Positions 1-64,000 of a stretch of 64,000 nucleotides of DNA are shown in pieces (the first letter of the stretch is position 1; the number at the start of each line of letters is the position of its first letter). The notes under the pieces are model-generated. The model saw only the letters and a list, made by a program, of their open reading frames with translations. It ran no database searches and was not told where the DNA came from. This stretch comes from Methylobacterium sp. PvR107. Lineage in GTDB: Bacteria; Pseudomonadota; Alphaproteobacteria; Rhizobiales; Beijerinckiaceae. The stretch covers positions 4,243,501-4,307,500 of the forward strand of contig NZ_JAFIBW010000001.1 of the NCBI RefSeq assembly GCF_017833295.1. The letters are read 5' to 3'. The position numbers and the translations under genes are program-made.

Positions 1-1
1 T

Positions 2-805
2 CATTTGGCGTCATCCAATTTTACTTCAGCTCATCTTCAATCTGCACATTTGGAAGGGAGTGATCTAACACTTGCTTGTTTGCGAGGCGCAAAGCTGTCC
101 GACGCGTATCTCAAATCAGCAAAGATGTTTGGAGCTGACGTAAGTGAGGCGACGTTTGAAGTCGAGCCGGACTCCCTGCCCGACGTGCGTTCAATGGACG
201 ACGTTAAAGGACTGAAGACTTTACAGTTTAGGAAAAACCCGGCGGCACTCCTTGCTCTTCGCAAAGCCTTCGACGAGGCGGGCATGCGCAGACAAGTTCG
301 AGAAATTACTTACGCCTTCAAAAAAGGGGAAAGAGAAAAGGAACTATCGGGAACCCCGGAAGGTCTATTGTGGTATTATTTAGTTGAGTTTACGAGCGAT
401 TGGGGAGCGGCGCCTTTCCGCCCGCTATTGATCATAGCCGTACTGCTTCCAGCCTTTTCTCTGATCTATTTCCTGCTTATGTTGAAAGCTTCCGAAGAAT
501 CGGGCGTTTGGCTTGTGCCTGACAAAGACCATATCACAAACGATAATGAAGACTGTAAGCCTGTTCTTCTGCAAAATAAAGGTTGGAAAACAATCTTCTA
601 TGCGGGCCATTTTAGTATTCTCTCGGCTTTCGCGATCGGTTGGAAAGACATAAACGTGGGTAATTGGATCAACAGACTCGCGCCTTTTGACTATACAATC
701 AAAGGTACCGGATGGGTGAAGTCACTATCCGGCCTTCAGTCATTGATCAGTGTCTACATGCTCGCGCTTTCATTGTTGGTCTATTTTGGAAGACCCTTTG
801 AATGA
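2..805 (+). CDS. Pentapeptide-repeat membrane protein, 5' end outside window
   Basis: The frame is already open at the left edge, so the start is probably upstream; a TTG at 5 is the first possible start inside. The first ~50 visible residues are A(D/N)LXX-type pentapeptide repeats (for example SAHLEGSDL, LRGAKLSDAYL), which fold as a right-handed beta-helix. The second half has two hydrophobic segments, around residues 139-160 and 240-262, and ends in YFGRPFE, a C-terminus I recognise from pentapeptide-repeat proteins with a channel-like membrane domain. The transported or bound partner is unknown. Base composition is AT-richer than the core genes to the right, which fits accessory DNA. Family call is fairly sure; function is not. 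Confidence 0.7.
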   Translation, partial: HLASSNFTSAHLQSAHLEGSDLTLACLRGAKLSDAYLKSAKMFGADVSEATFEVEPDSLPDVRSMDDVKGLKTLQFRKNPAALLALRKAFDEAGMRRQVREITYAFKKGEREKELSGTPEGLLWYYLVEFTSDWGAAPFRPLLIIAVLLPAFSLIYFLLMLKASEESGVWLVPDKDHITNDNEDCKPVLLQNKGWKTIFYAGHFSILSAFAIGWKDINVGNWINRLAPFDYTIKGTGWVKSLSGLQSLISVYMLALSLLVYFGRPFE

Positions 806-833
806 CCGATAAAGAGGTCGGAGGAGTGTTTCC

Positions 834-1250
834 ATGCGCATGACAACCAGAAACCTCATCGTATTTTGTCGGTTTGTCGCGACGTGTGTTAGTTTATGTC
901 TGACGACGACCGGCTTTGCGCAGTCTTCTTGCGACGGCAGATGGCGGATTGCTTTCTATCGAAGTTCTACGAGCGAAAATTTTCACTGTAGGCAAGAACT
1001 TTCCCACCCGGTTGAAGTGCGAGCAGGGAAAATAATCGATTTGGCGCCGAGCGAGAATTATTTTTTTCAGGGAAGCGTGAGGCAATGTGGGAAAGTTTCC
1101 TTCGTTATAACGCGGAGCGGCGAAATGGCGGTGGGTGATGGAGCTATAAATGGGCTTCATGCGAATGGGACTTGGGCGGTTCGACGGCCGCCAAATAGTA
1201 ATTGTGTAGGAACCTGGATAGGTGAGTATCGCGGACAGATTACTCGATAG
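834..1250 (+). CDS. Hypothetical secreted protein
   Basis: 138 residues, starting at an ATG preceded by a GGAGGAG ribosome-binding site. The first ~29 residues form a typical Sec signal peptide (basic start, hydrophobic core, cleavage near TGFAQ). The mature part is about 110 residues with four cysteines (CDG, HCRQ, QCGK, NCVG), suggesting two disulfides in the periplasm, and alternates glycine/beta-rich stretches ending in GTWIGEYRGQ. It lies 28 bases after the pentapeptide gene on the same strand, so the two may be co-transcribed. I do not recognise a named family. Confidence 0.65.
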   Translation: MRMTTRNLIVFCRFVATCVSLCLTTTGFAQSSCDGRWRIAFYRSSTSENFHCRQELSHPVEVRAGKIIDLAPSENYFFQGSVRQCGKVSFVITRSGEMAVGDGAINGLHANGTWAVRRPPNSNCVGTWIGEYRGQITR

Positions 1251-1575
1251 ATCGCCCCTGTAGTTCGGCCGGTCACAGTCCCCATCGTGTCCGCATCGTC
1301 CCGGGGGTCAGCTGCGAAACGCCATTCATATCGTTTCTCTCAGAAGTGCACTGCAACCGCATAAGAGCCACACCCACGGTCGCAAACGGTTTCGTACGGA
1401 TGGCAGGGGGCTTCGAACCGTTCCTGCCGTTCTTGAACAATACACTGCCGCGGTAGGAGGGGCACCGGGCCAACGGGACACCGATCACCAACCATCCGTC
1501 TATCCGACGGCCTACTTTGCCTCGAAGGTGCCACGGCCATGCGGTACCCATAGGATCAGCCAAACGGGAGAGAGA
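1251..1575. other. Intergenic, no gene seen
   Basis: 325 bases between the secreted protein and the broken ComEA-like gene. Open frames here are short and lack family resemblance. The last bases (GGGAGAGAGA just before 1576) make a ribosome-binding site for the following ATG. Confidence 0.5.
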
Positions 1576-2143
1576 ATGTTCCGATCCACGCTTGCCCTTA
1601 GCGCCGGACTAGCAGTCGTCGCAGTTGCCCTGACGTCGCTTTGGGTTGGTATCGGGCCACGTCCTCAGAGTGGACAGAAGAAGTGAACGGCAGCCGTTGT
1701 GCCCCTATCTGCACAGCAGCGGACTGGACTCGATGCGAAGGGGCAATCCATCCGCACCATCACGCCAGGATCCACTTCCAATCCGGGGATAATGGCAACG
1801 GCCCCTACAGGTCCATCCTCGCCGACTGTCCCGCCGATCACTCAAACTATAAAACCTGATGTGTCCACTGATTCGGGTTCTTCTGTGCGTCAAGCGGACA
1901 GCCCATCAATCGCGAGTACGGATTTAGGCACCACATCAGGGAGCGCGAATAATCCGTCGGCAACGACCGCTGGAACCATCGACCTGAACACAGCCTCAGT
2001 GGAACAGCTAAACGCCTTGGGGGCGGGAATGATCGGGAGAAGGATCATTGAGTTTCATCCCTACACGTCGGCTGAAGAACTCGTGACGAAGCGCGTCCTA
2101 AAGCGAGCGGATTACGAAGCTATTGAGAATGTGGTCATAGTTC
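1576..2143 (+). pseudogene. ComEA-like helix-hairpin-helix protein, in-frame stop and IS insertion
   Basis: An ATG at 1576 with an upstream GGGAGAGAG opens a frame encoding an N-terminal membrane anchor or signal (LALSAGLAVVAVALTSLWVG) and then RPQSGQKK, followed by a TGA at 1684. The same frame continues without shift through a low-complexity Thr/Ser/Pro linker into a helix-hairpin-helix domain (IDLNTASVEQLNAL...GRRIIE), the ComEA-type DNA-binding fold. IS66-A copy 1 then enters at 2144. The original 3' end survives beyond the element: joining 2143 to 7271 gives VVIVR followed by TAG at 7273-7275, so the insertion cost only the last codon. A GTG at 1699 could still start a cytoplasmic fragment that reads into the IS and gains about 38 foreign residues. 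Confidence 0.75.
2136..2143. repeat. Left target-site duplication of IS66-A copy 1
   Basis: CATAGTTC directly before the element terminus at 2144, repeated exactly at 7263-7270 after its right terminus. Eight bases is the normal duplication length for the IS66 family. Confidence 0.95.
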
Positions 2144-2225
2144 GTAAGCGCTCGTTGGCAGGCGCCTTGCGGGATATGATCCTGGACCTGGATACAGTGC
2201 TTTCGCGAAGGCCTGTATCCGCCCT

Positions 2226-2612
2226 ATGTCTGGACCTACGATCTCGCCCCATATCGTCGTAGCCGGCACGCGTCGCTCGTGGACGCGTGAGGAAAAGCGA
2301 GCGATCCTCGATGAGGCGCAGAGCACCACCGCGTCGATCTCGTCTGTGGCACGCCGCCATGGCCTGACGCCATCGCTCCTCTTTCGCTGGCGACGCGAGG
2401 CCTGGGATGAGGAGCGGGCGGCGGCCCTGCCGGTTCCGCCTCCCTTCGTACCGCTCGCACTGCCGGCACCGGTGGGGCTGCCGACGCGTGACCAGGGTGC
2501 GTCGGGTGGCGCCATCGAGGTGGAACTGGCCGACGGCCATCGGCTGCGTGCCGAAGCGGGTGCCGATCCGGCCTTGGTGCGGGATCTTCTCGCGGCGCTG
2601 CTGGATCGATGA
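2226..2612 (+). CDS. tnpA: IS66-family TnpA, copy 1
   Basis: 128 residues with an IS3/IS66-type helix-turn-helix near the N-terminus ([15 protein letters not shown], then [21 protein letters not shown]), expected to help bind the element ends. It starts 82 bases inside the left terminus and overlaps tnpB by four bases (ATGA), which implies translational coupling. The protein is identical to the TnpA of the second copy. In the IS66 family TnpA is an accessory protein of incompletely understood role, needed along with TnpB and TnpC. Confidence 0.93.
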
Positions 2613-2956
2613 TCCCCGTTCCCTCGGGCTCGCGCGTATGGCTGGCCACCGGCCACACGGACATGAGGAAGGGCTTCGACGGGCTCGCCGCGCTGGTGCA
2701 GGACCACCTGCACCGTGATCCGTTCTCCGGTCAGGCCTTCGTCTTCCGCGGCCGTGCGGGGCGGCTGATCAAGGTCTTGTGGTGGGACGGCCAGGGGCTG
2801 TGCCTGTTCTCGAAGCGGCTGGAGAGAGGCCGTTTCGTCTGGCCGGGAACTGCAGGGGCCGCGGCGGCGCTCTCGCCGGCTCAGCTCGCGATGCTGCTGG
2901 AGGGGATCGACTGGCGGGCGCCCGAGCGCACGGACCGGCCGCGCATCGCGGGCTGA
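2609..2956 (+). CDS. tnpB: IS66-family TnpB (Orf2), copy 1
   Basis: 115 residues, the usual size. It carries the signature of the IS66 Orf2 family: [21 protein letters not shown], then [27 protein letters not shown], and [11 protein letters not shown]. Its biochemical role in transposition is not established, though it is conserved in tnpABC-type IS66 elements. The start overlaps the stop of tnpA and 57 bases separate it from tnpC. Protein sequence is identical to that of the second copy at 9585-9932. Confidence 0.93.
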
Positions 2957-4023
2957 GAGACGCCGCGCCCGAAGGGGCTGGCGGAGCCGTCTTGGGCAAG
3001 CTAAGCTATTGGCATGGCTCTCGATCCTGCCTCGCTGCCGGATGACGTGGATGCGCTCAAACGCATGATCGTCGGCATGGCGAGGGACGCCGTTCATGCC
3101 AACACGCTGATCGAGAAGCTCCGCGGCGAACTCGCCAGGTTGAAGCGGGCGCAGTTCGGCGTCTCGTCCGAGAAGCTGCAAGCCCGCGTCGAGCAGCTCG
3201 AACTCGCCATCGAGGCCCTGGAGGTCGACGAGGCCGAACGCCTCGCGGCGGCCCCGGTCGTCGCCGAGGCGGTCGAGGCGGCAAGCCGAGGGCCGGGGCG
3301 CCGCCCCTTGCCCGAGCATCTGCCGCGCGAGACCGTCGCTCATCCCGGCCCCTGCGCCTGCCCGGCCTGCGGCGGTCGCCTGCGCCGGATCGGCGAGGAC
3401 GTGACGGAGAGCCTCGATTACGTGCCGGGCCGCTTCAAGGTGGTGCGGCACCTGCGCGAGGCCTTCTCCTGCCGAGCCTGCGAGACCGTGGTGCAGGCTC
3501 CAGCGCCCTACCACGCCATCGCCCGCGGCCGTGCCGGCCCCGGGTTGCTCGCGCATATCGCCGTGGCGAAGTTCGACGATCACCTGCCTCTGTATCGTCA
3601 GGCCGAGATCTATGCTCGGGACGGCGTCACGTTGCAGACCTCGACCCTGTCCGGCTGGATGGGCGCCACGGCCGCCGCGCTGGCTCCGCTGGTCGATCTC
3701 CTGCGGACGGAGGTGATCGCCGGGTCGGACGTCCTGCACGGTGACGATACGACGGTGCCGATCCTGGCGCCCGGGGCGGGGAAGACGAGAACTGGCCGGC
3801 TCTGGGCGTATGTGCGCGACGAGCGCCCCCACGGCGGAGCGCGACCGCCGGCGGCCGTGTTCTTCGCCTCGCCGGACCGAAAGGGCGAGCGTCTGTAGCG
3901 CGGCGATCTGGATGAGATGTCAGCGACAATCAGGATGAGTGACCGGTGTCGCGGCGGGTTGATGATGAGCGGGTCGATCGACCGGCGCAAGGTGGCGTCG
4001 GGTCAGGTTCGTGTCGCGGAGCG

Positions 4024-6410
<2,387 letters not shown>

Positions 6411-7262
6411 TCACCAGACGACGTGCCCCTGAAGGTCACGCCGACGCCGATCCGATGCCTCCGGTCGGGCTCTGCCCTCCTTGCGTCATCAGATCGGCGG
6501 TTCCTCTCATCTTGATTGACGCGCTGGTCTCATCCTGATTGCCGCGCTGCAAGCGTCCGCTCACGCATCTGGCGGCGTTCTCTGGCGTATTGCAGGCGGA
6601 TGGCTATGCCGGCTTCAACGGGCTCTACGAGGGTCGTCGACCAGGCGGCGCGCTGATCGAGGCCGCCTGCTGGGCGCACACCCGTCGCAAGTTCTTCGAT
6701 GTTCATGCCAGGACCGGCTCGGCGGTCGCCTTCGAGGCCCTGGACCGGATCGGCGTGATCTACGAGGTCGAGCGCTCCGTCAGCGGCAAGCCTCCCGACG
6801 AGCGCCTACGGCAGCGCCAGGCCCGATCACGACCGCTCGCAGCGGCCCTGAAGGCCTGGGCCGAGACGATCCTGCCGCAGCTCTCCGGCGGCTCCGATCT
6901 CGCCAAAGCGTTCCGCTACATGCTGGTGCGCTGGACGGCGCTGACCCGCGTCTTCGACGACGGGCGGATCGCGCTCGACAACAACCCAGCCGAGCGGGCG
7001 CTGCGGTCCGTCGCGATCGGGCGCAAGAACTATCTGTTCGCCGGCTCGGAGCGGGGCGCCGAGCGAGCCGCGGCGTTCTACACGCTGATCGAGACGGCCA
7101 AGCTCAACGGGCTCGACTCGGAGGCCTACCTGCGCGATGTGCTCACCCGCCTCGCCGATCATCCAGCCAAACGCCTGGCCGAACTCCTGCCCTGGAACTG
7201 GTCGCCGGTCGCCATTGGTGCTCAGGCCGCCTGATCAACCGGGCCGCTCGCCGAGCGCTTAC

Positions 7263-7270
7263 CATAGTTC
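7263..7270. repeat. Right target-site duplication of IS66-A copy 1
   Basis: CATAGTTC, an exact repeat of 2136-2143. The bases that follow (GGTAG) restore the final codon and stop of the helix-hairpin-helix gene when the element is removed. Confidence 0.95.
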
Positions 7271-7393
7271 GGTAGCTTTACAGAGTGATCGCTCAGACAG
7301 CCGCCGCATTTCTCGCTATCGGCGACAATCTCAATCACAATTAACACAACCTTGCACCGGTCCGGTGTATCCGTCCGGTGAAGGACGCGAGGG

Positions 7394-7633
7394 CTACGGT
7401 TTAGGCGGCAGCAGGTCTCTTTCCGCTCTGTGAGCGGCGATCCGCACCTCAATCTCGTCGATGCCGTCGCGGGTGAATGCGGGACACGCCTCGTCGCCCA
7501 AGCCGTGGACCCAGATCAGGCCGTCCTCAGGCTCCATGTCGACGATGATGTCGAACAGGGCGTCTTCGTCTGCTCCGAGGTCAGCGGCGACCCGGGCCAT
7601 CGTGAAGACGGCGCTCACATTGTTGCGCTGCAT
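7394..7633 (-). CDS. Small hypothetical protein
   Basis: 79 residues, acidic, with no membrane segment or signal peptide: VAADLGADEDALFDIIVDMEP, then EDGLIWVHGLGDEACPAFTRDGIDEI. Balanced composition and ordered hydrophobic spacing make this more likely a real gene than a chance frame. It sits alone between two IS clusters, about 120 bases after the end of the ComEA-like gene on the opposite strand. I do not recognise the family; similar short DEDALFDII-type proteins occur as uncharacterised Methylobacterium proteins, as far as I recall. Confidence 0.6.
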   Translation of the reverse strand: MQRNNVSAVFTMARVAADLGADEDALFDIIVDMEPEDGLIWVHGLGDEACPAFTRDGIDEIEVRIAAHRAERDLLPPKP

Positions 7634-7970
7634 CGGTTCAAGTCCGCCGCGGCATGATCGTCTCGTCAGGGATCAGGCTGGCTCGCGATAGGCTCAGGCG
7701 GCCTCGGCACACGGGCCGGTGGCCGAGCGCCAATGCCACGGAAGAAGCTCGTGCAGGCGCTGCGCCGGGTGATCGGCGATGCGGGTGAGCACGTCAGCGA
7801 GCCAAGCCTGCGGATCGATGCCGTTGAACTTCGCCGTCACAATCAGCGTCGCCATGGCGGCGGCCCGATCGGCGCCCCGCCGCGAGCCGGCAAACAGCCA
7901 CGCCTTGCGTCCAAGCGCAAAACCTCTCAGCGAACGCTCGGCGTAAGCGCTCGGCGAGCGGCCCTGTTGA

Positions 7971-9527
7971 TTAGGCGGCCTGAGCACCAGCGGTGACCGG
8001 CGACCAGTTCCAGGGCAGGAGTTCGGCCAGGCGTTTGGCTGGATGATCGGCGAGGCGGGTGAGCACGTCTCGCAAGTAGGCCTCCGGGTCGAGCCCGTTG
8101 AGCTTGGCCGTCTCGATCAGCGTGTAGAACGCCGCGGCTCGCTCGGCGCCGCGCTCCGAGCCGGCGAACAGGTAGTTCTTGCGCCCGATCGCGACGGACC
8201 GCAGCGCCCGCTCGGCCGGGTTGTTGTCAAGCGCGATCCGCCCGTCGTCGAAGACGCGGGTCAGCGCCGTCCAGCGCACCAGCATGTAGCGGAACGCCTT
8301 GGCGAGATCGGAGCCGCCGGAGAGCTGCGGCAGGATCGTCTCCGCCCAGGCCTTCAGGGCCGCTGCGAGCGGTTTGGATCGAGCTTGGCGCTGCCGCAGG
8401 CGCTCGTCGGGAGGCTTGCCGCTGACGGATCGCTCGACCTCGTAGATCGCGCCGATCCGTTCCAGGGCCTCGAAGGCGACCGCCGAGCCGGTCCTTGTAT
8501 GAACATCGAAGAACTTGCGACGGGTGTGCGCCCAGCAGGCGGCCTCGATCAACGCGCCGCCCGGGCGACGGCCCTCGTAGAGCCCGTTGAAGCCGGCATA
8601 GCCATCCGCCTGCAATACGCCGGAGAACGCCGCCAGATGCGTGAGCGGACGCTCGCCCTTCCGGTCCGGCGAGGCGAAGAACACGGCCGCCGGCGGACGC
8701 ACCCCACCGTGGGGGCGCTCGTCACGCACATACGCCCAGAGCCGGCCAGTTCTCGTCTTCCCCGCCCCGGGCGCCAGGATTGGCACCGTCGTATCATCAC
8801 CGTGCAGGACGTCCGACCCGGCGATCACCTCCGTGCGCAGGAGATCGGCCAGCGGGGCCAGCGCGGCGGCCGTGGCGCCCATCCAGCCGGACAGGGTCGA
8901 GGTCTGCAACGTGACGCCGTCCCGCGCATAGATCTCGGACTGACGATACAGGGGCAGGTGATCGTCGAACTTCGCCACAGCGATATGCGCGAGCAGCCCG
9001 GGGCCGGCACGGCCGCGGGCGATGGCGTGGTAGGGCGCTGGAGCCTGCACCACGGTCTCGCAGGCTCGGCAGGAGAAGGCCTCGCGCACGTGCCGCACCA
9101 CCTTGAAGCGGCCCGGCACGTAATCGAGGCTCTCCGTCACGTCCTCGCCGATCCGGCGCAGGCGACCGCCGCAGGCCGGGCAGGCGCAGGGGCCGGGATG
9201 AGCGACGGTCTCGCGCGGCAGATGCTCGGGCAAGGGGCGGCGCCCCGGCCCTCGGCTTGCCGCCTCGACCGCCTCGGCGACGACCGGGGCCGCCGCGAGG
9301 CGTTCGGCCTCGTCGACCTCCAGGGCCTCGATGGCGAGTTCGAGCTGCTCGACGCGGGCTTGCAGCTTCTCGGACGAGACGCCGAACTGCGCCCGCTTCA
9401 ACCTGGCGAGTTCGCCGCGGAGCTTCTCGATCAGCGTGTTGGCATGAACGGCGTCCCTCGCCATGCCGACGATCATGCGTTTGAGCGCATCCACGTCATC
9501 CGGCAGCGAGGCAGGATCGAGAGCCAT
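7971..9527 (-). CDS. tnpC: IS66-family TnpC transposase, copy 2, intact
   Basis: 518 residues. A coiled coil (about 28-75, LIEKLRGELARLKRAQFG) is followed by a zinc motif of two CxxC pairs (CPACGG ~116-121, CRAC ~153-156) and the DDE core with D244 or D245 (HGDDTTV), D308 (LQADGY) and E439 (DNNPAER). The C-terminus is the conserved LLPWNW region. It catalyses strand cleavage and transfer together with TnpA and TnpB. It is downstream of tnpB by 57 bases and is the only complete IS66-A TnpC in the window. Confidence 0.95.
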   Translation of the reverse strand: MALDPASLPDDVDALKRMIVGMARDAVHANTLIEKLRGELARLKRAQFGVSSEKLQARVEQLELAIEALEVDEAERLAAAPVVAEAVEAASRGPGRRPLPEHLPRETVAHPGPCACPACGGRLRRIGEDVTESLDYVPGRFKVVRHVREAFSCRACETVVQAPAPYHAIARGRAGPGLLAHIAVAKFDDHLPLYRQSEIYARDGVTLQTSTLSGWMGATAAALAPLADLLRTEVIAGSDVLHGDDTTVPILAPGAGKTRTGRLWAYVRDERPHGGVRPPAAVFFASPDRKGERPLTHLAAFSGVLQADGYAGFNGLYEGRRPGGALIEAACWAHTRRKFFDVHTRTGSAVAFEALERIGAIYEVERSVSGKPPDERLRQRQARSKPLAAALKAWAETILPQLSGGSDLAKAFRYMLVRWTALTRVFDDGRIALDNNPAERALRSVAIGRKNYLFAGSERGAERAAAFYTLIETAKLNGLDPEAYLRDVLTRLADHPAKRLAELLPWNWSPVTAGAQAA

Positions 9528-9584
9528 GCCAATAGCTTAGCTTGCCCAAGACGGCTCCGCCAGCCCCTTCGGGCGCGGCGTCTC

Positions 9585-9932
9585 TCAGCCCGCGATGCGC
9601 GGCCGGTCCGTGCGCTCGGGCGCCCGCCAGTCGATCCCCTCCAGCAGCATCGCGAGCTGAGCCGGCGAGAGCGCCGCCGCGGCCCCTGCAGTTCCCGGCC
9701 AGACGAAACGGCCTCTCTCCAGCCGCTTCGAGAACAGGCACAGCCCCTGGCCGTCCCACCACAAGACCTTGATCAGCCGCCCCGCACGGCCGCGGAAGAC
9801 GAAGGCCTGACCGGAGAACGGATCACGGTGCAGGTGGTCCTGCACCAGCGCGGCGAGCCCGTCGAAGCCCTTCCTCATGTCCGTGTGGCCGGTGGCCAGC
9901 CATACGCGCGAGCCCGAGGGAACGGGGATCAT
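9585..9932 (-). CDS. tnpB: IS66-family TnpB (Orf2), copy 2
   Basis: 115 residues, identical in sequence to the TnpB at 2609-2956, with the family signatures [13 protein letters not shown] and [18 protein letters not shown]. The ATG overlaps the tnpA stop by four bases. Role in transposition is conserved but mechanistically unclear. Confidence 0.93.
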
Positions 9933-10315
9933 CGATCCAGCAGCGCCGCGAGAAGATCCCGCACCAAGGCCGGATCGGCACCCGCTTCGGCACGCAGCCG
10001 ATGGCCGTCGGCCAGTTCCACCTCGATGGCGCCACCCGACGCACCCTGGTCACGCGTCGGCAGCCCCACCGGTGCCGGCAGTGCGAGCGGTACGAAGGGA
10101 GGCGGAACCGGCAGGGCCGCCGCCCGCTCCTCATCCCAGGCCTCGCGTCGCCAGCGAAAGAGGAGCGATGGCGTCAGGCCATGGCGGCGTGCCACAGACG
10201 AGATCGACGCGGTGGTGCTCTGCGCCTCATCGAGGATCGCTCGCTTTTCCTCACGCGTCCACGAGCGACGCGTGCCGGCTACGACGATATGGGGCGAGAT
10301 CGTAGGTCCAGACAT
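9929..10315 (-). CDS. tnpA: IS66-family TnpA, copy 2
   Basis: 128 residues identical to the TnpA at 2226-2612, with the N-terminal helix-turn-helix [19 protein letters not shown]. It begins 82 bases inside the element's end at 10397, the same offset as in copy 1. First gene of the tnpABC unit, coupled to tnpB by an ATGA overlap. Confidence 0.93.
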
Positions 10316-11820
10316 AGGGCGGATACAGGCCTTCGCGACAGCACTGTATCCAAGTCCAGGATCTTATCCCGCAAGGCGCCTGCCAACGAGCGCTTACCGC
10401 TCGGCGGCGTTGTTCGTCAGGCAGATCCGACCGTCCTCCAGGAAATGGGTGAAGCCGGGCCAGCGTCGCAGCAGGTAATCGATCGGCTCGGCCACAGCCG
10501 AGGATCGCGACAGGCGCGAGCGCTGCTCACGCAGCCACGTCTCCAGTTCGGCCGCGAGGGGCGCGCTCTCGGCACGACGCACCCGCAGACGTTCGTCGGC
10601 CGAGCGGCCGTTGATCCCGCGCTCGATCTCGAACACCTCGTCGATCCGCCGGACCGCCTCCAGCGCGATCGGCGAGATCACCGTAGCTGTCTTGCCCCGC
10701 CGTGCCTTCGCTGCGACGTCAGCGAGCACGAAGAACCCGCGGCGGGCATGCGCCCAGCAGAGCGCCGGGCGGATCGCGCCTTGCGGGCGCGTGGGATCGT
10801 AGAGGCGGTTGTAGCCGCTATAGGCATCCGCCTGCAGGATCCCGCTGTAACCGCGCAGATGAGCCTCGGGATGCACTCCGGCCCGGTTGCTTGAGGCGTA
10901 GAACAACGCCGCCGGCGGGTCCGGGCCGCCGAAGGGGCGGTCGTCACGGACATAGGTCCAGATCCGGCCGGTGACCGTCCGGCCCTTGGCCAGGATCGGC
11001 ACCGTGGTGTCGTCGCCGTGGAGCCGCCCGGCCGCCAGAACATGCGCCGCGATCAGCGCGTGCAGGGGCGCGAGCGCCGCCGTGCAGGCGCCGACCTGGT
11101 CGGCCAGCGTCGAGACCGATAGCGCGATCCCTTCCCGGGCGAAGCGCTCGCTCTGGCGGTTCAGCGGCTGATGCTGGCCGAACTTCTCGAACAGGATCGT
11201 CGCCAGGAGGTGAGGCCCGGCAAAGCCGCGCGGCGTGACGTGGAAGGGCGCGGGCGGCTGCGTGATCGTCTCGCAGGCCCGGCACGAGAAGCGCTCGCGC
11301 ACGGTCTGGATCACCTTCCAGGTCCGCGGGATCACCTCCAGCGTCTCGGTGATATCCTCGCCCAGCTTCGACAGCTTGGCCGATCCGCAGCAGGGGCAGA
11401 GCTCCGGCGCCGGGATGAGGATCCGCTCGCGCGGGAGATGGGCCGGGAACGGCTTGCGCGCGGGCGGCCTGCGGGGCGGCAGGCCGGCCCCCAGCGTGCG
11501 CGCCAGGGCAGCCTCGGCGGCGGCCGCCTGTTCCGTGGCCGTCGCCTCCAGCTCTTCCAGTTCGAGCTCCATCTGGTCGATGAGCCGCGCCGCGCGCTCC
11601 GAGCGCGTGCCGTAGAGCTCGCGCCGCAGCTTCTCGATCTGCAGCTTGAGATGCGCGATCAGCGCCGCACCGCTCGATCGGTCTGCCTCGGCGCTCAGCC
11701 GTGCGGCCCGTTCGGCCAGGATCATGGCGTGCGCGGCGGCAAGGTCGGAGGGTAGCGACTCGGGCGATGTGGTCACCGGAGCAGGGAATCACGCCCGCCC
11801 GGTCCTGCAAAGGGCCGACC

Positions 11821-12168
11821 TCACCCGACCGAGCTGGGCCGCCAGGTCTCCTGGGGATGACGCCAGTCGATGCCCGAGAGCAGGTAGCCCATCTGCGCCG
11901 ATGAGATCGTCACCACGCCGTCGGCTGGGCTCGGCCACAGGAAGCGACCCCGTTCCAACCTCTTCGTGAACAGGCACGCGCCCTGGCCGTCGTGCCAGAT
12001 GACCTTCAGCAGATCGCCGCGACGGCCGCGGAAGCAGAACAGATGCCCGCTCAAGGGATCGCGCTGGAGCACCTCCTGCACCTGCAGCGCGAGGCCGGGG
12101 AAGCCCTTGCGCATGTCGGTGTGGCCGGTCGCGAGCCAGACTCGCACGCCGGTGGGGACGGGGATCAT
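11821..12168 (-). CDS. tnpB: IS66-family TnpB (Orf2) of IS66-B
   Basis: 115 residues with the Orf2 signature [20 protein letters not shown], then [27 protein letters not shown]. It is clearly related to but distinct from the IS66-A TnpB (many substitutions in the middle and C-terminus), showing that IS66-B is a separate element rather than a third copy. It overlaps tnpA by four bases. Confidence 0.92.
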
Positions 12169-12578
12169 CGCTCCTCCAGGACCGACAGCACCCGGCGCAG
12201 CGCCTCGGCGTCGACGTCCCGATCGACCTTGAGACGCCGGCCACCGCCGAGATCGATCTCGATCACACCGGCCCGGCGGCGGCGACGCGGACCCTCGTCT
12301 GCAGCGGCCGATGCCGGCAGGGTTGGCACGCAGGGGGCAGAGGCCGGCTCAGGCTTTGTCACCACAGGCACGAACACCGGAGCCGGCTCGGCCCCGCCGA
12401 GCCGGCCCTCGCGGGCTTGCCGGCGCCACGTGAACAGCAATCCGAGCGCGATCCCATAGCGGCGCGCGACCGCACTCACCGATGTGTTGGCCACGAAAGA
12501 CGCCTCGACGATCCGCGCCTTCTCCTCGAAACTCCAGCGCCGCCGGCGCTCGACCCCGCCAAGAACCTCGACCCGCAT
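12165..12578 (-). CDS. tnpA: IS66-family TnpA of IS66-B
   Basis: 137 residues. N-terminal helix-turn-helix of the IS3/IS66 type ([17 protein letters not shown], then [21 protein letters not shown]), a Pro/Ala-rich linker, and a C-terminal segment ([20 protein letters not shown]) typical of longer IS66 TnpA proteins. First gene of the IS66-B transposition operon, coupled to tnpB. Confidence 0.92.
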
Positions 12579-12592
12579 CGCCCTGATCCGAT

Positions 12593-12616
12593 GACCTTAA
12601 CGCCAGCATTAAGGTC
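12593..12616. repeat. Perfect hairpin upstream of IS66-B tnpA
   Basis: GACCTTAA (12593-12600) and TTAAGGTC (12609-12616) form a perfect 8-bp stem with an 8-base loop, 15 bases upstream of the tnpA start. It may mark the outer region of IS66-B or be a regulatory site limiting transposase expression; there is no T-run. Confidence 0.5.
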
Positions 12617-12715
12617 AGACGTCGGGCACGAGGCCCCGTCTCACAAGGCGGCTCTCACCGGAGGCGTACGGTCCGGTTTCATTGGAATCCGGTGCTCAGG
12701 TGAAATCGGAAGCGT

Positions 12716-13450
12716 TCAGGGTTTAATGTCTCTGTCGCGAAATATTGGAATAGGGGATTGGCGGGCAGCGTGGTCGTAGCCCCATTGGACACTTTGACTC
12801 CCAATGTAAATTCCGATTGGTGTGATCACAGCAGTAAGGGCAAGCTGAGCGATTGCGTGCCGCTTTAAATTCGATCGATAATTCTGGATTGCAATAAGTA
12901 CTGCAATTAATCCAAATAAAGGCGGGATTAGACCGAGACCAATCAAAGGAGACAGGTAACCGGCAGTTATCATAAATCGCTGGTGAGAAGCATTGGATGA
13001 CTTATCAATTTCCTTCCAGAAATCTTTCTCGCGCATAGTCCGTGGTATACGAGGGGACGGCGCCGTCAGCAGGCGCGCTAGTCCTTTGAGTCTTCCAGCA
13101 GTTTCGCTTAATGTGGCTAGGGACGAGTCCGTCATTGCAGAAGGTTCGGTTTTGAGTACCTTCGCAATATCTACGATCTGTGCTGCAAGTTCCTCGTTCT
13201 CTCTTGTGGATAATACTCCGTAAAAAAGTGATGACCCGTTCTCCCCATGAACTCGGATCTCAGATGCTAACCGCGCAACGTCTGACGGTGAACCTTGCTT
13301 GATCGACTCGGCGGCCTTATCGATTAGGACCGCAACATCATTGAGGTACTCAGCAATTTCCTTTCTTCTTGCCCGTTCGGCTTTTAACAACTCGCCGACC
13401 GAAATCCGCAATTTGTCTGCGAAGCCGAGAAATGCGGAGAGGTCGACCAT
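12716..13450 (-). CDS. Hypothetical protein with C-terminal membrane hairpin
   Basis: 244 residues. About 150 cytoplasmic residues rich in charged helix (ELLKAERARRKEIAEYLNDVAVLIDKA) are followed by two hydrophobic segments, near residues 160-188 (AGYLSPLIGLGLIPPLFGL) and 201-219 (QLALTAVITPIGIYIG), and a short polar tail. This topology resembles membrane-anchored accessory proteins, but I recognise no family. It is AT-richer than the IS genes next to it. It lies downstream of the patatin gene on the same strand, though 380 bases separate them, so co-transcription is uncertain. Confidence 0.7.
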   Translation of the reverse strand: MVDLSAFLGFADKLRISVGELLKAERARRKEIAEYLNDVAVLIDKAAESIKQGSPSDVARLASEIRVHGENGSSLFYGVLSTRENEELAAQIVDIAKVLKTEPSAMTDSSLATLSETAGRLKGLARLLTAPSPRIPRTMREKDFWKEIDKSSNASHQRFMITAGYLSPLIGLGLIPPLFGLIAVLIAIQNYRSNLKRHAIAQLALTAVITPIGIYIGSQSVQWGYDHAARQSPIPIFRDRDIKP

Positions 13451-13830
13451 GGTTTTATCGCCCGCGATTATCTGCCCAATCTTACACGCCTATCGACACC
13501 AAAGAAGGGGTCATCGCCCGAGCCTCACGGATGGCAGCTTTTAAGCGACGATTATGTCACCGTAGACCGCCCTGTCGCCCTTTTTCATCCCTCTCACTGT
13601 CCCGCTGGCCGACCATTAACGTGCCACAGCTATCCCCCACTGAGAAGCGAACTGAATTCGGTGATCGTGTTTCAACCCACATCGATTGCCAGTGCGTGTC
13701 TGGCCATGGTCGCAGCCATAGGGGCATTGCTGCAGATCAGGTTTGGGCCGCGTCCTCCCGTCACAAGTGTTTCGACGGCGAAGCACAATTTCGCCGGCAG
13801 GGTGTGCATCTACGCGTCATAGCTATGGGT
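13451..13830. other. Intergenic, no convincing gene
   Basis: 380 bases between the membrane protein and the patatin gene. A plus-strand frame of about 51 codons around 13665-13820, with a hydrophobic stretch (ASACLAMVAAIGALLQI), could be a remnant, but it has no recognisable partner. No terminator or repeat stands out. Confidence 0.4.
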
Positions 13831-14904
13831 CTATTCAGCATTGCCCTCGATCGGCAATGCCCTTTCAGGCAACACATGCTCCGGATTAAGTTTCCTATAG
13901 AGCAAGTTGGCAATCTCGTCTATTTGGGAGTCATGACGGTCCACCAGCATCCTAGCAAATACCTCAAGTTCCGCCATGTTTTCTTCACTTGAGTCGTCTA
14001 GATCGTCATTTCCAATTGCAAGTTGTCCGTCAATTTTAATATATCTCCTAGTCCCGCCAGGACGATTAAGCGTTTGATTAAGCATCATATAAGTCGACTC
14101 TGCTTGTCCGGAACTCAAAATGGACAAGAGAGGCACTCCACGTCTTGGACTGACCCAATTTACAAATCCCCAATTCTTTACCTCGTGGTACATGTATGGA
14201 CGCGACTCTCGACCTGTTCCGAGTGATATGATCGTTAGATCTTCTAATGGATAGCCAAGCGTATTGGAAAAATGAAGCCCTGCCAGGGCGGGATCATTCA
14301 TAAACACACCACCATCTATGAGTGTCCGGTATGATTTCTGATCATCATGTAGGATACGTGCAGGTGCGAAATAGGTCGGGGCGGCTGTAGATGCCCGCAC
14401 CACATCTTTCACAAGCATTCTAGACGTCGTGTTTTTCTCGTCATCAATGTTCGTCATAAAAACAGGTTTTCTAGTCTCTATGTCGTAAGCAGTGTAGACA
14501 ACGTTCGTTAACGCCTCTCCAATAGTGGCAGTGCGTAACGTGCGTTTTAATATTTCATCTAAGTATCCATGGTCGTATTTCTCGTCAATTATGTTGAGGA
14601 CGTCGCGAATTTTTTGGAAAAGCGTTCTTGGAAATATAGATCTGACGTGTTCTCTAAAGAAATCAACCACGTGATCCGGATGCATAACTGCTTCATTAGA
14701 ATCAGGCCCATTCGGGGTCGTAATTGCCGATGCAACGATAGCTCCCGCAGATGTTCCAACGACGAGATCAAAATACTCGTGAAGACCTCGAATGTTCTCC
14801 GGATCGATTTTTTTGATCCTTCTATATATTTCGGACAACACGAGAGCTGGAACGATGCCCCTCACGCCTCCCCCGTCGATCGTCAATATTATTCTGTGCG
14901 ACAT
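13831..14904 (-). CDS. Patatin-like phospholipase family protein
   Basis: 357 residues. All patatin catalytic elements are present: oxyanion loop DGGGVRG (residues 10-16), nucleophile elbow GTSAG with Ser52, and the dyad Asp197 in DGG. Patatins are serine acyl hydrolases acting on phospholipids or acylglycerols. The N-terminus starts straight at the catalytic fold with no signal peptide, so it is cytoplasmic, like cPLA2/CapV-type bacterial patatins. Upstream is GAGGAGA at good spacing before the ATG at 14904. The gene is AT-rich and lies in the island. No nucleotide cyclase or other CBASS component is nearby, so a defence role is only a possibility. Confidence 0.88.
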   Translation of the reverse strand: MSHRIILTIDGGGVRGIVPALVLSEIYRRIKKIDPENIRGLHEYFDLVVGTSAGAIVASAITTPNGPDSNEAVMHPDHVVDFFREHVRSIFPRTLFQKIRDVLNIIDEKYDHGYLDEILKRTLRTATIGEALTNVVYTAYDIETRKPVFMTNIDDEKNTTSRMLVKDVVRASTAAPTYFAPARILHDDQKSYRTLIDGGVFMNDPALAGLHFSNTLGYPLEDLTIISLGTGRESRPYMYHEVKNWGFVNWVSPRRGVPLLSILSSGQAESTYMMLNQTLNRPGGTRRYIKIDGQLAIGNDDLDDSSEENMAELEVFARMLVDRHDSQIDEIANLLYRKLNPEHVLPERALPIEGNAE

Positions 14905-15113
14905 AATAGGTCTCCTCGAAGAGACGAAGCGAACTTTGTCTTAGATTTTGTTTTTATGTGATTTTCACAACGGGTATTGGATTTCTGATTATGTTTGGGC
15001 GGATTGTTTTGGTATTATTGTCGAGTTTTAAATTCAGAGGCTTCAGAGCGCAAGATATTTTATAGGCACAAGCATTTTTTATAACAGGGACGGGCACCAG
15101 TGGGAAGTCGGTA

Positions 15114-16021
15114 CTAATTTAGCTCTGCTCCATATGTCCGTCCGGCGACTCCTGCCAGTCGGTGGTTCCAAGCTAACCGATCGTACCATTCCTTGGGCAC
15201 TTCAGTGATCCCGTATAACGCTCCCGCAATTTGCCCGGTCACAGCGGCAATCGTATCAGCATCATCCCCGAGGTTGAACGCTAGGAGGACTGCATCTCTG
15301 AAGGTGCTCGTCTCGCTCAGGCACCAAAGAGCAGCCTCAAGGGTATGGATGACGTAGCCGGAGGATCGGATTTCGGATCGTGCTTTCCCTTTGTACGAAC
15401 CATCCATAACCGCCTGAACGCCGGGACAAAATGGGCCATAGGACGCGGAGAGAACGTCCCTGAGCGACTTGCCACCTATGAGAGAGGCAAGGATGGTCGC
15501 GAGGGCTTCACAGGCGTCCACGGCTTCGGCCGCACCGTGTGTGTGGTGTAGCTTTGCCGCCGACTGGCATCCTTCAAGCGTTCGGGATCGTTCCAATAGC
15601 GTAGAGCCACCGGAGCGAGACGCATGATCGATCCGTTTCCCCCGGTCCTGGCATCGGTCGGTCCGGCTATAGGGTCGTCCGTGCGTCGGAACTGTTCCAG
15701 CGCATTGCGAGTGGTCATAACGATATCGAAGCATCGGCCCGTGCACGAGTTCTCACCGGCTTGATACCACCGGCAGAACCGTTCCATCAGGTCCCGTTCG
15801 TCCAACCCATCACAGGCTATCTGCGACTCAGCCAGACATAGCGCCATGGCTGTGTCGTCCGTCCATTGCCCGGCTTTCAGATCGAACGGTCCGCCACCCA
15901 CCATGTCATAGACCGGTGGCTCCGCATCCCTGACCTCGAATTCCAGGGTGGTTCCGAGAGCGTTCCCGACCGCAAGGCCTATGAACGCGCCCAAGGCTCG
16001 ATCCCGCACGGCTTCAGACAT
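15114..16021 (-). pseudogene. ADP-ribosylglycohydrolase (DraG-like), frameshifted at a dinucleotide repeat
   Basis: Two overlapping frames together encode a complete ~300-residue ADP-ribosylglycohydrolase. The first frame (from 16021) has ALGAFIGLAVGNALG and the metal-binding WTDDTAM (residues 53-59); it is in register up to SRRQSYTTH. The second frame supplies GAAEAVDACEALATILASL and the C-terminal metal site NLGDDADTIAAVTGQ. The switch lies in (GT)4G at 15537-15545; removing one GT unit restores one frame. As written, the first frame would end after about 181 residues. Such enzymes remove ADP-ribose from protein side chains or small molecules using two metal ions. The start overlaps the phosphatase stop by eight bases, so they form an operon. 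Confidence 0.85.
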
Positions 16022-16637
16022 TCAGCAGCCCTTGTTGGAGAACGTAGGCTTCCTGAGCGGGCGTCTCGATGGCTCCGGGCCTAGCCGCTCGGACTTGTTC
16101 AATCGCCTGTTTCGGGTCCGCGCCCATCATCACCATAAGCTTGGCCGCGATTATGCCTGCGCGCCCAAGACCCCCACGGCAATGTACGACCACCGACCCG
16201 CCCTGGTGAAACTGTTCGAGGATGCGCGGCCCTATCGTTCGCCAAGCTGCATCGAACGCTGGACCTGGAACACTCACGTCGGGAATGGGTGCATAGTGCC
16301 AAGCAAGGCCGGCATCCCTCACCGCTTCAGGCAAGCCTTTCACGGACAGTAGGTCGAACTCGTGGGCTTCCAGAAGGGTAAGCACCGACGAGGCTCCCCA
16401 ATCGCGGATCACGGCCACGTCCGCCTGTAGGTCTCTCTCCCACGCCCCACCGGCTGATGTGTCATCGACTTTACCGGGACAGAATGTGATCCCTAGGCGA
16501 GCCCCACTCTCTCCTACAGGTATGGTTCCGATCTGTAGCGGATGTGTAACGGAATTTCTGATCGTTCGCTCAGTCCTCGGTCGGCTGTGATTTCCGAAAA
16601 CAGCGTACCCGACGTGCCAAATATCGTCCTTCGCCAT
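16014..16637 (-). CDS. Dual-specificity / tyrosine phosphatase family protein
   Basis: 207 residues from the ATG at 16637, chosen because GGAGGAAAA lies just upstream; a longer frame to 16667 lacks such a site. The active-site loop is VHCRGGLGRAG with Cys153 and Arg159 (HCX5R), and Asp120 in PIPDVSVP is the likely general acid. The region WGASSVLTLLEAHEF matches the CDKN3/KAP-like branch of dual-specificity phosphatases. It overlaps the ADP-ribosylglycohydrolase start by eight bases, so the two are translationally coupled, and a shared nucleotide- or ADP-ribose-linked substrate is plausible but unproven. Confidence 0.87.
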   Translation of the reverse strand: MAKDDIWHVGYAVFGNHSRPRTERTIRNSVTHPLQIGTIPVGESGARLGITFCPGKVDDTSAGGAWERDLQADVAVIRDWGASSVLTLLEAHEFDLLSVKGLPEAVRDAGLAWHYAPIPDVSVPGPAFDAAWRTIGPRILEQFHQGGSVVVHCRGGLGRAGIIAAKLMVMMGADPKQAIEQVRAARPGAIETPAQEAYVLQQGLLNV

Positions 16638-16708
16638 TTTTCCTCCGATGCATTTATCATAACACACCGGAGCGACAGAGAAAATGGTAAGCTGTTATTA
16701 TAGTATGG

Positions 16709-17278
16709 CTATCGAGGCATCACGTGGGACGGAGCGAGACTGTTTAACAAGCGGTAGACCGAAGCCCGCGCCACCTTCAGTTCTCTTGCGATAGCAGTGG
16801 CGCCCATTCCCTGTGCAGCAAGAGCCTTTATCCGCTCAGGATCGATGCTCGGTTTGCGGCCCTTGTAGACACCTTCGGCCTTTGCCTTCGCTACGCCTTC
16901 CAGTTGCCGCTCTCGCCGTATGGCCGTTTCGAACTCCGCAAAAACCCCAAGCATCTGCAAAAAACAGCGTCCAGCGGCTGTGGACGTATCGACAGGCTGC
17001 TCGATCACCTTGAGGGAAACACCCTTCGCTTCGAGCCGCTTCACGATGGCTGCGAGGTCCCCAACTGAACGGGCTAACCGATCGATCCTCGTTACCGTTA
17101 TAGAGTCCCCAGCCCGCGCGAACTGTATGATTGTTTCCAGTTCGATTCGGCCTTCCAGCTTGGTGCCCGTCTGCGTCTCGGATCGGATGACATCACAACC
17201 TGAGTGACGCAAAGCCTCTTGCTGGATGGCCAAGCTCTGTGATGAACTGCTGACCCGGGCATAACCGTAGATAGCGAT
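16709..17278 (-). CDS. Serine recombinase (resolvase/invertase family), start codon reads ATC
   Basis: A small serine recombinase of about 190 residues. The conserved N-terminus IAIYGYARVSSSSQSLAIQQ, which holds the catalytic Ser after YARV, is encoded only if translation begins at 17278, where the codon is ATC instead of the usual ATG; GAGAGG lies five bases upstream at the right place. The first ordinary start is a TTG at 17233, after the catalytic Ser, which would give an inactive protein. The rest is intact: TRIDRLARSVGDLA, FAEFETAIRRERQLEG and a C-terminal helix-turn-helix (GMGATAIARELKVARASVYRLL). ATC can start weakly, so the gene is either poorly expressed or a fresh pseudogene. Confidence 0.8.
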   Translation of the reverse strand: MAIYGYARVSSSSQSLAIQQEALRHSGCDVIRSETQTGTKLEGRIELETIIQFARAGDSITVTRIDRLARSVGDLAAIVKRLEAKGVSLKVIEQPVDTSTAAGRCFLQMLGVFAEFETAIRRERQLEGVAKAKAEGVYKGRKPSIDPERIKALAAQGMGATAIARELKVARASVYRLLNSLAPSHVMPR

Positions 17279-17556
17279 GGAAGCCTCTCTGTCTCGTTAG
17301 ACTCTAGACCCTCCCACCATACCGTCTCGGAACGCTAGAGTCGATGCTAAAAAGACGTCTGGAATGCCCCCGGTGTGTCTCGTGCCAATGTCTCTTATGA
17401 GTATACGCTAATGACATACGTTCAGGTATTCGTCGCCTGCGATATGTTGCGATAATGTCTTACGCTTTCTGCGACAGGTGTAAGTAGTTGTGAGATGCGG
17501 CTATATCGATTGAAAGCTTGGCCGAATAAGATCAGAAGCGGAGGAATAAGAGCGCG

Positions 17557-18333
17557 ATGTCAGACTTGATGGATTATATTAGAGAATTTAGCTGCGACAG
17601 AGGCGAGTTGCCGCTGGTTCACACAACCGACAAGTTCACATTGCAGCTTATTAGAGATAGCAAGCGTCTTGAAACGAAAGAAGACTCCGTCTACAATGGC
17701 GAGAAATTGTTATACATGTTCTATGGTAGACCATCTTTCCGTGTAAACTCTAATATAAATCATACGTCAGCTTCTTTTTTTGCGCCAGTTTGTCTTATAT
17801 TCGATAGGGATCTATTGGGAAGCGCATATCGAATCATGCCGTTCGATACGGGGGCGCACCATGACGGTATGCTGAAAGAAACAATTCACAAGAGCATGGA
17901 TAGGAGTAGATTTGCTCTTGACGTAGATCCCGACTCTCCGATGAAGTTGATTAAATGCTTCTATGGAGACGAGATGTCTTACTTGGACAATAGACCAAGT
18001 CATGGCGTTGTTGATTTGGACGAATTGCAAAAATCTCAAAAGCATTATGTCGAGGCATACTACCATCTTGTTCACCATCGATCTAACTCAGCGTTAGACG
18101 AAAGGGTCAATGCTGTGGAAGTGCAATTCGATAAAGACATTGACATCGCTGGGCAGCTTCGAGCCGTGATCCTGCCGTCGCGCTTCTTTACTGCCGAAGT
18201 AATAACTAACATTGAAAACGAATTTGCCGCCACTGCTATCATGTACGATATGCCAGCAACTTATAAGCCTTCTGAGCTTATGAATACAATATATGAAAAA
18301 GTGAAGAACTTCATTGTAAGCAATAGAGTGTAG
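17557..18333 (+). CDS. Unrecognised protein, first gene of a two-gene island operon
   Basis: 258 residues, AT-rich with many rare codons for this host; GGAGGAATAAG precedes the ATG. No signal peptide or membrane segment. Notable blocks are LPLVHTTDKFTLQLIRDSKRLE, YMFYGRPSFRV, PVCLIFDRDLLGSAYRIMPFD and RVNAVEVQFDKDIDIAGQLRAVILP. The order (His-Thr in a strand, an aromatic-rich YxFYG strand, and a late VEV strand) is reminiscent of ADP-ribosyltransferase folds such as DarT or PARP-like proteins, but I cannot align a full motif and treat this as a weak inference. Four bases separate it from the next gene. Confidence 0.7.
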   Translation: MSDLMDYIREFSCDRGELPLVHTTDKFTLQLIRDSKRLETKEDSVYNGEKLLYMFYGRPSFRVNSNINHTSASFFAPVCLIFDRDLLGSAYRIMPFDTGAHHDGMLKETIHKSMDRSRFALDVDPDSPMKLIKCFYGDEMSYLDNRPSHGVVDLDELQKSQKHYVEAYYHLVHHRSNSALDERVNAVEVQFDKDIDIAGQLRAVILPSRFFTAEVITNIENEFAATAIMYDMPATYKPSELMNTIYEKVKNFIVSNRV

Positions 18334-18337
18334 ACAT

Positions 18338-19693
18338 ATGTCTGACGATATTAATGAATGCGACGCTCCAAAAAAACTTATCGGATACTTAGAAATAGAC
18401 ATAGATCCACCTACTTTTTTAATTCCGGTATTTCAGGATTTAGATAGTGATGCACTTTTGATTCAGGTCGCCGGAATAAACGATGAAATAATTTCGTTCG
18501 ACAAAGCGCCACCCATCATCCGAAAAATTGTCTATCCCGAAATTGTTATAAGGCGTATTGGTGACCCTGTTTTGTTTGGAATCTTTGCAGGCGGTTCGGC
18601 GCCCTTCTTTGGCAATAAGGAAGCTCTAAAAATTAAAATGAAAGAGCATCTTGATGTCGGCGAGTTAGAAATGACGCCTGCATTTGCGTCCAGCGTCGCG
18701 AAATACGTGGAGGATAAAAATGAGGTGACTCGTCTCAAAATGAAAATTTTTGCGGAGACTCCGGCAAATCTCGTGGCTACACGAAAGTTTTTTTTAGAAA
18801 ACAATATCATCCGGGAAGACCTATACGAGGCCTTTCCACAAGATCAGCATGAAATTATTGCGATGACTCGCATATCTATAAGTGGTCAGCAAATAAGCAT
18901 AAAAATTCCCGAAACGGCTTCTCAGCAAATCAGGAGAGCGTTGGGTAGTAGGGTTAGCGAAACTTTCAAAAAATTTACATCCCTTGATAGTGTGAGCGTA
19001 AGCTTTGAAGAAGATGCTCACGTCGAGTCTCAAATCATCCAGAGTATCAAGGCCGGACAATTCGATTTTGATCCGGCAATACTTGATCACCCGGAGTGCA
19101 GAAGTTATATATATTTTAAGTCGTCGATGATTCTAATCCCGGAAGCTGCCGAGCGTCATCTTAGTTACGGCCTATCTCAGCAGAACGCTTTGGATGAACT
19201 TTTGGATCCTTCCATAGGCATAAAGGCGATATCATTTAGTACCGCCCGCAGGATTGTTGGTGCGGAAAGCGTTTCGCTGGTCAGTGCAATGTTGTTCAGA
19301 TACATGATTTTCGGTTCATTGATGGATGCAACTCATAATACTCGATTCCGTTTACATGCTGCAATAGTCTCTGTTGATCTGTCAAGACTGCCGGAGGACT
19401 ATGCTCAAAAACTTGGGTCAATATATCGAAGGGACCTTGAGCCAAACGAGATTTCAAAGACGTCTTTATTGTCACTCTCAATGATAAGTTTTGCATGTAG
19501 AAGACTCGAACTTGAATTGCAGCGCGTCGGTCCGGCGATTAATATGCGCGTCAACTCGTATTATTCGCCTGCTAGGATGAACAGGAGCTTCCTTGAGGCC
19601 TGGAGTCTGTATTGCAAAGATGAATTCCAGACTGGCCACGTCGACGAATTAACGAAGTTCCTTCCACTTGGATATGACATGCTTGATGGGTGA
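18338..19693 (+). CDS. Unrecognised 451-residue protein, second gene of island operon
   Basis: Starts four bases after the stop of the preceding gene, so the two are certainly co-transcribed. No membrane segment or signal peptide. The N-terminal third is beta-rich (KKLIGYLEIDIDPPTFLIPV, LLIQVAGINDEIISF, GIFAGGSAPFFG); the rest looks mainly helical, with charged helices such as NKEALKIKMKEHLDVGELEM and SLSMISFACRRLELELQRVG. I see no nuclease, ATPase or helix-turn-helix motif. AT-rich codon use like its partner points to joint horizontal acquisition. A role as partner, inhibitor or sensor for the first protein is inference only. Confidence 0.7.
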   Translation: MSDDINECDAPKKLIGYLEIDIDPPTFLIPVFQDLDSDALLIQVAGINDEIISFDKAPPIIRKIVYPEIVIRRIGDPVLFGIFAGGSAPFFGNKEALKIKMKEHLDVGELEMTPAFASSVAKYVEDKNEVTRLKMKIFAETPANLVATRKFFLENNIIREDLYEAFPQDQHEIIAMTRISISGQQISIKIPETASQQIRRALGSRVSETFKKFTSLDSVSVSFEEDAHVESQIIQSIKAGQFDFDPAILDHPECRSYIYFKSSMILIPEAAERHLSYGLSQQNALDELLDPSIGIKAISFSTARRIVGAESVSLVSAMLFRYMIFGSLMDATHNTRFRLHAAIVSVDLSRLPEDYAQKLGSIYRRDLEPNEISKTSLLSLSMISFACRRLELELQRVGPAINMRVNSYYSPARMNRSFLEAWSLYCKDEFQTGHVDELTKFLPLGYDMLDG

Positions 19694-19706
19694 TTCATTG
19701 CTCGCC

Positions 19707-20183
19707 CTAATATCGTATGAACATTGGCTCAAGCTTCAACCATGCTCCGTCCGCTATTCCACCAGTGGTATTATAACGAGGGAAGCGGTCTATCGCGTCC
19801 GTCAGCATTTCGAGGGTGGGTGTTTCATATCGCCGACCCACAGATGCAACACGATGGCCGGTGATGGCGTCGCGTAGACGTTCCTCGATGCCAGCTCCTA
19901 AGGCACGGGTCTTCCATGTGTGCCGCCAGCCGTGATTGGGATCGACGCCCGGATCGAGGTTGATGGCCGCACGCACCCACTTGCCGACCTTGTGCCCTCT
20001 CAGTTCCCCCGGAGTAGTCAGGGACCGCTTTCCGTGTCGAGTAGGTTCGAAGAACAGCTGACCGGGGCCGCACGCTTCCACGAACGCCCGAAAGCCCTGT
20101 TCAATGAGATGGGAGTGGATCGGGACGGTTCGGGGTTCGGCCGTCTTCGTTGCCCTGTGAGGCTTGATAACGGCCTCTATCTC
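19707..20183 (-). pseudogene. Phage-type integrase (tyrosine recombinase), C-terminal fragment
   Basis: About 159 codons of open frame with no N-terminal half: an in-frame TAG sits at 20184-20186. The fragment reads AVIKPHRATKTAEPRTVPIH, HLIEQGF, and then the C-terminal catalytic part HGWRHTWKTRALGAGI (HxxR), GHRVASVGRRYE (His and the nucleophile Tyr). The first catalytic Arg box is only partly present. It ends 14 bases from the stop of the convergent unknown gene at 19693, and its lost 5' half abuts the histidine phosphatase gene. This looks like a scar of the recombinase that once moved part of this island. Confidence 0.82.
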
Positions 20184-20237
20184 CTACCCGGAACCGACAC
20201 ATCACCAAGCGACCAGCAACTGAGTCACTGAGCCCCC

Positions 20238-20822
20238 ATGTCCGCACTGACCGTCATGTTCATCCGTCACGCTGAGAAGCCGGGCGGTAGCTTTCCTGGC
20301 GATGGCACTACGGCTGACGGCATCACCGACGATAAGTCGCTTGTGATCCGGGGATGGCAAAGGGCGGGGGCTTGGGCGGCCTTATTCGGGTCGGACCTGT
20401 CCAGCGCCGACTATCCCCGCCCCAACGTCATCTATGCGGCCAAGCCTGAGCCGGTGACGAAGAAGGCAAAGTTCAGCCACCGTCCGTTCGAAACAGCGAC
20501 ACCTTTGGCCGAACGCCTACAGCTCCGTCTTAAAGCTGACTATGAGGTCTCACAGGAACACGAGCTGGAGGAAGAGATTCGGAAGCTGACCGGGGTCGTG
20601 ATCGTCTTCTGGGAGCACAAGGCCATCGTTACGGATCTGATCCCCGCCTTGAAGGGTGATCAGATCATTCCCGGCGTTCCTACCAAGTGGGATTCGGACC
20701 GTTTTGACGTGGCGCTCCGGTTCGATAGGGCTGTTCCCGACACTCCGTGGTCATTTCGCCAACTCTCTCCGCGCCTGATGAGTGGGGACAGCGACGCACC
20801 CTTTTCCAAGCTTGAGGGCTGA
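20238..20822 (+). CDS. Histidine phosphatase family protein
   Basis: 194 residues with the N-terminal phosphohistidine motif FIRHAEK (His11 is the nucleophile) of the RHG/phosphoglycerate-mutase superfamily, and a second block VIVFWEHKAIVTDLIPAL supplying the usual second His. It is short and diverged, with HRPFETATPLAERLQL matching the ERxxxTA region. No signal peptide. It follows the integrase remnant and precedes an MgtC-like gene by 15 bases. Substrate unknown; together with the phosphatase and ADP-ribosylglycohydrolase it makes a third hydrolase in the island. Confidence 0.82.
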   Translation: MSALTVMFIRHAEKPGGSFPGDGTTADGITDDKSLVIRGWQRAGAWAALFGSDLSSADYPRPNVIYAAKPEPVTKKAKFSHRPFETATPLAERLQLRLKADYEVSQEHELEEEIRKLTGVVIVFWEHKAIVTDLIPALKGDQIIPGVPTKWDSDRFDVALRFDRAVPDTPWSFRQLSPRLMSGDSDAPFSKLEG

Positions 20823-20837
20823 ATCAGCGGTCCGCCG

Positions 20838-21341
20838 ATGATGATGATGACCGCGACCGACCTGTGCCTGCGTCTCGGGGCCTCTGTGGTCGCCGGCATG
20901 GTGGTCGGTTTCAATCGGGAGATGCACGCCAAGCCTGTCGGTGTTCGCACGCTTGGGTTGGTCGGTCTCGGGGCTGCTCTTGTGACGATGGCGGGTTCTG
21001 GATTCTCGCCAGCTGACACCGATGCGAACGCCAGCCGAGCCATTCAAGGCGTCATCACTGGCATTGGCTTCCTGGGCGCGGGTGTCATTGTCAAAGGCGC
21101 CGGCAAATCGCACGTCCATGGAATGACCACAGCAGCCGCCATATGGGTGACGGCCGCTCTCGGTATTGCGTGCGGTCTCGGCGCCTACTTGCCCGTTACG
21201 GTTGGGCTGATTCTGCTGCTCCTGCTCCTGGGGATTGGTGGCCGTATCGACCGCATCATAGACGTATGGTGGGCGAAGAAGCTAGGGAAGGACACGGAGG
21301 AAACAGAGGTCTCACGTCAGAAGGGCGCATCACCCGATTAG
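20838..21341 (+). CDS. MgtC/SapB family membrane protein
   Basis: 167 residues with the family core: LRLGASVVAGMVVGFNREMH, GVRTLGLVGLGAALVTMAG, then ASRAIQGVITGIGFLGAGVIVKG and GMTTAAAIWVTAALGIACGLG. Four to five transmembrane helices are visible. MgtC-type proteins sit in the inner membrane and influence Mg2+ homeostasis or ATP synthase and virulence in pathogens; SapB relatives in soil bacteria are uncharacterised. It starts 15 bases after the histidine phosphatase stop, so both may share a transcript. The first residues MMMM offer several ATG starts. Confidence 0.9.
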   Translation: MMMMTATDLCLRLGASVVAGMVVGFNREMHAKPVGVRTLGLVGLGAALVTMAGSGFSPADTDANASRAIQGVITGIGFLGAGVIVKGAGKSHVHGMTTAAAIWVTAALGIACGLGAYLPVTVGLILLLLLLGIGGRIDRIIDVWWAKKLGKDTEETEVSRQKGASPD

Positions 21342-21893
21342 TTCGTGGTGGTCCTTCGAAGCGTACAACAGCGATCCCCTATAGCTTCGGGCCATTCTCG
21401 GATCGTCGGCTGATGCTCACTCCTATGGCTGTCTGGTGCTCATCCTATTGGTGGGGGAACGTCGAATCGGCCTCCCGCTATGATTCGTGCGCGATCCTTC
21501 GGTCACAATCTGTCACACCGACCCTCGAAAACTGCTTCTTTTTCACCTTCCGTTCGATGGCCAGAAATGGTAGACTAAGCATCCCTAAGGCCCTGAAAAG
21601 AAGATGGTTTTTTGATTGTAGGTTGACGTTACGAGCGTACAATCCCAAGGCAGCATCCATGCCAATCGGTCAATATGCATTTTGTATGCACTAGAACCGG
21701 CTGCGCCGCTCCAGCGCTTTGTCATGACATCCCGCCTCCGGCGGGTTTCCGAATGAACCCTTGAGTCGGACGCGCTCCAAAGAAGAGACCACACGAGATC
21801 GAGGATGATCTCAATTTTACGGACTTCCTGAATGTGTCGTCAGGTCGATCCAGCGGACAACGCAGCCATGTTTCAGGTACGGCGTTGACGGGC
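21342..21893. other. Intergenic, island edge; no gene seen
   Basis: 552 bases where base composition changes from the AT-richer island to the GC-rich core. It has AT-rich patches (21530-21620) but no family-like frame, tRNA or clear direct repeat that would mark an attachment site. Confidence 0.45.
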
Positions 21894-22457
21894 ATGAATG
21901 GCCAACGACATCACGTCATCTTGCCTGCCCTGTGCTGGAACCAGCGTCGACGGGAATTCTATGCCATCACCACGGATGTCTCGACCGATGGCATCCGCTT
22001 CCGGTCCTCATCCCGGCTGAGCCCGGGCGAGGATCTCACCTGCAGCATCCGCCACATCGGCCTTCTGGAGGCGCGGATCGACCGGGCGGTCGGCGAGGAA
22101 TTCACCGTCTCGGTCCGGGGCGGTCGCTCGGCGTTGACCGATCTGGCCCGCCAGTTCGTCACGCTGGCGCGGGCTCAGGATCTGCGGCCCGAGGTCGTGC
22201 GCACGCATCACCGCATCGTGCCGAAGCAGAAGGTCGTCCAGGTCACATTGGATGGCGGCCGAGGCGTCTCGGGGCACGTGCTCAACATCTCGGCCTCCGG
22301 CGTCGCGCTGTTGGTCGAGCAATCGCTCGAGATCGGCGCAACGATCCAGGTCGGGCGGAAGCTTGCCCGGGTGATGCGTCATTTCACCCATGGGGTCGGG
22401 GCCGCCTTCCTGGAGCCGTTCGAGCCGAGCGCGGTCCACGAGGCGATGACTCTGTAG
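21894..22457 (+). CDS. PilZ domain-containing protein
   Basis: 187 residues from the ATG at 21894; a GTG at 21834 would add 20 poorly structured residues. The N-terminal half has a PilZ-like ITTDVSTDGIRFRSSSRLSPGEDL block and the C-terminal half a second one, SGHVLNISASGVALLVEQSLEIGATIQVG. PilZ domains bind cyclic di-GMP through RxxxR and (D/N)xSxxG; here NISASG and DVSTDG match the second motif, while NQRRREF may supply the arginines. It may be an effector for the c-di-GMP enzymes at 59-62 kb. Single gene. Confidence 0.75.
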   Translation: MNGQRHHVILPALCWNQRRREFYAITTDVSTDGIRFRSSSRLSPGEDLTCSIRHIGLLEARIDRAVGEEFTVSVRGGRSALTDLARQFVTLARAQDLRPEVVRTHHRIVPKQKVVQVTLDGGRGVSGHVLNISASGVALLVEQSLEIGATIQVGRKLARVMRHFTHGVGAAFLEPFEPSAVHEAMTL

Positions 22458-22527
22458 CGGCGCGGGCGGCCCTCGCTCCGGCCTAGAAACGGCGCTACAT
22501 CTTCCCGGGACCAGCGAAGGACCTCCC

Positions 22528-23136
22528 ATGAAGCGCCTGCTCACAGTTCGACTCGCCGCTCCTCTGGCCGCGCTTCCCGCCGCGCTTGCGCTGCTGCCGC
22601 AGGCGGCGCTCGCGCATCCGGGTCACGGCGTCGCCAGCGGTGCCCAGGCGGGATTCCTGCACCCGCTGATGGGCGCCGACCACATCCTGGCGATGGTCGC
22701 GGTCGGCCTGCTGGCGGCGCTGCGCGGCGGGCGGGCGCTCTGGGCCCTGCCGCTGGCGTTCCTGGTGCTGATGAGCGCGGGGGCCGGGCTCGGCATGACC
22801 GGGATCGCGCTGCTTTATGCCGAAACCGGCATCGCGCTCTCGATCGTCGTCTTCGGCCTCGCGGCTATTGTCGGCCTGCGGGCACCGGTCGCCCTGCTCA
22901 CTGCCCTGGTCGGGGTGTTCGCGGTGTTCCACGGTTACGCCCACGGCGCCGAGATGCCGGAGACCGCCTCCGGTCTGTCCTTCGGTCTGGGCTTCCTGGC
23001 CGCCACAGCGCTTCTCCACGCGGCCGGCATGGGCCTCGGGATCGGCGCGACACGCTTCGGTGCCGGCCGCACCGCCCCGGCCCTTGGGGCGGGCGTCGCC
23101 GCGGTCGGGCTCGCCATGCTGGCGCTTCCCGCCTGA
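22528..23136 (+). CDS. HupE/UreJ family protein (putative Ni/Co permease)
   Basis: 202 residues. Signal peptide ending in AALAHPGHG, then HPLMGADHILAMVAVGLLAAL, the conserved His/Asp motif of HupE/UreJ, and GVFAVFHGYAHGAEMP with further histidines. About six transmembrane helices. The family imports or buffers nickel or cobalt for hydrogenase or urease; neither enzyme is in the window, so here it serves a remote apoenzyme or cobalamin need. GGACC followed by CCTCCC lies upstream; start chosen for the signal peptide. Confidence 0.9.
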   Translation: MKRLLTVRLAAPLAALPAALALLPQAALAHPGHGVASGAQAGFLHPLMGADHILAMVAVGLLAALRGGRALWALPLAFLVLMSAGAGLGMTGIALLYAETGIALSIVVFGLAAIVGLRAPVALLTALVGVFAVFHGYAHGAEMPETASGLSFGLGFLAATALLHAAGMGLGIGATRFGAGRTAPALGAGVAAVGLAMLALPA

Positions 23137-23149
23137 GCGGGGTCGTCGA

Positions 23150-23479
23150 CACTCCGGCGGAATGCTCGCCGCGTCTGAGCATCCGCATCGATTTCGGTCC
23201 CGGGCACCGGCTCGGGCTCGGCAAAGTCCGCCTTCTGGCGTTGATCGCAGAGCACGGCTCGATCGCGGCTGCGGGCCGTGCGCGGGGGATGTCCGACCGC
23301 TGCGCGTGGCTGCTCGTGGAGGCGATGAACACGGGGTTCGGCCCCCCGGTCGTCGAGGCGCAGACCGGCGGTCGGACCGGGCCGGCGCCCGGCGTCCGGC
23401 GACGCAGTACCGGGCCCTCGAGGCGGCCGCGGAGGCGTCGGCCGCGCCGTTTCAGGCACGGCTCCGGCAGCCCGATTGA
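23150..23479 (+). pseudogene. ModE-like N-terminal regulator, frameshifted and without a start codon
   Basis: Right after hupE one frame encodes LSIRIDFGPGHRLGLGKVRLL, LIAEHGSIAAAGRARGMSDR, and AWLLVEAMNTGFGPPVVEAQTGG, the winged helix-turn-helix of ModE/LysR-like molybdate regulators. The end of the domain, ATQYRALEAAAEASAAPF, lies in a different frame, so a shift is needed around 23365-23400. No ATG, GTG or TTG precedes the conserved part in frame; the first is a TTG at 23241 inside the helix-turn-helix. Two independent defects argue for a true pseudogene rather than one sequencing error, though GC-rich miscalls cannot be excluded. Confidence 0.65.
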
Positions 23480-23589
23480 GCGTCCGCGCTCCGAACCGGT
23501 CGCGATGTCACAGGGCCGCCGGGGCTGACACCGGCGCTTCCTGCCCCAGGTCCCGCCCGCCGCGGCAATCCTGCCGGCGAAGGGATCCC

Positions 23590-24282
23590 ATGATGTCGAA
23601 ACTCTTTATGCTCGCCCTGGCGGGCCTGCTGACCGCCGCGACCGGAGCGCGGGCCGCCACGAAGGTCGAGCGCTTGCGCGGAACGATCGAGGCGCCCGAC
23701 GGCAACGGCTTCACGCTGAAGACGGCCGACGGCAAGTCCGAGCGAATCGCGCTGGCTTCGGATGCCAAGGTCTCGTGGGTCGTGCCGGCCCACCTGGATC
23801 AGATCAAGGACGGCGTGTTCATCGGCACCGCCACAAAGGGGGAGCCGCCGGTGGCCCTCGAGGTCGTGCTCTTCCCCGAGGCGATGCGCGGCACCGGAGA
23901 GGGACACTACGATTGGGACATGATCCCGGACCGGACGGCCGGCGGCTCCCAGGTCAAGAGCGCCATGACCAACGGCACCGTGACGGCGGCACCGGCCTCC
24001 ACCGCGCCGGACGCGCCCCGGGTCAAGAGCACCATGACAAACGGCACCGTCAAAGCCAGCGGCGGCGGCGCGGAGCGCACGCTGACGGTGGATTACGGCC
24101 AGGGCCAGTCCATCCAGATCCTGGTTCCGCCCCAGGCGCCGGTGGTGACCTTCGAGCCGGCCGACAAGGCCGCTCTCACGGCCGGCGCCAAAGCCTTCGT
24201 CGTGGTGGGGCGCGACACGGACGGCACGATCACGGCCCGCCGCGTGGCCGTCGGCAAGGATGGCCTGACGCCGCCGATGTGA
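23590..24282 (+). CDS. Hypothetical secreted protein with duplicated segment
   Basis: 230 residues from the ATG at 23590 (a second ATG follows directly), giving a clean signal peptide, MLALAGLLTAATGARA. The mature protein begins with a small beta domain of the kind named DUF5666 (KVERLRGTIEAPDGNGFTLK, KVSWVVPAHLDQIKDGVFIG). The middle holds a duplicated segment: SQVKSAMTNGTVTA and PRVKSTMTNGTVKA, about 30 residues apart. A second beta domain (QSIQILVPPQAPVVTFEPAD, AKAFVVVGRDTDGTITARRV) closes it. Periplasmic; function unknown. Confidence 0.78.
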   Translation: MMSKLFMLALAGLLTAATGARAATKVERLRGTIEAPDGNGFTLKTADGKSERIALASDAKVSWVVPAHLDQIKDGVFIGTATKGEPPVALEVVLFPEAMRGTGEGHYDWDMIPDRTAGGSQVKSAMTNGTVTAAPASTAPDAPRVKSTMTNGTVKASGGGAERTLTVDYGQGQSIQILVPPQAPVVTFEPADKAALTAGAKAFVVVGRDTDGTITARRVAVGKDGLTPPM

Positions 24283-24669
24283 CCCATCGCGACCGCGGAC
24301 CGGGCGGGTACCGCCCGCGAATCGCGCCCGGACTGCCGGAAACGGGAGGCCGGGCATTTCGTGAGCGAAAACGCGCCAGAAACGCGCTGCGAATTGGCAT
24401 CCGGCTGCGGTGATTGCGGAATTGCCGGCTAAGTCACCCCGGAATTGTTGCCAGGCGGCAACATCGCGTCGGAACAGCCAAGCCAGATCAGAATCCTCGT
24501 TGCCGGCCGAAACCTGTTCGCCCATGGTGAAGGTGCACGGGGGCATCGCCAAGCGAGAGCCCGCAGGAGCCTGCCGCTCAAGACGCAGGCCAAACCTACA
24601 GAACGTGCGGCTAGACCCGGAAAACCGGGCACGTCCGCATCATCGGGTCTCGAAGCTTTGGAGATATCT

Positions 24670-26319
24670 ATGAAGCTCTTGAAGAGCTCGCTGCTCGGGT
24701 CCGCAGCCGCATTCGCGGCGGTGGGTGCCGCGCACGCCGCCGACCTGCCGGTCAAGAAGGCGGTTCCGATCGAGTACGTCCGGGTCTGCACCGCCTACGG
24801 CGCCGGCTTCTTCTACATCCCCGGCACCGACACCTGCCTGCGCATCTCGGGCCGCGCCCGGTTGGATGCCGGCTACCAGACCAGCTACTCGCGCCAGTAC
24901 GGCAACAACATCGGCGACACCGCGGGCTACCAGGGCCGGATGCGCATCAACCTCGATGCCCGCACCCAGACCGCCTACGGCACGCTCCGCGCCTTCGTCC
25001 GCTTGGACGCCGGTTCCCGTACCGGCTACGCCGGCGTCGGCCAGTCCGGCACCCAGCAGCGTATCGGCCAGGCCTATGCCGGCATCGGTACCGACCAGTT
25101 CGGCCGCGCCTCGCAGTACATGAACGTCGACAAGGCGTTCATCCAGTTCGCCGGACTGACCGCCGGTCGCGCCTCCTCGTTCTTCGACTTCTACGCCCAC
25201 GACTTCGAGATCGGCGGCGCCACTGCGGGCTCCGACGTGTTCTCGACCAACCTGCTCGCCTACACGGCGACGGTCGGCAACGGCCTGTCGGCCACGATCT
25301 CGATCGAAGATCCGGTCTTCCGCCGCACCCCGATCTTCTCGCCTTTCGCCGTCTCGCCGACCGTCTCCACCGGCAGCGCCTCGAACTTCGGCGTGACCGT
25401 CCAGCCGACGCCGATCTTCGTTGGTCCGGGTCGCTATGGACTGGTGGACAGCATCGAGAAGTCGCGTCTGCCCGACTTCGTCGGCGTCGTCCGCCTCGAC
25501 CAGGCCTGGGGTTCGGCCCAGATCTCGGCCGCCACCCACGAGCTGAATTCCGGCAACCTGTCGAGCGCCGCCAATGCCGGCGGTCTCGGCGCCGGGCCCA
25601 TCCTGGTGCCGGCCCACACCAAGAACACCCAGGGTTGGGCGATCCAGGGCGGCGTGAAGATCAACACCCCGTTCATCGCCCCGGGCGACGCCCTCTACCT
25701 GCAGGGCGCCTACGGCGACGGCGCGCAGCTCTACACCGGTTACTCCCAGTACACCGGCTCCTACATCCAGAGCACGACCACCATCCAGGGCCAGAAGTTC
25801 GCTCAGTACTTCGCGGACGCGACGATCAACCCGTTCACCGGTCAGCTGCAGACCTCGCAGAGCTTCACCGCCGTCGCGTCGTACCTGCACTACTGGACGC
25901 CGGAATGGCGCTCGGCCGTCTTCGGCTCCTACGGCGAGCAGAGCTTCTCGCAGAGCGCGCGTGCGGCTCAGGGCGCGATCTACGGCCTCGTGAGCGGTCT
26001 CGCCGGCGCCCCCGGCTTCGGCACGAACGCCGTCGGCGTTCCGGGCACCCGGTTCTACCAGCTCAGCCAGGCTCTGCGCGACACCTACCAGTTCGTCGCG
26101 GGTGCCAGCCTGATCTGGTCGCCGGTCAAGGACCTCGATATCGGCGTGGAGGGCTTCTACACGCAGATCGGCCTGAAGAACGGCCGCGCGATCGACCTCG
26201 ACAAGAGCCCGGGCGCCTACAACCTGGTCTCCCAGATCAACGCCGGCACCTACGTCCCGCGCACCGCGACGCAGGACTCGGTCTCGCAGGTCAAAATCCG
26301 CGTTCAGCGCGACTTCTGA
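24670..26319 (+). CDS. Porin (Porin_2 family), paralogue 1
   Basis: 549 residues. Signal peptide of 24 residues ending AAHA, then ADLPVKKAVPIEYVRVC and AYGAGFFYIPGTDTCLRISG, the mature N-terminus typical of alphaproteobacterial Porin_2 proteins. Repeated amphipathic beta-strands and the closing aromatic VQRDF fit a trimeric 16-strand outer-membrane barrel for small polar solutes. The ATG is preceded by GGAGATATCT. First of three tandem paralogues on the same strand; its ~200-base lead and separate terminator show independent transcription. Confidence 0.93.
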   Translation: MKLLKSSLLGSAAAFAAVGAAHAADLPVKKAVPIEYVRVCTAYGAGFFYIPGTDTCLRISGRARLDAGYQTSYSRQYGNNIGDTAGYQGRMRINLDARTQTAYGTLRAFVRLDAGSRTGYAGVGQSGTQQRIGQAYAGIGTDQFGRASQYMNVDKAFIQFAGLTAGRASSFFDFYAHDFEIGGATAGSDVFSTNLLAYTATVGNGLSATISIEDPVFRRTPIFSPFAVSPTVSTGSASNFGVTVQPTPIFVGPGRYGLVDSIEKSRLPDFVGVVRLDQAWGSAQISAATHELNSGNLSSAANAGGLGAGPILVPAHTKNTQGWAIQGGVKINTPFIAPGDALYLQGAYGDGAQLYTGYSQYTGSYIQSTTTIQGQKFAQYFADATINPFTGQLQTSQSFTAVASYLHYWTPEWRSAVFGSYGEQSFSQSARAAQGAIYGLVSGLAGAPGFGTNAVGVPGTRFYQLSQALRDTYQFVAGASLIWSPVKDLDIGVEGFYTQIGLKNGRAIDLDKSPGAYNLVSQINAGTYVPRTATQDSVSQVKIRVQRDF

Positions 26320-26327
26320 TCCACAAC

Positions 26328-26347
26328 GCCGGGGCCATGGCCCCGGC
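26328..26347. repeat. 20-bp perfect palindrome downstream of porin 1
   Basis: GCCGGGGCCA followed at once by its reverse complement TGGCCCCGGC, 9 bases after the porin stop. As RNA it would form a strong stem with a tight loop and may protect the 3' end or help termination. No T-run follows directly. Confidence 0.6.
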
Positions 26348-26370
26348 GGTTCCCGTGCTGCACGGACCTC

Positions 26371-26398
26371 AAGGCTCGGCTTCGGCCGGGCCTTTTTC
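26371..26398 (+). terminator. Rho-independent terminator of porin 1
   Basis: AAGGCTCGGC, loop TTCG, then GCCGGGCCTT running into TTTTT. One mismatch in a strong stem, about 50 bases after the stop. Confidence 0.85.
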
Positions 26399-27284
26399 TA
26401 TGCGCGCAGCCATTCCAGGATGACCCCGCCCGGTCGGATGCCGAGGGCCCCAGCCTGCGCCCCGCACGGCTTCGGTTGGCCGTGACCGCATCCCGGATGC
26501 CGGCCTCCGGCTGCCCGTTCCCGGTCGGCCACCGAGCGCCCGCCCCTTGAGGCTGTGTCGCATCCGGATCGCGTCGCGCCGCATCCGTCGCGATCGCGCC
26601 GCCGCCCCGATGGCCCTCGCGGTGTGGTCGCGGGAGCGAGCCGGCCTGTGTCCCGCGCTGCGGCGTCCCGAGCCGAACGCGGTCCAGCCGCGTGCAATTG
26701 GTCGGAGCCGCGTAACGCGCCCCGACCGTGCCAATCGAAATCGATCCCCCCGCAGCGCCGACTGATCCGCGATCGGGTCGGAGGCCCCGCGCTGATCGAC
26801 CCGCCGATTCGGCTCGCCTCTCGTTGAGTCGTTGTTCCGGTTGCTTCCGGCGCGCCTCGGGGCGCCATTTCTGCGCCGTTTGTCCCCGCGATCCGAGGCG
26901 CCGCAGCAATCCTTTGTGCTCGGCGGCGGAGCGCGGCCACGGCCCTGTAAATCCGCTTCGATTGATCTTGATGTTCTGAATAAAAATACGCTGTCTGGGA
27001 AATTTATAGACTAATTGTATTTGAATGCGTCTGACTATAACAGACATTGCTGACTAAAACTGTGGCAGAGGCGCCACAAAACGGACTATTTTTGGCAATC
27101 ATGAAGCTTCACAGTTGATCGGAACGCGTACGATCAAACATTGTGCCGATGTAAGCGGCCTCTCGGACGCGAGAGGCCATTTGATTGCGCTAATAGAGGC
27201 GTCGATCAAACTATAAATCGCCATTCACGGCATGTTTATGCTGGAAGAATGGCGTCATCGGGTCTCGAAAGACTGGAGATATCT
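26399..27284. other. Long leader of porin 2; no gene seen
   Basis: About 890 bases. The first ~600 are GC-rich with only chance frames. From about 26960 the sequence becomes AT-rich (for example near 26970-27070), where promoters are likely. The last ~35 bases (ATCGGGTCTCGAA, then GGAGATATCT) repeat the leader of porin 1. Confidence 0.5.
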
Positions 27285-28892
27285 ATGACGCTCTTGAAGA
27301 GCTCGCTGCTCGGGTCCGCAGCCGCATTCGCGGCCATGGGTGCCGCACACGCCGCCGACCTGCCGGTCAAGAAGGAGGCTCCGATCGAGTACGTCCGCGT
27401 CTGCGGCGCGTACGGCGCCGGTTTCTTCTACATCCCCGGCACCGACACCTGCCTGCGCGTCTCGGGGCGCGCCCGGTTCGAGGGCGGCTACAGAACCGTC
27501 CACACGCGCCAGGCCGGCACGAACGCCGGCGACGATTCGGGTTACCAGGCTCGTCTGCGCTTCAACCTCGATGCCCGCACCCAGACCGCCTACGGCACAC
27601 TGCGTGCCTTCGTGCGCCTCGATGCCGGTTCGCGCACCGGCTACGACCGCTCCGGTACCCAGGCGCGGATCGGACAGGCCTACGATGCCACGGGCGTCGA
27701 TCAGGCCGGCCGCGCGCAGCAATACGTGAACGTTGACAAGGCGTTCATCCAGTTCGCCGGGCTGACCGCCGGTCGCGCCTCCTCGTTCTTCGACTTCTAT
27801 GCCCACGACTTCGAGATTGCCGGCGCCACGATGGGCTCGGATGTCTCGTCGACCAACCTGCTTGCCTACACGGTGGCTTCCGGTGGCGGCCTCTCGGCGA
27901 CGCTCTCGATCGAAGACCCCGTCTTCCGCCGCAGCCCGGTGTTCTCGCCGGCGGCCGGCGCCGCGCCGGTCAGCCCAGTCTTCGTGGGCTACACCAACGG
28001 CGCTCCGTCCAGCTACAGCGCGGTTGACGACATCCAGCGCGAGCGCCTGCCGGACTTCGTCGCCGCGCTGCGGGTCGACCAAGCCTGGGGTTCCGCACAG
28101 GTCTCAGCCGCGGCCCATGAGCTGAACACCGGAAACCTGACCACAGCGGCGCCGCTGCCCGCGGCGAGCGGCGTGATCACCGGCATCGCCCATACCAAGA
28201 GCATCGAGGGTTGGGCAGTCCAGGGTGGCCTGAAGATCAACACGCCGTTCATCGCGCCGGGCGATGCCCTGTATCTCCAGAGCGCCTACGCGGATGGCGC
28301 CCAGATGTATACCGGCTACTGTGCCTTCACGGGCTGCTATCTCCAGGTCAATACCCTAATCCAGCTTCAGAAGATCGGGCAGACCTTCGCCGATGCGACC
28401 GTTAATCCGTTCACCGGCCAACTGCAGACGTCGACCAGCTTCTCGGCGGTCGCATCGTATCTGCATTACTGGTCGCCGGAATGGCGCTCCGCCATCTTCG
28501 GTGCCTACGGCGAGCAGGATTTCACCCGCAGCGCGCGTCTGGCCCAGGGCCTGATCTTCAACGCCGTGAATCCGAACGGCGCCAACAGTTTCGGGACCAA
28601 CGGCGTCGGGGTGCCGGGCACGCGGTTCTACCAGCTGAGCCAGGCCTTGCGCGACACCTACCAGTTCGTGGCGGGTGGCAGCCTGATCTGGTCGCCGGTG
28701 CGCGATCTCGATATCGGCGTGGAGGCTCTGTACATGCAGGTCGGCGTGAAGAGCGGGCGCGCGATCGACCTCGACAAGAGCCCGACCGCCTACGCCAACG
28801 TCGCCGGCATCAACAACGGCACTTTCGTACCGCGCACCGCGACGCAGGACTCGGTCTCTCAGGTCCGTCTCCGCGTCCAGCGCGACTTCTGA
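27285..28892 (+). CDS. Porin (Porin_2 family), paralogue 2
   Basis: 535 residues, closely similar to the first porin: identical signal core LLKSSLLGSAAAFAAMGAAHA, then EYVRVCGAYGAGFFYIPG and the same VQRDF C-terminus. Differences concentrate in segments expected to be extracellular loops (for example YDRSGTQARIGQAYDATG, and CAFTGCYLQVNTL with two extra cysteines). The 5' leader is homologous to that of porin 1 for about 35 bases. Its own terminator follows. Likely a duplicate tuned to another solute or condition. Confidence 0.93.
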   Translation: MTLLKSSLLGSAAAFAAMGAAHAADLPVKKEAPIEYVRVCGAYGAGFFYIPGTDTCLRVSGRARFEGGYRTVHTRQAGTNAGDDSGYQARLRFNLDARTQTAYGTLRAFVRLDAGSRTGYDRSGTQARIGQAYDATGVDQAGRAQQYVNVDKAFIQFAGLTAGRASSFFDFYAHDFEIAGATMGSDVSSTNLLAYTVASGGGLSATLSIEDPVFRRSPVFSPAAGAAPVSPVFVGYTNGAPSSYSAVDDIQRERLPDFVAALRVDQAWGSAQVSAAAHELNTGNLTTAAPLPAASGVITGIAHTKSIEGWAVQGGLKINTPFIAPGDALYLQSAYADGAQMYTGYCAFTGCYLQVNTLIQLQKIGQTFADATVNPFTGQLQTSTSFSAVASYLHYWSPEWRSAIFGAYGEQDFTRSARLAQGLIFNAVNPNGANSFGTNGVGVPGTRFYQLSQALRDTYQFVAGGSLIWSPVRDLDIGVEALYMQVGVKSGRAIDLDKSPTAYANVAGINNGTFVPRTATQDSVSQVRLRVQRDF

Positions 28893-28952
28893 TCCGCAGC
28901 GCCGGCACCGGAGCTTCAGCCCCGGTGGCGGCCCTGTGCAGCATGACTTCGA

Positions 28953-28981
28953 AGCCCGGCTCTGCGCCGGGCTCTTTTTTT
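28953..28981 (+). terminator. Rho-independent terminator of porin 2
   Basis: AGCCCGGC, loop TCTGC, GCCGGGCT, then CTTTTTTT. A perfect 8-bp stem with a long T-run, about 60 bases after the stop. Confidence 0.9.
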
Positions 28982-29863
28982 GGCTGCCCGCAGCGTCACC
29001 CTGACCTGCTCTGATCAGGCGGCAGGGAGCATCCGCCCCGACCCTTCGTGCCGTTCCCGATCGGGTTGCAGCGGCCCGGAAGATGGGCGCCTCCGGTGTG
29101 ACGGTCGCGGCACGGTGCTCTCCCATGCGGGAGAGGGTCGCGGGGTGACGGACAAGAGGCTTCAAGGTCGTAGGCGCCGTTCCTGCGCAGCCCGGGTCGC
29201 GCTTCGCCCGGACAGACCTGATCCCTCACCTCGTCCTTGTCCCGATGCATCTCGGGCCTGCTCGAGATCCGCACCGAGGCGCCCAAGCCAGAATTGCCCG
29301 GGAAGGGGATCCGCCTCATCCGGCACGGGCGCGTCCATCGACGCCGACCCAACGGGTCCAGAACGGCTTTAGCCGCCGGCCCCGTGCCCGCGCGATCGAT
29401 GGCCGGCGTCTGGCGCTGCCAGCGAATCACCAAACGTCATCGAGGGCCGGAGCACGGCCCAAATAGCCGCGTGGTCAGGCCCCCGATCGCAACATCGGAC
29501 CGCTATGGCCAAGACGTCGCGCTCGGCAGCCAAGAAAATGAGAGTCCGATTTTTTGCTGATGTATTTTTTTTCGAAAAGTCACGATACTTATGAACGTTA
29601 TATATAAGTTGAAAACAGTAAATGGTCTGCAAAAATCGACAAAGGCTTTCGTTGCGCGATTGCAACAAGATCATTCTTGGTTTCCTGCACTTCAAGTTCT
29701 TCGTTGAATGCCGGATGCGAACATTGCAGCGTCGCAGGCGCGATGATTTCGGCATGGATAAGGCAGAAAACATCTACTGTAAACAGAAAGGGATGCGGAA
29801 ACATCTTCTCAAATCCGGACCGCGTCTCGCGAAGCTGCTGTCGTTCTCTAAAGACCGGGGGTC
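28982..29863. other. Long leader of porin 3; no gene seen
   Basis: About 880 bases. GC-rich to about 29500, then a strongly AT-rich stretch (29545-29790) likely to contain the promoter. No frame with family resemblance. Unlike porin 2, the bases just before the start do not match the leader of porin 1. Confidence 0.5.
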
Positions 29864-31468
29864 ATGATGCGTCTGTTCGAGCGTTTTCTTTTCGGGTCCG
29901 CTGCGACGTTGGCGGTCATGGGTGCCGCGCACGCCGCCGACCTGCCGGTCAAGAAGGCGGTTCCGATCGAGTACGTCCGGGTCTGCACCGCCTACGGCGC
30001 CGGCTTCTTCTACATCCCCGGCACCGACACCTGCCTGCGCATCTCGGGCCGCGCCCGATTCGAGGGTGGCTATCAGACCAGCTACAGCCGGCAGGCGGCC
30101 AATGGCGGCGACACGTCGGGCTACAGGGGGCAGCTCCGCATCAACCTCGATGCCCGCACCCAGACCGCCTACGGAACCCTGCGCGCCTTCGCCCGCCTCG
30201 ATGCCGCGTCGCGCACCGGCACCATCCATTCGGGCACGCAGCTGCGCATCGCCCAAGCCTACGGCGCCCTCGGCGTGGACGAGCGGGGACGGTCGCAGCA
30301 ATATGTGAACGTCGACAAGGCCTTCATCCAATTCGCGGGCCTCACAGCCGGTCGCGCGTCGTCGTTCTTCGACTTCTACGCCCACGATTTCGAGTTCTAC
30401 GGCGCCACCGCCGGCTCGGATAATTCGTCGACCAACCTGCTCGCCTACACGGCGACCTTCGGCGACGGCGTCTCGGCGACCCTGTCGATCGAAGACCCGG
30501 TCTTCACCCGCTCGCCGGTCTTCGCGCCCACCGGCAGCACCCCCGCGATCAGCCCGGTCTATGTCGGCTACGCCGACGGCGTCCCGTCCCGCTACGGCAA
30601 CGTCGACAGCGTCCAGCGCTCGCGTCTTCCCGACTTCGTCGCCGCCCTGCGCGTCGATCAGGCCTGGGGCTCCGCCCAGCTCTCGGCCGCCACGCACGAG
30701 ATCAACGTCGGTAACCTGAGCACCGCCACGGCGACGGGCGCCGGCGGCGTGCTCACCGGGATCCCGCACACCAACTCTGTCCAGGGTTGGGCCGTGCAGG
30801 GTGGCGTGAAGATCAATGCGCCCGCGGTCAGCGCCGGCGACGCCCTCTACCTGCAGGGCGCGTATGCCAATGGCGGGCAGATGTATATCGGATACTGCAT
30901 GGTGGCCGGTTGCTACGCGCAGGCCAACAGCGGCTGGGACGGTCAGAAATTCAACCAGCCCTTCGTCGACGCGACGATCAACCCGTTCACCGGACAGCTC
31001 CAGACCTCGGCGGGCTTCTCGACGGTCGCCTCGTACCTGCATTACTGGTCGCCGGAGTGGCGCTCGGCTCTGTTCGGCTCCTACGGCGAGCTGGGATTCA
31101 CCCGGAGCGCCCGTCTTGCCCAGGGCACGCTCTTCGGCCTCTCGAATCCGAACGGCGGCAACGCGTTCGGCTCGAGCGCCGTCGGTGTGCCCGGCACCCG
31201 GTTCTACCAATTGAGCGAAGCGCTGCGTGACACCTATCAGTTCGTGGTTGGCGCCAGCCTGATCTGGTCGCCGGTGAGCGACCTCGATATCGGCGTCGAG
31301 GCGTTCTACACGCAGGTCGGCGTCAAGAGTGGCCGGGTCATCGACTCCGACAAGAGCCCTACGGCCTATGCCAACGTCGCCGGGATCAACAGCGGCGCCT
31401 TCGTCCCGCGCACCGCGACGCAGGATTCGCTGACGCAGATCCGATTCCGCGTCCAGCGCGACTTCTGA
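29864..31468 (+). CDS. Porin (Porin_2 family), paralogue 3
   Basis: 534 residues. The signal peptide differs (MMRLFERFLFGSAATLAVMG) but the mature N-terminus matches porin 1 (DLPVKKAVPIEYVRVCTAYG, GFFYIPGTDTCLRISG) and the C-terminus is again VQRDF. Loop regions differ, and it shares with porin 2 a cysteine pair (CMVAGCYAQ). GGGGG precedes the ATG. The mosaic of near-identical and divergent blocks suggests past gene conversion among the three paralogues. No clear terminator follows. Confidence 0.93.
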   Translation: MMRLFERFLFGSAATLAVMGAAHAADLPVKKAVPIEYVRVCTAYGAGFFYIPGTDTCLRISGRARFEGGYQTSYSRQAANGGDTSGYRGQLRINLDARTQTAYGTLRAFARLDAASRTGTIHSGTQLRIAQAYGALGVDERGRSQQYVNVDKAFIQFAGLTAGRASSFFDFYAHDFEFYGATAGSDNSSTNLLAYTATFGDGVSATLSIEDPVFTRSPVFAPTGSTPAISPVYVGYADGVPSRYGNVDSVQRSRLPDFVAALRVDQAWGSAQLSAATHEINVGNLSTATATGAGGVLTGIPHTNSVQGWAVQGGVKINAPAVSAGDALYLQGAYANGGQMYIGYCMVAGCYAQANSGWDGQKFNQPFVDATINPFTGQLQTSAGFSTVASYLHYWSPEWRSALFGSYGELGFTRSARLAQGTLFGLSNPNGGNAFGSSAVGVPGTRFYQLSEALRDTYQFVVGASLIWSPVSDLDIGVEAFYTQVGVKSGRVIDSDKSPTAYANVAGINSGAFVPRTATQDSLTQIRFRVQRDF

Positions 31469-31794
31469 TCCCTGCCCGGCGCGGGGATTTCGGTCTCGGC
31501 GCCGGCGTCGGCACCACGTCGTCGCGGCCCGGCTCCAAGCTGGGCCGCCCGCGGCAACTTGCACGCATAAAGATGCTGAGAACGTCCGGCTCGCAACTTT
31601 TAATCCCTGTTCGCGGGACAGGTCGCGCGCTTTGTTCCCGGCTGCGCGTTGCCGCCCCCGGCCGGCGCTGATACGCCGAATGTCACTTTATCTCCGCCGC
31701 CCGTACGGGCCTTGACGGGCCGAGGCGGATTTCGGCCGCCGCGAGACTGAGGTCGAGACTGCCGGCGCGCGGGCAGACATCCGGGGGGACGTCC
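31469..31794. other. Intergenic, no gene seen
   Basis: 326 bases. An inverted repeat GGCCCGGCT/AGCTGGGCC lies near 31526-31547 without a T-run and might act as a weak terminator for porin 3. GGGGGGAC just before 31795 is the ribosome-binding site of the next gene. Confidence 0.45.
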
Positions 31795-33177
31795 ATGACC
31801 AGCACCGCGTCGCCGAGGCCGATCCCAGCCCCGGTCGAGAGCCCGCCGGCCGAGGCGCGCGCCGCCCGGATCTGGCCGGAAGGCTGGTGGCGCCTCATCG
31901 ACCTCAAGATCGGCATCATACCGCTACCGATTTTCGCCGTGCTGGCGATTCTACTCACCGTTCTGGTTCAGGAGGGCGAGATCAAGCCCGACGGGCCGAC
32001 GATGATCGCCGTGCTGGTGATGGGCGGCTTCACCTGTGCGGAGATCGGGAAGCGGATCCCGATCCTGAAGAACATCGGCGCCGGCGCGATCTTCGCGACC
32101 TTCATCCCCTCGGCGCTGGTCTATTACGCGCTGGTGCCGCCGCAGATGGTGAAGGCGATCACCGACTTCACCAAGTTCACCAACTTCCTCTACATCTACA
32201 TCGCCACCATCATCGTCGGCTCGATCCTCGGCATGGACCGCGAGGTCCTGATCAAGGGCTTCCTCAAGATCTTCGCGCCGCTCGCGCTCGGATCGGTGGC
32301 GGCGGCCCTGGTCGGCACGCTGGTCGGCACGCTGCTCGGCCTCGGGCCGTACAAGACGTTCTTCTTCATCGTCGTGCCGATCATGGCGGGCGGCGTCGGC
32401 GAGGGGGCGATCCCGCTCTCCATCGGCTATGCGGCGATCCTGGGCCTGCAGCAGGGCGTGGTCTTCGCCCAGGTGCTGCCGCCGGTGATGCTGGGTTCCC
32501 TCACGGCGATCATCCTGTCGGGCACGCTCAACTCGGTCGGCAAGCGCTACCCGCACCTCACCGGCGAGGGGCGGCTCCAGCCCGACTCGGACGGGATCAA
32601 GTCGAGCGACGCGCAGGCCAGGGCCGAGGCCGCCAAAGGACAGATCGACCCCGCCACGATCGCGGCGGCCGGGCTCACGGCGATCACCCTCTATCTGCTC
32701 GGCGTCATGGCCCACCACCTCGTCGGCCTGCCGGCGCCGGTGGCGATGCTGTTCCTGGCCGTGTTCGCCAAGCTCGCCAGCGCGGTGTCGCCGCATCTCC
32801 AGGCCGGCGGCTTCGTCGTCTACAAGTTCGTGCAGGTCTCGATGACCTACCCGCTGCTCTTCGCCATCGGCGTGGCGCTCACCCCCTGGAACGAGCTGAT
32901 GGCCGCCTTCACGCTGGTGAACCTGATCACCATCGTGTCGACCGTGGTGACGCTGATGACCGTCGGCTTCTTCGTCGGCCGCTGGCTCGGGATGTACCCG
33001 ATCGAGACCGCCATCGTGAACGCCTGCCACAGCGGCCAGGGCGGCACCGGCGACGTTGCGATCCTCACGGCGGCGAACCGCATGGCGCTGATGCCCTTCG
33101 CGCAGATCGCCACCCGGATCGGCGGCGCGCTGACCGTCACCGGCACGATCATCGCCATGAAGTGGATCGGTGCCTGA
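31795..33177 (+). CDS. 2-hydroxycarboxylate transporter family protein (citrate/malate symporter)
   Basis: 460 residues, about 11 membrane segments after a Pro-rich cytoplasmic N-terminus. The two family re-entrant loops are recognisable: MAGGVGEGAIPLSIGYA in the first half and HSGQGGTGDVAILTAANRM in the second, matching the GGxG-type motifs of CitS/MaeN-like 2HCT proteins. These import citrate, malate or lactate with Na+ or H+. It lies 24 bases upstream of a TcuC-type permease and near tcuA, so citrate or tricarballylate is the likely substrate. Confidence 0.9.
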   Translation: MTSTASPRPIPAPVESPPAEARAARIWPEGWWRLIDLKIGIIPLPIFAVLAILLTVLVQEGEIKPDGPTMIAVLVMGGFTCAEIGKRIPILKNIGAGAIFATFIPSALVYYALVPPQMVKAITDFTKFTNFLYIYIATIIVGSILGMDREVLIKGFLKIFAPLALGSVAAALVGTLVGTLLGLGPYKTFFFIVVPIMAGGVGEGAIPLSIGYAAILGLQQGVVFAQVLPPVMLGSLTAIILSGTLNSVGKRYPHLTGEGRLQPDSDGIKSSDAQARAEAAKGQIDPATIAAAGLTAITLYLLGVMAHHLVGLPAPVAMLFLAVFAKLASAVSPHLQAGGFVVYKFVQVSMTYPLLFAIGVALTPWNELMAAFTLVNLITIVSTVVTLMTVGFFVGRWLGMYPIETAIVNACHSGQGGTGDVAILTAANRMALMPFAQIATRIGGALTVTGTIIAMKWIGA

Positions 33178-33201
33178 CGGGCACCCGGAAAGGACGTCGT
33201 C

Positions 33202-34509
33202 ATGGCCGGTGATCCCGGGGCCGTCGGGGCCACGCTCAAGTCGAGGATCGGGGCGATCCTTCGCTCGACGAGCGGCAACTTCCTGGAGATGTTCGACTTC
33301 TTCCTCTTCGGGTTCTACGCCACCTACATCGCGCGGGCGTTCTTCCCGTCGGGCAACGAGACCACCGAGCTGCTCCTGACCTTCGGCACGTTCTGGCTTG
33401 GGGCGCTGATGCGGCCGCTCGGGGCGATCGTGCTGGGCGCCTATATCGACCGGATCGGCCGCCGGAAGGGCCTGATCATCACGCTCGCCATCATGGCGAG
33501 CGGCACGGTGCTCATCGCCTTCTGCCCGAGCTACGACACGATCGGCGTCGCGGCGCCGCTGATCGTGCTTGCCGGGCGCCTGCTGCAGGGCTTCTCGGCC
33601 GGCGTCGAGATCGGCGGCGTCTCGATCTACCTGTTCGAGATCGCCACGCCGGGCCGGCGCGGCTTCTACACGTCGTTCCAGTCGGCGAGCCAGCAGGTGG
33701 CGATCATGTTCGCCGCCGTGATCGGCTACGGGCTGAACGCGTTCCTGACCAAGCAGCAACTCGGCGATTTCGGCTGGCGCATCCCGTTCCTGATCGGCTG
33801 CCTGATCGTGCCGTTCATCTTCTTCATCCGGCGCTCGCTCCAAGAGACGCAGGAATTCGCCAAGCGGACCCGCCATCCGACCACCCGCGAGATCCTGACC
33901 ACGGTGGCCGCCAACTGGCGGATCGTGCTGCTCGGCATGATGCTGACGACGATGACCACGGTGACCTTCTACATGATCACCGTCTACACCCCGACCTTCG
34001 GCAGGAACGTCCTCAAGCTCTCCGAGACCGACAGCCTGATCGTGACGCTGTTCGTAGCGATCACCAACTTCATCTGGCTGCCGGTCGGCGGAGCCCTGTC
34101 GGACGCGATCGGGCGCAAGCCGGTGCTGCTGACGATCTCGACCCTGTCGCTGCTGACGACCTACCCGACCCTGCACTGGCTCGTGGCCGACCCGACCTTC
34201 GGCAAGATGCTCGCCGTCGAGCTGTGGTTCTCGTTCTTCTTCGGCGTCTACAACGGCGCGATGGTGGTCTCGCTCTCCGAGGTGGTGCCGGCCCATGTCC
34301 GCGCCAGCGGCTTCTCGCTGGCCTACAGCCTCGCCACCGCGCTGTTCGGCACCGCGACCCCGATGGTCTCGACCTACCTGATCGAGAAGACCGGCGACCG
34401 GGCGGCGCCGAGCTACTGGCTGATGGCCGCGGCGGCCTGCGGCATCGTCGCGACACTCGCGCTGTTCCGGAGCAGTGCAAGCCTGGAACGCGCCCCCGCC
34501 CACGCCTGA
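33202..34509 (+). CDS. tcuC: MFS tricarballylate/citrate-proton symporter TcuC
   Basis: 435 residues, 12 membrane helices, of the metabolite:H+ symporter branch of the major facilitator superfamily. The hallmarks are [20 protein letters not shown] at the start, the loop motif DRIGRRKGL, and [19 protein letters not shown]. In Salmonella TcuC imports tricarballylate. Here it follows the 2HCT gene and is convergent with the GntR regulator, whose stop is 13 bases away. Having two carboxylate permeases side by side suggests different affinities or co-ions. Confidence 0.88.
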
Positions 34510-34522
34510 GGGCAGAGGTCGG

Positions 34523-35176
34523 TCAGCTCTCCTGCCAGATCCGGATCCGCGCCTTGAAGGCGGCGCGGATATGCGCCCGGGCCGCGGCCTCGGCGGCATC
34601 ACCGTCATGGGCCCGGATCGCCGCCACGATCGCGGCGTGCTCGGCGAGGGATTCGGCGGCACGATCGGGGGCCGCCAGGGTCGTGGCGCCCGGCAGCAGC
34701 ACCAGGGACAGGCGCATCGTCTCCAGCGTGCCCTGCAGGAAGCGGTTGCGCGCCGCGCCGTGGATCTGACGGTGGAACAGGCGGTTGGTGCGCGCCAGCG
34801 CCGCCGCGTCCCCCAACAGGGTCCGGTCCCGGTCGACCATCTCCTCCAGGATCTCGGTCTCGACCGCGCTGGCGTGGATCGCCGCGAGGCGGGCGGCCGT
34901 CCCTTCCAGTACCTCCCGCAGATCGTAGAGTTCGCTCACCTGACCGTAGTCGAGCTGTGCCACGCTGGCGCCGCGATGCGGCTCATGCGCGACGAGGCCC
35001 TGCGCCTCCAGACGACCGAGCGCCTCGCGCACCGGCGTGCGGCTGATCTGGAAGCGCTCGGCGAGGTCCGCCTCACGCAGCCGGCTCCCGGGGGCGAGCT
35101 CGCCCTCCTCGATCGCGCGCAGCAGCCGTTCATAGGCGCCGGCCCCGCTGGAGCGCTCCGCTTCGCTGGCCTTCAT
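34523..35176 (-). CDS. GntR-family (FadR subfamily) regulator, probable tcu repressor
   Basis: 217 residues from the ATG at 35176, chosen for the GAGGAGA just upstream; a start at 35200 would add 8 residues. N-terminal winged helix-turn-helix (GSRLREADLAERFQISRTPV, REALGRLEAQGLV) and a helical FCD ligand domain (ELYDLREVLEGTAARLAAIH, NRLFHRQIHGAARN, HAAIVAAIRAHDGDAAEAAA) with metal-binding His positions. It is divergent from tcuA; the intergenic inverted repeat at 35238-35257 is its likely operator. Effector is probably a tricarboxylate. Confidence 0.88.
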   Translation of the reverse strand: MKASEAERSSGAGAYERLLRAIEEGELAPGSRLREADLAERFQISRTPVREALGRLEAQGLVAHEPHRGASVAQLDYGQVSELYDLREVLEGTAARLAAIHASAVETEILEEMVDRDRTLLGDAAALARTNRLFHRQIHGAARNRFLQGTLETMRLSLVLLPGATTLAAPDRAAESLAEHAAIVAAIRAHDGDAAEAAARAHIRAAFKARIRIWQES

Positions 35177-35237
35177 CCCGGCTCTCCTCAGCTTGGCCAT
35201 AGCGCGAAACCGCGCGGTCCGGAATGCTTGCGGCAGA

Positions 35238-35257
35238 TTGCATACAGGCGTATACAA
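35238..35257. promoter_or_regulatory. Probable GntR operator between regulator and tcuA
   Basis: Half-sites TTGCATAC and GTATACAA form an 8-bp inverted repeat with one mismatch around a 4-base spacer, the size and TNGTATAC-like character of FadR/FCD-subfamily operators. It sits 35 bases upstream of the tcuA start and 62 bases upstream of the regulator start, so it could control both. Confidence 0.7.
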
Positions 35258-35291
35258 TACGGAAAGAGCGGTTCGTGGAGAGGAGGCAGGC

Positions 35292-36785
35292 ATGCAGCGT
35301 CCGGCTGATGATCGTTGGGATGTGGTGGTGGTCGGGTCCGGCAACGCCGCCATGAGTGCCGGCCTCGCGGCACTGGAACGCGGCGCTTCGGTGCTGATGA
35401 TCGAGAAGGCCGAGAAGGATCTGGCAGGCGGCAACACCGCCTACACGGCCGGCGCCATGCGCTTCGTCTACGCGGGCAACGACGACCTGATCCCGCTGCT
35501 GGTCGATCCCGAGGACCCGCGCCTGCCGCGCACCGATTTCGGCGCCTACACAGCGCAGAAGTTCGAGGAGGACCTGCTCGGCTTCAACGACGGGCGGCCG
35601 CTGTCGCGCGAACAGCGCATCCTGATCGACGAGAGCGGCGCGGCGTTGCGCTGGCTCGCGACGCAAGGGGTGAAGTTCGAGCCGATCTATTCCCGGCAAT
35701 CGTTCGAGAAGGACGGGCGCTTCGTCTTCTGGGGCGGCCTGACGCTTGCCACCCACGACGAGGGTTTCGGCCTCGCCCGGACGGAGCTGGAGGCCTTCAC
35801 CAAGGCCGGTGGCGAGATCCGCTACGGCTGCCCGGCCACGGGGCTGCTCGTCGAGGACGGACGCGTGGTCGGCGTGGAGACGCCGCAGGGCGCGTTCCGT
35901 GCCGGGTCCGTTGTGCTCGCCTGCGGCGGCTTCGAGTCGAACGCCGCCCTGCGCACGCGCTTTATTGGCGCGGGTTGGGACAAGGCCCGGGTCCGCGGCA
36001 CGCCGCACAACCAGGGGGACGGGCTTCAGATGGCCCTAGACCTCGGTGCGAAGGCCCACGGCTTCTACGGCGGCTGTCACGCGACGCCGATGGACCTGCA
36101 CACGCCGGATTACGGCAACCTCGACCTGCCGCACGGCGAGCGCAAGCACTACCGGAAGATCTGCTACTTCCTGGGCCTGATGCTGAACGCGAACGGCGAG
36201 CGGTTCGTCGACGAGGGCAAGAATTTCCGCAACTACACCTACGCCCAGTTCGGCCGCTCGATCATGGAGCAGCCCGGGCACGTGGCGTGGCAGATCTTCG
36301 ACGCCAAGGTCGATCACCTGCTCTACAGCGAGTACCGGTTCCACGACGCGCATTTCGTCGAGGCCGACACCCTGGACGGGCTCATCGACAAGCTCGACGG
36401 CATCGATCGTGACGCGGCCAGGCAGACCATCGCGTCGTTCAACGCCGCCGTGGACGAGAGCGTGCCGTTCGACCCGACCGTGAAGGACGGCCGCGGCACC
36501 AAGGGGCTTCCTCTGCCGAAGTCCAACTGGGCGCAGACCATCGGGACGGGGCCGTTCAAGGCCTATCCGGTCACGGGCGGAATCACGTTCACCTATGGCG
36601 GCGTCGAGGTCGGCGACGACGGCGGCGTGAAGCGCGCGGACGGCAGCACGATCCCCGGGCTCTATGCCTGCGGCGAGATGGTCGGTGGCGTGTTCTTCAA
36701 CGGCTATCCGGGCGGCTCGGGGCTGACCTCCGGCGTCGTGTTCGGCCGGCGCGCGGGCTACGGCGCCGCGGGGGCGAAAGGCTGA
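35292..36785 (+). CDS. tcuA: FAD-dependent tricarballylate dehydrogenase TcuA
   Basis: 497 residues from the ATG at 35292, which has AGGAGG upstream. The N-terminal Rossmann motif WDVVVVGSGNAAMSAGLAAL and ERGASVLMIEKAEKDLAGGN bind FAD; RGTPHNQGDGLQMALDLGA and the C-terminal YACGEMVGGVFFNGYPGGSG are typical of the fumarate reductase/succinate dehydrogenase flavoprotein family. TcuA oxidises tricarballylate to cis-aconitate. Its usual electron-transfer partner TcuB is not in the window: after 380 empty bases comes addB. The reoxidant is therefore encoded elsewhere or the substrate differs. Confidence 0.88.
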   Translation: MQRPADDRWDVVVVGSGNAAMSAGLAALERGASVLMIEKAEKDLAGGNTAYTAGAMRFVYAGNDDLIPLLVDPEDPRLPRTDFGAYTAQKFEEDLLGFNDGRPLSREQRILIDESGAALRWLATQGVKFEPIYSRQSFEKDGRFVFWGGLTLATHDEGFGLARTELEAFTKAGGEIRYGCPATGLLVEDGRVVGVETPQGAFRAGSVVLACGGFESNAALRTRFIGAGWDKARVRGTPHNQGDGLQMALDLGAKAHGFYGGCHATPMDLHTPDYGNLDLPHGERKHYRKICYFLGLMLNANGERFVDEGKNFRNYTYAQFGRSIMEQPGHVAWQIFDAKVDHLLYSEYRFHDAHFVEADTLDGLIDKLDGIDRDAARQTIASFNAAVDESVPFDPTVKDGRGTKGLPLPKSNWAQTIGTGPFKAYPVTGGITFTYGGVEVGDDGGVKRADGSTIPGLYACGEMVGGVFFNGYPGGSGLTSGVVFGRRAGYGAAGAKG

Positions 36786-37165
36786 GCGGGACTCCGGCTT
36801 CGGCGCGCCCGACCTTGCTCCGGCCCGCCTCCGAGGGCCCGCTTCGCGGGTGAAGCGATCCGGCCGGACCATTGTGCCCGCCGCCATTCCGGGGCGCCGC
36901 AGGCGAGGCCGGACCCGGAAGGGCATGCCGGAGGCGGGCAATCCAGAACCGCTGAAAGGGCAGCCTCAGGCCGCGTCGACGTGTCTGGGTTCCGGGCTCC
37001 GCTTCGCGGCCCCGGAACGACCGGGCCGGCGGCACAGGGCGGCGCACGCCGAAGTCGTGACGCGCGGGGGCCGCCGCGGTGCGCGCACTCCGCCAGCCGC
37101 TTTGATCCCGGCAGCGGCCCATCGCCCCCTGTCCGGGATCCCGCCGCGGGCGTAGAAGCCTGACC
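36786..37165. other. Intergenic, no gene seen
   Basis: 380 GC-rich bases between tcuA and addB with chance frames only. No tcuB remnant is recognisable. Confidence 0.5.
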
Positions 37166-40100
37166 ATGTCAGCCCGTCAGGCCGTCTTCACCATCTCCCG
37201 CGGCGTTCCGTTCCTGCCGACGCTCGCCGAGGCGCTGCTCTCCGGCCGTCTCGTCGGCTCGGTCGCGGACGACCCGCTGGCACTGGCCGCCGTCACCCTC
37301 TACCTGCCGACCCGCCGCGCGGCGCGGGCGCTCAGCGCGATCCTGGCCGATCGGCTCGGCCGGGACGCGCCCGGGCAGGCCACCCTGCTGCCGCGGATGA
37401 TCCCCCTCGGCGAGGCCGACGAGGCGGAACTCGACCTCGCCGCCGAGCCGCTGCTGGAGCCGAATGCAGACCCGTTGAGCGTCCCGATGCCGGCGCTCGA
37501 GCGTCGGCTGATCCTCGCCCGTCTCGTCCAGGCCTGGGCCAAGAGCGTCGACCGGACCCTGCTGCCGCTGGATGCGGAGGTGCCGTTCCTCGTGCCGTCC
37601 TCCCCCGCCGACGCGGTCGGTCTCGCCGGCGATCTCGAACGGCTCATGGACGCGCTCACCGTCGAGGGCCTGCCCTGGTCGGAGATCGGCGCCGCCGTCG
37701 AGGCCGAATATTCCCGCTACTTCGGCCTGACCCTCGACTTCGTGAAGATCGCCGCCGAGAACTGGCCGAAGCTGCTCGCCGAGCGCGGGCTGGCCGATCC
37801 GGTCGCCCGCGCGCGCGGCCTTGTCCTGGCCGAGGAGCGGCGCCTGTCGCGCAGCGCGACCGCGGACCCGGTGATCGTGGCCGGCTCGCTGGGCTCGGTG
37901 CCGGCCACGGCCCGGCTCATCGCCGCCGTGGCGAAGCTGCCCCGGGGCGCCGTGGTGCTGCCGGGCCTAGACCTCGACCTCGACGCGGCCGGCTGGGACG
38001 GCATCGACACCGGTGAGGGCTTCGCCCGGGTGATCGCCCATGGCCACCCGCAGGCGGTGCTGCACCGGCTGCTCGGGCCGGAGAATCTCAACCTGAGCCG
38101 CACGGAGATCGTGGCCCTCGGTGAGCCCGATGCCGGTCAGGCCGCGCGGGCCGCGCTCCTGTCGCAGGCCCTGCGTCCGGCCGACACCACCGATGCGTGG
38201 GCTGACCTCGACCCGATCGGGCGCGACGCCATCGCGCGGCTGGGTCTCGAGGGGCTGGCGCTGGCCGAGGCCGCCGACGAGCGCGAGGAGGCGCTGGTCG
38301 CGGCGCTGGCGTTGCGCGAGATTCTGCAGAATCCTGGCGCCACCGCGGCCCTGATCACGCCCGACCGGGGACTCGCCGGCCGGGTCGCCGTCGAGCTGCT
38401 GCGCTGGGGCATCGTGGCCGAGGATTCCGCCGGATTGGCGCTGGCCGGAAGCCCCGCCGGGCGGCTCGCCCGGCTCGCGGCCGAACTTGCCGCCGACCTC
38501 GCCCGCAACCAGGCCGATGCGGTCCCGGCCCGGCTGATCGCGCTGCTCTCGCACCCGATGGTCCATCTCGGCCTGCCCCGCGCGGACGTGGTCCGGGGCG
38601 CGGCCGCCCTGGAGATCGGGCTGCTGCGCGGTCCGGTTCCGGCCCTGGGCTTCGACGGCCTGCGCAACGCCCTCGCCGCCGAGCAGGCCGGTCCGCCCGA
38701 GCATCGGCCCCGGGCCAAACGGCGCCTGAAGGACATCGACTGGGCGCTGGCCGCGGACCTGCTCGATCGGCTCGATCAGGTGTTCCGGGATTTTCCGGGT
38801 GCCGGCGGCGCAGGGGATTGCGACCTCGTCACCACGGCCACGAGCCACCGCGAAGCCTGCGACCGCCTGATCGCCGGGCCGGAGGACGCGCCCGAGGCGG
38901 ATCTGGACGGATCCCTGTCCTGTCTCGACGCCCTGTTCGACGACTTGGAGATGGCCGAGCCCGGCCTTATGCCGGGGCGGTTCGACGACTACGCCACCTT
39001 CTTCACCGCGCTGGCCCGCGAGCGCAAAGTCGCCTGCACCGGCGAGGCGCCGCATCCGCGGCTGCGCATCCTCGGTCTGCTGGAGGCGCGACTTCTGTCG
39101 GTGGACCGGGTCGTGCTCGGCGGCCTGGACGAGGGCGTGTGGCCGGTGCGCACGCTGACCGACTCGTTCCTCAACCGGCCGATGCGCGAGCGCGTCGGCC
39201 TGAACCCGCCCGAGCGGCGGATCGGCCAGATGGCCCACGACTTCGTGCACGCGCTCGGCTGCCGCGACGCGGTGATCACCCGGGCGCTGAAGCGGGAGGG
39301 CGCGCCGACCGTGCCGTCGCGGCTGATCCAGCGGCTGCGGGCCCTCGCGGGCGATCCCCGCTGGGAGACCGTTCTGGAGGCGGGGCGCCGGCTTACCGGA
39401 CTCGCGGCCCGGCTCGACGCGGCGCCGCCGGAGCCGCGGCTGAAGCGCCCCGCGCCGAAGCCGGACCCGGCGCTGTTCCCGCGCTCGCTCAGCGTCACCG
39501 AGATCGAGACGCTGGTCCGCGATCCCTACAGCATCTTCGCCCGCCACGTGCTCGGGCTCGACCCGCTCGAGCCGCTGGCGGCGGCGCCGGGCGTCGCCAC
39601 CCGCGGCTCGCTGGTGCACGACGTCTTCGCGGAATTCGCCAGCTGCCATCCCAAGGATTTGCCGCCGGATTCGGCAGTGCGCCTGCTGAACCTCGCGGTG
39701 AACGCCTTCGCCGACATCGAGGCGGAGTACCCGAACCTCTACGCCGAGTGGTGGCCGCGCTACGAGCGCATGGCGACGGCGTATCTCGACTGGGAGGCGC
39801 AGCGCCGGCCCGGCCTGTCCCGGATCGTCCCGGAAGTCTCCGGGCGCTGGGTGATCCCGATGGGGCGCGAGACCTTCACGCTGCGCGCCCGCGCCGACCG
39901 GATCGAGCTGCGGGCCGACGGTACCGCCTGCATCGTCGATTACAAGACCGGCGCGCCGCCCTCGGCGAAGATGATCTTCTCCGGGTTCTCGCCGCAGCTC
40001 ACCCTGGAAGCCGCGATGCTGATGCGCGGCGCCTTCAAGGATCTGCCGGCCGTGAAGGCGGTGCCGGACCTGCTCTACGTCCATGCCTCCGGCGGCCGGA

Positions 40101-40330
40101 AGCCGTTCCTGCCGATCCCCGTGAAGCCGCCCCGGGGCGAGGAGCGCGGCGTCGAGGCGATCGTCGCCGAACATGCCGAGCGGCTCCGCGGGCTGGTGGC
40201 CCGCTTCATGACCGGCGAGGCCGCCTACACGGCGCGGCCCTATCCGCAATTCGCGAGCAAATACGGGGCTTACGACCACCTCGCCCGGGTCCGCGAATGG
40301 TCGCTGGCCGGTGAGGAGGGCGGGGAGTAA
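37166..40330 (+). CDS. addB: Double-strand break repair protein AddB
   Basis: 1054 residues, typical for alphaproteobacterial AddB. The N-terminus has LPTRRAARALSAILADRLG of the inactivated helicase-like part; LGGLDEGVWPVRTLTDSFLN (about residue 650) is a family signature; the C-terminal RecB-type nuclease has RADRIELRADGTACIVDYKT (about 908-927, catalytic Asp and Lys). AddAB resects DNA ends to Chi-like sites for RecA loading. In many relatives addA follows directly; here the next gene is on the other strand, so addA must lie elsewhere. No iron-sulfur cysteine cluster of the Bacillus type is obvious. Confidence 0.9.
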   Translation: MSARQAVFTISRGVPFLPTLAEALLSGRLVGSVADDPLALAAVTLYLPTRRAARALSAILADRLGRDAPGQATLLPRMIPLGEADEAELDLAAEPLLEPNADPLSVPMPALERRLILARLVQAWAKSVDRTLLPLDAEVPFLVPSSPADAVGLAGDLERLMDALTVEGLPWSEIGAAVEAEYSRYFGLTLDFVKIAAENWPKLLAERGLADPVARARGLVLAEERRLSRSATADPVIVAGSLGSVPATARLIAAVAKLPRGAVVLPGLDLDLDAAGWDGIDTGEGFARVIAHGHPQAVLHRLLGPENLNLSRTEIVALGEPDAGQAARAALLSQALRPADTTDAWADLDPIGRDAIARLGLEGLALAEAADEREEALVAALALREILQNPGATAALITPDRGLAGRVAVELLRWGIVAEDSAGLALAGSPAGRLARLAAELAADLARNQADAVPARLIALLSHPMVHLGLPRADVVRGAAALEIGLLRGPVPALGFDGLRNALAAEQAGPPEHRPRAKRRLKDIDWALAADLLDRLDQVFRDFPGAGGAGDCDLVTTATSHREACDRLIAGPEDAPEADLDGSLSCLDALFDDLEMAEPGLMPGRFDDYATFFTALARERKVACTGEAPHPRLRILGLLEARLLSVDRVVLGGLDEGVWPVRTLTDSFLNRPMRERVGLNPPERRIGQMAHDFVHALGCRDAVITRALKREGAPTVPSRLIQRLRALAGDPRWETVLEAGRRLTGLAARLDAAPPEPRLKRPAPKPDPALFPRSLSVTEIETLVRDPYSIFARHVLGLDPLEPLAAAPGVATRGSLVHDVFAEFASCHPKDLPPDSAVRLLNLAVNAFADIEAEYPNLYAEWWPRYERMATAYLDWEAQRRPGLSRIVPEVSGRWVIPMGRETFTLRARADRIELRADGTACIVDYKTGAPPSAKMIFSGFSPQLTLEAAMLMRGAFKDLPAVKAVPDLLYVHASGGRKPFLPIPVKPPRGEERGVEAIVAEHAERLRGLVARFMTGEAAYTARPYPQFASKYGAYDHLARVREWSLAGEEGGE

Positions 40331-40502
40331 CCCCACCCATCGCTTGGGACATATCCCACCCGCGCTCTCACCCTAGGGTGCCGAAGCGCGGCGGAGGCCT
40401 CGGAGAAGAGTTCCGGCCGCGCGATCCCTGGAGCCCCCCTGCGAGGCGGCTTCGCCGCACCTCAGGCTGAGGTGATCCGGTGGGAGAAACGTCTTCCGGG
40501 CC

Positions 40503-41732
<1,230 letters not shown>

Positions 41733-41845
41733 GGAAATTCCTCGCCTGCAGGGAAGCGCCGGTCTTCGGGGCCTGCGCAGTTGCCCCTACCCTAGACCCG
41801 CACGGCGCGCCGTCCAACGCGCGCGGTGACGCCGGGGCGCCACCG

Positions 41846-42775
41846 TCACACCCGGCCGAGGAGCATGAGCCACGCCAAGGTGGTGAGCGGCGCCAGCAGG
41901 GTCGAGACCAGCACCGAGGCGGCCACCATCCCGGTCTCGGTCTTGTAACGCACCGCCAGCAGGTAGGCGTTGATCCCCACCGGCATGGCGGCGAACAGGG
42001 TCGCGACCCCCGCATAAGCGGGCGGCATCGCGAAGACATGGAAGGCCAGGATCCAGACCGCCAAAGGATGCAGCAGGTTCTTCAGGAGCGCGATGACCAG
42101 CGCGCCCTTCAGATCGAACAGCACCCGGTAGCGTTTCAGGCCGGCGCCAAGCGCCACCAGCGCGCAGGTGGAGGCCGTTCCCGCGAAGGCATCGATCAGC
42201 GACCGGGCAAGGCCGGCTGGTGCGAGGCCGAACCCCTTCATGGCCATGCCGATCAGGAGAGCCACGAAGATCGGATTCCGAAGCAGCACCAGGGCGAGGC
42301 CCCGGACCCGCGCCAGGACCGGCAGGCCGGAATCGGACTCGATCAGGAAGGTGGCGCTGCCCATCATCAGCGGCAGGTGGACCGCGAGCAGCATGAACAG
42401 CGGGAAGGCGCCCTCCTCGCCGTAGGCCTGGAGGATCATCGGCACGCCGACGAACACGGTGTTCGACTGGCTCGCCGCGAAGCCGTGCAGGATCGCGCCC
42501 CGCCGCTCGATCCCGGCGCGCCGCCGGGCGATCAGGGTGCCGGCGAACCAGGCGATGCCGGCGCCGCCGAAATACGCGACCCAGTAGGACCATGCCACGG
42601 TGCCGCTCATCCCGGGCTTCGTCAGCGTGGCGATGATCAGCGCCGGGACGGCCACCGCGAAGACGTATTCCGACAGGCCGTCGCTCACCTTGTCGGAGAG
42701 CAGACCCGCGAGCGCCGCACCCCAGCCGATCAGGACGATCCCGAAGATCGGGGCGATGATGGCGAGGGCGTTCAC
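41846..42775 (-). CDS. AEC family (auxin efflux carrier-like) permease
   Basis: 309 residues, ten membrane helices in two five-helix repeats. Starts with IIAPIFGIVLIGWGAALAG, then AVAVPALIIATLTKPG and HGFAASQSNTVFVGVPMILQ, the family's conserved N/P helix breaks. Bacterial relatives move malonate, malate or other carboxylates. It lies downstream of nothing on its strand and upstream of gcdH by 113 bases, so it could export or import an acid related to that pathway, but this is inference. Confidence 0.88.
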   Translation of the reverse strand: MNALAIIAPIFGIVLIGWGAALAGLLSDKVSDGLSEYVFAVAVPALIIATLTKPGMSGTVAWSYWVAYFGGAGIAWFAGTLIARRRAGIERRGAILHGFAASQSNTVFVGVPMILQAYGEEGAFPLFMLLAVHLPLMMGSATFLIESDSGLPVLARVRGLALVLLRNPIFVALLIGMAMKGFGLAPAGLARSLIDAFAGTASTCALVALGAGLKRYRVLFDLKGALVIALLKNLLHPLAVWILAFHVFAMPPAYAGVATLFAAMPVGINAYLLAVRYKTETGMVAASVLVSTLLAPLTTLAWLMLLGRV

Positions 42776-42880
42776 GGATCCGGATGGCGTGCTGGGGACG
42801 GGAATTCAGCCCATAGCACGCCATGGCGGGGGCCTGCGTCTGCACCGGGAGAATGGCTCGCCGGCTCCGGCCGCGGCGGC

Positions 42881-43339
42881 CTACTTGTTCTCCAGAACCT
42901 CGATCGGGTTCGTGCGCTGGCTCGCGGGCGGCTCGCGGGTGAGGTTGGCGCCACCCTCTTGTTGCGCCTTCACGTCCCGCGGCGAGCCGGGGCCACCCAC
43001 CGCCCGGCCGCCCGCGTCGCTCTGCGTCGGCACGGCGCCTGAGGCGAGTTCCAGGCAGGTCACCATCTCGACATAGGACGGGAAGCCGCCCGCCTTGAAT
43101 TGGTCCTCGCACTGACGCTTGGCGGCAGCGGTGTAGCTGCCCCAGTGCCGCTCGGCCTCCTTCTTGGCCTCGCGCTCCGAGCGGAGGCAGCCGTCGTAAT
43201 TGGCTTGGTCGCTGATGGACGTGTTGGCGACCTGTGCCGATCGGCAGGTCCGTTCGACGTCGAGGTTGGGCACCACATCGGCGCGGGCCGCCGTCACGGC
43301 AAGGCCGAGGAGGGCGGCGGCGGGGAGGAGTGGTCTCAT
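42881..43339 (-). CDS. Hypothetical periplasmic protein
   Basis: 152 residues from the ATG at 43339, chosen to give a clean signal peptide (RPLLPAAALLGLAVTAARA). The mature part has four cysteines (ERTCRSA, YDGCLRSE, KRQCEDQF, VTCLELA) spaced as in small helical disulfide proteins, with GGFPSYVEMVTCLELAS the most conserved-looking block, and a Gly/Gln-rich C-tail. Small Cys-containing proteins of this kind are common and unnamed in Methylobacterium. Possibly monocistronic. Confidence 0.72.
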   Translation of the reverse strand: MRPLLPAAALLGLAVTAARADVVPNLDVERTCRSAQVANTSISDQANYDGCLRSEREAKKEAERHWGSYTAAAKRQCEDQFKAGGFPSYVEMVTCLELASGAVPTQSDAGGRAVGGPGSPRDVKAQQEGGANLTREPPASQRTNPIEVLENK

Positions 43340-43641
43340 CGGCGTGCGGTGCTCACGATAGAAATTGCGCCCGCGAAGGGCATCGCCAACACAACGCGCT
43401 TGTCGCCGCTTTGGCACCGCCGGCCCGTCGCGGCACTTCAGGTGCCTGACGCGCTCCGGCGGTGGCCTATCGGCCATCCCGGCGAGAAGGTCGCGCCGCC
43501 GCGCCTCCGCGGAGATCCAGGCGGTGGCGACCGGCCGGATGCTGCCGTCGAGGCGCGAGAACGTCAGAAGCTGCGCTCGTGGTCGCGCGCGACCCCTCGC
43601 CGAACAGCCGGTTCAGCGCGTCGGCCAGCGGGCGGATCCCC
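43340..43641. other. Intergenic, no gene seen
   Basis: 302 GC-rich bases downstream of the PLP enzyme. No repeat, terminator with a T-run, or family-like frame was found. Confidence 0.45.
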
Positions 43642-44847
43642 TCAAGCCACCGCGTGCGCCGCCCGCAGCGCCTGATCCAGATCGCCGTACAGGTCGTCCG
43701 TATCCTCGATGCCGGTCGACAGCCGCAGCAGATCCGTCGGGCAGGGGCTGCCCGGACCTTCCACCGAGGCGCGGTGCTCGATGAGGCTCTCGACGCCGCC
43801 GAGCGAGGTCGCACGCTTCCAGAGCCGCACCCGCGCCGCCGTCGCGATGGCACCGGCCTCGGCACCCGCGACCCGGATCGACAGCATGAAGCCGAACCCG
43901 TCGCACATCTGCCGCCGGGCGACCGCGTGCCCCGGATCGTCCGGGAGCCCTGGATACAGGACGCGGGTCACGTGCGGGTGCCCGCTCAGACGCTCTGCGA
44001 GCCTCAGGGCACCCGCCGACTGTGCCGCCGCGCGCAGATGGAGGGTGCGGAGCGAGCGCATCAGCAGGTAGGCCTCGAACGGGCCGAGGATGCCGCCGCT
44101 TCCGGCGCGGATATTCCGGATCCGCTCCCAGAACGGGTCGGCTCGCGCGCCCGCCAGCACGCCCGCCACCACGTCGGAATGGCCGTTCAGGATCTTGGTG
44201 GCCGAATGCATCACGAGATCGGCGCCGAGTTCCAGCGGGCGCGTGTGCACCGGCGAGGCCGCAGTGGAATCGACGGCGAGCCGGGCTCCTGCCCGGTGGG
44301 CGATCTCGGCCGCAGCGGCGATGTCGGTCACCGTCCAGAGCGGATTGCCGGGGGTCTCGATCCACACGAGCTTGGTCCGGCCCGGCTCGATGGCGGCCCG
44401 CAGGGCGTCCAGGTCGTCCGTCTCCACGAAGGTCAGCGTCAAGCCGCGCCGGGGCGCCTCCTCCCGCAGCCAGCGCTTCAGCGCCCAGTACATGACGGTG
44501 CCGGCGACGACATGGTCGCCGGATTCAAGGGCGCCGAACACCGCGGTCGCCGCCGCCATCCCGGACCCGAACAGCAGCGCGCCGGCCTCCGCACCCTCCA
44601 GCATCGCCAGGACGGCTTCCGCCTCACGCACCGTGGCGTTGTCCGGCCGTGCGTAGCAATAGCCCGAGCTGTAGCCGTTGTCGGGATCGCGGATGAAGGT
44701 GGTCGAGACGTGGAGCGGCATCACCACGGCCCGGGTCTCCGGTTCGATTCGGCCCATCGCCTGGGCGGCACGGCTCCGGCGGGTGACATCCGGCGCGGCG
44801 TCGCTCCGGCTATTCGACGGACCCTGCGGCGCGTTAGGCTGTGACAT
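43642..44847 (-). CDS. Cys/Met metabolism PLP-dependent enzyme (cystathionine gamma-synthase family)
   Basis: 401 residues from the ATG at 44847; an upstream in-frame start would run back over the divergent tspO gene. PLP Lys218 lies in HSATKILNGHSDVVAG and Asp193 in LAVDSTAAS, with the family stretch LFGSGMAAATAVFGALESGD and phosphate-binding SGYCYARPDNATV. The C-terminus has SLGGVESLIEHRAS and LLRLSTGIEDTDDLYGDLDQ. Exact reaction (cystathionine synthase or lyase, sulfhydrylase, or gamma-lyase) cannot be told from sequence alone. It is divergent from tspO, with 91 bases between them. Confidence 0.88.
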   Translation of the reverse strand: MSQPNAPQGPSNSRSDAAPDVTRRSRAAQAMGRIEPETRAVVMPLHVSTTFIRDPDNGYSSGYCYARPDNATVREAEAVLAMLEGAEAGALLFGSGMAAATAVFGALESGDHVVAGTVMYWALKRWLREEAPRRGLTLTFVETDDLDALRAAIEPGRTKLVWIETPGNPLWTVTDIAAAAEIAHRAGARLAVDSTAASPVHTRPLELGADLVMHSATKILNGHSDVVAGVLAGARADPFWERIRNIRAGSGGILGPFEAYLLMRSLRTLHLRAAAQSAGALRLAERLSGHPHVTRVLYPGLPDDPGHAVARRQMCDGFGFMLSIRVAGAEAGAIATAARVRLWKRATSLGGVESLIEHRASVEGPGSPCPTDLLRLSTGIEDTDDLYGDLDQALRAAHAVA

Positions 44848-44938
44848 CTGGCGAATCTCGGCGGATGGAGATGGGCGCGTGCCACGGCGCGCGGGCCTCG
44901 GCAAGCCGCGCGCCCATGCGGCCTGGAGACGAACGACC

Positions 44939-45457
44939 ATGACCGCCGCCACACAGGTCCCCGGAGGATCGCCCTTGCCGCGCTGGCTGCGCCTCGCCGC
45001 CACGATCCTGCCGGTGGCGGCCACGGCTGCCATCGGCTCGGCGGCGACGCAGGCGGAGATCCCGGGCTGGTACGCGGGCCTGAACAAGCCGGCCTTCAAC
45101 CCGCCGAACTGGGTATTCCCGGTGGCCTGGACGATCCTCTACACGATGATCGCGATCGCGCTCTGGCGGCTGCTCGGCGCGAAGCCCCGCTCCGGGCCGA
45201 GCCGCGAGGGCTGGTGGCTCACGCTGGCCGCCTTCCTGGTGCAGATCGCCCTCAACGCCGCCTGGACGCCGATCTTCTTCACCGGCCACGCGATCGGGGC
45301 CGGTTTGATCGTCGTCGCGATGCTGCTGGTGATGGTGCTCTGGACGATCCGTCTGACCTGGCGGTTCGACCGGGTCGCGGCCTGGCTGCTCGTGCCCTAC
45401 GCCGCCTGGGTCGCCTTCGCGACCCTCCTCAACGCCGCGATCCTGCGGATGAACTGA
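44939..45457 (+). CDS. TspO/MBR family protein
   Basis: 172 residues, five transmembrane helices. Diagnostic blocks are PGWYAGLNKPAFNPPNWVFP, VAWTILYTMIAIALWRL, and LNAAWTPIFFTGHAIGAGL with conserved Trp/Asn. TspO binds porphyrins and other hydrophobic ligands and tunes tetrapyrrole and oxidative-stress responses in alphaproteobacteria such as Rhodobacter. Start at ATG 44939 leaves a short N-terminal tail before the first helix. Confidence 0.92.
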   Translation: MTAATQVPGGSPLPRWLRLAATILPVAATAAIGSAATQAEIPGWYAGLNKPAFNPPNWVFPVAWTILYTMIAIALWRLLGAKPRSGPSREGWWLTLAAFLVQIALNAAWTPIFFTGHAIGAGLIVVAMLLVMVLWTIRLTWRFDRVAAWLLVPYAAWVAFATLLNAAILRMN

Positions 45458-45522
45458 AGCCGGATCCGCTCGCCCCGATCATGGCTTCGCTCCGCCGGCA
45501 AGGATTGCGGCGGCCTGCGGCG

Positions 45523-46050
45523 TCAGGCTTCGCCGCTCGACTTCTCTTCGCCCGCCGGACGTCCGTCGTCCCGCGCGCGGTGAAGCAGGAAGATCGCGAA
45601 GACCATCGTGACGATCAGGCCGGCGAGCACCCCGAGTTCGATCATCGAGGCCTGGAACAAAGCCTGCTTCTCGGGCGACCAGTCCTTGGCGTGCGTGATC
45701 TCGGAGGATTGCAGCGTGATCACCAGGACCCGCCGGATCGACGCGATCAGCCCGACGATCAGGAACGGTTCGCAGGTCAGCGTGCCCGACCGCATCGAGA
45801 CCCGCACCGTGTGGAGGATCTCGATCAGCATGAGCAGGAACAGCAGCCGGTCGATCACTTCGAGGATCTGCGCGGCGCCGCCGAGCGCCCGCATGGCTTC
45901 CCAGGTCAGCCCGGCGGCGTCGACCAGCGCGATCAGCGCGGTGAGCGCCAGCAGGAGGCCGAGCGCCGCGTAGATCGCGTGTTCGGTGTGCAGGAAGATC
46001 GCGCTGGCGAGTTTCGTCAGGCGTCCCTGTTCTTCTGAGTGATCGGACAT
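45523..46050 (-). CDS. PsiE-like (phosphate-starvation-inducible) membrane protein
   Basis: 175 residues, four helices: HAIYAALGLLLALTALIALV, VIDRLLFLLMLIEILHTVRV, ILVGLIASIRRVLVITLQSS-like core (read as FLIVGLIASIRRVLVITLQS) and IELGVLAGLIVTMVFAIFLL. The motif EILHTVRVSMRSGTLTCEPF is typical of the PsiE family. Function is unknown; in E. coli psiE is under PhoB and CRP control. It has a charged tail (HRARDDGRPAGEEKSS). The following gene on the same strand lies upstream by 123 bases. Confidence 0.82.
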   Translation of the reverse strand: MSDHSEEQGRLTKLASAIFLHTEHAIYAALGLLLALTALIALVDAAGLTWEAMRALGGAAQILEVIDRLLFLLMLIEILHTVRVSMRSGTLTCEPFLIVGLIASIRRVLVITLQSSEITHAKDWSPEKQALFQASMIELGVLAGLIVTMVFAIFLLHRARDDGRPAGEEKSSGEA

Positions 46051-46173
46051 TATTCCCCCCTGGAATATGCCGAAACGATCAGCTTCCGGCGCGCACGTCC
46101 AGCCCGGCGCCGCGCGCGGCCGGTCAATCGCCAGTGATCGTGGCGTTACGCCGCTCTCCCGCGCGGACGATCC

Positions 46174-46731
46174 TTAATGGAAGAACGGCAGCGCGTCCGG
46201 CGCGAGGTAGCCGAAGCCGAGGAGTGCCGCGCCGGCGAGTCCCAGGAAGCCGCCGGCGAAGACCAGCATGGCGATGCCGGTGATCACCTCGGCCGAGGCC
46301 AGCACGATGCCGATCTGGAAGGCCGCCGAGGCCAGCTCGTAATGATGGTAGCGCAGCAGCGACAGGTCGCGCCGCTCCTCTGAGGCCTTCGCCTTCGCGG
46401 TCAGCTCCTTGCGACCCTCGCCTGTGGCGGGTTCGGATTCCCAGCGTGCCAGCGTCTTGGCCCACTCGGCGCGCTTGGCCGAGATCGCATCCTGGTTGGG
46501 GCCCGGCGGCACCAGCGCCAGGGCCTCGTCGGCGGTCTTGAGCACAGTCGAACGAATCGTGCGCGCCTGGAAATAGGCCCACTGGTTCGCGGCCTCGACG
46601 TTCGCGCCGATCGACTCCGTCTGGGCCGCCTTGCCCAGGGTCTCGCTGAAGGCGAGGAACAGTGCGAGCACCGAGATCAGCAGCGCGACGCGCTTGTTCG
46701 AACCCTCGACCGCCCCGTGACCACCCGACAT
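46174..46731 (-). CDS. DUF4337 family membrane protein
   Basis: 185 residues. One N-terminal helix (KRVALLISVLALFLAFSETL), a periplasmic or cytosolic helical middle with NQWAYFQARTIRSTVLKTAD, and two C-terminal helices (AFQIGIVLASAEVITGIAML, FAGGFLGLAGAALLGFGYLA). The combination with SxxANQWAxxQAKxI is the DUF4337 signature. Role unknown. Transcribed in the same direction as the PsiE-like gene, 123 bases before it. Confidence 0.85.
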   Translation of the reverse strand: MSGGHGAVEGSNKRVALLISVLALFLAFSETLGKAAQTESIGANVEAANQWAYFQARTIRSTVLKTADEALALVPPGPNQDAISAKRAEWAKTLARWESEPATGEGRKELTAKAKASEERRDLSLLRYHHYELASAAFQIGIVLASAEVITGIAMLVFAGGFLGLAGAALLGFGYLAPDALPFFH

Positions 46732-46932
46732 CGCTTCCCGTATCCTCGTTCGATTCGCTGGCCGGAGTCACAGCCCATCGCGGCGCCGCGCGCAATGCGC
46801 GCCGCTGGGACACAGGGCTTAGAAAGCGGATCCGACCGCTTCGCCTGCTACCGGTGCACGCCATGAGGCTATCCCGGGCCCCGCTGCGCCGTCCCGGGAT
46901 GACGGAGCGGACGACATTCCGGCCGCTCCGTC

Positions 46933-49900
46933 CTATTCCGCGGCGATGCGGGGCGGCGCGGGACGGCCATCATTGGCGGGATGGACCGGGTCGAAGGTTA
47001 CAGCATCCTCCGGGTCGTCGCGCTCGCCGACGAAGCGGCCGAACAGACGCTTCATCAGGCGCGACAGGTCATCCATCAGCACGAAGATCGCCGGCACGAA
47101 GACCAGCGACAGCACCGTCGAGACGATCAGGCCGCCGATCACCGCCACCGCCATGGGCGCGCGGAACTCGCCGCCGATCCCGTAGGCCATCGCGGACGGG
47201 ACCATGCCGGCCGCCATCGCGATGGTGGTCATCACGATCGGCCGCGCCCGCTTGCGGCCGGCATCGACGATCGCGGTGTTGCGGTCGACGCCGGCGTGGA
47301 TCTGCTCGACGGCGAAGTCCACCAGCATGATGGCGTTCTTGGTTACGACGCCCATCAGCATCAGGATGCCGATTACCACCGGCATCGAGATCGGCATGTG
47401 GCAGATCAGCAGCGCCAGGATCGCGCCGCCGATGGAGAGCGGCAGCGAGAACAGGATGGTCAGCGGCTGGAGGAAATTGCCGAACAGCAGGATCAGCACA
47501 CCGAACACCATCATCAGGCCGGCGCCCATGGCGAGCGCGAAGCCCTCGAAGACCTCGCCCATCACCTCGGCGTCGCCGGTCTGGCTGATCGTCACCCCGG
47601 GGGGCAGGTTCTTGGCGGTCGGCAGGTTCATCACCTGGCTGATCAGCTCGGCCAGCGCGTCGGTCCCCTGCATGTCGCCCTCAAGGGCCACGCGCACGGA
47701 ACGGTCGTAGCGGTCGATGCCGGTCGGGCCCTGGCCGAGGCTGATATCGGCGACGGTGGCCAGCGGAACGGCGGTCCCGCCCTTCACCGGGACCTTCAGG
47801 GTCTCGAGGTCGGAGAGCCGGCCGCGCAGGCTCTCGGGCAGCTGCACCCGGATCGGCACCTGCCGGTCGGTCGCGTTGAACTTGGCGAGGTTCATGCCGA
47901 TATCGCCGATCGTGCCGACCCGCACGGTCTCGGCGATCGTGTCGGTGGTGACGCCGAGATCGGCCGCCACCGCGGGCTTCGGGCGGATCCGGACCTCGGT
48001 CCGGTCCAGCGGCGCGGTCGACATGACATTGACGAGGTGCGGGACCTGCTGCGCCTCGCGCTGCAGCTTGGCTGCGGTCTCGGCCACCACCGCCTTGTCG
48101 GGACCGGCGATGATCAGGGCCAGGTCGCGCTGGCCGCCCTCGCGCAGCGCCCAGAAGCGCAGGTCCGGCTCCTCGCGCAGGATCGCCGCGACCTCGGCGT
48201 CGACCTGCTTCTGGGTGCGGTGGCGGGTGTTCTTCGGGACGAGATTGATGGTGAGGCTCGCGAGCCGCACCTCCTTCTTGGCCGGCAATTGGCGCCCGCC
48301 ATCCACGAACACGCTCTTCACCTCGGGCAGGGCGCGGATCTTCTCCTCGATGCGGTCGGTGACCCGGACCGTGTCCGGAAGACGGGCGCCGGGCGGCAGT
48401 TCGACCACGAACAGGGTGCGGGCCTGATCCTCCGCCGGCAGGAAGCCCGCCGGCAGCAGCCCCGTGGAAGCGATCGAAGCGGCAAAACACGCGATGCCGA
48501 GCACCAGCGTGATGAACTTGTGCCGGACCGACCACGCCACGAGCCGCGTATAGCCGCGCATCACGACGCCGTCGCGCTCGTGCTCCGGCCCGTGGTCGCG
48601 CAGAAAGTAGGCGGCGAGGAGCGGCGTGATCAGCCGCGCCACGAGCAGCGACATGAACACCGCCGCCGCGATGGTCAGGCCGAACTGCTTGAAGTACTGG
48701 CCGGCGATCCCGCCCATGAACGAGACCGGCGAGAAGATCGCGATGATCGTCGCCGTGATGGCGATGACCGCGAGCCCGATCTCGTCGGCGGCCTCGAGCG
48801 ACGCGCGGTAGGGCGACTTCCCCATCCGCATGTGCCGGACGATGTTCTCGATCTCCACGATCGCATCGTCCACCAGGATGCCGGTGACCAGCGTGATCGC
48901 CAGGAGGCTGACCGCGTTGAGCGAGAAGCCCAGCGCGCTCATCACCCAGAAGGTCGGCAGTACCGAGAGCGGCAGCGCCACCGCGGCGATCAGGGTCGCG
49001 CGCCAGTCGCGCAGGAACAGCAGCACCACCACGACGGCGAGGGCCGCGCCCTCGATCAGGCCCATCATGGCCGAGTGGTAGTTGCCGATCGTGTTGTCGA
49101 CGCTGGTGTCGATCAGGTCGAAGCGCACGTCGGGGTTCGCCGCGTGGAGCGCCGCGATCTTCTTGGCGACGCCCACCGAGACGTCGGCGTCGCTGGCGCC
49201 GCTGGCGCGGGAGATGGCGAAGGCGACCACCGGCTCGCCGTTGAAGCGCGCGAAGGTGCGCGGCTCCTCGGCGGTATCCGACAGGGTCGCGAGCTCGTCG
49301 AGGCGGACCTTGCGGTTGCCCGGCACCACGATGGAGGTCTTGGCCAGCGTGTCGAGGCTCGCCGAGGCGGCGAGCGCCCGGATCGACTGCTCCTGGCCGC
49401 CGACCTCGGCACGGCCGCCGGCCATGTCGGCCGAGGTCAGGCGCAGCTGCCGGTTCACGTCGGCGGCGGTGATGCCCAGCGCCAGCAGGCGATCGGGCTT
49501 GAGGGTGACGCGGATCTCGCGCGCGACGCCGCCAAGCCGCTCGACGCCGCCGACGCCCTTCACGCTCTGCAGGCCGCGGGCAACGACGTCGTCCACGAAC
49601 CACGACAGGTCCTCCGGCGTCATGGCCGGCGCGGAGGCGCCGTAGACCATGATCGGCAGGCCGGCGATCTCGACGCGGGAGACGATCGGCTCGTCGATGG
49701 TCCGGGGCAGGTTCTGGCGGATCTTGGCGATGGCGTCCTTGACGTCGTTGGTCGCTCGATCCTGGTTCACCTCCAGGCGGAACTCGATCGTGGTGGTGGA
49801 GGTGCCCTCCGTGATCGTCGAGAGGATGTGCTTGACGCCCTTCACCCCGGCGACCGAATCCTCGACCCATTTGGTGACCTGGGTCTGCAATTCGGACGGG

Positions 49901-50070
49901 GCCGCGCCCGACTGCGTGATCGTCACGGAGACGATCGGGATGTCGATGTTCGGGAACCGGGTGATCGGCAGGGCGCGGAAGCTCACCAGCCCCAGGATCA
50001 TCAGGACCAGGAACAGGACCACCGACGGCAGCGGCTTGCGGATCGCCCAGGCGGAGACGTTGAGGCGCAT
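46933..50070 (-). CDS. RND-family efflux permease (HAE1/AcrB-like)
   Basis: 1045 residues with the twelve-helix, two-porter-domain layout of AcrB-type pumps. It starts WAIRKPLPSVVLFLVLMILG; helix 4 holds ITLVTGILVDDAIVEIENIV with the paired Asp of the proton relay, and helix 10 has GVVTKNAIMLVDFAVEQ. Large periplasmic loops follow helices 1 and 7. It exports lipophilic or toxic compounds across the outer membrane together with the adaptor encoded just upstream (9 bases apart) and an outer-membrane channel not present here. Likely a broad-specificity drug or solvent pump; substrate not predictable. Confidence 0.93.
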   Translation of the reverse strand: MRLNVSAWAIRKPLPSVVLFLVLMILGLVSFRALPITRFPNIDIPIVSVTITQSGAAPSELQTQVTKWVEDSVAGVKGVKHILSTITEGTSTTTIEFRLEVNQDRATNDVKDAIAKIRQNLPRTIDEPIVSRVEIAGLPIMVYGASAPAMTPEDLSWFVDDVVARGLQSVKGVGGVERLGGVAREIRVTLKPDRLLALGITAADVNRQLRLTSADMAGGRAEVGGQEQSIRALAASASLDTLAKTSIVVPGNRKVRLDELATLSDTAEEPRTFARFNGEPVVAFAISRASGASDADVSVGVAKKIAALHAANPDVRFDLIDTSVDNTIGNYHSAMMGLIEGAALAVVVVLLFLRDWRATLIAAVALPLSVLPTFWVMSALGFSLNAVSLLAITLVTGILVDDAIVEIENIVRHMRMGKSPYRASLEAADEIGLAVIAITATIIAIFSPVSFMGGIAGQYFKQFGLTIAAAVFMSLLVARLITPLLAAYFLRDHGPEHERDGVVMRGYTRLVAWSVRHKFITLVLGIACFAASIASTGLLPAGFLPAEDQARTLFVVELPPGARLPDTVRVTDRIEEKIRALPEVKSVFVDGGRQLPAKKEVRLASLTINLVPKNTRHRTQKQVDAEVAAILREEPDLRFWALREGGQRDLALIIAGPDKAVVAETAAKLQREAQQVPHLVNVMSTAPLDRTEVRIRPKPAVAADLGVTTDTIAETVRVGTIGDIGMNLAKFNATDRQVPIRVQLPESLRGRLSDLETLKVPVKGGTAVPLATVADISLGQGPTGIDRYDRSVRVALEGDMQGTDALAELISQVMNLPTAKNLPPGVTISQTGDAEVMGEVFEGFALAMGAGLMMVFGVLILLFGNFLQPLTILFSLPLSIGGAILALLICHMPISMPVVIGILMLMGVVTKNAIMLVDFAVEQIHAGVDRNTAIVDAGRKRARPIVMTTIAMAAGMVPSAMAYGIGGEFRAPMAVAVIGGLIVSTVLSLVFVPAIFVLMDDLSRLMKRLFGRFVGERDDPEDAVTFDPVHPANDGRPAPPRIAAE

Positions 50071-50079
50071 GGCTCGGTC

Positions 50080-51294
50080 CTACCGCGGGGCCGCGTCGGC
50101 GATCGGCGTGCTGGTGGTCGCCGGGACCGGGCGGACCCGGTCCCCGTCGCGCAGGAAGCTGCCGGCGCGGGCCACGACGCTCTCGCCGGCGGCGACGCCG
50201 GAGCGGAGTTCCGTGAAGCCCTCGGCGGAGAGCCCCGTCGTCACGGGCCGCGCCTCGACGCGCCCATCCTTCACCACGAGGACGCTGGCGCGACCGTCGG
50301 CGGCGTAGAGCAGGCTGGAGACCGGGACCGCGACGCCCGTGCGGCGCGCCACTTCGACGTTGCCGCGCGCGAAGGCGCCGATCCGCAGGGCCGGATCGTC
50401 GCCGAGCCGGATGCGCACCTTGCCGAGCCGCGTCGCCCGGTCGACCTCCGGGTAGACACGGCGCACCTTGCCGGAGAGGCGACGACCGTCATCGAGATCG
50501 AGACTCGCCGGGTTGCCGACCTGGATGCGGGCCAGCGACGTCTCGGGCACCTCGCCCTCCAGCTCGATCTCGCCGCGGGCGATCAGCCGGAACAGCGGCT
50601 CTCCCACCGCGGTGGCGGTGGCGCCGATCCGGGCGGTGCGGCGGTTGATGATGCCGGCCTCCGGCGCCCGGATATCGGTGCGGGCACGCCGCAGGGCGAT
50701 CTCGGAGCCGGCCGCCCGGGCGGTGGCGAGGTCGGCCTGGGCGGATTGCAGGCCGCCCTTGGCGGCGGCGAGGCGCCCTTCCGCCCCCTGCGCCGCCGAG
50801 ACGCGCTGCTCCAGAACCGCCGCGGTGGCGTTGCCGGTCTTGGCGAGCGCCTGGGCCCGCTCCAGCGACTGCTTGGCTTCGACGTTGGCGGCCTCTGCCT
50901 GAACGATCTGGCTCCGGGCCTGGACGATCGCCGCCTCGGCCCGGGCGATCGCCGCCACGTTCGAGGCCTCCTGGGTCGCGATCATCTCGAGCGACAGCCG
51001 GGCGAGCACCTGGCCTTTCGTGACGCGGTCCCCCTCCTCGACGAGCAGCTCTGTGATGCGCAGGCCCTCGACCTCCGGGGAGACCAGGATCTCGTCGCGC
51101 GGAACCAGCGTCCCGGTGACGACCGCCCGCTCGACGATCTCGCGGCTGTCGGCGGGCACGACAGTGACCGCCGGCGCGATGGTGGCGGCATCGGGAACGG
51201 AGGCGGTCTCGACGGCCCTGGCCGGCGCCGCGGCGAGCATCGCGAGCCCGCACAGGACGCTGAGGCGGCACGCGCGCCAACGGACGTACTTCAC
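50080..51294 (-). CDS. RND efflux periplasmic adaptor (HlyD/MexA-like)
   Basis: 404 residues from a GTG at 51294, which gives a proper signal peptide (WRACRLSVLCGLAMLAAAPA). An ATG at 51363 would add 23 residues in front and cannot be excluded. After the signal there are a barrel-sandwich lipoyl half (PRDEILVSPEVEGLRITELL, VEEGDRVTKGQVLARLSLEM), a helical hairpin of Ala-rich heptads (about 120-190), the second half (ARTDIRAPEAGIINRRTARI) and a beta-barrel. It bridges the pump to an outer-membrane channel. First gene of the pair, 9 bases before the permease. Confidence 0.92.
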   Translation of the reverse strand: MKYVRWRACRLSVLCGLAMLAAAPARAVETASVPDAATIAPAVTVVPADSREIVERAVVTGTLVPRDEILVSPEVEGLRITELLVEEGDRVTKGQVLARLSLEMIATQEASNVAAIARAEAAIVQARSQIVQAEAANVEAKQSLERAQALAKTGNATAAVLEQRVSAAQGAEGRLAAAKGGLQSAQADLATARAAGSEIALRRARTDIRAPEAGIINRRTARIGATATAVGEPLFRLIARGEIELEGEVPETSLARIQVGNPASLDLDDGRRLSGKVRRVYPEVDRATRLGKVRIRLGDDPALRIGAFARGNVEVARRTGVAVPVSSLLYAADGRASVLVVKDGRVEARPVTTGLSAEGFTELRSGVAAGESVVARAGSFLRDGDRVRPVPATTSTPIADAAPR

Positions 51295-51540
51295 GACGGG
51301 GGCCTCGCGGTCGGTGCTGGATTGATGACGCACCTCTATCCCTGTGCAGGCCGGCGTTTTCATGGCGCGCTATCCTTCACGGAAGCCAGCATAGCGCCGT
51401 CGCACGTTTCCGTCGCCGGATGTCACGCCGCATGTTCCGGACCTGTGACGCAGAAGCCTCTTTGAATGTCGTCCTCTGCAACCGGCCGCGAATAGCGACG
51501 TTGTCACCCGGTTGGTCTTCGCGAGACGGGGGAGGGATCG

Positions 51541-51723
51541 ATGAGCATCTTTCAGATCAAGCAGAAGAAGAGCGGCGCGGTGCTCTGGACCGGCGCGGCC
51601 GACGACGAGCAGACGGCCCTGGACGCGATGGCGCGTGAGGCCGGATACCGGGACTTCTCGGCCCTTCCCGACGCGCTCCGAGCTAATGGGATCGAGGCGG
51701 CGAAGCTCGATCTGATCTCCTGA
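51541..51723 (+). CDS. Small hypothetical protein, 60 residues
   Basis: Begins at an ATG with GGGGGAGGG just upstream and reads SIFQIKQKKSGAVLWTGAAD, then QTALDAMAREAGYRDFSALP. No signal or membrane segment. The compact alpha/beta pattern, good ribosome-binding site and strand bias suggest a real gene. I recall similar short proteins in Methylobacterium, without known function. Divergent from the adaptor gene. Confidence 0.7.
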   Translation: MSIFQIKQKKSGAVLWTGAADDEQTALDAMAREAGYRDFSALPDALRANGIEAAKLDLIS

Positions 51724-51851
51724 GCCGCGGCGCGGCAACGCGCAAGATGGGTGTCGGAGCGGCCGCCCCTTCGGTGCGGCGGCCTTTCTGCGACAGGAGG
51801 GCTCAGCTCCGTCGTAGCCCCAGGCCGCTCGCAGGCGGCAGGCCGTGGAAG

Positions 51852-52118
51852 CTAGACGGTGGCGTCGGGTTTCCGGCGCTGGCTCGACAACACGGGCGCT
51901 TCCTGGGCGATGATATCGAAGCGAAACAGCACGAGTTGGCGCTCGTCAGTCACCTCGATATGCCAATCCTCGCCCAAGGCGATACGGGCGGCATTGGCTT
52001 GGAAGATCGCGCCCGCCCGCTGAATGGCTTCTACGCGCGCGTCCTGCCAGTCCGGCAGTTCGGTGCCTGTTGCGTCAGGCATGCTGACGCCATCATAGAC
52101 ATTGAAGAAATAGCGCAG
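51852..52118 (-). CDS. DUF6894-type small protein, probable CTG start
   Basis: The family core RYFFNVYDG, then DATGTELPDWQDARVEAIQR and GEDWHIEVTDERQLVLFRFD, is clear and matches DUF6894 proteins common in Methylobacterium. The usual start MPRYFFNV is here LRYFFNV, encoded CTG-CGC at 52118; no ATG, GTG or TTG lies upstream in frame, and the first ATG (52082) would delete the conserved N-terminal strand. GGCGGAG is placed about 8 bases before the CTG. Either a CTG start is used or the start codon has been lost. About 88 residues; function unknown. Confidence 0.7.
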   Translation of the reverse strand: MRYFFNVYDGVSMPDATGTELPDWQDARVEAIQRAGAIFQANAARIALGEDWHIEVTDERQLVLFRFDIIAQEAPVLSSQRRKPDATV

Positions 52119-52298
52119 CAGGTGCTGCTCCGCCGTTCAAGGCGGGAGCTGTCGACTCTCGGTCGCGGACGTGCCTAGTTCGAGGCCCGCAACTACGGTC
52201 CCCTTTCGCACATAACGGGACGTGGCGCGCTCATCTAGATCAAGCTTTCCTGCGCCGGACCGCTATGCCACACCCTCGGCCTGCGGCCGGGATGCTCT

Positions 52299-53345
52299 TC
52301 AGGCTCGGTCGGCGTGCTGGATCAGGCGCTCGATCGACGCCGCGCAATCCTTCACCGCATCCCGGCTGTGCAACCCGCCGATCACCGAGGGATCGAGGGC
52401 GAGCCCGGCCCGGATCAGGTTGGGCCATGCGGAGGGAGCAGGCCAACCGTCGTGGACGATGGCGGCACCGAGGCGCGCCAGGGCGGCGGCCTTCTCCGTT
52501 TGCTCGCCGTAGGCCCGCTCTTCCGGCAAGCAGACGAAGCGTTTCGCCTGGGCGGCCGCGAGGGCCACCACACCGTCGCCGCCGCCGCCGATCAGAAGCG
52601 CCGCCCGCGCCACCCGGGCTTCGCTATCGGAGACCCACCCGTGCAGGTGCAGGTTGTCGGGTGTCCGCCCCGAGCCCGCGACTGGGCCAAGGACATGCCA
52701 GGGCCGATCGGGTACGGCGCAGGCCGCCGCCGCGAGGTCTTCGACGTTGCCGCCCGCGCCGCCGCGGCCGAACACCACCACGATTTCCCGGCCCGCCTCG
52801 GAGACCGGCTGCGCCGGCGCGCCGAGAAATCCGGCATAGTGCGTCTTGGCCCGGACCCACTCCGGCACCCGGGCGCCGTCCAGGGCCGCGGGAAAAGGGG
52901 CGAGGAGCCGCGTCGCGCTGCGGAAGGCTTCGAGATGCGGCCGGTCGGTCCGCGTGCCGGCAAGCCGCACCACCAGCGTCGGGATCGACAGGAGCCGCGC
53001 CAGGAGGGCGATCTCCACCGAGACGTCGACCACGATGAGGGCGGGATCGGTGCGCTCCGCCCAGGCGGCGATGCGCGCCATACGGCTCCGCACGCCGGGA
53101 TGGTTCAGGGGTGCGTAGTGCAGGGCCTCAGGCCGCTCGGCCGCACCGTCCCGACCGTCGAACGCGTCCGAGCCGCCGAGCGGGCGGTCGTCGGGCAAGT
53201 CGAGGATGTCGAGGCCGGCCGTATCGAACCCGGACAGCGTTCCGAGGATCGTGCACGGGCGGGGCAGGAGCGCCGCCACCGTCCGGGCCCGCTGCAGGTG
53301 GCCGGCGCCCTGATGATGGACGTACCAGCCGATTCCCCGGGTCAC
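52299..53345 (-). CDS. Glycosyltransferase, GT28/MurG-like
   Basis: 348 residues from a GTG at 53345 that overlaps the previous gene's stop as GTGA. N-terminal GIGWYVHHQGAGHLQRARTV resembles the glycine-rich loop of GT-B enzymes; the C-terminal half has a donor-site block, LLIGGGGDGVVALAAAQAKR and FVCLPEERAYGEQTEKAAAL, as in MurG/GT28 enzymes (GGxG, then ExxxxEQ). Sugar and acceptor unknown. Last gene of a three-gene glycosyltransferase operon, so it probably adds a sugar to an envelope glycan or glycolipid. Confidence 0.82.
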   Translation of the reverse strand: MTRGIGWYVHHQGAGHLQRARTVAALLPRPCTILGTLSGFDTAGLDILDLPDDRPLGGSDAFDGRDGAAERPEALHYAPLNHPGVRSRMARIAAWAERTDPALIVVDVSVEIALLARLLSIPTLVVRLAGTRTDRPHLEAFRSATRLLAPFPAALDGARVPEWVRAKTHYAGFLGAPAQPVSEAGREIVVVFGRGGAGGNVEDLAAAACAVPDRPWHVLGPVAGSGRTPDNLHLHGWVSDSEARVARAALLIGGGGDGVVALAAAQAKRFVCLPEERAYGEQTEKAAALARLGAAIVHDGWPAPSAWPNLIRAGLALDPSVIGGLHSRDAVKDCAASIERLIQHADRA

Positions 53346-54430
53346 GCGGCATCCCGCAGGGCGAGGGCCAGCGCGTCGAGATCGGCCAGCGCCCGGTCGA
53401 GGGGGCATTCCCGTGCCGGTGCAGCGCGCGCCTCAAGGATTCTGTCGGCCCGCTCCACGAAGGCGATGTCGTTGGGGCAGTCGCCGACGGCGGCGAGATC
53501 GTCCGGGCCGAGGCCGAGGCGGGTACAGGCCGCCGCCCGGAGCCGGGGCGCGAGGTGGAACGCCCGGCGCAGGGCCGCACGGCGCAGGATCAGCGCCTGC
53601 CAGTGGGCGGCTTCCGGCAGCAGGTAGGCCTCGCCGCCGATCGCCCGGGTGCGGCGGGCCATCTCGGTGGCCATGCCGCCCGACACCCGGCCCTGGTGGC
53701 GGGACGAGACCATCACGCGCACGTCCGGGCAGTGACGCAGGCGGGCGCCGTGCTCGCGCAACAGCCCGACCAGGGCGTTGTCTTCGCCGCAGGGCAGGGG
53801 CGGCAGCCCGCCCACGGCCCGGTAGAGGGCGACCGGGACTGCGAGGCTCGCGCCGGTATGGTCGCCGTGGCGCGGCGCCGGATCGTGCGGCGGCGGGTCG
53901 AGGATGTCCTCCAGCCGCCGGACGCCGGACCAGTAGCGCTCGATCCGGGCATGTAAGGCCGCGAGCGCCGGATCCGCCGCGCCTTCATCGTCGATGACGA
54001 GCCGGCCGCCGACCACGTCGGCCGCCTGCAGCGCCCGGAGATTGGCCGCGACCCAGTCGGCCGGCACGCGCGCATCGGCATCTGTGGTGAGCAGGATGCC
54101 GTCTGAGAACCCGTCGGCGACGAGCCAGTCGGCCCCGGCGTCGAGCGCCATGCGGCGCGCGGTGCCGACATGCGCCTCCGCACCGGCAAGCTGCACCTCG
54201 ATCAACCGGAGCGCGAGCGGCGCCAGGGCTCCGGACGCCTCGAGGGCGCGGATCGCCGCCACGGTCCCGTCGGTGCAGTTGTTGGCGAGGACCACGACCC
54301 GCAGGGCGCCCTGCTGCGGGATGCAGTCCTGCCCGGCCAGGGAGGCGAGCAGCCGCGGCAGGCGGTCCGCCTCGTTCCGCGCCGGGATGCAGACGGCGCA
54401 GGGCAGGGTGCGGACCGCATCGGCGCTCAT
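53342..54430 (-). CDS. Glycosyltransferase family 2 protein
   Basis: 362 residues from the ATG at 54430, one base after the stop of the upstream gene. GT-A fold: CAVCIPARNEADRLPRLLAS at the N-terminus, VVVLANNCTDGTVAAI, and the metal-binding DADARVPADW (DxD). A longer C-terminal part (GEDNALVGLLREHGARLRHC) includes a probable ED(Y/N) general-base region. Middle gene of the operon; the stop overlaps the next start by four bases. Substrate unknown. Confidence 0.88.
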   Translation of the reverse strand: MSADAVRTLPCAVCIPARNEADRLPRLLASLAGQDCIPQQGALRVVVLANNCTDGTVAAIRALEASGALAPLALRLIEVQLAGAEAHVGTARRMALDAGADWLVADGFSDGILLTTDADARVPADWVAANLRALQAADVVGGRLVIDDEGAADPALAALHARIERYWSGVRRLEDILDPPPHDPAPRHGDHTGASLAVPVALYRAVGGLPPLPCGEDNALVGLLREHGARLRHCPDVRVMVSSRHQGRVSGGMATEMARRTRAIGGEAYLLPEAAHWQALILRRAALRRAFHLAPRLRAAACTRLGLGPDDLAAVGDCPNDIAFVERADRILEARAAPARECPLDRALADLDALALALRDAA

Positions 54431-54431
54431 G

Positions 54432-55526
54432 TCAGGCCCGCCGTCCGGCGACGCGCAGGACCGGCCGCGCCCGCTCGGCACACCGCGCGATCACCGCCGC
54501 GTAGGCTTCCAGGTACCGGTCTGTCATGGCGGCGGCATCGTAGAGCGCCTCGGCCCGATCGCGGCAAGCGCGGCGGGAGAGTCCCGCAGCCTCGCGGATC
54601 GCCACCGAGAGATCCTGCGCATCGTCCGGCCGCGCGAGGCGGCCGCACTGGGCGTCGAGGATATTCGGCATGGCACCCCGGCGGAAGGCGGCCACCGGCG
54701 TTCCGCAAGCGAGCGCCTCCGCCACGACAAGGCCGAAGGGCTCCTCCCAGCGTGGCGAGACGATCGCCACCCGGGCGCGCCCGAGATGATGCGCGAGATC
54801 CCGGTGCGAGAGATGCCCGAGATGCGTCAGATCCGGGCCGAGGCGCGGCGCGATCTCGGCGGCCCAGTAGCCGGGGTTGAGCTTCGGCCCCGCGAAGGTC
54901 AGCGGCAGCCCGGCTGCGCGACTGGCGTCGATGGCGAGGTGCAGCCCCTTCTCGGGCACGATCCGTCCGGACCAGAAGACGAAGGCCGGATCGTCGGCCC
55001 TTTCCGAGAACGCGAAGGTCGAGAGATCGACGCCGTTATCGACCACCTGTGCGCCCGGCACGAGCGAGGCCCATTCCTGCGCCAGAGAGGGCGAGACGGC
55101 CAGGAACGCCATGTCGGGATCGGCCTCGACCACCCCGGCCGTGAGGGCGTCGAACGGCGGCGTATGCAGCACCGTGACCCAGGGCAGGCCGAGCCGGGCA
55201 CTCTCGCGCAAGGGCAGGGCGTGGAGGGAATTGTTGTGCACGAGGTCGAAGCCGCCGGCCGCGACCCTCTCCATCATCCGCCGATAGGCATCGTGCTCGG
55301 CGCGGTCGATCGCCACCTCGCGCTCCGGGTCGAGCAACGCATCCCCGGTCGGATCGCAGAGCATCACCGGGTCCAGAGCCGGGTCGGACCCGCGGCTCGC
55401 GAACAGCGTCACCTCGTGCCCGCGCCGCTTCAAGGCGACGGTGAGGAGGTGCGTGTGCATCTCCAACCCGCCGGCATAGGGCTGGCCGATCGGGTATTTC
55501 AGATGTGCGAGGACAGCGATCTTCAC
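54432..55526 (-). CDS. Glycosyltransferase family 4 protein
   Basis: 364 residues from a GTG at 55526 (KIAVLAHLKYPIGQPYAGGL start, typical for GT4). The GT-B signature is clear: FVFWSGRIVPEKGLHLAIDA in the centre and SPRWEEPFGLVVAEALACGT, the EX7E motif, near residue 270. It transfers a sugar from an NDP donor with retention. First gene of a tightly packed operon (one-base gap to the GT2 gene). An additional upstream in-frame start would add 14 residues but has no better ribosome site. Confidence 0.9.
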   Translation of the reverse strand: MKIAVLAHLKYPIGQPYAGGLEMHTHLLTVALKRRGHEVTLFASRGSDPALDPVMLCDPTGDALLDPEREVAIDRAEHDAYRRMMERVAAGGFDLVHNNSLHALPLRESARLGLPWVTVLHTPPFDALTAGVVEADPDMAFLAVSPSLAQEWASLVPGAQVVDNGVDLSTFAFSERADDPAFVFWSGRIVPEKGLHLAIDASRAAGLPLTFAGPKLNPGYWAAEIAPRLGPDLTHLGHLSHRDLAHHLGRARVAIVSPRWEEPFGLVVAEALACGTPVAAFRRGAMPNILDAQCGRLARPDDAQDLSVAIREAAGLSRRACRDRAEALYDAAAMTDRYLEAYAAVIARCAERARPVLRVAGRRA

Positions 55527-55877
55527 GCGCGCACCAAGTCCGGGAGGATGGGGATATCTGCCGCCCACCGTGGCGCGAAAGGACTTCTTTCCGCGGCAAG
55601 CGTGGGCGGGATCATGCCGATTGTTTCTTCAACAAGCGTTGCGATGGACGGGCCTGAGCGCCGACAAGCGCGACGCATTCGTCACTCTTACGCGCGGCGG
55701 CCTGAACCGCTGATGATCGGATCCGCAAGGCGCCCGTTCACGCGGCGTTCGTTCCGTTCCCGGCTTGTGGATCGCGCCAGCGCGGACGGGCGCTCCTCGC
55801 GGGCCCGAAGCGCAGCTGATAGGCTGCGATTCATACCGTCGGCCGGGCTCCGCGCGCGGCGGATCAGGGGGCCATCG
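55527..55877. other. Divergent intergenic, no gene seen
   Basis: 351 bases between the glycosyltransferase operon and the SPFH gene, so it must hold promoters for both directions. No clear inverted repeat or conserved frame. An in-frame extension of the SPFH gene exists here but is basic, low-complexity sequence without domain character. Confidence 0.45.
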
Positions 55878-56855
55878 ATGGATCTTTCGGTCGGGCTGAG
55901 CGTCTTCGCGGTCGGCGTCGCGGCGCTCGCCGTCGTCACCTTGGCGGCCGGCGTGAAGATCGTGCCTCAGGGCTATGTCTACACGGTGGAGCGCTTCGGC
56001 CGCTACGCCCGCAGCCTGGATGCCGGCCTGGGCTTGATCACGCCCTTCGTCGAGCGCGTCGGCCGGCGGGTCAACGTGATGGAGCAGGTGATCGACGTGC
56101 CGAGCCAGCAGGCCTTCACGCGCGACAATGCCGGCGTCACCATCGACGCGGTGGTCTTCTACCAAGTGCTCGACGCGGCGCGCGCGTCCTACGAGGTCTC
56201 GAACCTCGACCTCGCCGCCACGACCCTGACCATGACCAACATCCGCACCGTGGTCGGCTCGATGGATCTCGATCAACTGCTCGCTCATCGCGACGAGATC
56301 AACGAGCGCCTGCTTCGCGTCATGGATGCGGCGGCTTCGCCCTGGGGCGTGAAGATCAACCGCATCGAAATCAAGGACATCGTGCTTCCGCCGGATCTCG
56401 CGGGGGCTATGGCCCGGCAGATGAAGGCCGAGCGGGAGAAGCGCGCCTCGATCCTCGAGGCGGAAGGTCAGCGCGCCGCCGAGATCCTGAGGGCGGAGGG
56501 GCGCAAGCAATCGGCGATCCTCGAGGCGGAGGGCCGGCGGGAAGCAGCCTTCCGCGATGCCGAGGCGCGCGAGCGCTCTGCCGAGGCCGAAGCGGCGGCG
56601 ACCGGGATGGTCAGCCGGGCCATCGCCGAGGGCGATATCGCGGCGGCGAACTTCCTGGTGGCGGAGAAATACGTCGATGCCGTCCGCGCCATCGCCACCG
56701 CGCCGAACCAGAGGGTCGTCGTGGTGCCGATCGAGGCGGCCGCACTGGCCGGGACCCTCGGGGGCATCGGGGAACTGACCCGCTCCGTATTCGGCGAGGG
56801 CGCGCCGCCGCGCCGGGCGGGACCCCCGCCCAATGTGGCGCCGCCGCGGGCGTGA
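55878..56855 (+). CDS. SPFH/band-7 (stomatin-like, QmcA-type) protein
   Basis: 325 residues from the ATG at 55878. One N-terminal helix (SVFAVGVAALAVVTLAAGVK), then the SPFH domain: IVPQGYVYTVERFGRYARSL, VNVMEQVIDVPSQQAFTRDN, TLTMTNIRTVVGSMDLDQLL, WGVKINRIEIKDIVLPPDLA. A long Ala/Glu/Arg coiled coil (about 175-245, ILEAEGQRAAEILRAEGRKQ) precedes a flexible Pro-rich tail. Such proteins form inner-membrane oligomeric cages linked to protein quality control. It overlaps the NfeD gene by four bases. Confidence 0.93.
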   Translation: MDLSVGLSVFAVGVAALAVVTLAAGVKIVPQGYVYTVERFGRYARSLDAGLGLITPFVERVGRRVNVMEQVIDVPSQQAFTRDNAGVTIDAVVFYQVLDAARASYEVSNLDLAATTLTMTNIRTVVGSMDLDQLLAHRDEINERLLRVMDAAASPWGVKINRIEIKDIVLPPDLAGAMARQMKAEREKRASILEAEGQRAAEILRAEGRKQSAILEAEGRREAAFRDAEARERSAEAEAAATGMVSRAIAEGDIAAANFLVAEKYVDAVRAIATAPNQRVVVVPIEAAALAGTLGGIGELTRSVFGEGAPPRRAGPPPNVAPPRA

Positions 56856-57319
56856 CGTCCATGACGCTCACCGCCGTCCTCGGCGCCGTCGAGTCCGTCG
56901 GAGCCGCCTGGAGCTGGGTGATCGCCGGCCTCGTCTTGGCGGCGGCCGAAATCCTGGTCCCCGGCGTGTTCCTGATCTGGCTCGGCCTGGCGGCATTCGC
57001 CACCGGGATCGCCGCCGCCGCGATCCCGATGCCCTGGCAGGGCCAGGCGCTGCTCTTCGCGGGCCTCGCCGTCATCCTGGTCGGGATCGCCAGCCGCCTG
57101 AACAGGCGCAGCGCGGGCGCTTCGGGGCCGGCGCTGAACCGTCCCGATCGCGGCCTGATCGGGCGCGAGGCCATCCTGGAGGAGCCGATCGTACAGGGTG
57201 CCGGCCGCATCCGCTTCGATGACACGCTCTGGCGCATCGTGGGACCGGACTTGGCCGTGGGCGAGCGGGTGCGCGTCATCGGCATCAGCGGAACCGTGCT
57301 CCGGGTGGCGGCAGCCTGA
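56852..57319 (+). CDS. NfeD family protein
   Basis: 155 residues from a GTG overlapping the SPFH stop (GTGA); an ATG three codons on (56861) is also possible. Two or three hydrophobic helices (VIAGLVLAAAEILVPGVFLI, ALLFAGLAVILVGIASRL) are followed by an OB-fold C-terminal domain (GLIGREAILEEPIVQGAGRI, GERVRVIGISGTVLRV). NfeD proteins partner with SPFH proteins in membrane microdomains; the coupled order here supports that pairing. Confidence 0.9.
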   Translation: MTSMTLTAVLGAVESVGAAWSWVIAGLVLAAAEILVPGVFLIWLGLAAFATGIAAAAIPMPWQGQALLFAGLAVILVGIASRLNRRSAGASGPALNRPDRGLIGREAILEEPIVQGAGRIRFDDTLWRIVGPDLAVGERVRVIGISGTVLRVAAA

Positions 57320-57480
57320 GCCGCGGACGGCCTCTACCCTCCGAGGCGGCGTACGCTCGATCCCCGGCGACCTCGAGAGCCGCCGCGTTGCTTCCGACCG
57401 TCCGCAAACATCGGTGAACGCCACGCCCAAGCCTGCGACAACTTTTCAGGCAAGAGGGTTGCGCACAAGCGAGTTCAGCT

Positions 57481-59049
57481 GTGTTACGGCACCGTCGAGA
57501 CGGCTGCGGGAGGCGCGTGCCGCAGGATCGCGGCGTGGGCGGCGAGGCAGTGGCAGATCACCAGGAACGCAGCCGGTTCGAGGCGGAATTCGCGCGGACA
57601 GACGCCAGCACGGATCCCTTCGTCGCCGCTGTCCGGGCGACCCGGATGCCGATGCTGATCACCGATCCCAATCAGCCGGACAATCCGATCGTGTTCGTGA
57701 ACGCGGCGTTCTCGCAGCTGACCGGCTACGGCCACGACGAGATTATCGGTCGGAATTGCCGTTTCCTGCAGGGGCCGGAGACCAACAGGGACGATATCGC
57801 CAAGATCCGGTCCGCCATCGCCCGGCGGGTGCCCGTCGAGATCGAAGTCCTGAACCACAAGAAGGATGGTGCGGTCTTCTGGAACCGGCTGCTGATCTCA
57901 CCGGTCTACGACAGGCACGGCGAGCTGACCTACTTCTTCGCGTCCCAGTTCGACGTCACGCTGGAACGGGACAAGCTGGCGCGGATTCAGCGCGACCGCG
58001 ACGCCCTGGAGCAGGAGGTCGCCCGCCGCACGAGCGACCTGTTGCGCAGCGAGGAGCGGCTGCGCTTCATCCTCTCGGCCGCGCGCCTCGGTTCTTGGAC
58101 CCTCGACCTGGCAGAGATGCGCCTGCTGGCCTCGGACAGCTGCAAGTGCAACCTGGGTCGCGCGCCCGATGAGCCGTTCACCTACGCGGACCTGATCGAC
58201 GCGATCCTGCCCGAGGACCGCGAGCGGATGCAGGCCGCGGTTCGGACGTCGATCGAGACCCGTGCCGATTATGATATCGAATACCGGGTGCGCATGCCGC
58301 GCGGCGAGGTCCGCTGGCTCCAGGCCCGTGGGCAGACCTTCTACAGCGTCGACGGCAAGCCCCTGACAATGGCGGGCGTCACCATCGACATTACCGATCG
58401 CAAGCGCGCCGAAGAGCACCGAATGCTTCTGGCCGAGGAACTCAACCATCGGGTCAAGAACTCGATGGCGACCTTGCAGTCGATCGCGCACCAGACCCTC
58501 CGCAACGCTGCCTCGCTCGAGGAGGCGCACAGGACGCTGGATGCCCGGCTGCACTCGCTCTCGATCGCCCACGACGTGTTGATTCAGAAGGATTGGGCGG
58601 GCGCGGAGCTCGGGCAGATCGTCGACGGGGCGTTGCTGGCGTTTCAGAGCGGCGCTGCGCAACGCTTTGTCGTCAGCGGTCCCCAAGTCTGGCTCCCGCC
58701 GCGCCTGACCCTCGCCTTCAACATGGCGCTGCACGAACTGGCGACCAACGCGGTGAAATACGGTGCCTTGTCGGACGATGGCGGTCGCGTGATCCTCAAC
58801 TGGGACATCGTGGAAGGATCACAGCCTGCTCAGCTCTGGTTACGCTGGGAGGAGGTCGACGGGCCGCCGGTCGTCGCGCCGACGCGCCGCGGGTTCGGCT
58901 CACGCCTGATCGAGCGGGCCCTGGCAGCCGAGATGGGCGGCACGGCCGCAATCGATTATCGCCGCCGTGGCGTGGTGTTCACGCTGGAGGCTCCGTTGCC
59001 CGAGCAGGTGCCGGCCGCTCGCCTCCCTGACCTGGACAGAGATGGCTGA
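57481..59049 (+). CDS. Blue-light-type LOV / PAS sensor histidine kinase (HWE/HisKA_2)
   Basis: 522 residues. The first PAS domain is a LOV domain: [20 protein letters not shown] includes the photoactive Cys (residue 93) that forms the flavin adduct, followed by [21 protein letters not shown] coiled coil ([19 protein letters not shown]), a second PAS with a PAC end ([16 protein letters not shown]), and an HWE-type kinase follow: phospho-acceptor His323 in [20 protein letters not shown], and N-box [19 protein letters not shown]. Start is uncertain; GTGs at 57535 and 57550 are alternatives. Its cognate regulator is not adjacent. Confidence 0.9.
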
Positions 59050-59257
59050 GGCCGCGTGACGGCGGAGAATTCTGCGCTTCCCGATCGTTTCGACTCAACC
59101 GGCCAAATCGGTTGACCAAATGATGGCGACCCAAGGTCTGCATTCCATCCGCTTTGCCGTGTGAAAGGCCGCTCAGGGTGGACGACGTCCGTTGGCCGTG
59201 GCCGGTCAGTGGTTCGGTCAGCCCTCAGGCGAGCGACCCGTATGCCTGTATACCGTT

Positions 59258-60319
59258 TCACGCTGCGTGAGGCACTTGCCGGTTCTGCCGGCCGACCGTC
59301 AGGAACGCCTCGATCTTGTCCCAGCGGCTGAGGAACGCCGCCAGGACACGGGGGTCGAAGTGAGCACCGGCATTCTCGGCCATGTGAGCGCGCGCACGCT
59401 CGGGCGACCAGGCCTGCTTGTAGGGGCGCTCGGTCGTGAGCGCGTCGAAGACGTCGGCCACGGCAACGATCCGGCCGGACAGCGGGATTGCCTCACCCTT
59501 GAGCTGGTGCGGGTAGCCCGTCCCATCCCAGCGCTCGTGGTGGCTCACCGCGATCTCGGCCGCGAGCCGCATCACGGGAGAGGCGCTCCCGCCCAGGATT
59601 CGCTGGCCGCGCTCGGCGTGCAGTTCCATCTCGCGACGCTCCTCGGCCGTGAGCGCACCGGGCTTGAGCAGGATGGAATCCGGCACGGCGATCTTGCCGA
59701 CGTCGTGCATGGTTGCGGCGAGACTCATCTGCCGACACTCTGCCGGGGCGTGGCCGAGCGCCTCCGCGATCAGCCCCACATAGGCGGAAACCCGGACGAT
59801 GTGATCGCCGGTATCCGCGTCCCGGTGTTCGGCCGCCCGCATCAAGGTCGAGACGATCTCGCGCTCGCGCTCCTCGACCAGGCTTACGGCGGTTGCGACC
59901 TCGCGGGCGAGTTGCGCGGTGTGCTCGCGCTGGAGCCGATGAGCGGTGGAGAGGGCCAGCAGGTTCGACACGCGCGCGCGGATCTCGACCGGGTCGGCGG
60001 GTTTGGCCAGGAAGTCGGTCGCGCCGGCCTCTAACGCCGCGCGACGGAGGCTGCGCTGGTCGAAGCTCGTGACCATGACGATTGGCACGGTCGCGAGCTC
60101 TGGACTGCGCCGCAATGCCTGAACGAACTCGATACCGTTCATGCCCGGCATCTCGTAGTCGGTGATCACCACCCCGATCTCGCACGCGTGCGCCTTCGCA
60201 AACGCGAGTGCCTCTTCCGGCACGGTGAAGTCGTGCGGGGTGCATCCGGCGAGTGGCCGAAGCGCGGCCACGATCACCAGGTTGTTCATCTCCGCATCGT
60301 CGAGAATGAGAGCTAACAT
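59258..60319 (-). CDS. Response regulator with HD-GYP c-di-GMP phosphodiesterase
   Basis: 353 residues. Receiver domain at the N-terminus (LALILDDAEMNNLVI; phospho-acceptor Asp54 in VITDYEMPGMNG; Lys106 in FLAKPADP), a linker, and an intact HD-GYP domain: HRDADTGDHIVRVSAYVGLI, MHDVGKI (HD 205-206) and SHHERWDGTGYPHQLKG (GYP 268-270). HD-GYP enzymes hydrolyse c-di-GMP to GMP through a metal-bound site. It lies 63 bases downstream of the diguanylate cyclase on the same strand, so enzyme and counter-enzyme are likely co-transcribed. Confidence 0.93.
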   Translation of the reverse strand: MLALILDDAEMNNLVIVAALRPLAGCTPHDFTVPEEALAFAKAHACEIGVVITDYEMPGMNGIEFVQALRRSPELATVPIVMVTSFDQRSLRRAALEAGATDFLAKPADPVEIRARVSNLLALSTAHRLQREHTAQLAREVATAVSLVEEREREIVSTLMRAAEHRDADTGDHIVRVSAYVGLIAEALGHAPAECRQMSLAATMHDVGKIAVPDSILLKPGALTAEERREMELHAERGQRILGGSASPVMRLAAEIAVSHHERWDGTGYPHQLKGEAIPLSGRIVAVADVFDALTTERPYKQAWSPERARAHMAENAGAHFDPRVLAAFLSRWDKIEAFLTVGRQNRQVPHAA

Positions 60320-60382
60320 GGAGGAGTGTTCTTTTTCGTTGTTTGTCGTGCCGGTGCGCTGCGTCGTGATTTCGCGGTCGCT

Positions 60383-62110
60383 CTAAGCGGCCGCCCGCAG
60401 GCTTGGTGATTTCGACGCCTCGAACGACCGCACGCAGTTGCGGCCGCCTGACTTGGCCGCGTAGAGCGCGCGGTCGGCCCGTTCGATCGTGTGGTCGACA
60501 TCGCCGTCGGTGAACTCGGCCTCGGCCAGGCCGATACTGATCGTCGCCCTGAGACACAGACCGTCTGGCTCGAATACGGTGTTCGCCACCGTCTGCCGGA
60601 TCCGGTCCGCGAAGATGGTCGCGCCTTTCAAGTCGGTCTCGCGGAGCAGGACCACGAACTCCTCGCCACCGAAGCGCGCCACCTTGTCGGTGGTTCGGAC
60701 CGCCTCGCTGACGATGCGCCCGACCTGACTGATGACCTCGTCGCCCGCGGCGTGCCCGTAAAGGTCGTTGACGCGCTTGAAGTGATCGATGTCGATCATC
60801 AGGATGCAGATCGCACGCCGGTAGCGCTTGAAGTAGCTCATCGCGTCGCTGGCCAGCGGCAGGAACGCGCGCCGGTTGAGCAGGCCGGTCAGCGCGTCAG
60901 TGTCGGCCAGAACCTGCATGGCATGGAGGTCGGCCCCGATGCGTCTGACGCGGTCCTCTGCGGCATGAACCGCATTGTTCGCCTCGGCTTCGATGAGGCG
61001 TACATCCGCTTCGGCGGTACCGATGCGCCGCAGCAGCGATCTGACCGCGGCGGACAGGCGCAGTACCTCGGGGGAGCCGTGAACATGGCGGGTCATCCGC
61101 GCATTCGGCTCGCGCCCGATGCGGTCGACGGCATCGGTGAGCTGCTTCAAGGGCCGGGTGAGGCGCGCCGCGACCCACCAGATCGCCGCGATGCCAAGTA
61201 TAGCCGTGGAGAGGCCGAGCAGGAGTATCAGGCCGGTGAGTCTCTTCGCGCCGGCTAGTGCGGTGTCGACCGGCTGCAGCGCGACGACGATCCAGCCCAG
61301 GCCCGGGTAGTCGCCCCGTCCGCGCGTGGCAGCGGCCGTGGCGAGCCGATCGCCTTCAGCGCCGTGGACGATGAAATGACCGGATGCGAGGTCGGCGGCC
61401 GTGTACGGGGTCGTCCCGAGTTCGGATCCGAGCAGAACCTGGCCGGTGCGATCGAGGACGACGACATCCTCCTTCAACTCGGGCCTGCGAGACGACAGGA
61501 CTTCGCGCCGGACGACATCGGCCCAACGCCAGCTCAGGTGAGCGCCGAGAACGCCCACGACCTGGCCCGAGGCGTCACCGACCGGAACGGCGACATCCAC
61601 GAATCGGAACGGTGCTCCGTCCCTGTTGGGAGGAAGCTTGGATGCTAGCAAGATCGCCGCGTGCACGTCCTCGACCGCGGCTTGGCGAAGGCCGTTGTTG
61701 AACCAAGGGCGCTGGCTGACGCTCGCTCCTTCGAGAATGCCGCCTGTGGCGGCACGCACCAGGCCGTCGCGATCGGCAAACCCGATCCAGGCGTAATCCG
61801 GAAGCGTCCTCTGCATCGTCTCGAGGACTTTGCGCAGGCTGCCGGTGTTCTCCATCCAGTGAGGTTGCAGCGGTTCAAGGGCTCCGACGTTGCGGATTTC
61901 CCGGAGACGCTCGGCCATGTCCTGATCGAGTCGATCGGCCATGGAGCGGGCGACCTGGAGAAGGGCGTTCTGCGCCATATCGGTGGCCTGCCCCCGCGCC
62001 AGCAGCGCGGATCCGATCGTGGTCACGCCGACGATCGCCAGTCCGATGGCACCTGCGAGCAGGCTGATCTGACGCCGCAACGAAACGCGGTCCGCGAGCC
62101 GCTTGAACAT
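60383..62110 (-). CDS. Membrane diguanylate cyclase (dCache-HAMP-GGDEF)
   Basis: 575 residues from the ATG at 62110; a longer frame upstream is basic, low-quality sequence. TM1 (ISLLAGAIGLAIVGVTTIGS), a periplasmic double-Cache sensor (~60-290, WIGFADRDGLVRAATGG, PYTAADLASGHFIVHG), TM2 (LILLLGLSTAILGIAAIWWV), a HAMP segment (RLTRPLKQLTDAVDRIGREP), a coiled coil, and GGDEF: active site GGEEF (481-485) and RTTD five residues earlier, an intact inhibitory site for product feedback. Makes c-di-GMP; with the HD-GYP gene it forms an on/off pair. Confidence 0.94.
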   Translation of the reverse strand: MFKRLADRVSLRRQISLLAGAIGLAIVGVTTIGSALLARGQATDMAQNALLQVARSMADRLDQDMAERLREIRNVGALEPLQPHWMENTGSLRKVLETMQRTLPDYAWIGFADRDGLVRAATGGILEGASVSQRPWFNNGLRQAAVEDVHAAILLASKLPPNRDGAPFRFVDVAVPVGDASGQVVGVLGAHLSWRWADVVRREVLSSRRPELKEDVVVLDRTGQVLLGSELGTTPYTAADLASGHFIVHGAEGDRLATAAATRGRGDYPGLGWIVVALQPVDTALAGAKRLTGLILLLGLSTAILGIAAIWWVAARLTRPLKQLTDAVDRIGREPNARMTRHVHGSPEVLRLSAAVRSLLRRIGTAEADVRLIEAEANNAVHAAEDRVRRIGADLHAMQVLADTDALTGLLNRRAFLPLASDAMSYFKRYRRAICILMIDIDHFKRVNDLYGHAAGDEVISQVGRIVSEAVRTTDKVARFGGEEFVVLLRETDLKGATIFADRIRQTVANTVFEPDGLCLRATISIGLAEAEFTDGDVDHTIERADRALYAAKSGGRNCVRSFEASKSPSLRAAA

Positions 62111-62651
62111 CTTGAGCCATCCTCGACCAGCGAGGAGTATGCGGCTCAGTTCATGACGGCGGGTGAACTTTCTTCGTAAATAATGCGCTGCTTGAACGGC
62201 GCGGCGGTCGCCGTGTTGCGGCCTATTCCGTCTGTAAATCTTTGCCTCATCAAGCAGACTGCAAGCGGACGTTGCGCGCTTCCGTGAAGAATCGGAAGCC
62301 GCTCCTCGAACGGCCAAACCGATCGATTTCAGATTCGAGCGGAGAGATCCGAATATATCGAAATTTTGAGCGAAACATACGCCATCGATAAGAGGCCGGT
62401 GTGGGGCGATGAAAATAATCTTCGTAGATCTAGATTGATGGGACGAATTTATAAGGTCTGTAATTTTGCTTTCGCTTGATATTTTTTGAATTTGAAAGTA
62501 TAGGTGAAATTCAAGTATTAATGTTCGTAGAGGGTGCTACCCTGTCGCCGGAGCCCTCTCGACGAGCAGGTGGTCGACGCAGCCCCGTCAGCGGCCACGG
62601 TACCACCGCGTCGCGCATCCCGCTGTGACTGGGTGGGAGAGAATTGTGTTC
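62111..62651. other. AT-rich intergenic region, no gene seen
   Basis: 541 bases between the diguanylate cyclase start and the ppc stop. The part around 62330-62530 is markedly AT-rich. It should hold the promoter of the cyclase operon. An inverted repeat with arms around GGGTGGGAGA and TTCTCACCC spans the ppc stop (about 62630-62660) but lacks a T-run. Confidence 0.5.
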
Positions 62652-64000
62652 TCACCCGAATGCCCCGACCTCGTGCTGGATCATGCCGGAGATCTCTCGC
62701 ATTTGGTCGAACATCTGCCGGATCGGCTGGAACAGGTTGGCGTGCTCCGCCTCATAGGTACCGACATCGCGCGGACCCGCGGGCTCGCCGAAGTTGAGGC
62801 CGAGGGTCGGATCCGGGGTGATCGGGAAGATCTCGTCGAGAAGCTTCAGGCAGCCGTCGATGTCGAGCCGCAGGAAGCGCTCGAGGAGCTGCTCGCGGGA
62901 GATGCCGGCCTGCGGCCGGAAGCCCGGGATGTGCACCGCCAGGAACCAGATGCGGTGGATCAGCGCGAGCCGGAGGGCGTGCAGCAATGTCAGCCGTGCC
63001 GACATCGCCGGCAGGTCGGGGGCCGCCGCGGTCAGGGCAAGCCAGTCGCGGGTCAGCCGGCCGAACAGACTCCGCAGTGCGGATGCGAGATCGAGGCGCT
63101 CCAGTGCGCCCGAGATCACCACCAGCTCGTCGCGGCGAAAGTCCTTCTGCGTGCGCCGGGCGCGCTCCAGCCACACGGCCGGGTCGAGCGTGTCGATATA
63201 GGCGCGCAGCACGTCGAGATCGCCCACCGATGCGGCATGCTGCACCAACCGGAAGGCGCGCGAGAACCGCACGGAGTCGCGCCGCATATCCCGGAACAGG
63301 TCCGGGCCGCGCTGGGCGGCGCGGCCGATCCCGTGCAGCGAATTCGCCAGGAAGCCGAGCTGGTGCAGAATCGCGTTGTTGGGGATCGCCCGCATCTGCC
63401 TGGGGTGGGTGATGCGGGCCGGGCCGCCATTGTCGCTCTGGCGCGCGACGGGGCGGGAGCCGGTGCGATCGATCAGGCTCGGGCCGAACGTGCCGAGCAG
63501 GGCGGCGTACCCTGGATCGTCCACCAGCGCCTCCATGTCCTGGCGGGCCGCGGTGAAGAATTCGAGGGCGAAGTCCGGCTCGGAATAGATCGGGTCATCC
63601 TTGGCGTCGGCGTTCGCCTGCGCGTCGTTGAGGGCGTAATCCGAGAAGGTGTCGTCTTCGGCCACATCGAGCGCGTAGACGTGCTCGGCGATGCGGGCGA
63701 CGCTCGCCGCCGCCAAGGCTTCGGTGCCGTAGAGCAGGTAGCCGTCGGTGCCCTGGAAGCTCGATTCCAGCCGAACCTTGATTCCGGCCTTGCGGGCGCG
63801 GTCCCGGGCATCCTCGGGCGCCAGATAGGCGAGGCGGTCGCGCAGCGAGGTGGGATGGGCGCCGCGCCCGATCGACTCGCCGTGGGTGTCGAAGATCGCG
63901 AGCTCGATATCGGCCAGGCCGTTCTGCAGCAGCATCTCGGTGATACGCAGCCGCAGCCGCTCGATCCAGAAGGTCGCGGCGAGCTGACCGACGTACCGGC
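62652..64000 (-). CDS. ppc: Phosphoenolpyruvate carboxylase (methylotroph type), 5' end outside window
   Basis: The C-terminal ~450 residues of a protein whose frame continues past the right edge (RYVGQLAATFWIERLRLRIT upstream of the first internal Met). FDTHGESIGRGAHPTSLRDR corresponds to the hydroxyl-rich PEPC loop, LESSFQGTDGYLLYGTEALA to the substrate loop, and ARITHPRQMRAIPNNAILHQ to the conserved Arg/His catalytic segment; the C-terminus ends QHEVGAFG. The divergent, non-classical form agrees with the serine-cycle PEPC of Methylobacterium. It carboxylates PEP to oxaloacetate. Other serine-cycle genes would lie beyond the window. Confidence 0.88.
   Translation of the reverse strand, partial: RYVGQLAATFWIERLRLRITEMLLQNGLADIELAIFDTHGESIGRGAHPTSLRDRLAYLAPEDARDRARKAGIKVRLESSFQGTDGYLLYGTEALAAASVARIAEHVYALDVAEDDTFSDYALNDAQANADAKDDPIYSEPDFALEFFTAARQDMEALVDDPGYAALLGTFGPSLIDRTGSRPVARQSDNGGPARITHPRQMRAIPNNAILHQLGFLANSLHGIGRAAQRGPDLFRDMRRDSVRFSRAFRLVQHAASVGDLDVLRAYIDTLDPAVWLERARRTQKDFRRDELVVISGALERLDLASALRSLFGRLTRDWLALTAAAPDLPAMSARLTLLHALRLALIHRIWFLAVHIPGFRPQAGISREQLLERFLRLDIDGCLKLLDEIFPITPDPTLGLNFGEPAGPRDVGTYEAEHANLFQPIRQMFDQMREISGMIQHEVGAFG

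Follow-up and report, generated by a model that had tools for sequence, protein, structure and literature searches.

In DarTG systems, DarT1 or DarT2 is accompanied by a NADAR or DarG macrodomain antitoxin. In CapRel and other phage-sensing toxin-antitoxin fusions, the toxin is controlled by a phage-sensing domain, and in plants the NLR-ID receptors combine a conserved chassis with a variable integrated host-protein domain. The bacterial guard and decoy systems described in the available part of a review have fixed sensors (PMC12409349). In the operon family analyzed here, a predicted DarT-like effector (gene 1) lies next to a partner (gene 2) whose C-terminal part is exchanged from locus to locus.

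The window, by which we mean the whole 64,000-nucleotide stretch of Methylobacterium sp. PvR107 DNA that was analyzed, belongs to a single 6.36 Mb contig, and gene 1 is present as a single copy in that genome. A preliminary description of the window had drawn attention to two AT-rich genes, four bases apart in a high-GC host, that encode proteins of no recognized family. The coordinates and sizes of the two open reading frames, the plus-strand orientation of both, and the spacer (ACAT) are as claimed (Table 1), and the GC content of gene 1 (0.42) and gene 2 (0.43) is well below that of the window (0.66). No Pfam or PADLOC family matched gene 1 at E ≤ 1; for gene 2, the Pfam match to DUF6680 was sub-threshold (E 0.17), no PADLOC family matched at E ≤ 1, and there was none among the NCBIfam matches listed.

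Table 1. Positions of the operon, its parts, and neighboring genes in the window
Feature	Position	Strand	Basis and remarks
Patatin-like phospholipase	13831-14904	-	PADLOC 'Effector / Phospholipase' models, PDLC00758, 1.6e-56
ADP-ribosylglycohydrolase, apparently broken	15114-15746 and 15476-16021	-	overlapping frames, each with half of PF03747
DSP/PTP-type phosphatase	16014-16667	-	Pfam match
Serine resolvase	16709-17233	-	Pfam Resolvase, 6.7e-30
Gene 1	17557..18333	+	ORF, ATG, 258 aa; DarT-like ADP-ribosyltransferase fold, predicted effector
Gene 1 residues H22-T23-T24	17620..17628	+	by order, counterpart of DarT1 H17/T19
Gene 1 E188, candidate catalytic glutamate	18118..18120	+	opens strand 188-191 of the predicted model
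Gene 2	18338..19693	+	ORF, ATG, 451 aa; predicted sensor/restraint partner
Gene 2 N-terminal conserved chassis domain, ~residues 1-150	18338..18787	+	alignment; held-out profile test
Gene 2 C-terminal variable part, residues 165-451	18830..19690	+	orphan type
Frame resembling an integrase C terminus	19707-20081	-	by eye only
Proposed second phosphatase	20238-20822		no Pfam family matched

The serine recombinase placed on one side of the pair in the preliminary description was recovered by its Pfam match. The truncated integrase placed on the other side was not, as no Pfam family matched this frame and its sole match among PDB sequences was CutA (0.88). An ADP-ribosylglycohydrolase is present in the island as described, although it is split over two frames rather than intact, and only one of the two phosphatases reported there was assigned to a family. 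The PADLOC phospholipase effector models that matched the patatin are, we assume, linked to CBASS. By eye, both strands of positions 1-12600 have near-identical copies of transposase-like genes. Rfam had no matches over 12.5-22.5 kb of the window, and a search of plasmids for near matches to 12.7-22.0 kb returned none.

The preliminary description had also linked gene 1 to ADP-ribosyltransferases (ART) and had proposed that its predicted fold be checked. The predicted model has an ART fold with a conserved NAD-site histidine and a late candidate catalytic glutamate, and its nearest folds are nucleic-acid-modifying DarTs. H22 and E188 were invariant in an alignment of 83 gene-1 sequences (L018, L022, L031, L037, L066, L068, and the partial P0005 were left out). 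The DarT1 residues named in the available part of the source are H17 and T19, which contact the NAD ribose, and E152 (PMC11543638). The H22/T24 region and E188 of gene 1 match these residues in order, a correspondence that we infer from the order of strands in the predicted model. Judged by its predicted fold and its conserved residues, gene 1 is thus an ADP-ribosyltransferase of the DarT type. A profile of the 83 gene-1 sequences found no DarT chain among PDB sequences.

Relatives of gene 1 were found 19 times in the protein database and at 70 loci in genome and viral contigs. The distribution was patchy, with gene 1 in 8/397 family genomes, including that of the window, which rules out a core housekeeping gene. 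Three queries matched 11, 11, and 12 plasmid records, and one of the 12 records (Bradyrhizobium sp. 172) was left out of the loci. Phage records had no matches to two gene-1 queries, direct tblastn of gene 2 against plasmids found none, and no relatives of the window's gene-2 type were detected among 243 candidate stretches of viral contigs. The operons of L006/L007 lie downstream of a large conserved gene, presumably NrdJ-like, and those of L045/L056 also follow one, presumably LepA-like; these are perhaps preferred insertion places.

In the gene-neighborhood check that had been proposed, the N-terminal domain of gene 2 was found next to gene 1 in 83/88 loci from other records, 78 by profile and 5 by weaker evidence, giving a compact, conserved two-gene operon of the kind seen in type II toxin-antitoxin modules. 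A six-frame profile scan (E ≤ 1e-3) placed the domain beside gene 1 in 65/70, 7/11, and 6/7 loci. Of the 54 N-domain rows that made up this profile, 51 came from L002-L071; among the 18 loci outside it (L081-L091 and L115-L121), the domain was detected in 13. Profile scores were weak (11-18 bits) for L065, L085, L086, L089, and L119, four of which match detected N-domains by BLAST (E ≤ 3e-23). When profiles were built from half sets, 45/46 held-out partners were recovered, twice; the single miss, L121, is a gene-1 fragment. In L018, L031, and L121, gene 1 is split into two or three pieces, and the partner N-domain was still detected.

In most loci the partner gene begins inside the end of gene 1 or no more than ~60 bases from it. 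The N-domain has a loose signature in which P30, Q43, F54, and G75 are nearly invariant. Distances between gene-1 proteins were correlated with those between N-domains (Mantel r 0.641, a value reached in 0/2000 permutations; 51 loci), which would be expected of linked inheritance and is not proof of binding. These sequence comparisons show that gene 2 is a dedicated partner of gene 1 and that its N-terminal domain is inherited together with gene 1. The best match of the N-domain to PDB sequences (E 0.2) was not convincing. Among the 40 members scanned singly, no Pfam match to NACHT or NB-ARC fell in the N-domain, and the matches of AAA/NACHT-like type were located in C-terminal parts; no LRR was found in the chassis.

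The possibility that gene 1 stands alone was rejected, as the N-domain was missing only in L006, L022, L037, L066, and L088 of the 88 loci. L006 is a decayed locus that retains a stretch of 49 aa with 67% identity to the tail of L007. In L022 (8442-10804), a TIR gene is followed by a full gene-1 domain behind an N terminus that by eye is pentapeptide-repeat-like, without gene 2, so that the sequence presents gene 1 used in another arrangement. In L088 (4893-5324 and 6497-10552), on a plasmid of Paraburkholderia, a gene-1 remnant adjoins an operon annotated as CBASS.

The C-terminal parts of gene 2 differ greatly among loci. The 66 aligned partners (L006, L022, L037, L056, L063, L066, and L068 were left out) range in length from 299 to 1316 aa, and BLAST sorted their C-terminal parts into 37 clusters; the window's gene 2 was present twice in this set, which added no cluster. 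Similar gene-1 proteins can have dissimilar partners. L038 and L040 are 63% identical in gene 1, and the tail of one is RelA/SpoT and that of the other belongs to an unrelated family; L024 and L039, 51% identical in gene 1, also have unrelated tails. These alignments show that the C-terminal part of gene 2 is interchangeable behind a constant N-domain.

At least 14 of the 66 tails resemble known proteins, a lower bound because 40 of the 66 members were scanned singly in Pfam and the scans with all members give the best 25 of 61, 64, and 80 families. The tails recognized are DnaA (L015), DnaA-like ATPases (L024 by profile, L046 by BLAST cluster and member count), FtsZ (L065), HsdR (L053), an SNF2/DrmD-like helicase (L047), a peroxiredoxin (L013), a Lys/Orn monooxygenase (L023), RelA/SpoT (L038), GcrA (L050), RES (L058), an FGE-sulfatase (L070), the DarG C-terminal domain (L060), and gene 1 itself (L049). 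Outside this count, L032 and L067 have TPR repeats. In L028, the gene that follows gene 2 (6679-8406) is similar to the tail of gene 2 (29% over 311 residues) and is perhaps its source or a second partner. The gene-2 tails of L002 and L116 have Trp-rich repeated stretches by eye, and their mutual similarity is weak (22% over 324 residues).

One of the two clearest cases of capture is L015, from Magnetospirillum aberrantis SpK. Here 37 nt separate gene 1 from the native DnaA gene upstream, and the gene-2 tail is a second DnaA, 82% identical to the native protein. In a tree with 11 native DnaAs of the genus, the tail grouped (99/97) with that of its own genome and one further native copy. It breaks 27/339 native-invariant columns, compared to 0-4 for each of the 11 natives when left out in turn. 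The Walker-A glycine is changed (GLGKT to GLSKT), and over native residues 364-465 the only two differences affect the Asp and the His of DHT, a motif that we take to contact the DnaA box. Most of domain I is retained. Mis-assembly was rejected as a general cause, as L015 has both native and fused DnaA on one contig; taken alone, the MAG cases (L013, L023, L038, and L065) are weaker against it.

The peroxiredoxin tail of L013 is 85% identical to an enzyme elsewhere in the same genome, to which it is sister (99/97; branch 0.16 versus 0.005). TPVC, retained in all 9 natives compared, is TLVS in the tail, and the cysteine thus removed is presumably the peroxidatic one. The tail breaks 7/83 invariant columns, compared to 1-7 in natives, so the signal lies in which columns have changed rather than in how many. 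For both DnaA (L015) and peroxiredoxin (L013), the trees and alignments show that the tail was captured from its own genome or a close relative and that active-site residues have been lost.

Other tails are altered to different extents. The gene-1-like tail of L049 has lost the family-invariant H22, D181, and R183 and kept E188. The RelA/SpoT tail of L038 is changed in both catalytic motifs: the HD of the hydrolase is kept and the following ED is not, and GYRS of the synthetase is gone. In L060, DarG is represented by its C-terminal part alone (positions 156-338 of the 338 in the profile). The FtsZ tail of L065 is 71-77% identical, varying by stretch, to the FtsZ of its own genome and breaks 52/311 invariant columns, compared to 0-11 for 13 natives. 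The changed columns include a glycine that we assign to the first nucleotide loop, and the C-terminal peptide is kept; in the tree this tail is on a long branch outside its own genus. Visible motifs are kept in the Lys/Orn monooxygenase (L023, 64-65% identical to the native enzyme), HsdR (L053), SNF2 helicase (L047), and ATPase (L024/L046) tails, and the DNA-binding stretch is kept in GcrA (L050, 74% identical there). Thus, signs of disarming are seen in some tails (L013, L015, L038, L049, and L060) but not in all, and some may act.

The tail of the window's gene 2 has no counterpart in its own genome, where the best match (E 0.0066) has an internal stop, and none among PDB sequences; among 5.8 billion proteins, only P0022 and P0023 are related. 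The decoy idea for the window therefore rests on the family.

The reading that we consider best, and slightly more probable than not, is that gene 1 is an ART effector restrained by a partner that contains an integrated decoy, and that phage proteins are the trigger; we infer the trigger, the toxicity, and the role in defense. The N-terminal domain of gene 2 would keep gene 1 inactive, and the C-terminal part would be an integrated decoy that imitates something phages attack. When a phage protein bound, modified, or degraded the decoy, gene 1 would be released to ADP-ribosylate a cellular or phage target, and growth would stop. The window has the same chassis, with a C-terminal part in which no model protein is recognized. 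According to the available parts of two papers, FtsZ is targeted by a phage protein and DnaA by a cryptic-prophage protein (PMC10714956, PMC4776307). The broader proposal is that the family corresponds in bacteria to the integrated-decoy receptors of plants: the mobile pair, a DarT-like ART plus a restraint domain, would take up host genes time and again as baits and sometimes disable their active sites. In our judgment, this proposal could equally well be right or wrong.

It seems unlikely that gene 2 is instead a substrate-mimic antitoxin, with gene 1 modifying a specific host protein and gene 2 serving as an inactive sponge for that substrate, with no phage trigger. Some tails are host-protein copies that are inactive or changed, as a harmless sponge would be, but gene-1 proteins that are 60-63% identical have unrelated C termini, and therefore near-identical enzymes would need different substrates. 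Furthermore, HsdR, DarG, and copies of gene 1 would be poor growth targets, and the DarTs nearest to gene 1 in fold modify nucleic acids. An ordinary two-gene toxin-antitoxin, kept for plasmid or island maintenance, in which the C termini of gene 2 are fast-evolving or adventitious fusions, is quite improbable. Such a module would fit the compact operon, the low GC, the patchiness (8/397 family genomes), and the plasmid records (11, 11, and 12), but 37 C-terminal clusters, the capture of whole host proteins, and the loss of active sites would be unexpected of neutral fusions. The least probable of these alternatives is that the C-terminal part brings the ART to the origin, Z-ring, or restriction complex for modification on command: the FtsZ copy (L065) retains the C-terminal peptide, which binds division proteins, and the DnaA copy (L015) retains most of domain I, but the latter has lost the DHT-motif residues, a loss that would presumably stop access to the origin by DNA binding.

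If the decoy reading is correct, each C-terminal part would be a record of a protein attacked by phages, and the exchangeable tails would form a readable list of such proteins, perhaps including several that are not known to us as phage targets (GcrA, peroxiredoxin, siderophore-type monooxygenase, and RelA/SpoT). The orphan C-terminal part in the window would then imitate an unrecognized phage target. The exchange of tails allows a direct test, namely, whether phage specificity moves with the C-terminal part. Whatever the trigger, one operon family that captures and disables its host's own DnaA and peroxiredoxin needs explaining.

No bacterial system with interchangeable host-derived decoys was found in searches of open-licence PMC papers, and a report elsewhere is possible. 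The available part of PMC9503650 describes no such swappable-decoy system. Compared to DarTG, gene 1 has an ART fold of the DarT kind, the same order of NAD-contacting His and Thr, a late Glu, and an adjacent partner gene. However, gene 1 matches no family, and hence no DarT family model, in Pfam or PADLOC, and the sequence of the window's gene 2 matches neither a macrodomain nor NADAR in Pfam, in PADLOC, or among the NCBIfam matches listed. In addition, the partner tail is interchangeable here, with the DarG C-terminal domain in one member (L060). CmdTAC, which the available text presents as an mRNA ADP-ribosyltransferase with an antitoxin and a chaperone, is likewise an anti-phage system with an ART effector; it reportedly comprises three genes, including that for the chaperone, whereas here there are two, and the variable part is fused to the partner. 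CapRel, contrasted here by description only, is a single fused protein with another enzyme and a sensor that is not a copy of a host protein. bNACHT25, an NLR-related protein that senses phage through DnaJ, resembles the family in that a host protein is the sensing point, but its chassis is NACHT and, as far as the available text describes, it carries no fused copy of the host protein. PARIS, Ronin, EcoprrI-PrrC, and Panoptes share the principle of a sensor-held effector that detects phage counter-defense, but in the available part of the review each has one fixed sensor rather than swapped host-protein copies (PMC12409349). The plant NLR-ID receptors, as far as the available text describes them, have the same layout of conserved chassis and variable host-derived domain but are eukaryotic NB-ARC/LRR receptors, and no NB-ARC, NACHT, or LRR was found in the chassis here. 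This comparison suggests that the gene 1/gene 2 family is a form of effector-plus-sensor immunity with exchangeable tails, some of them host-derived.
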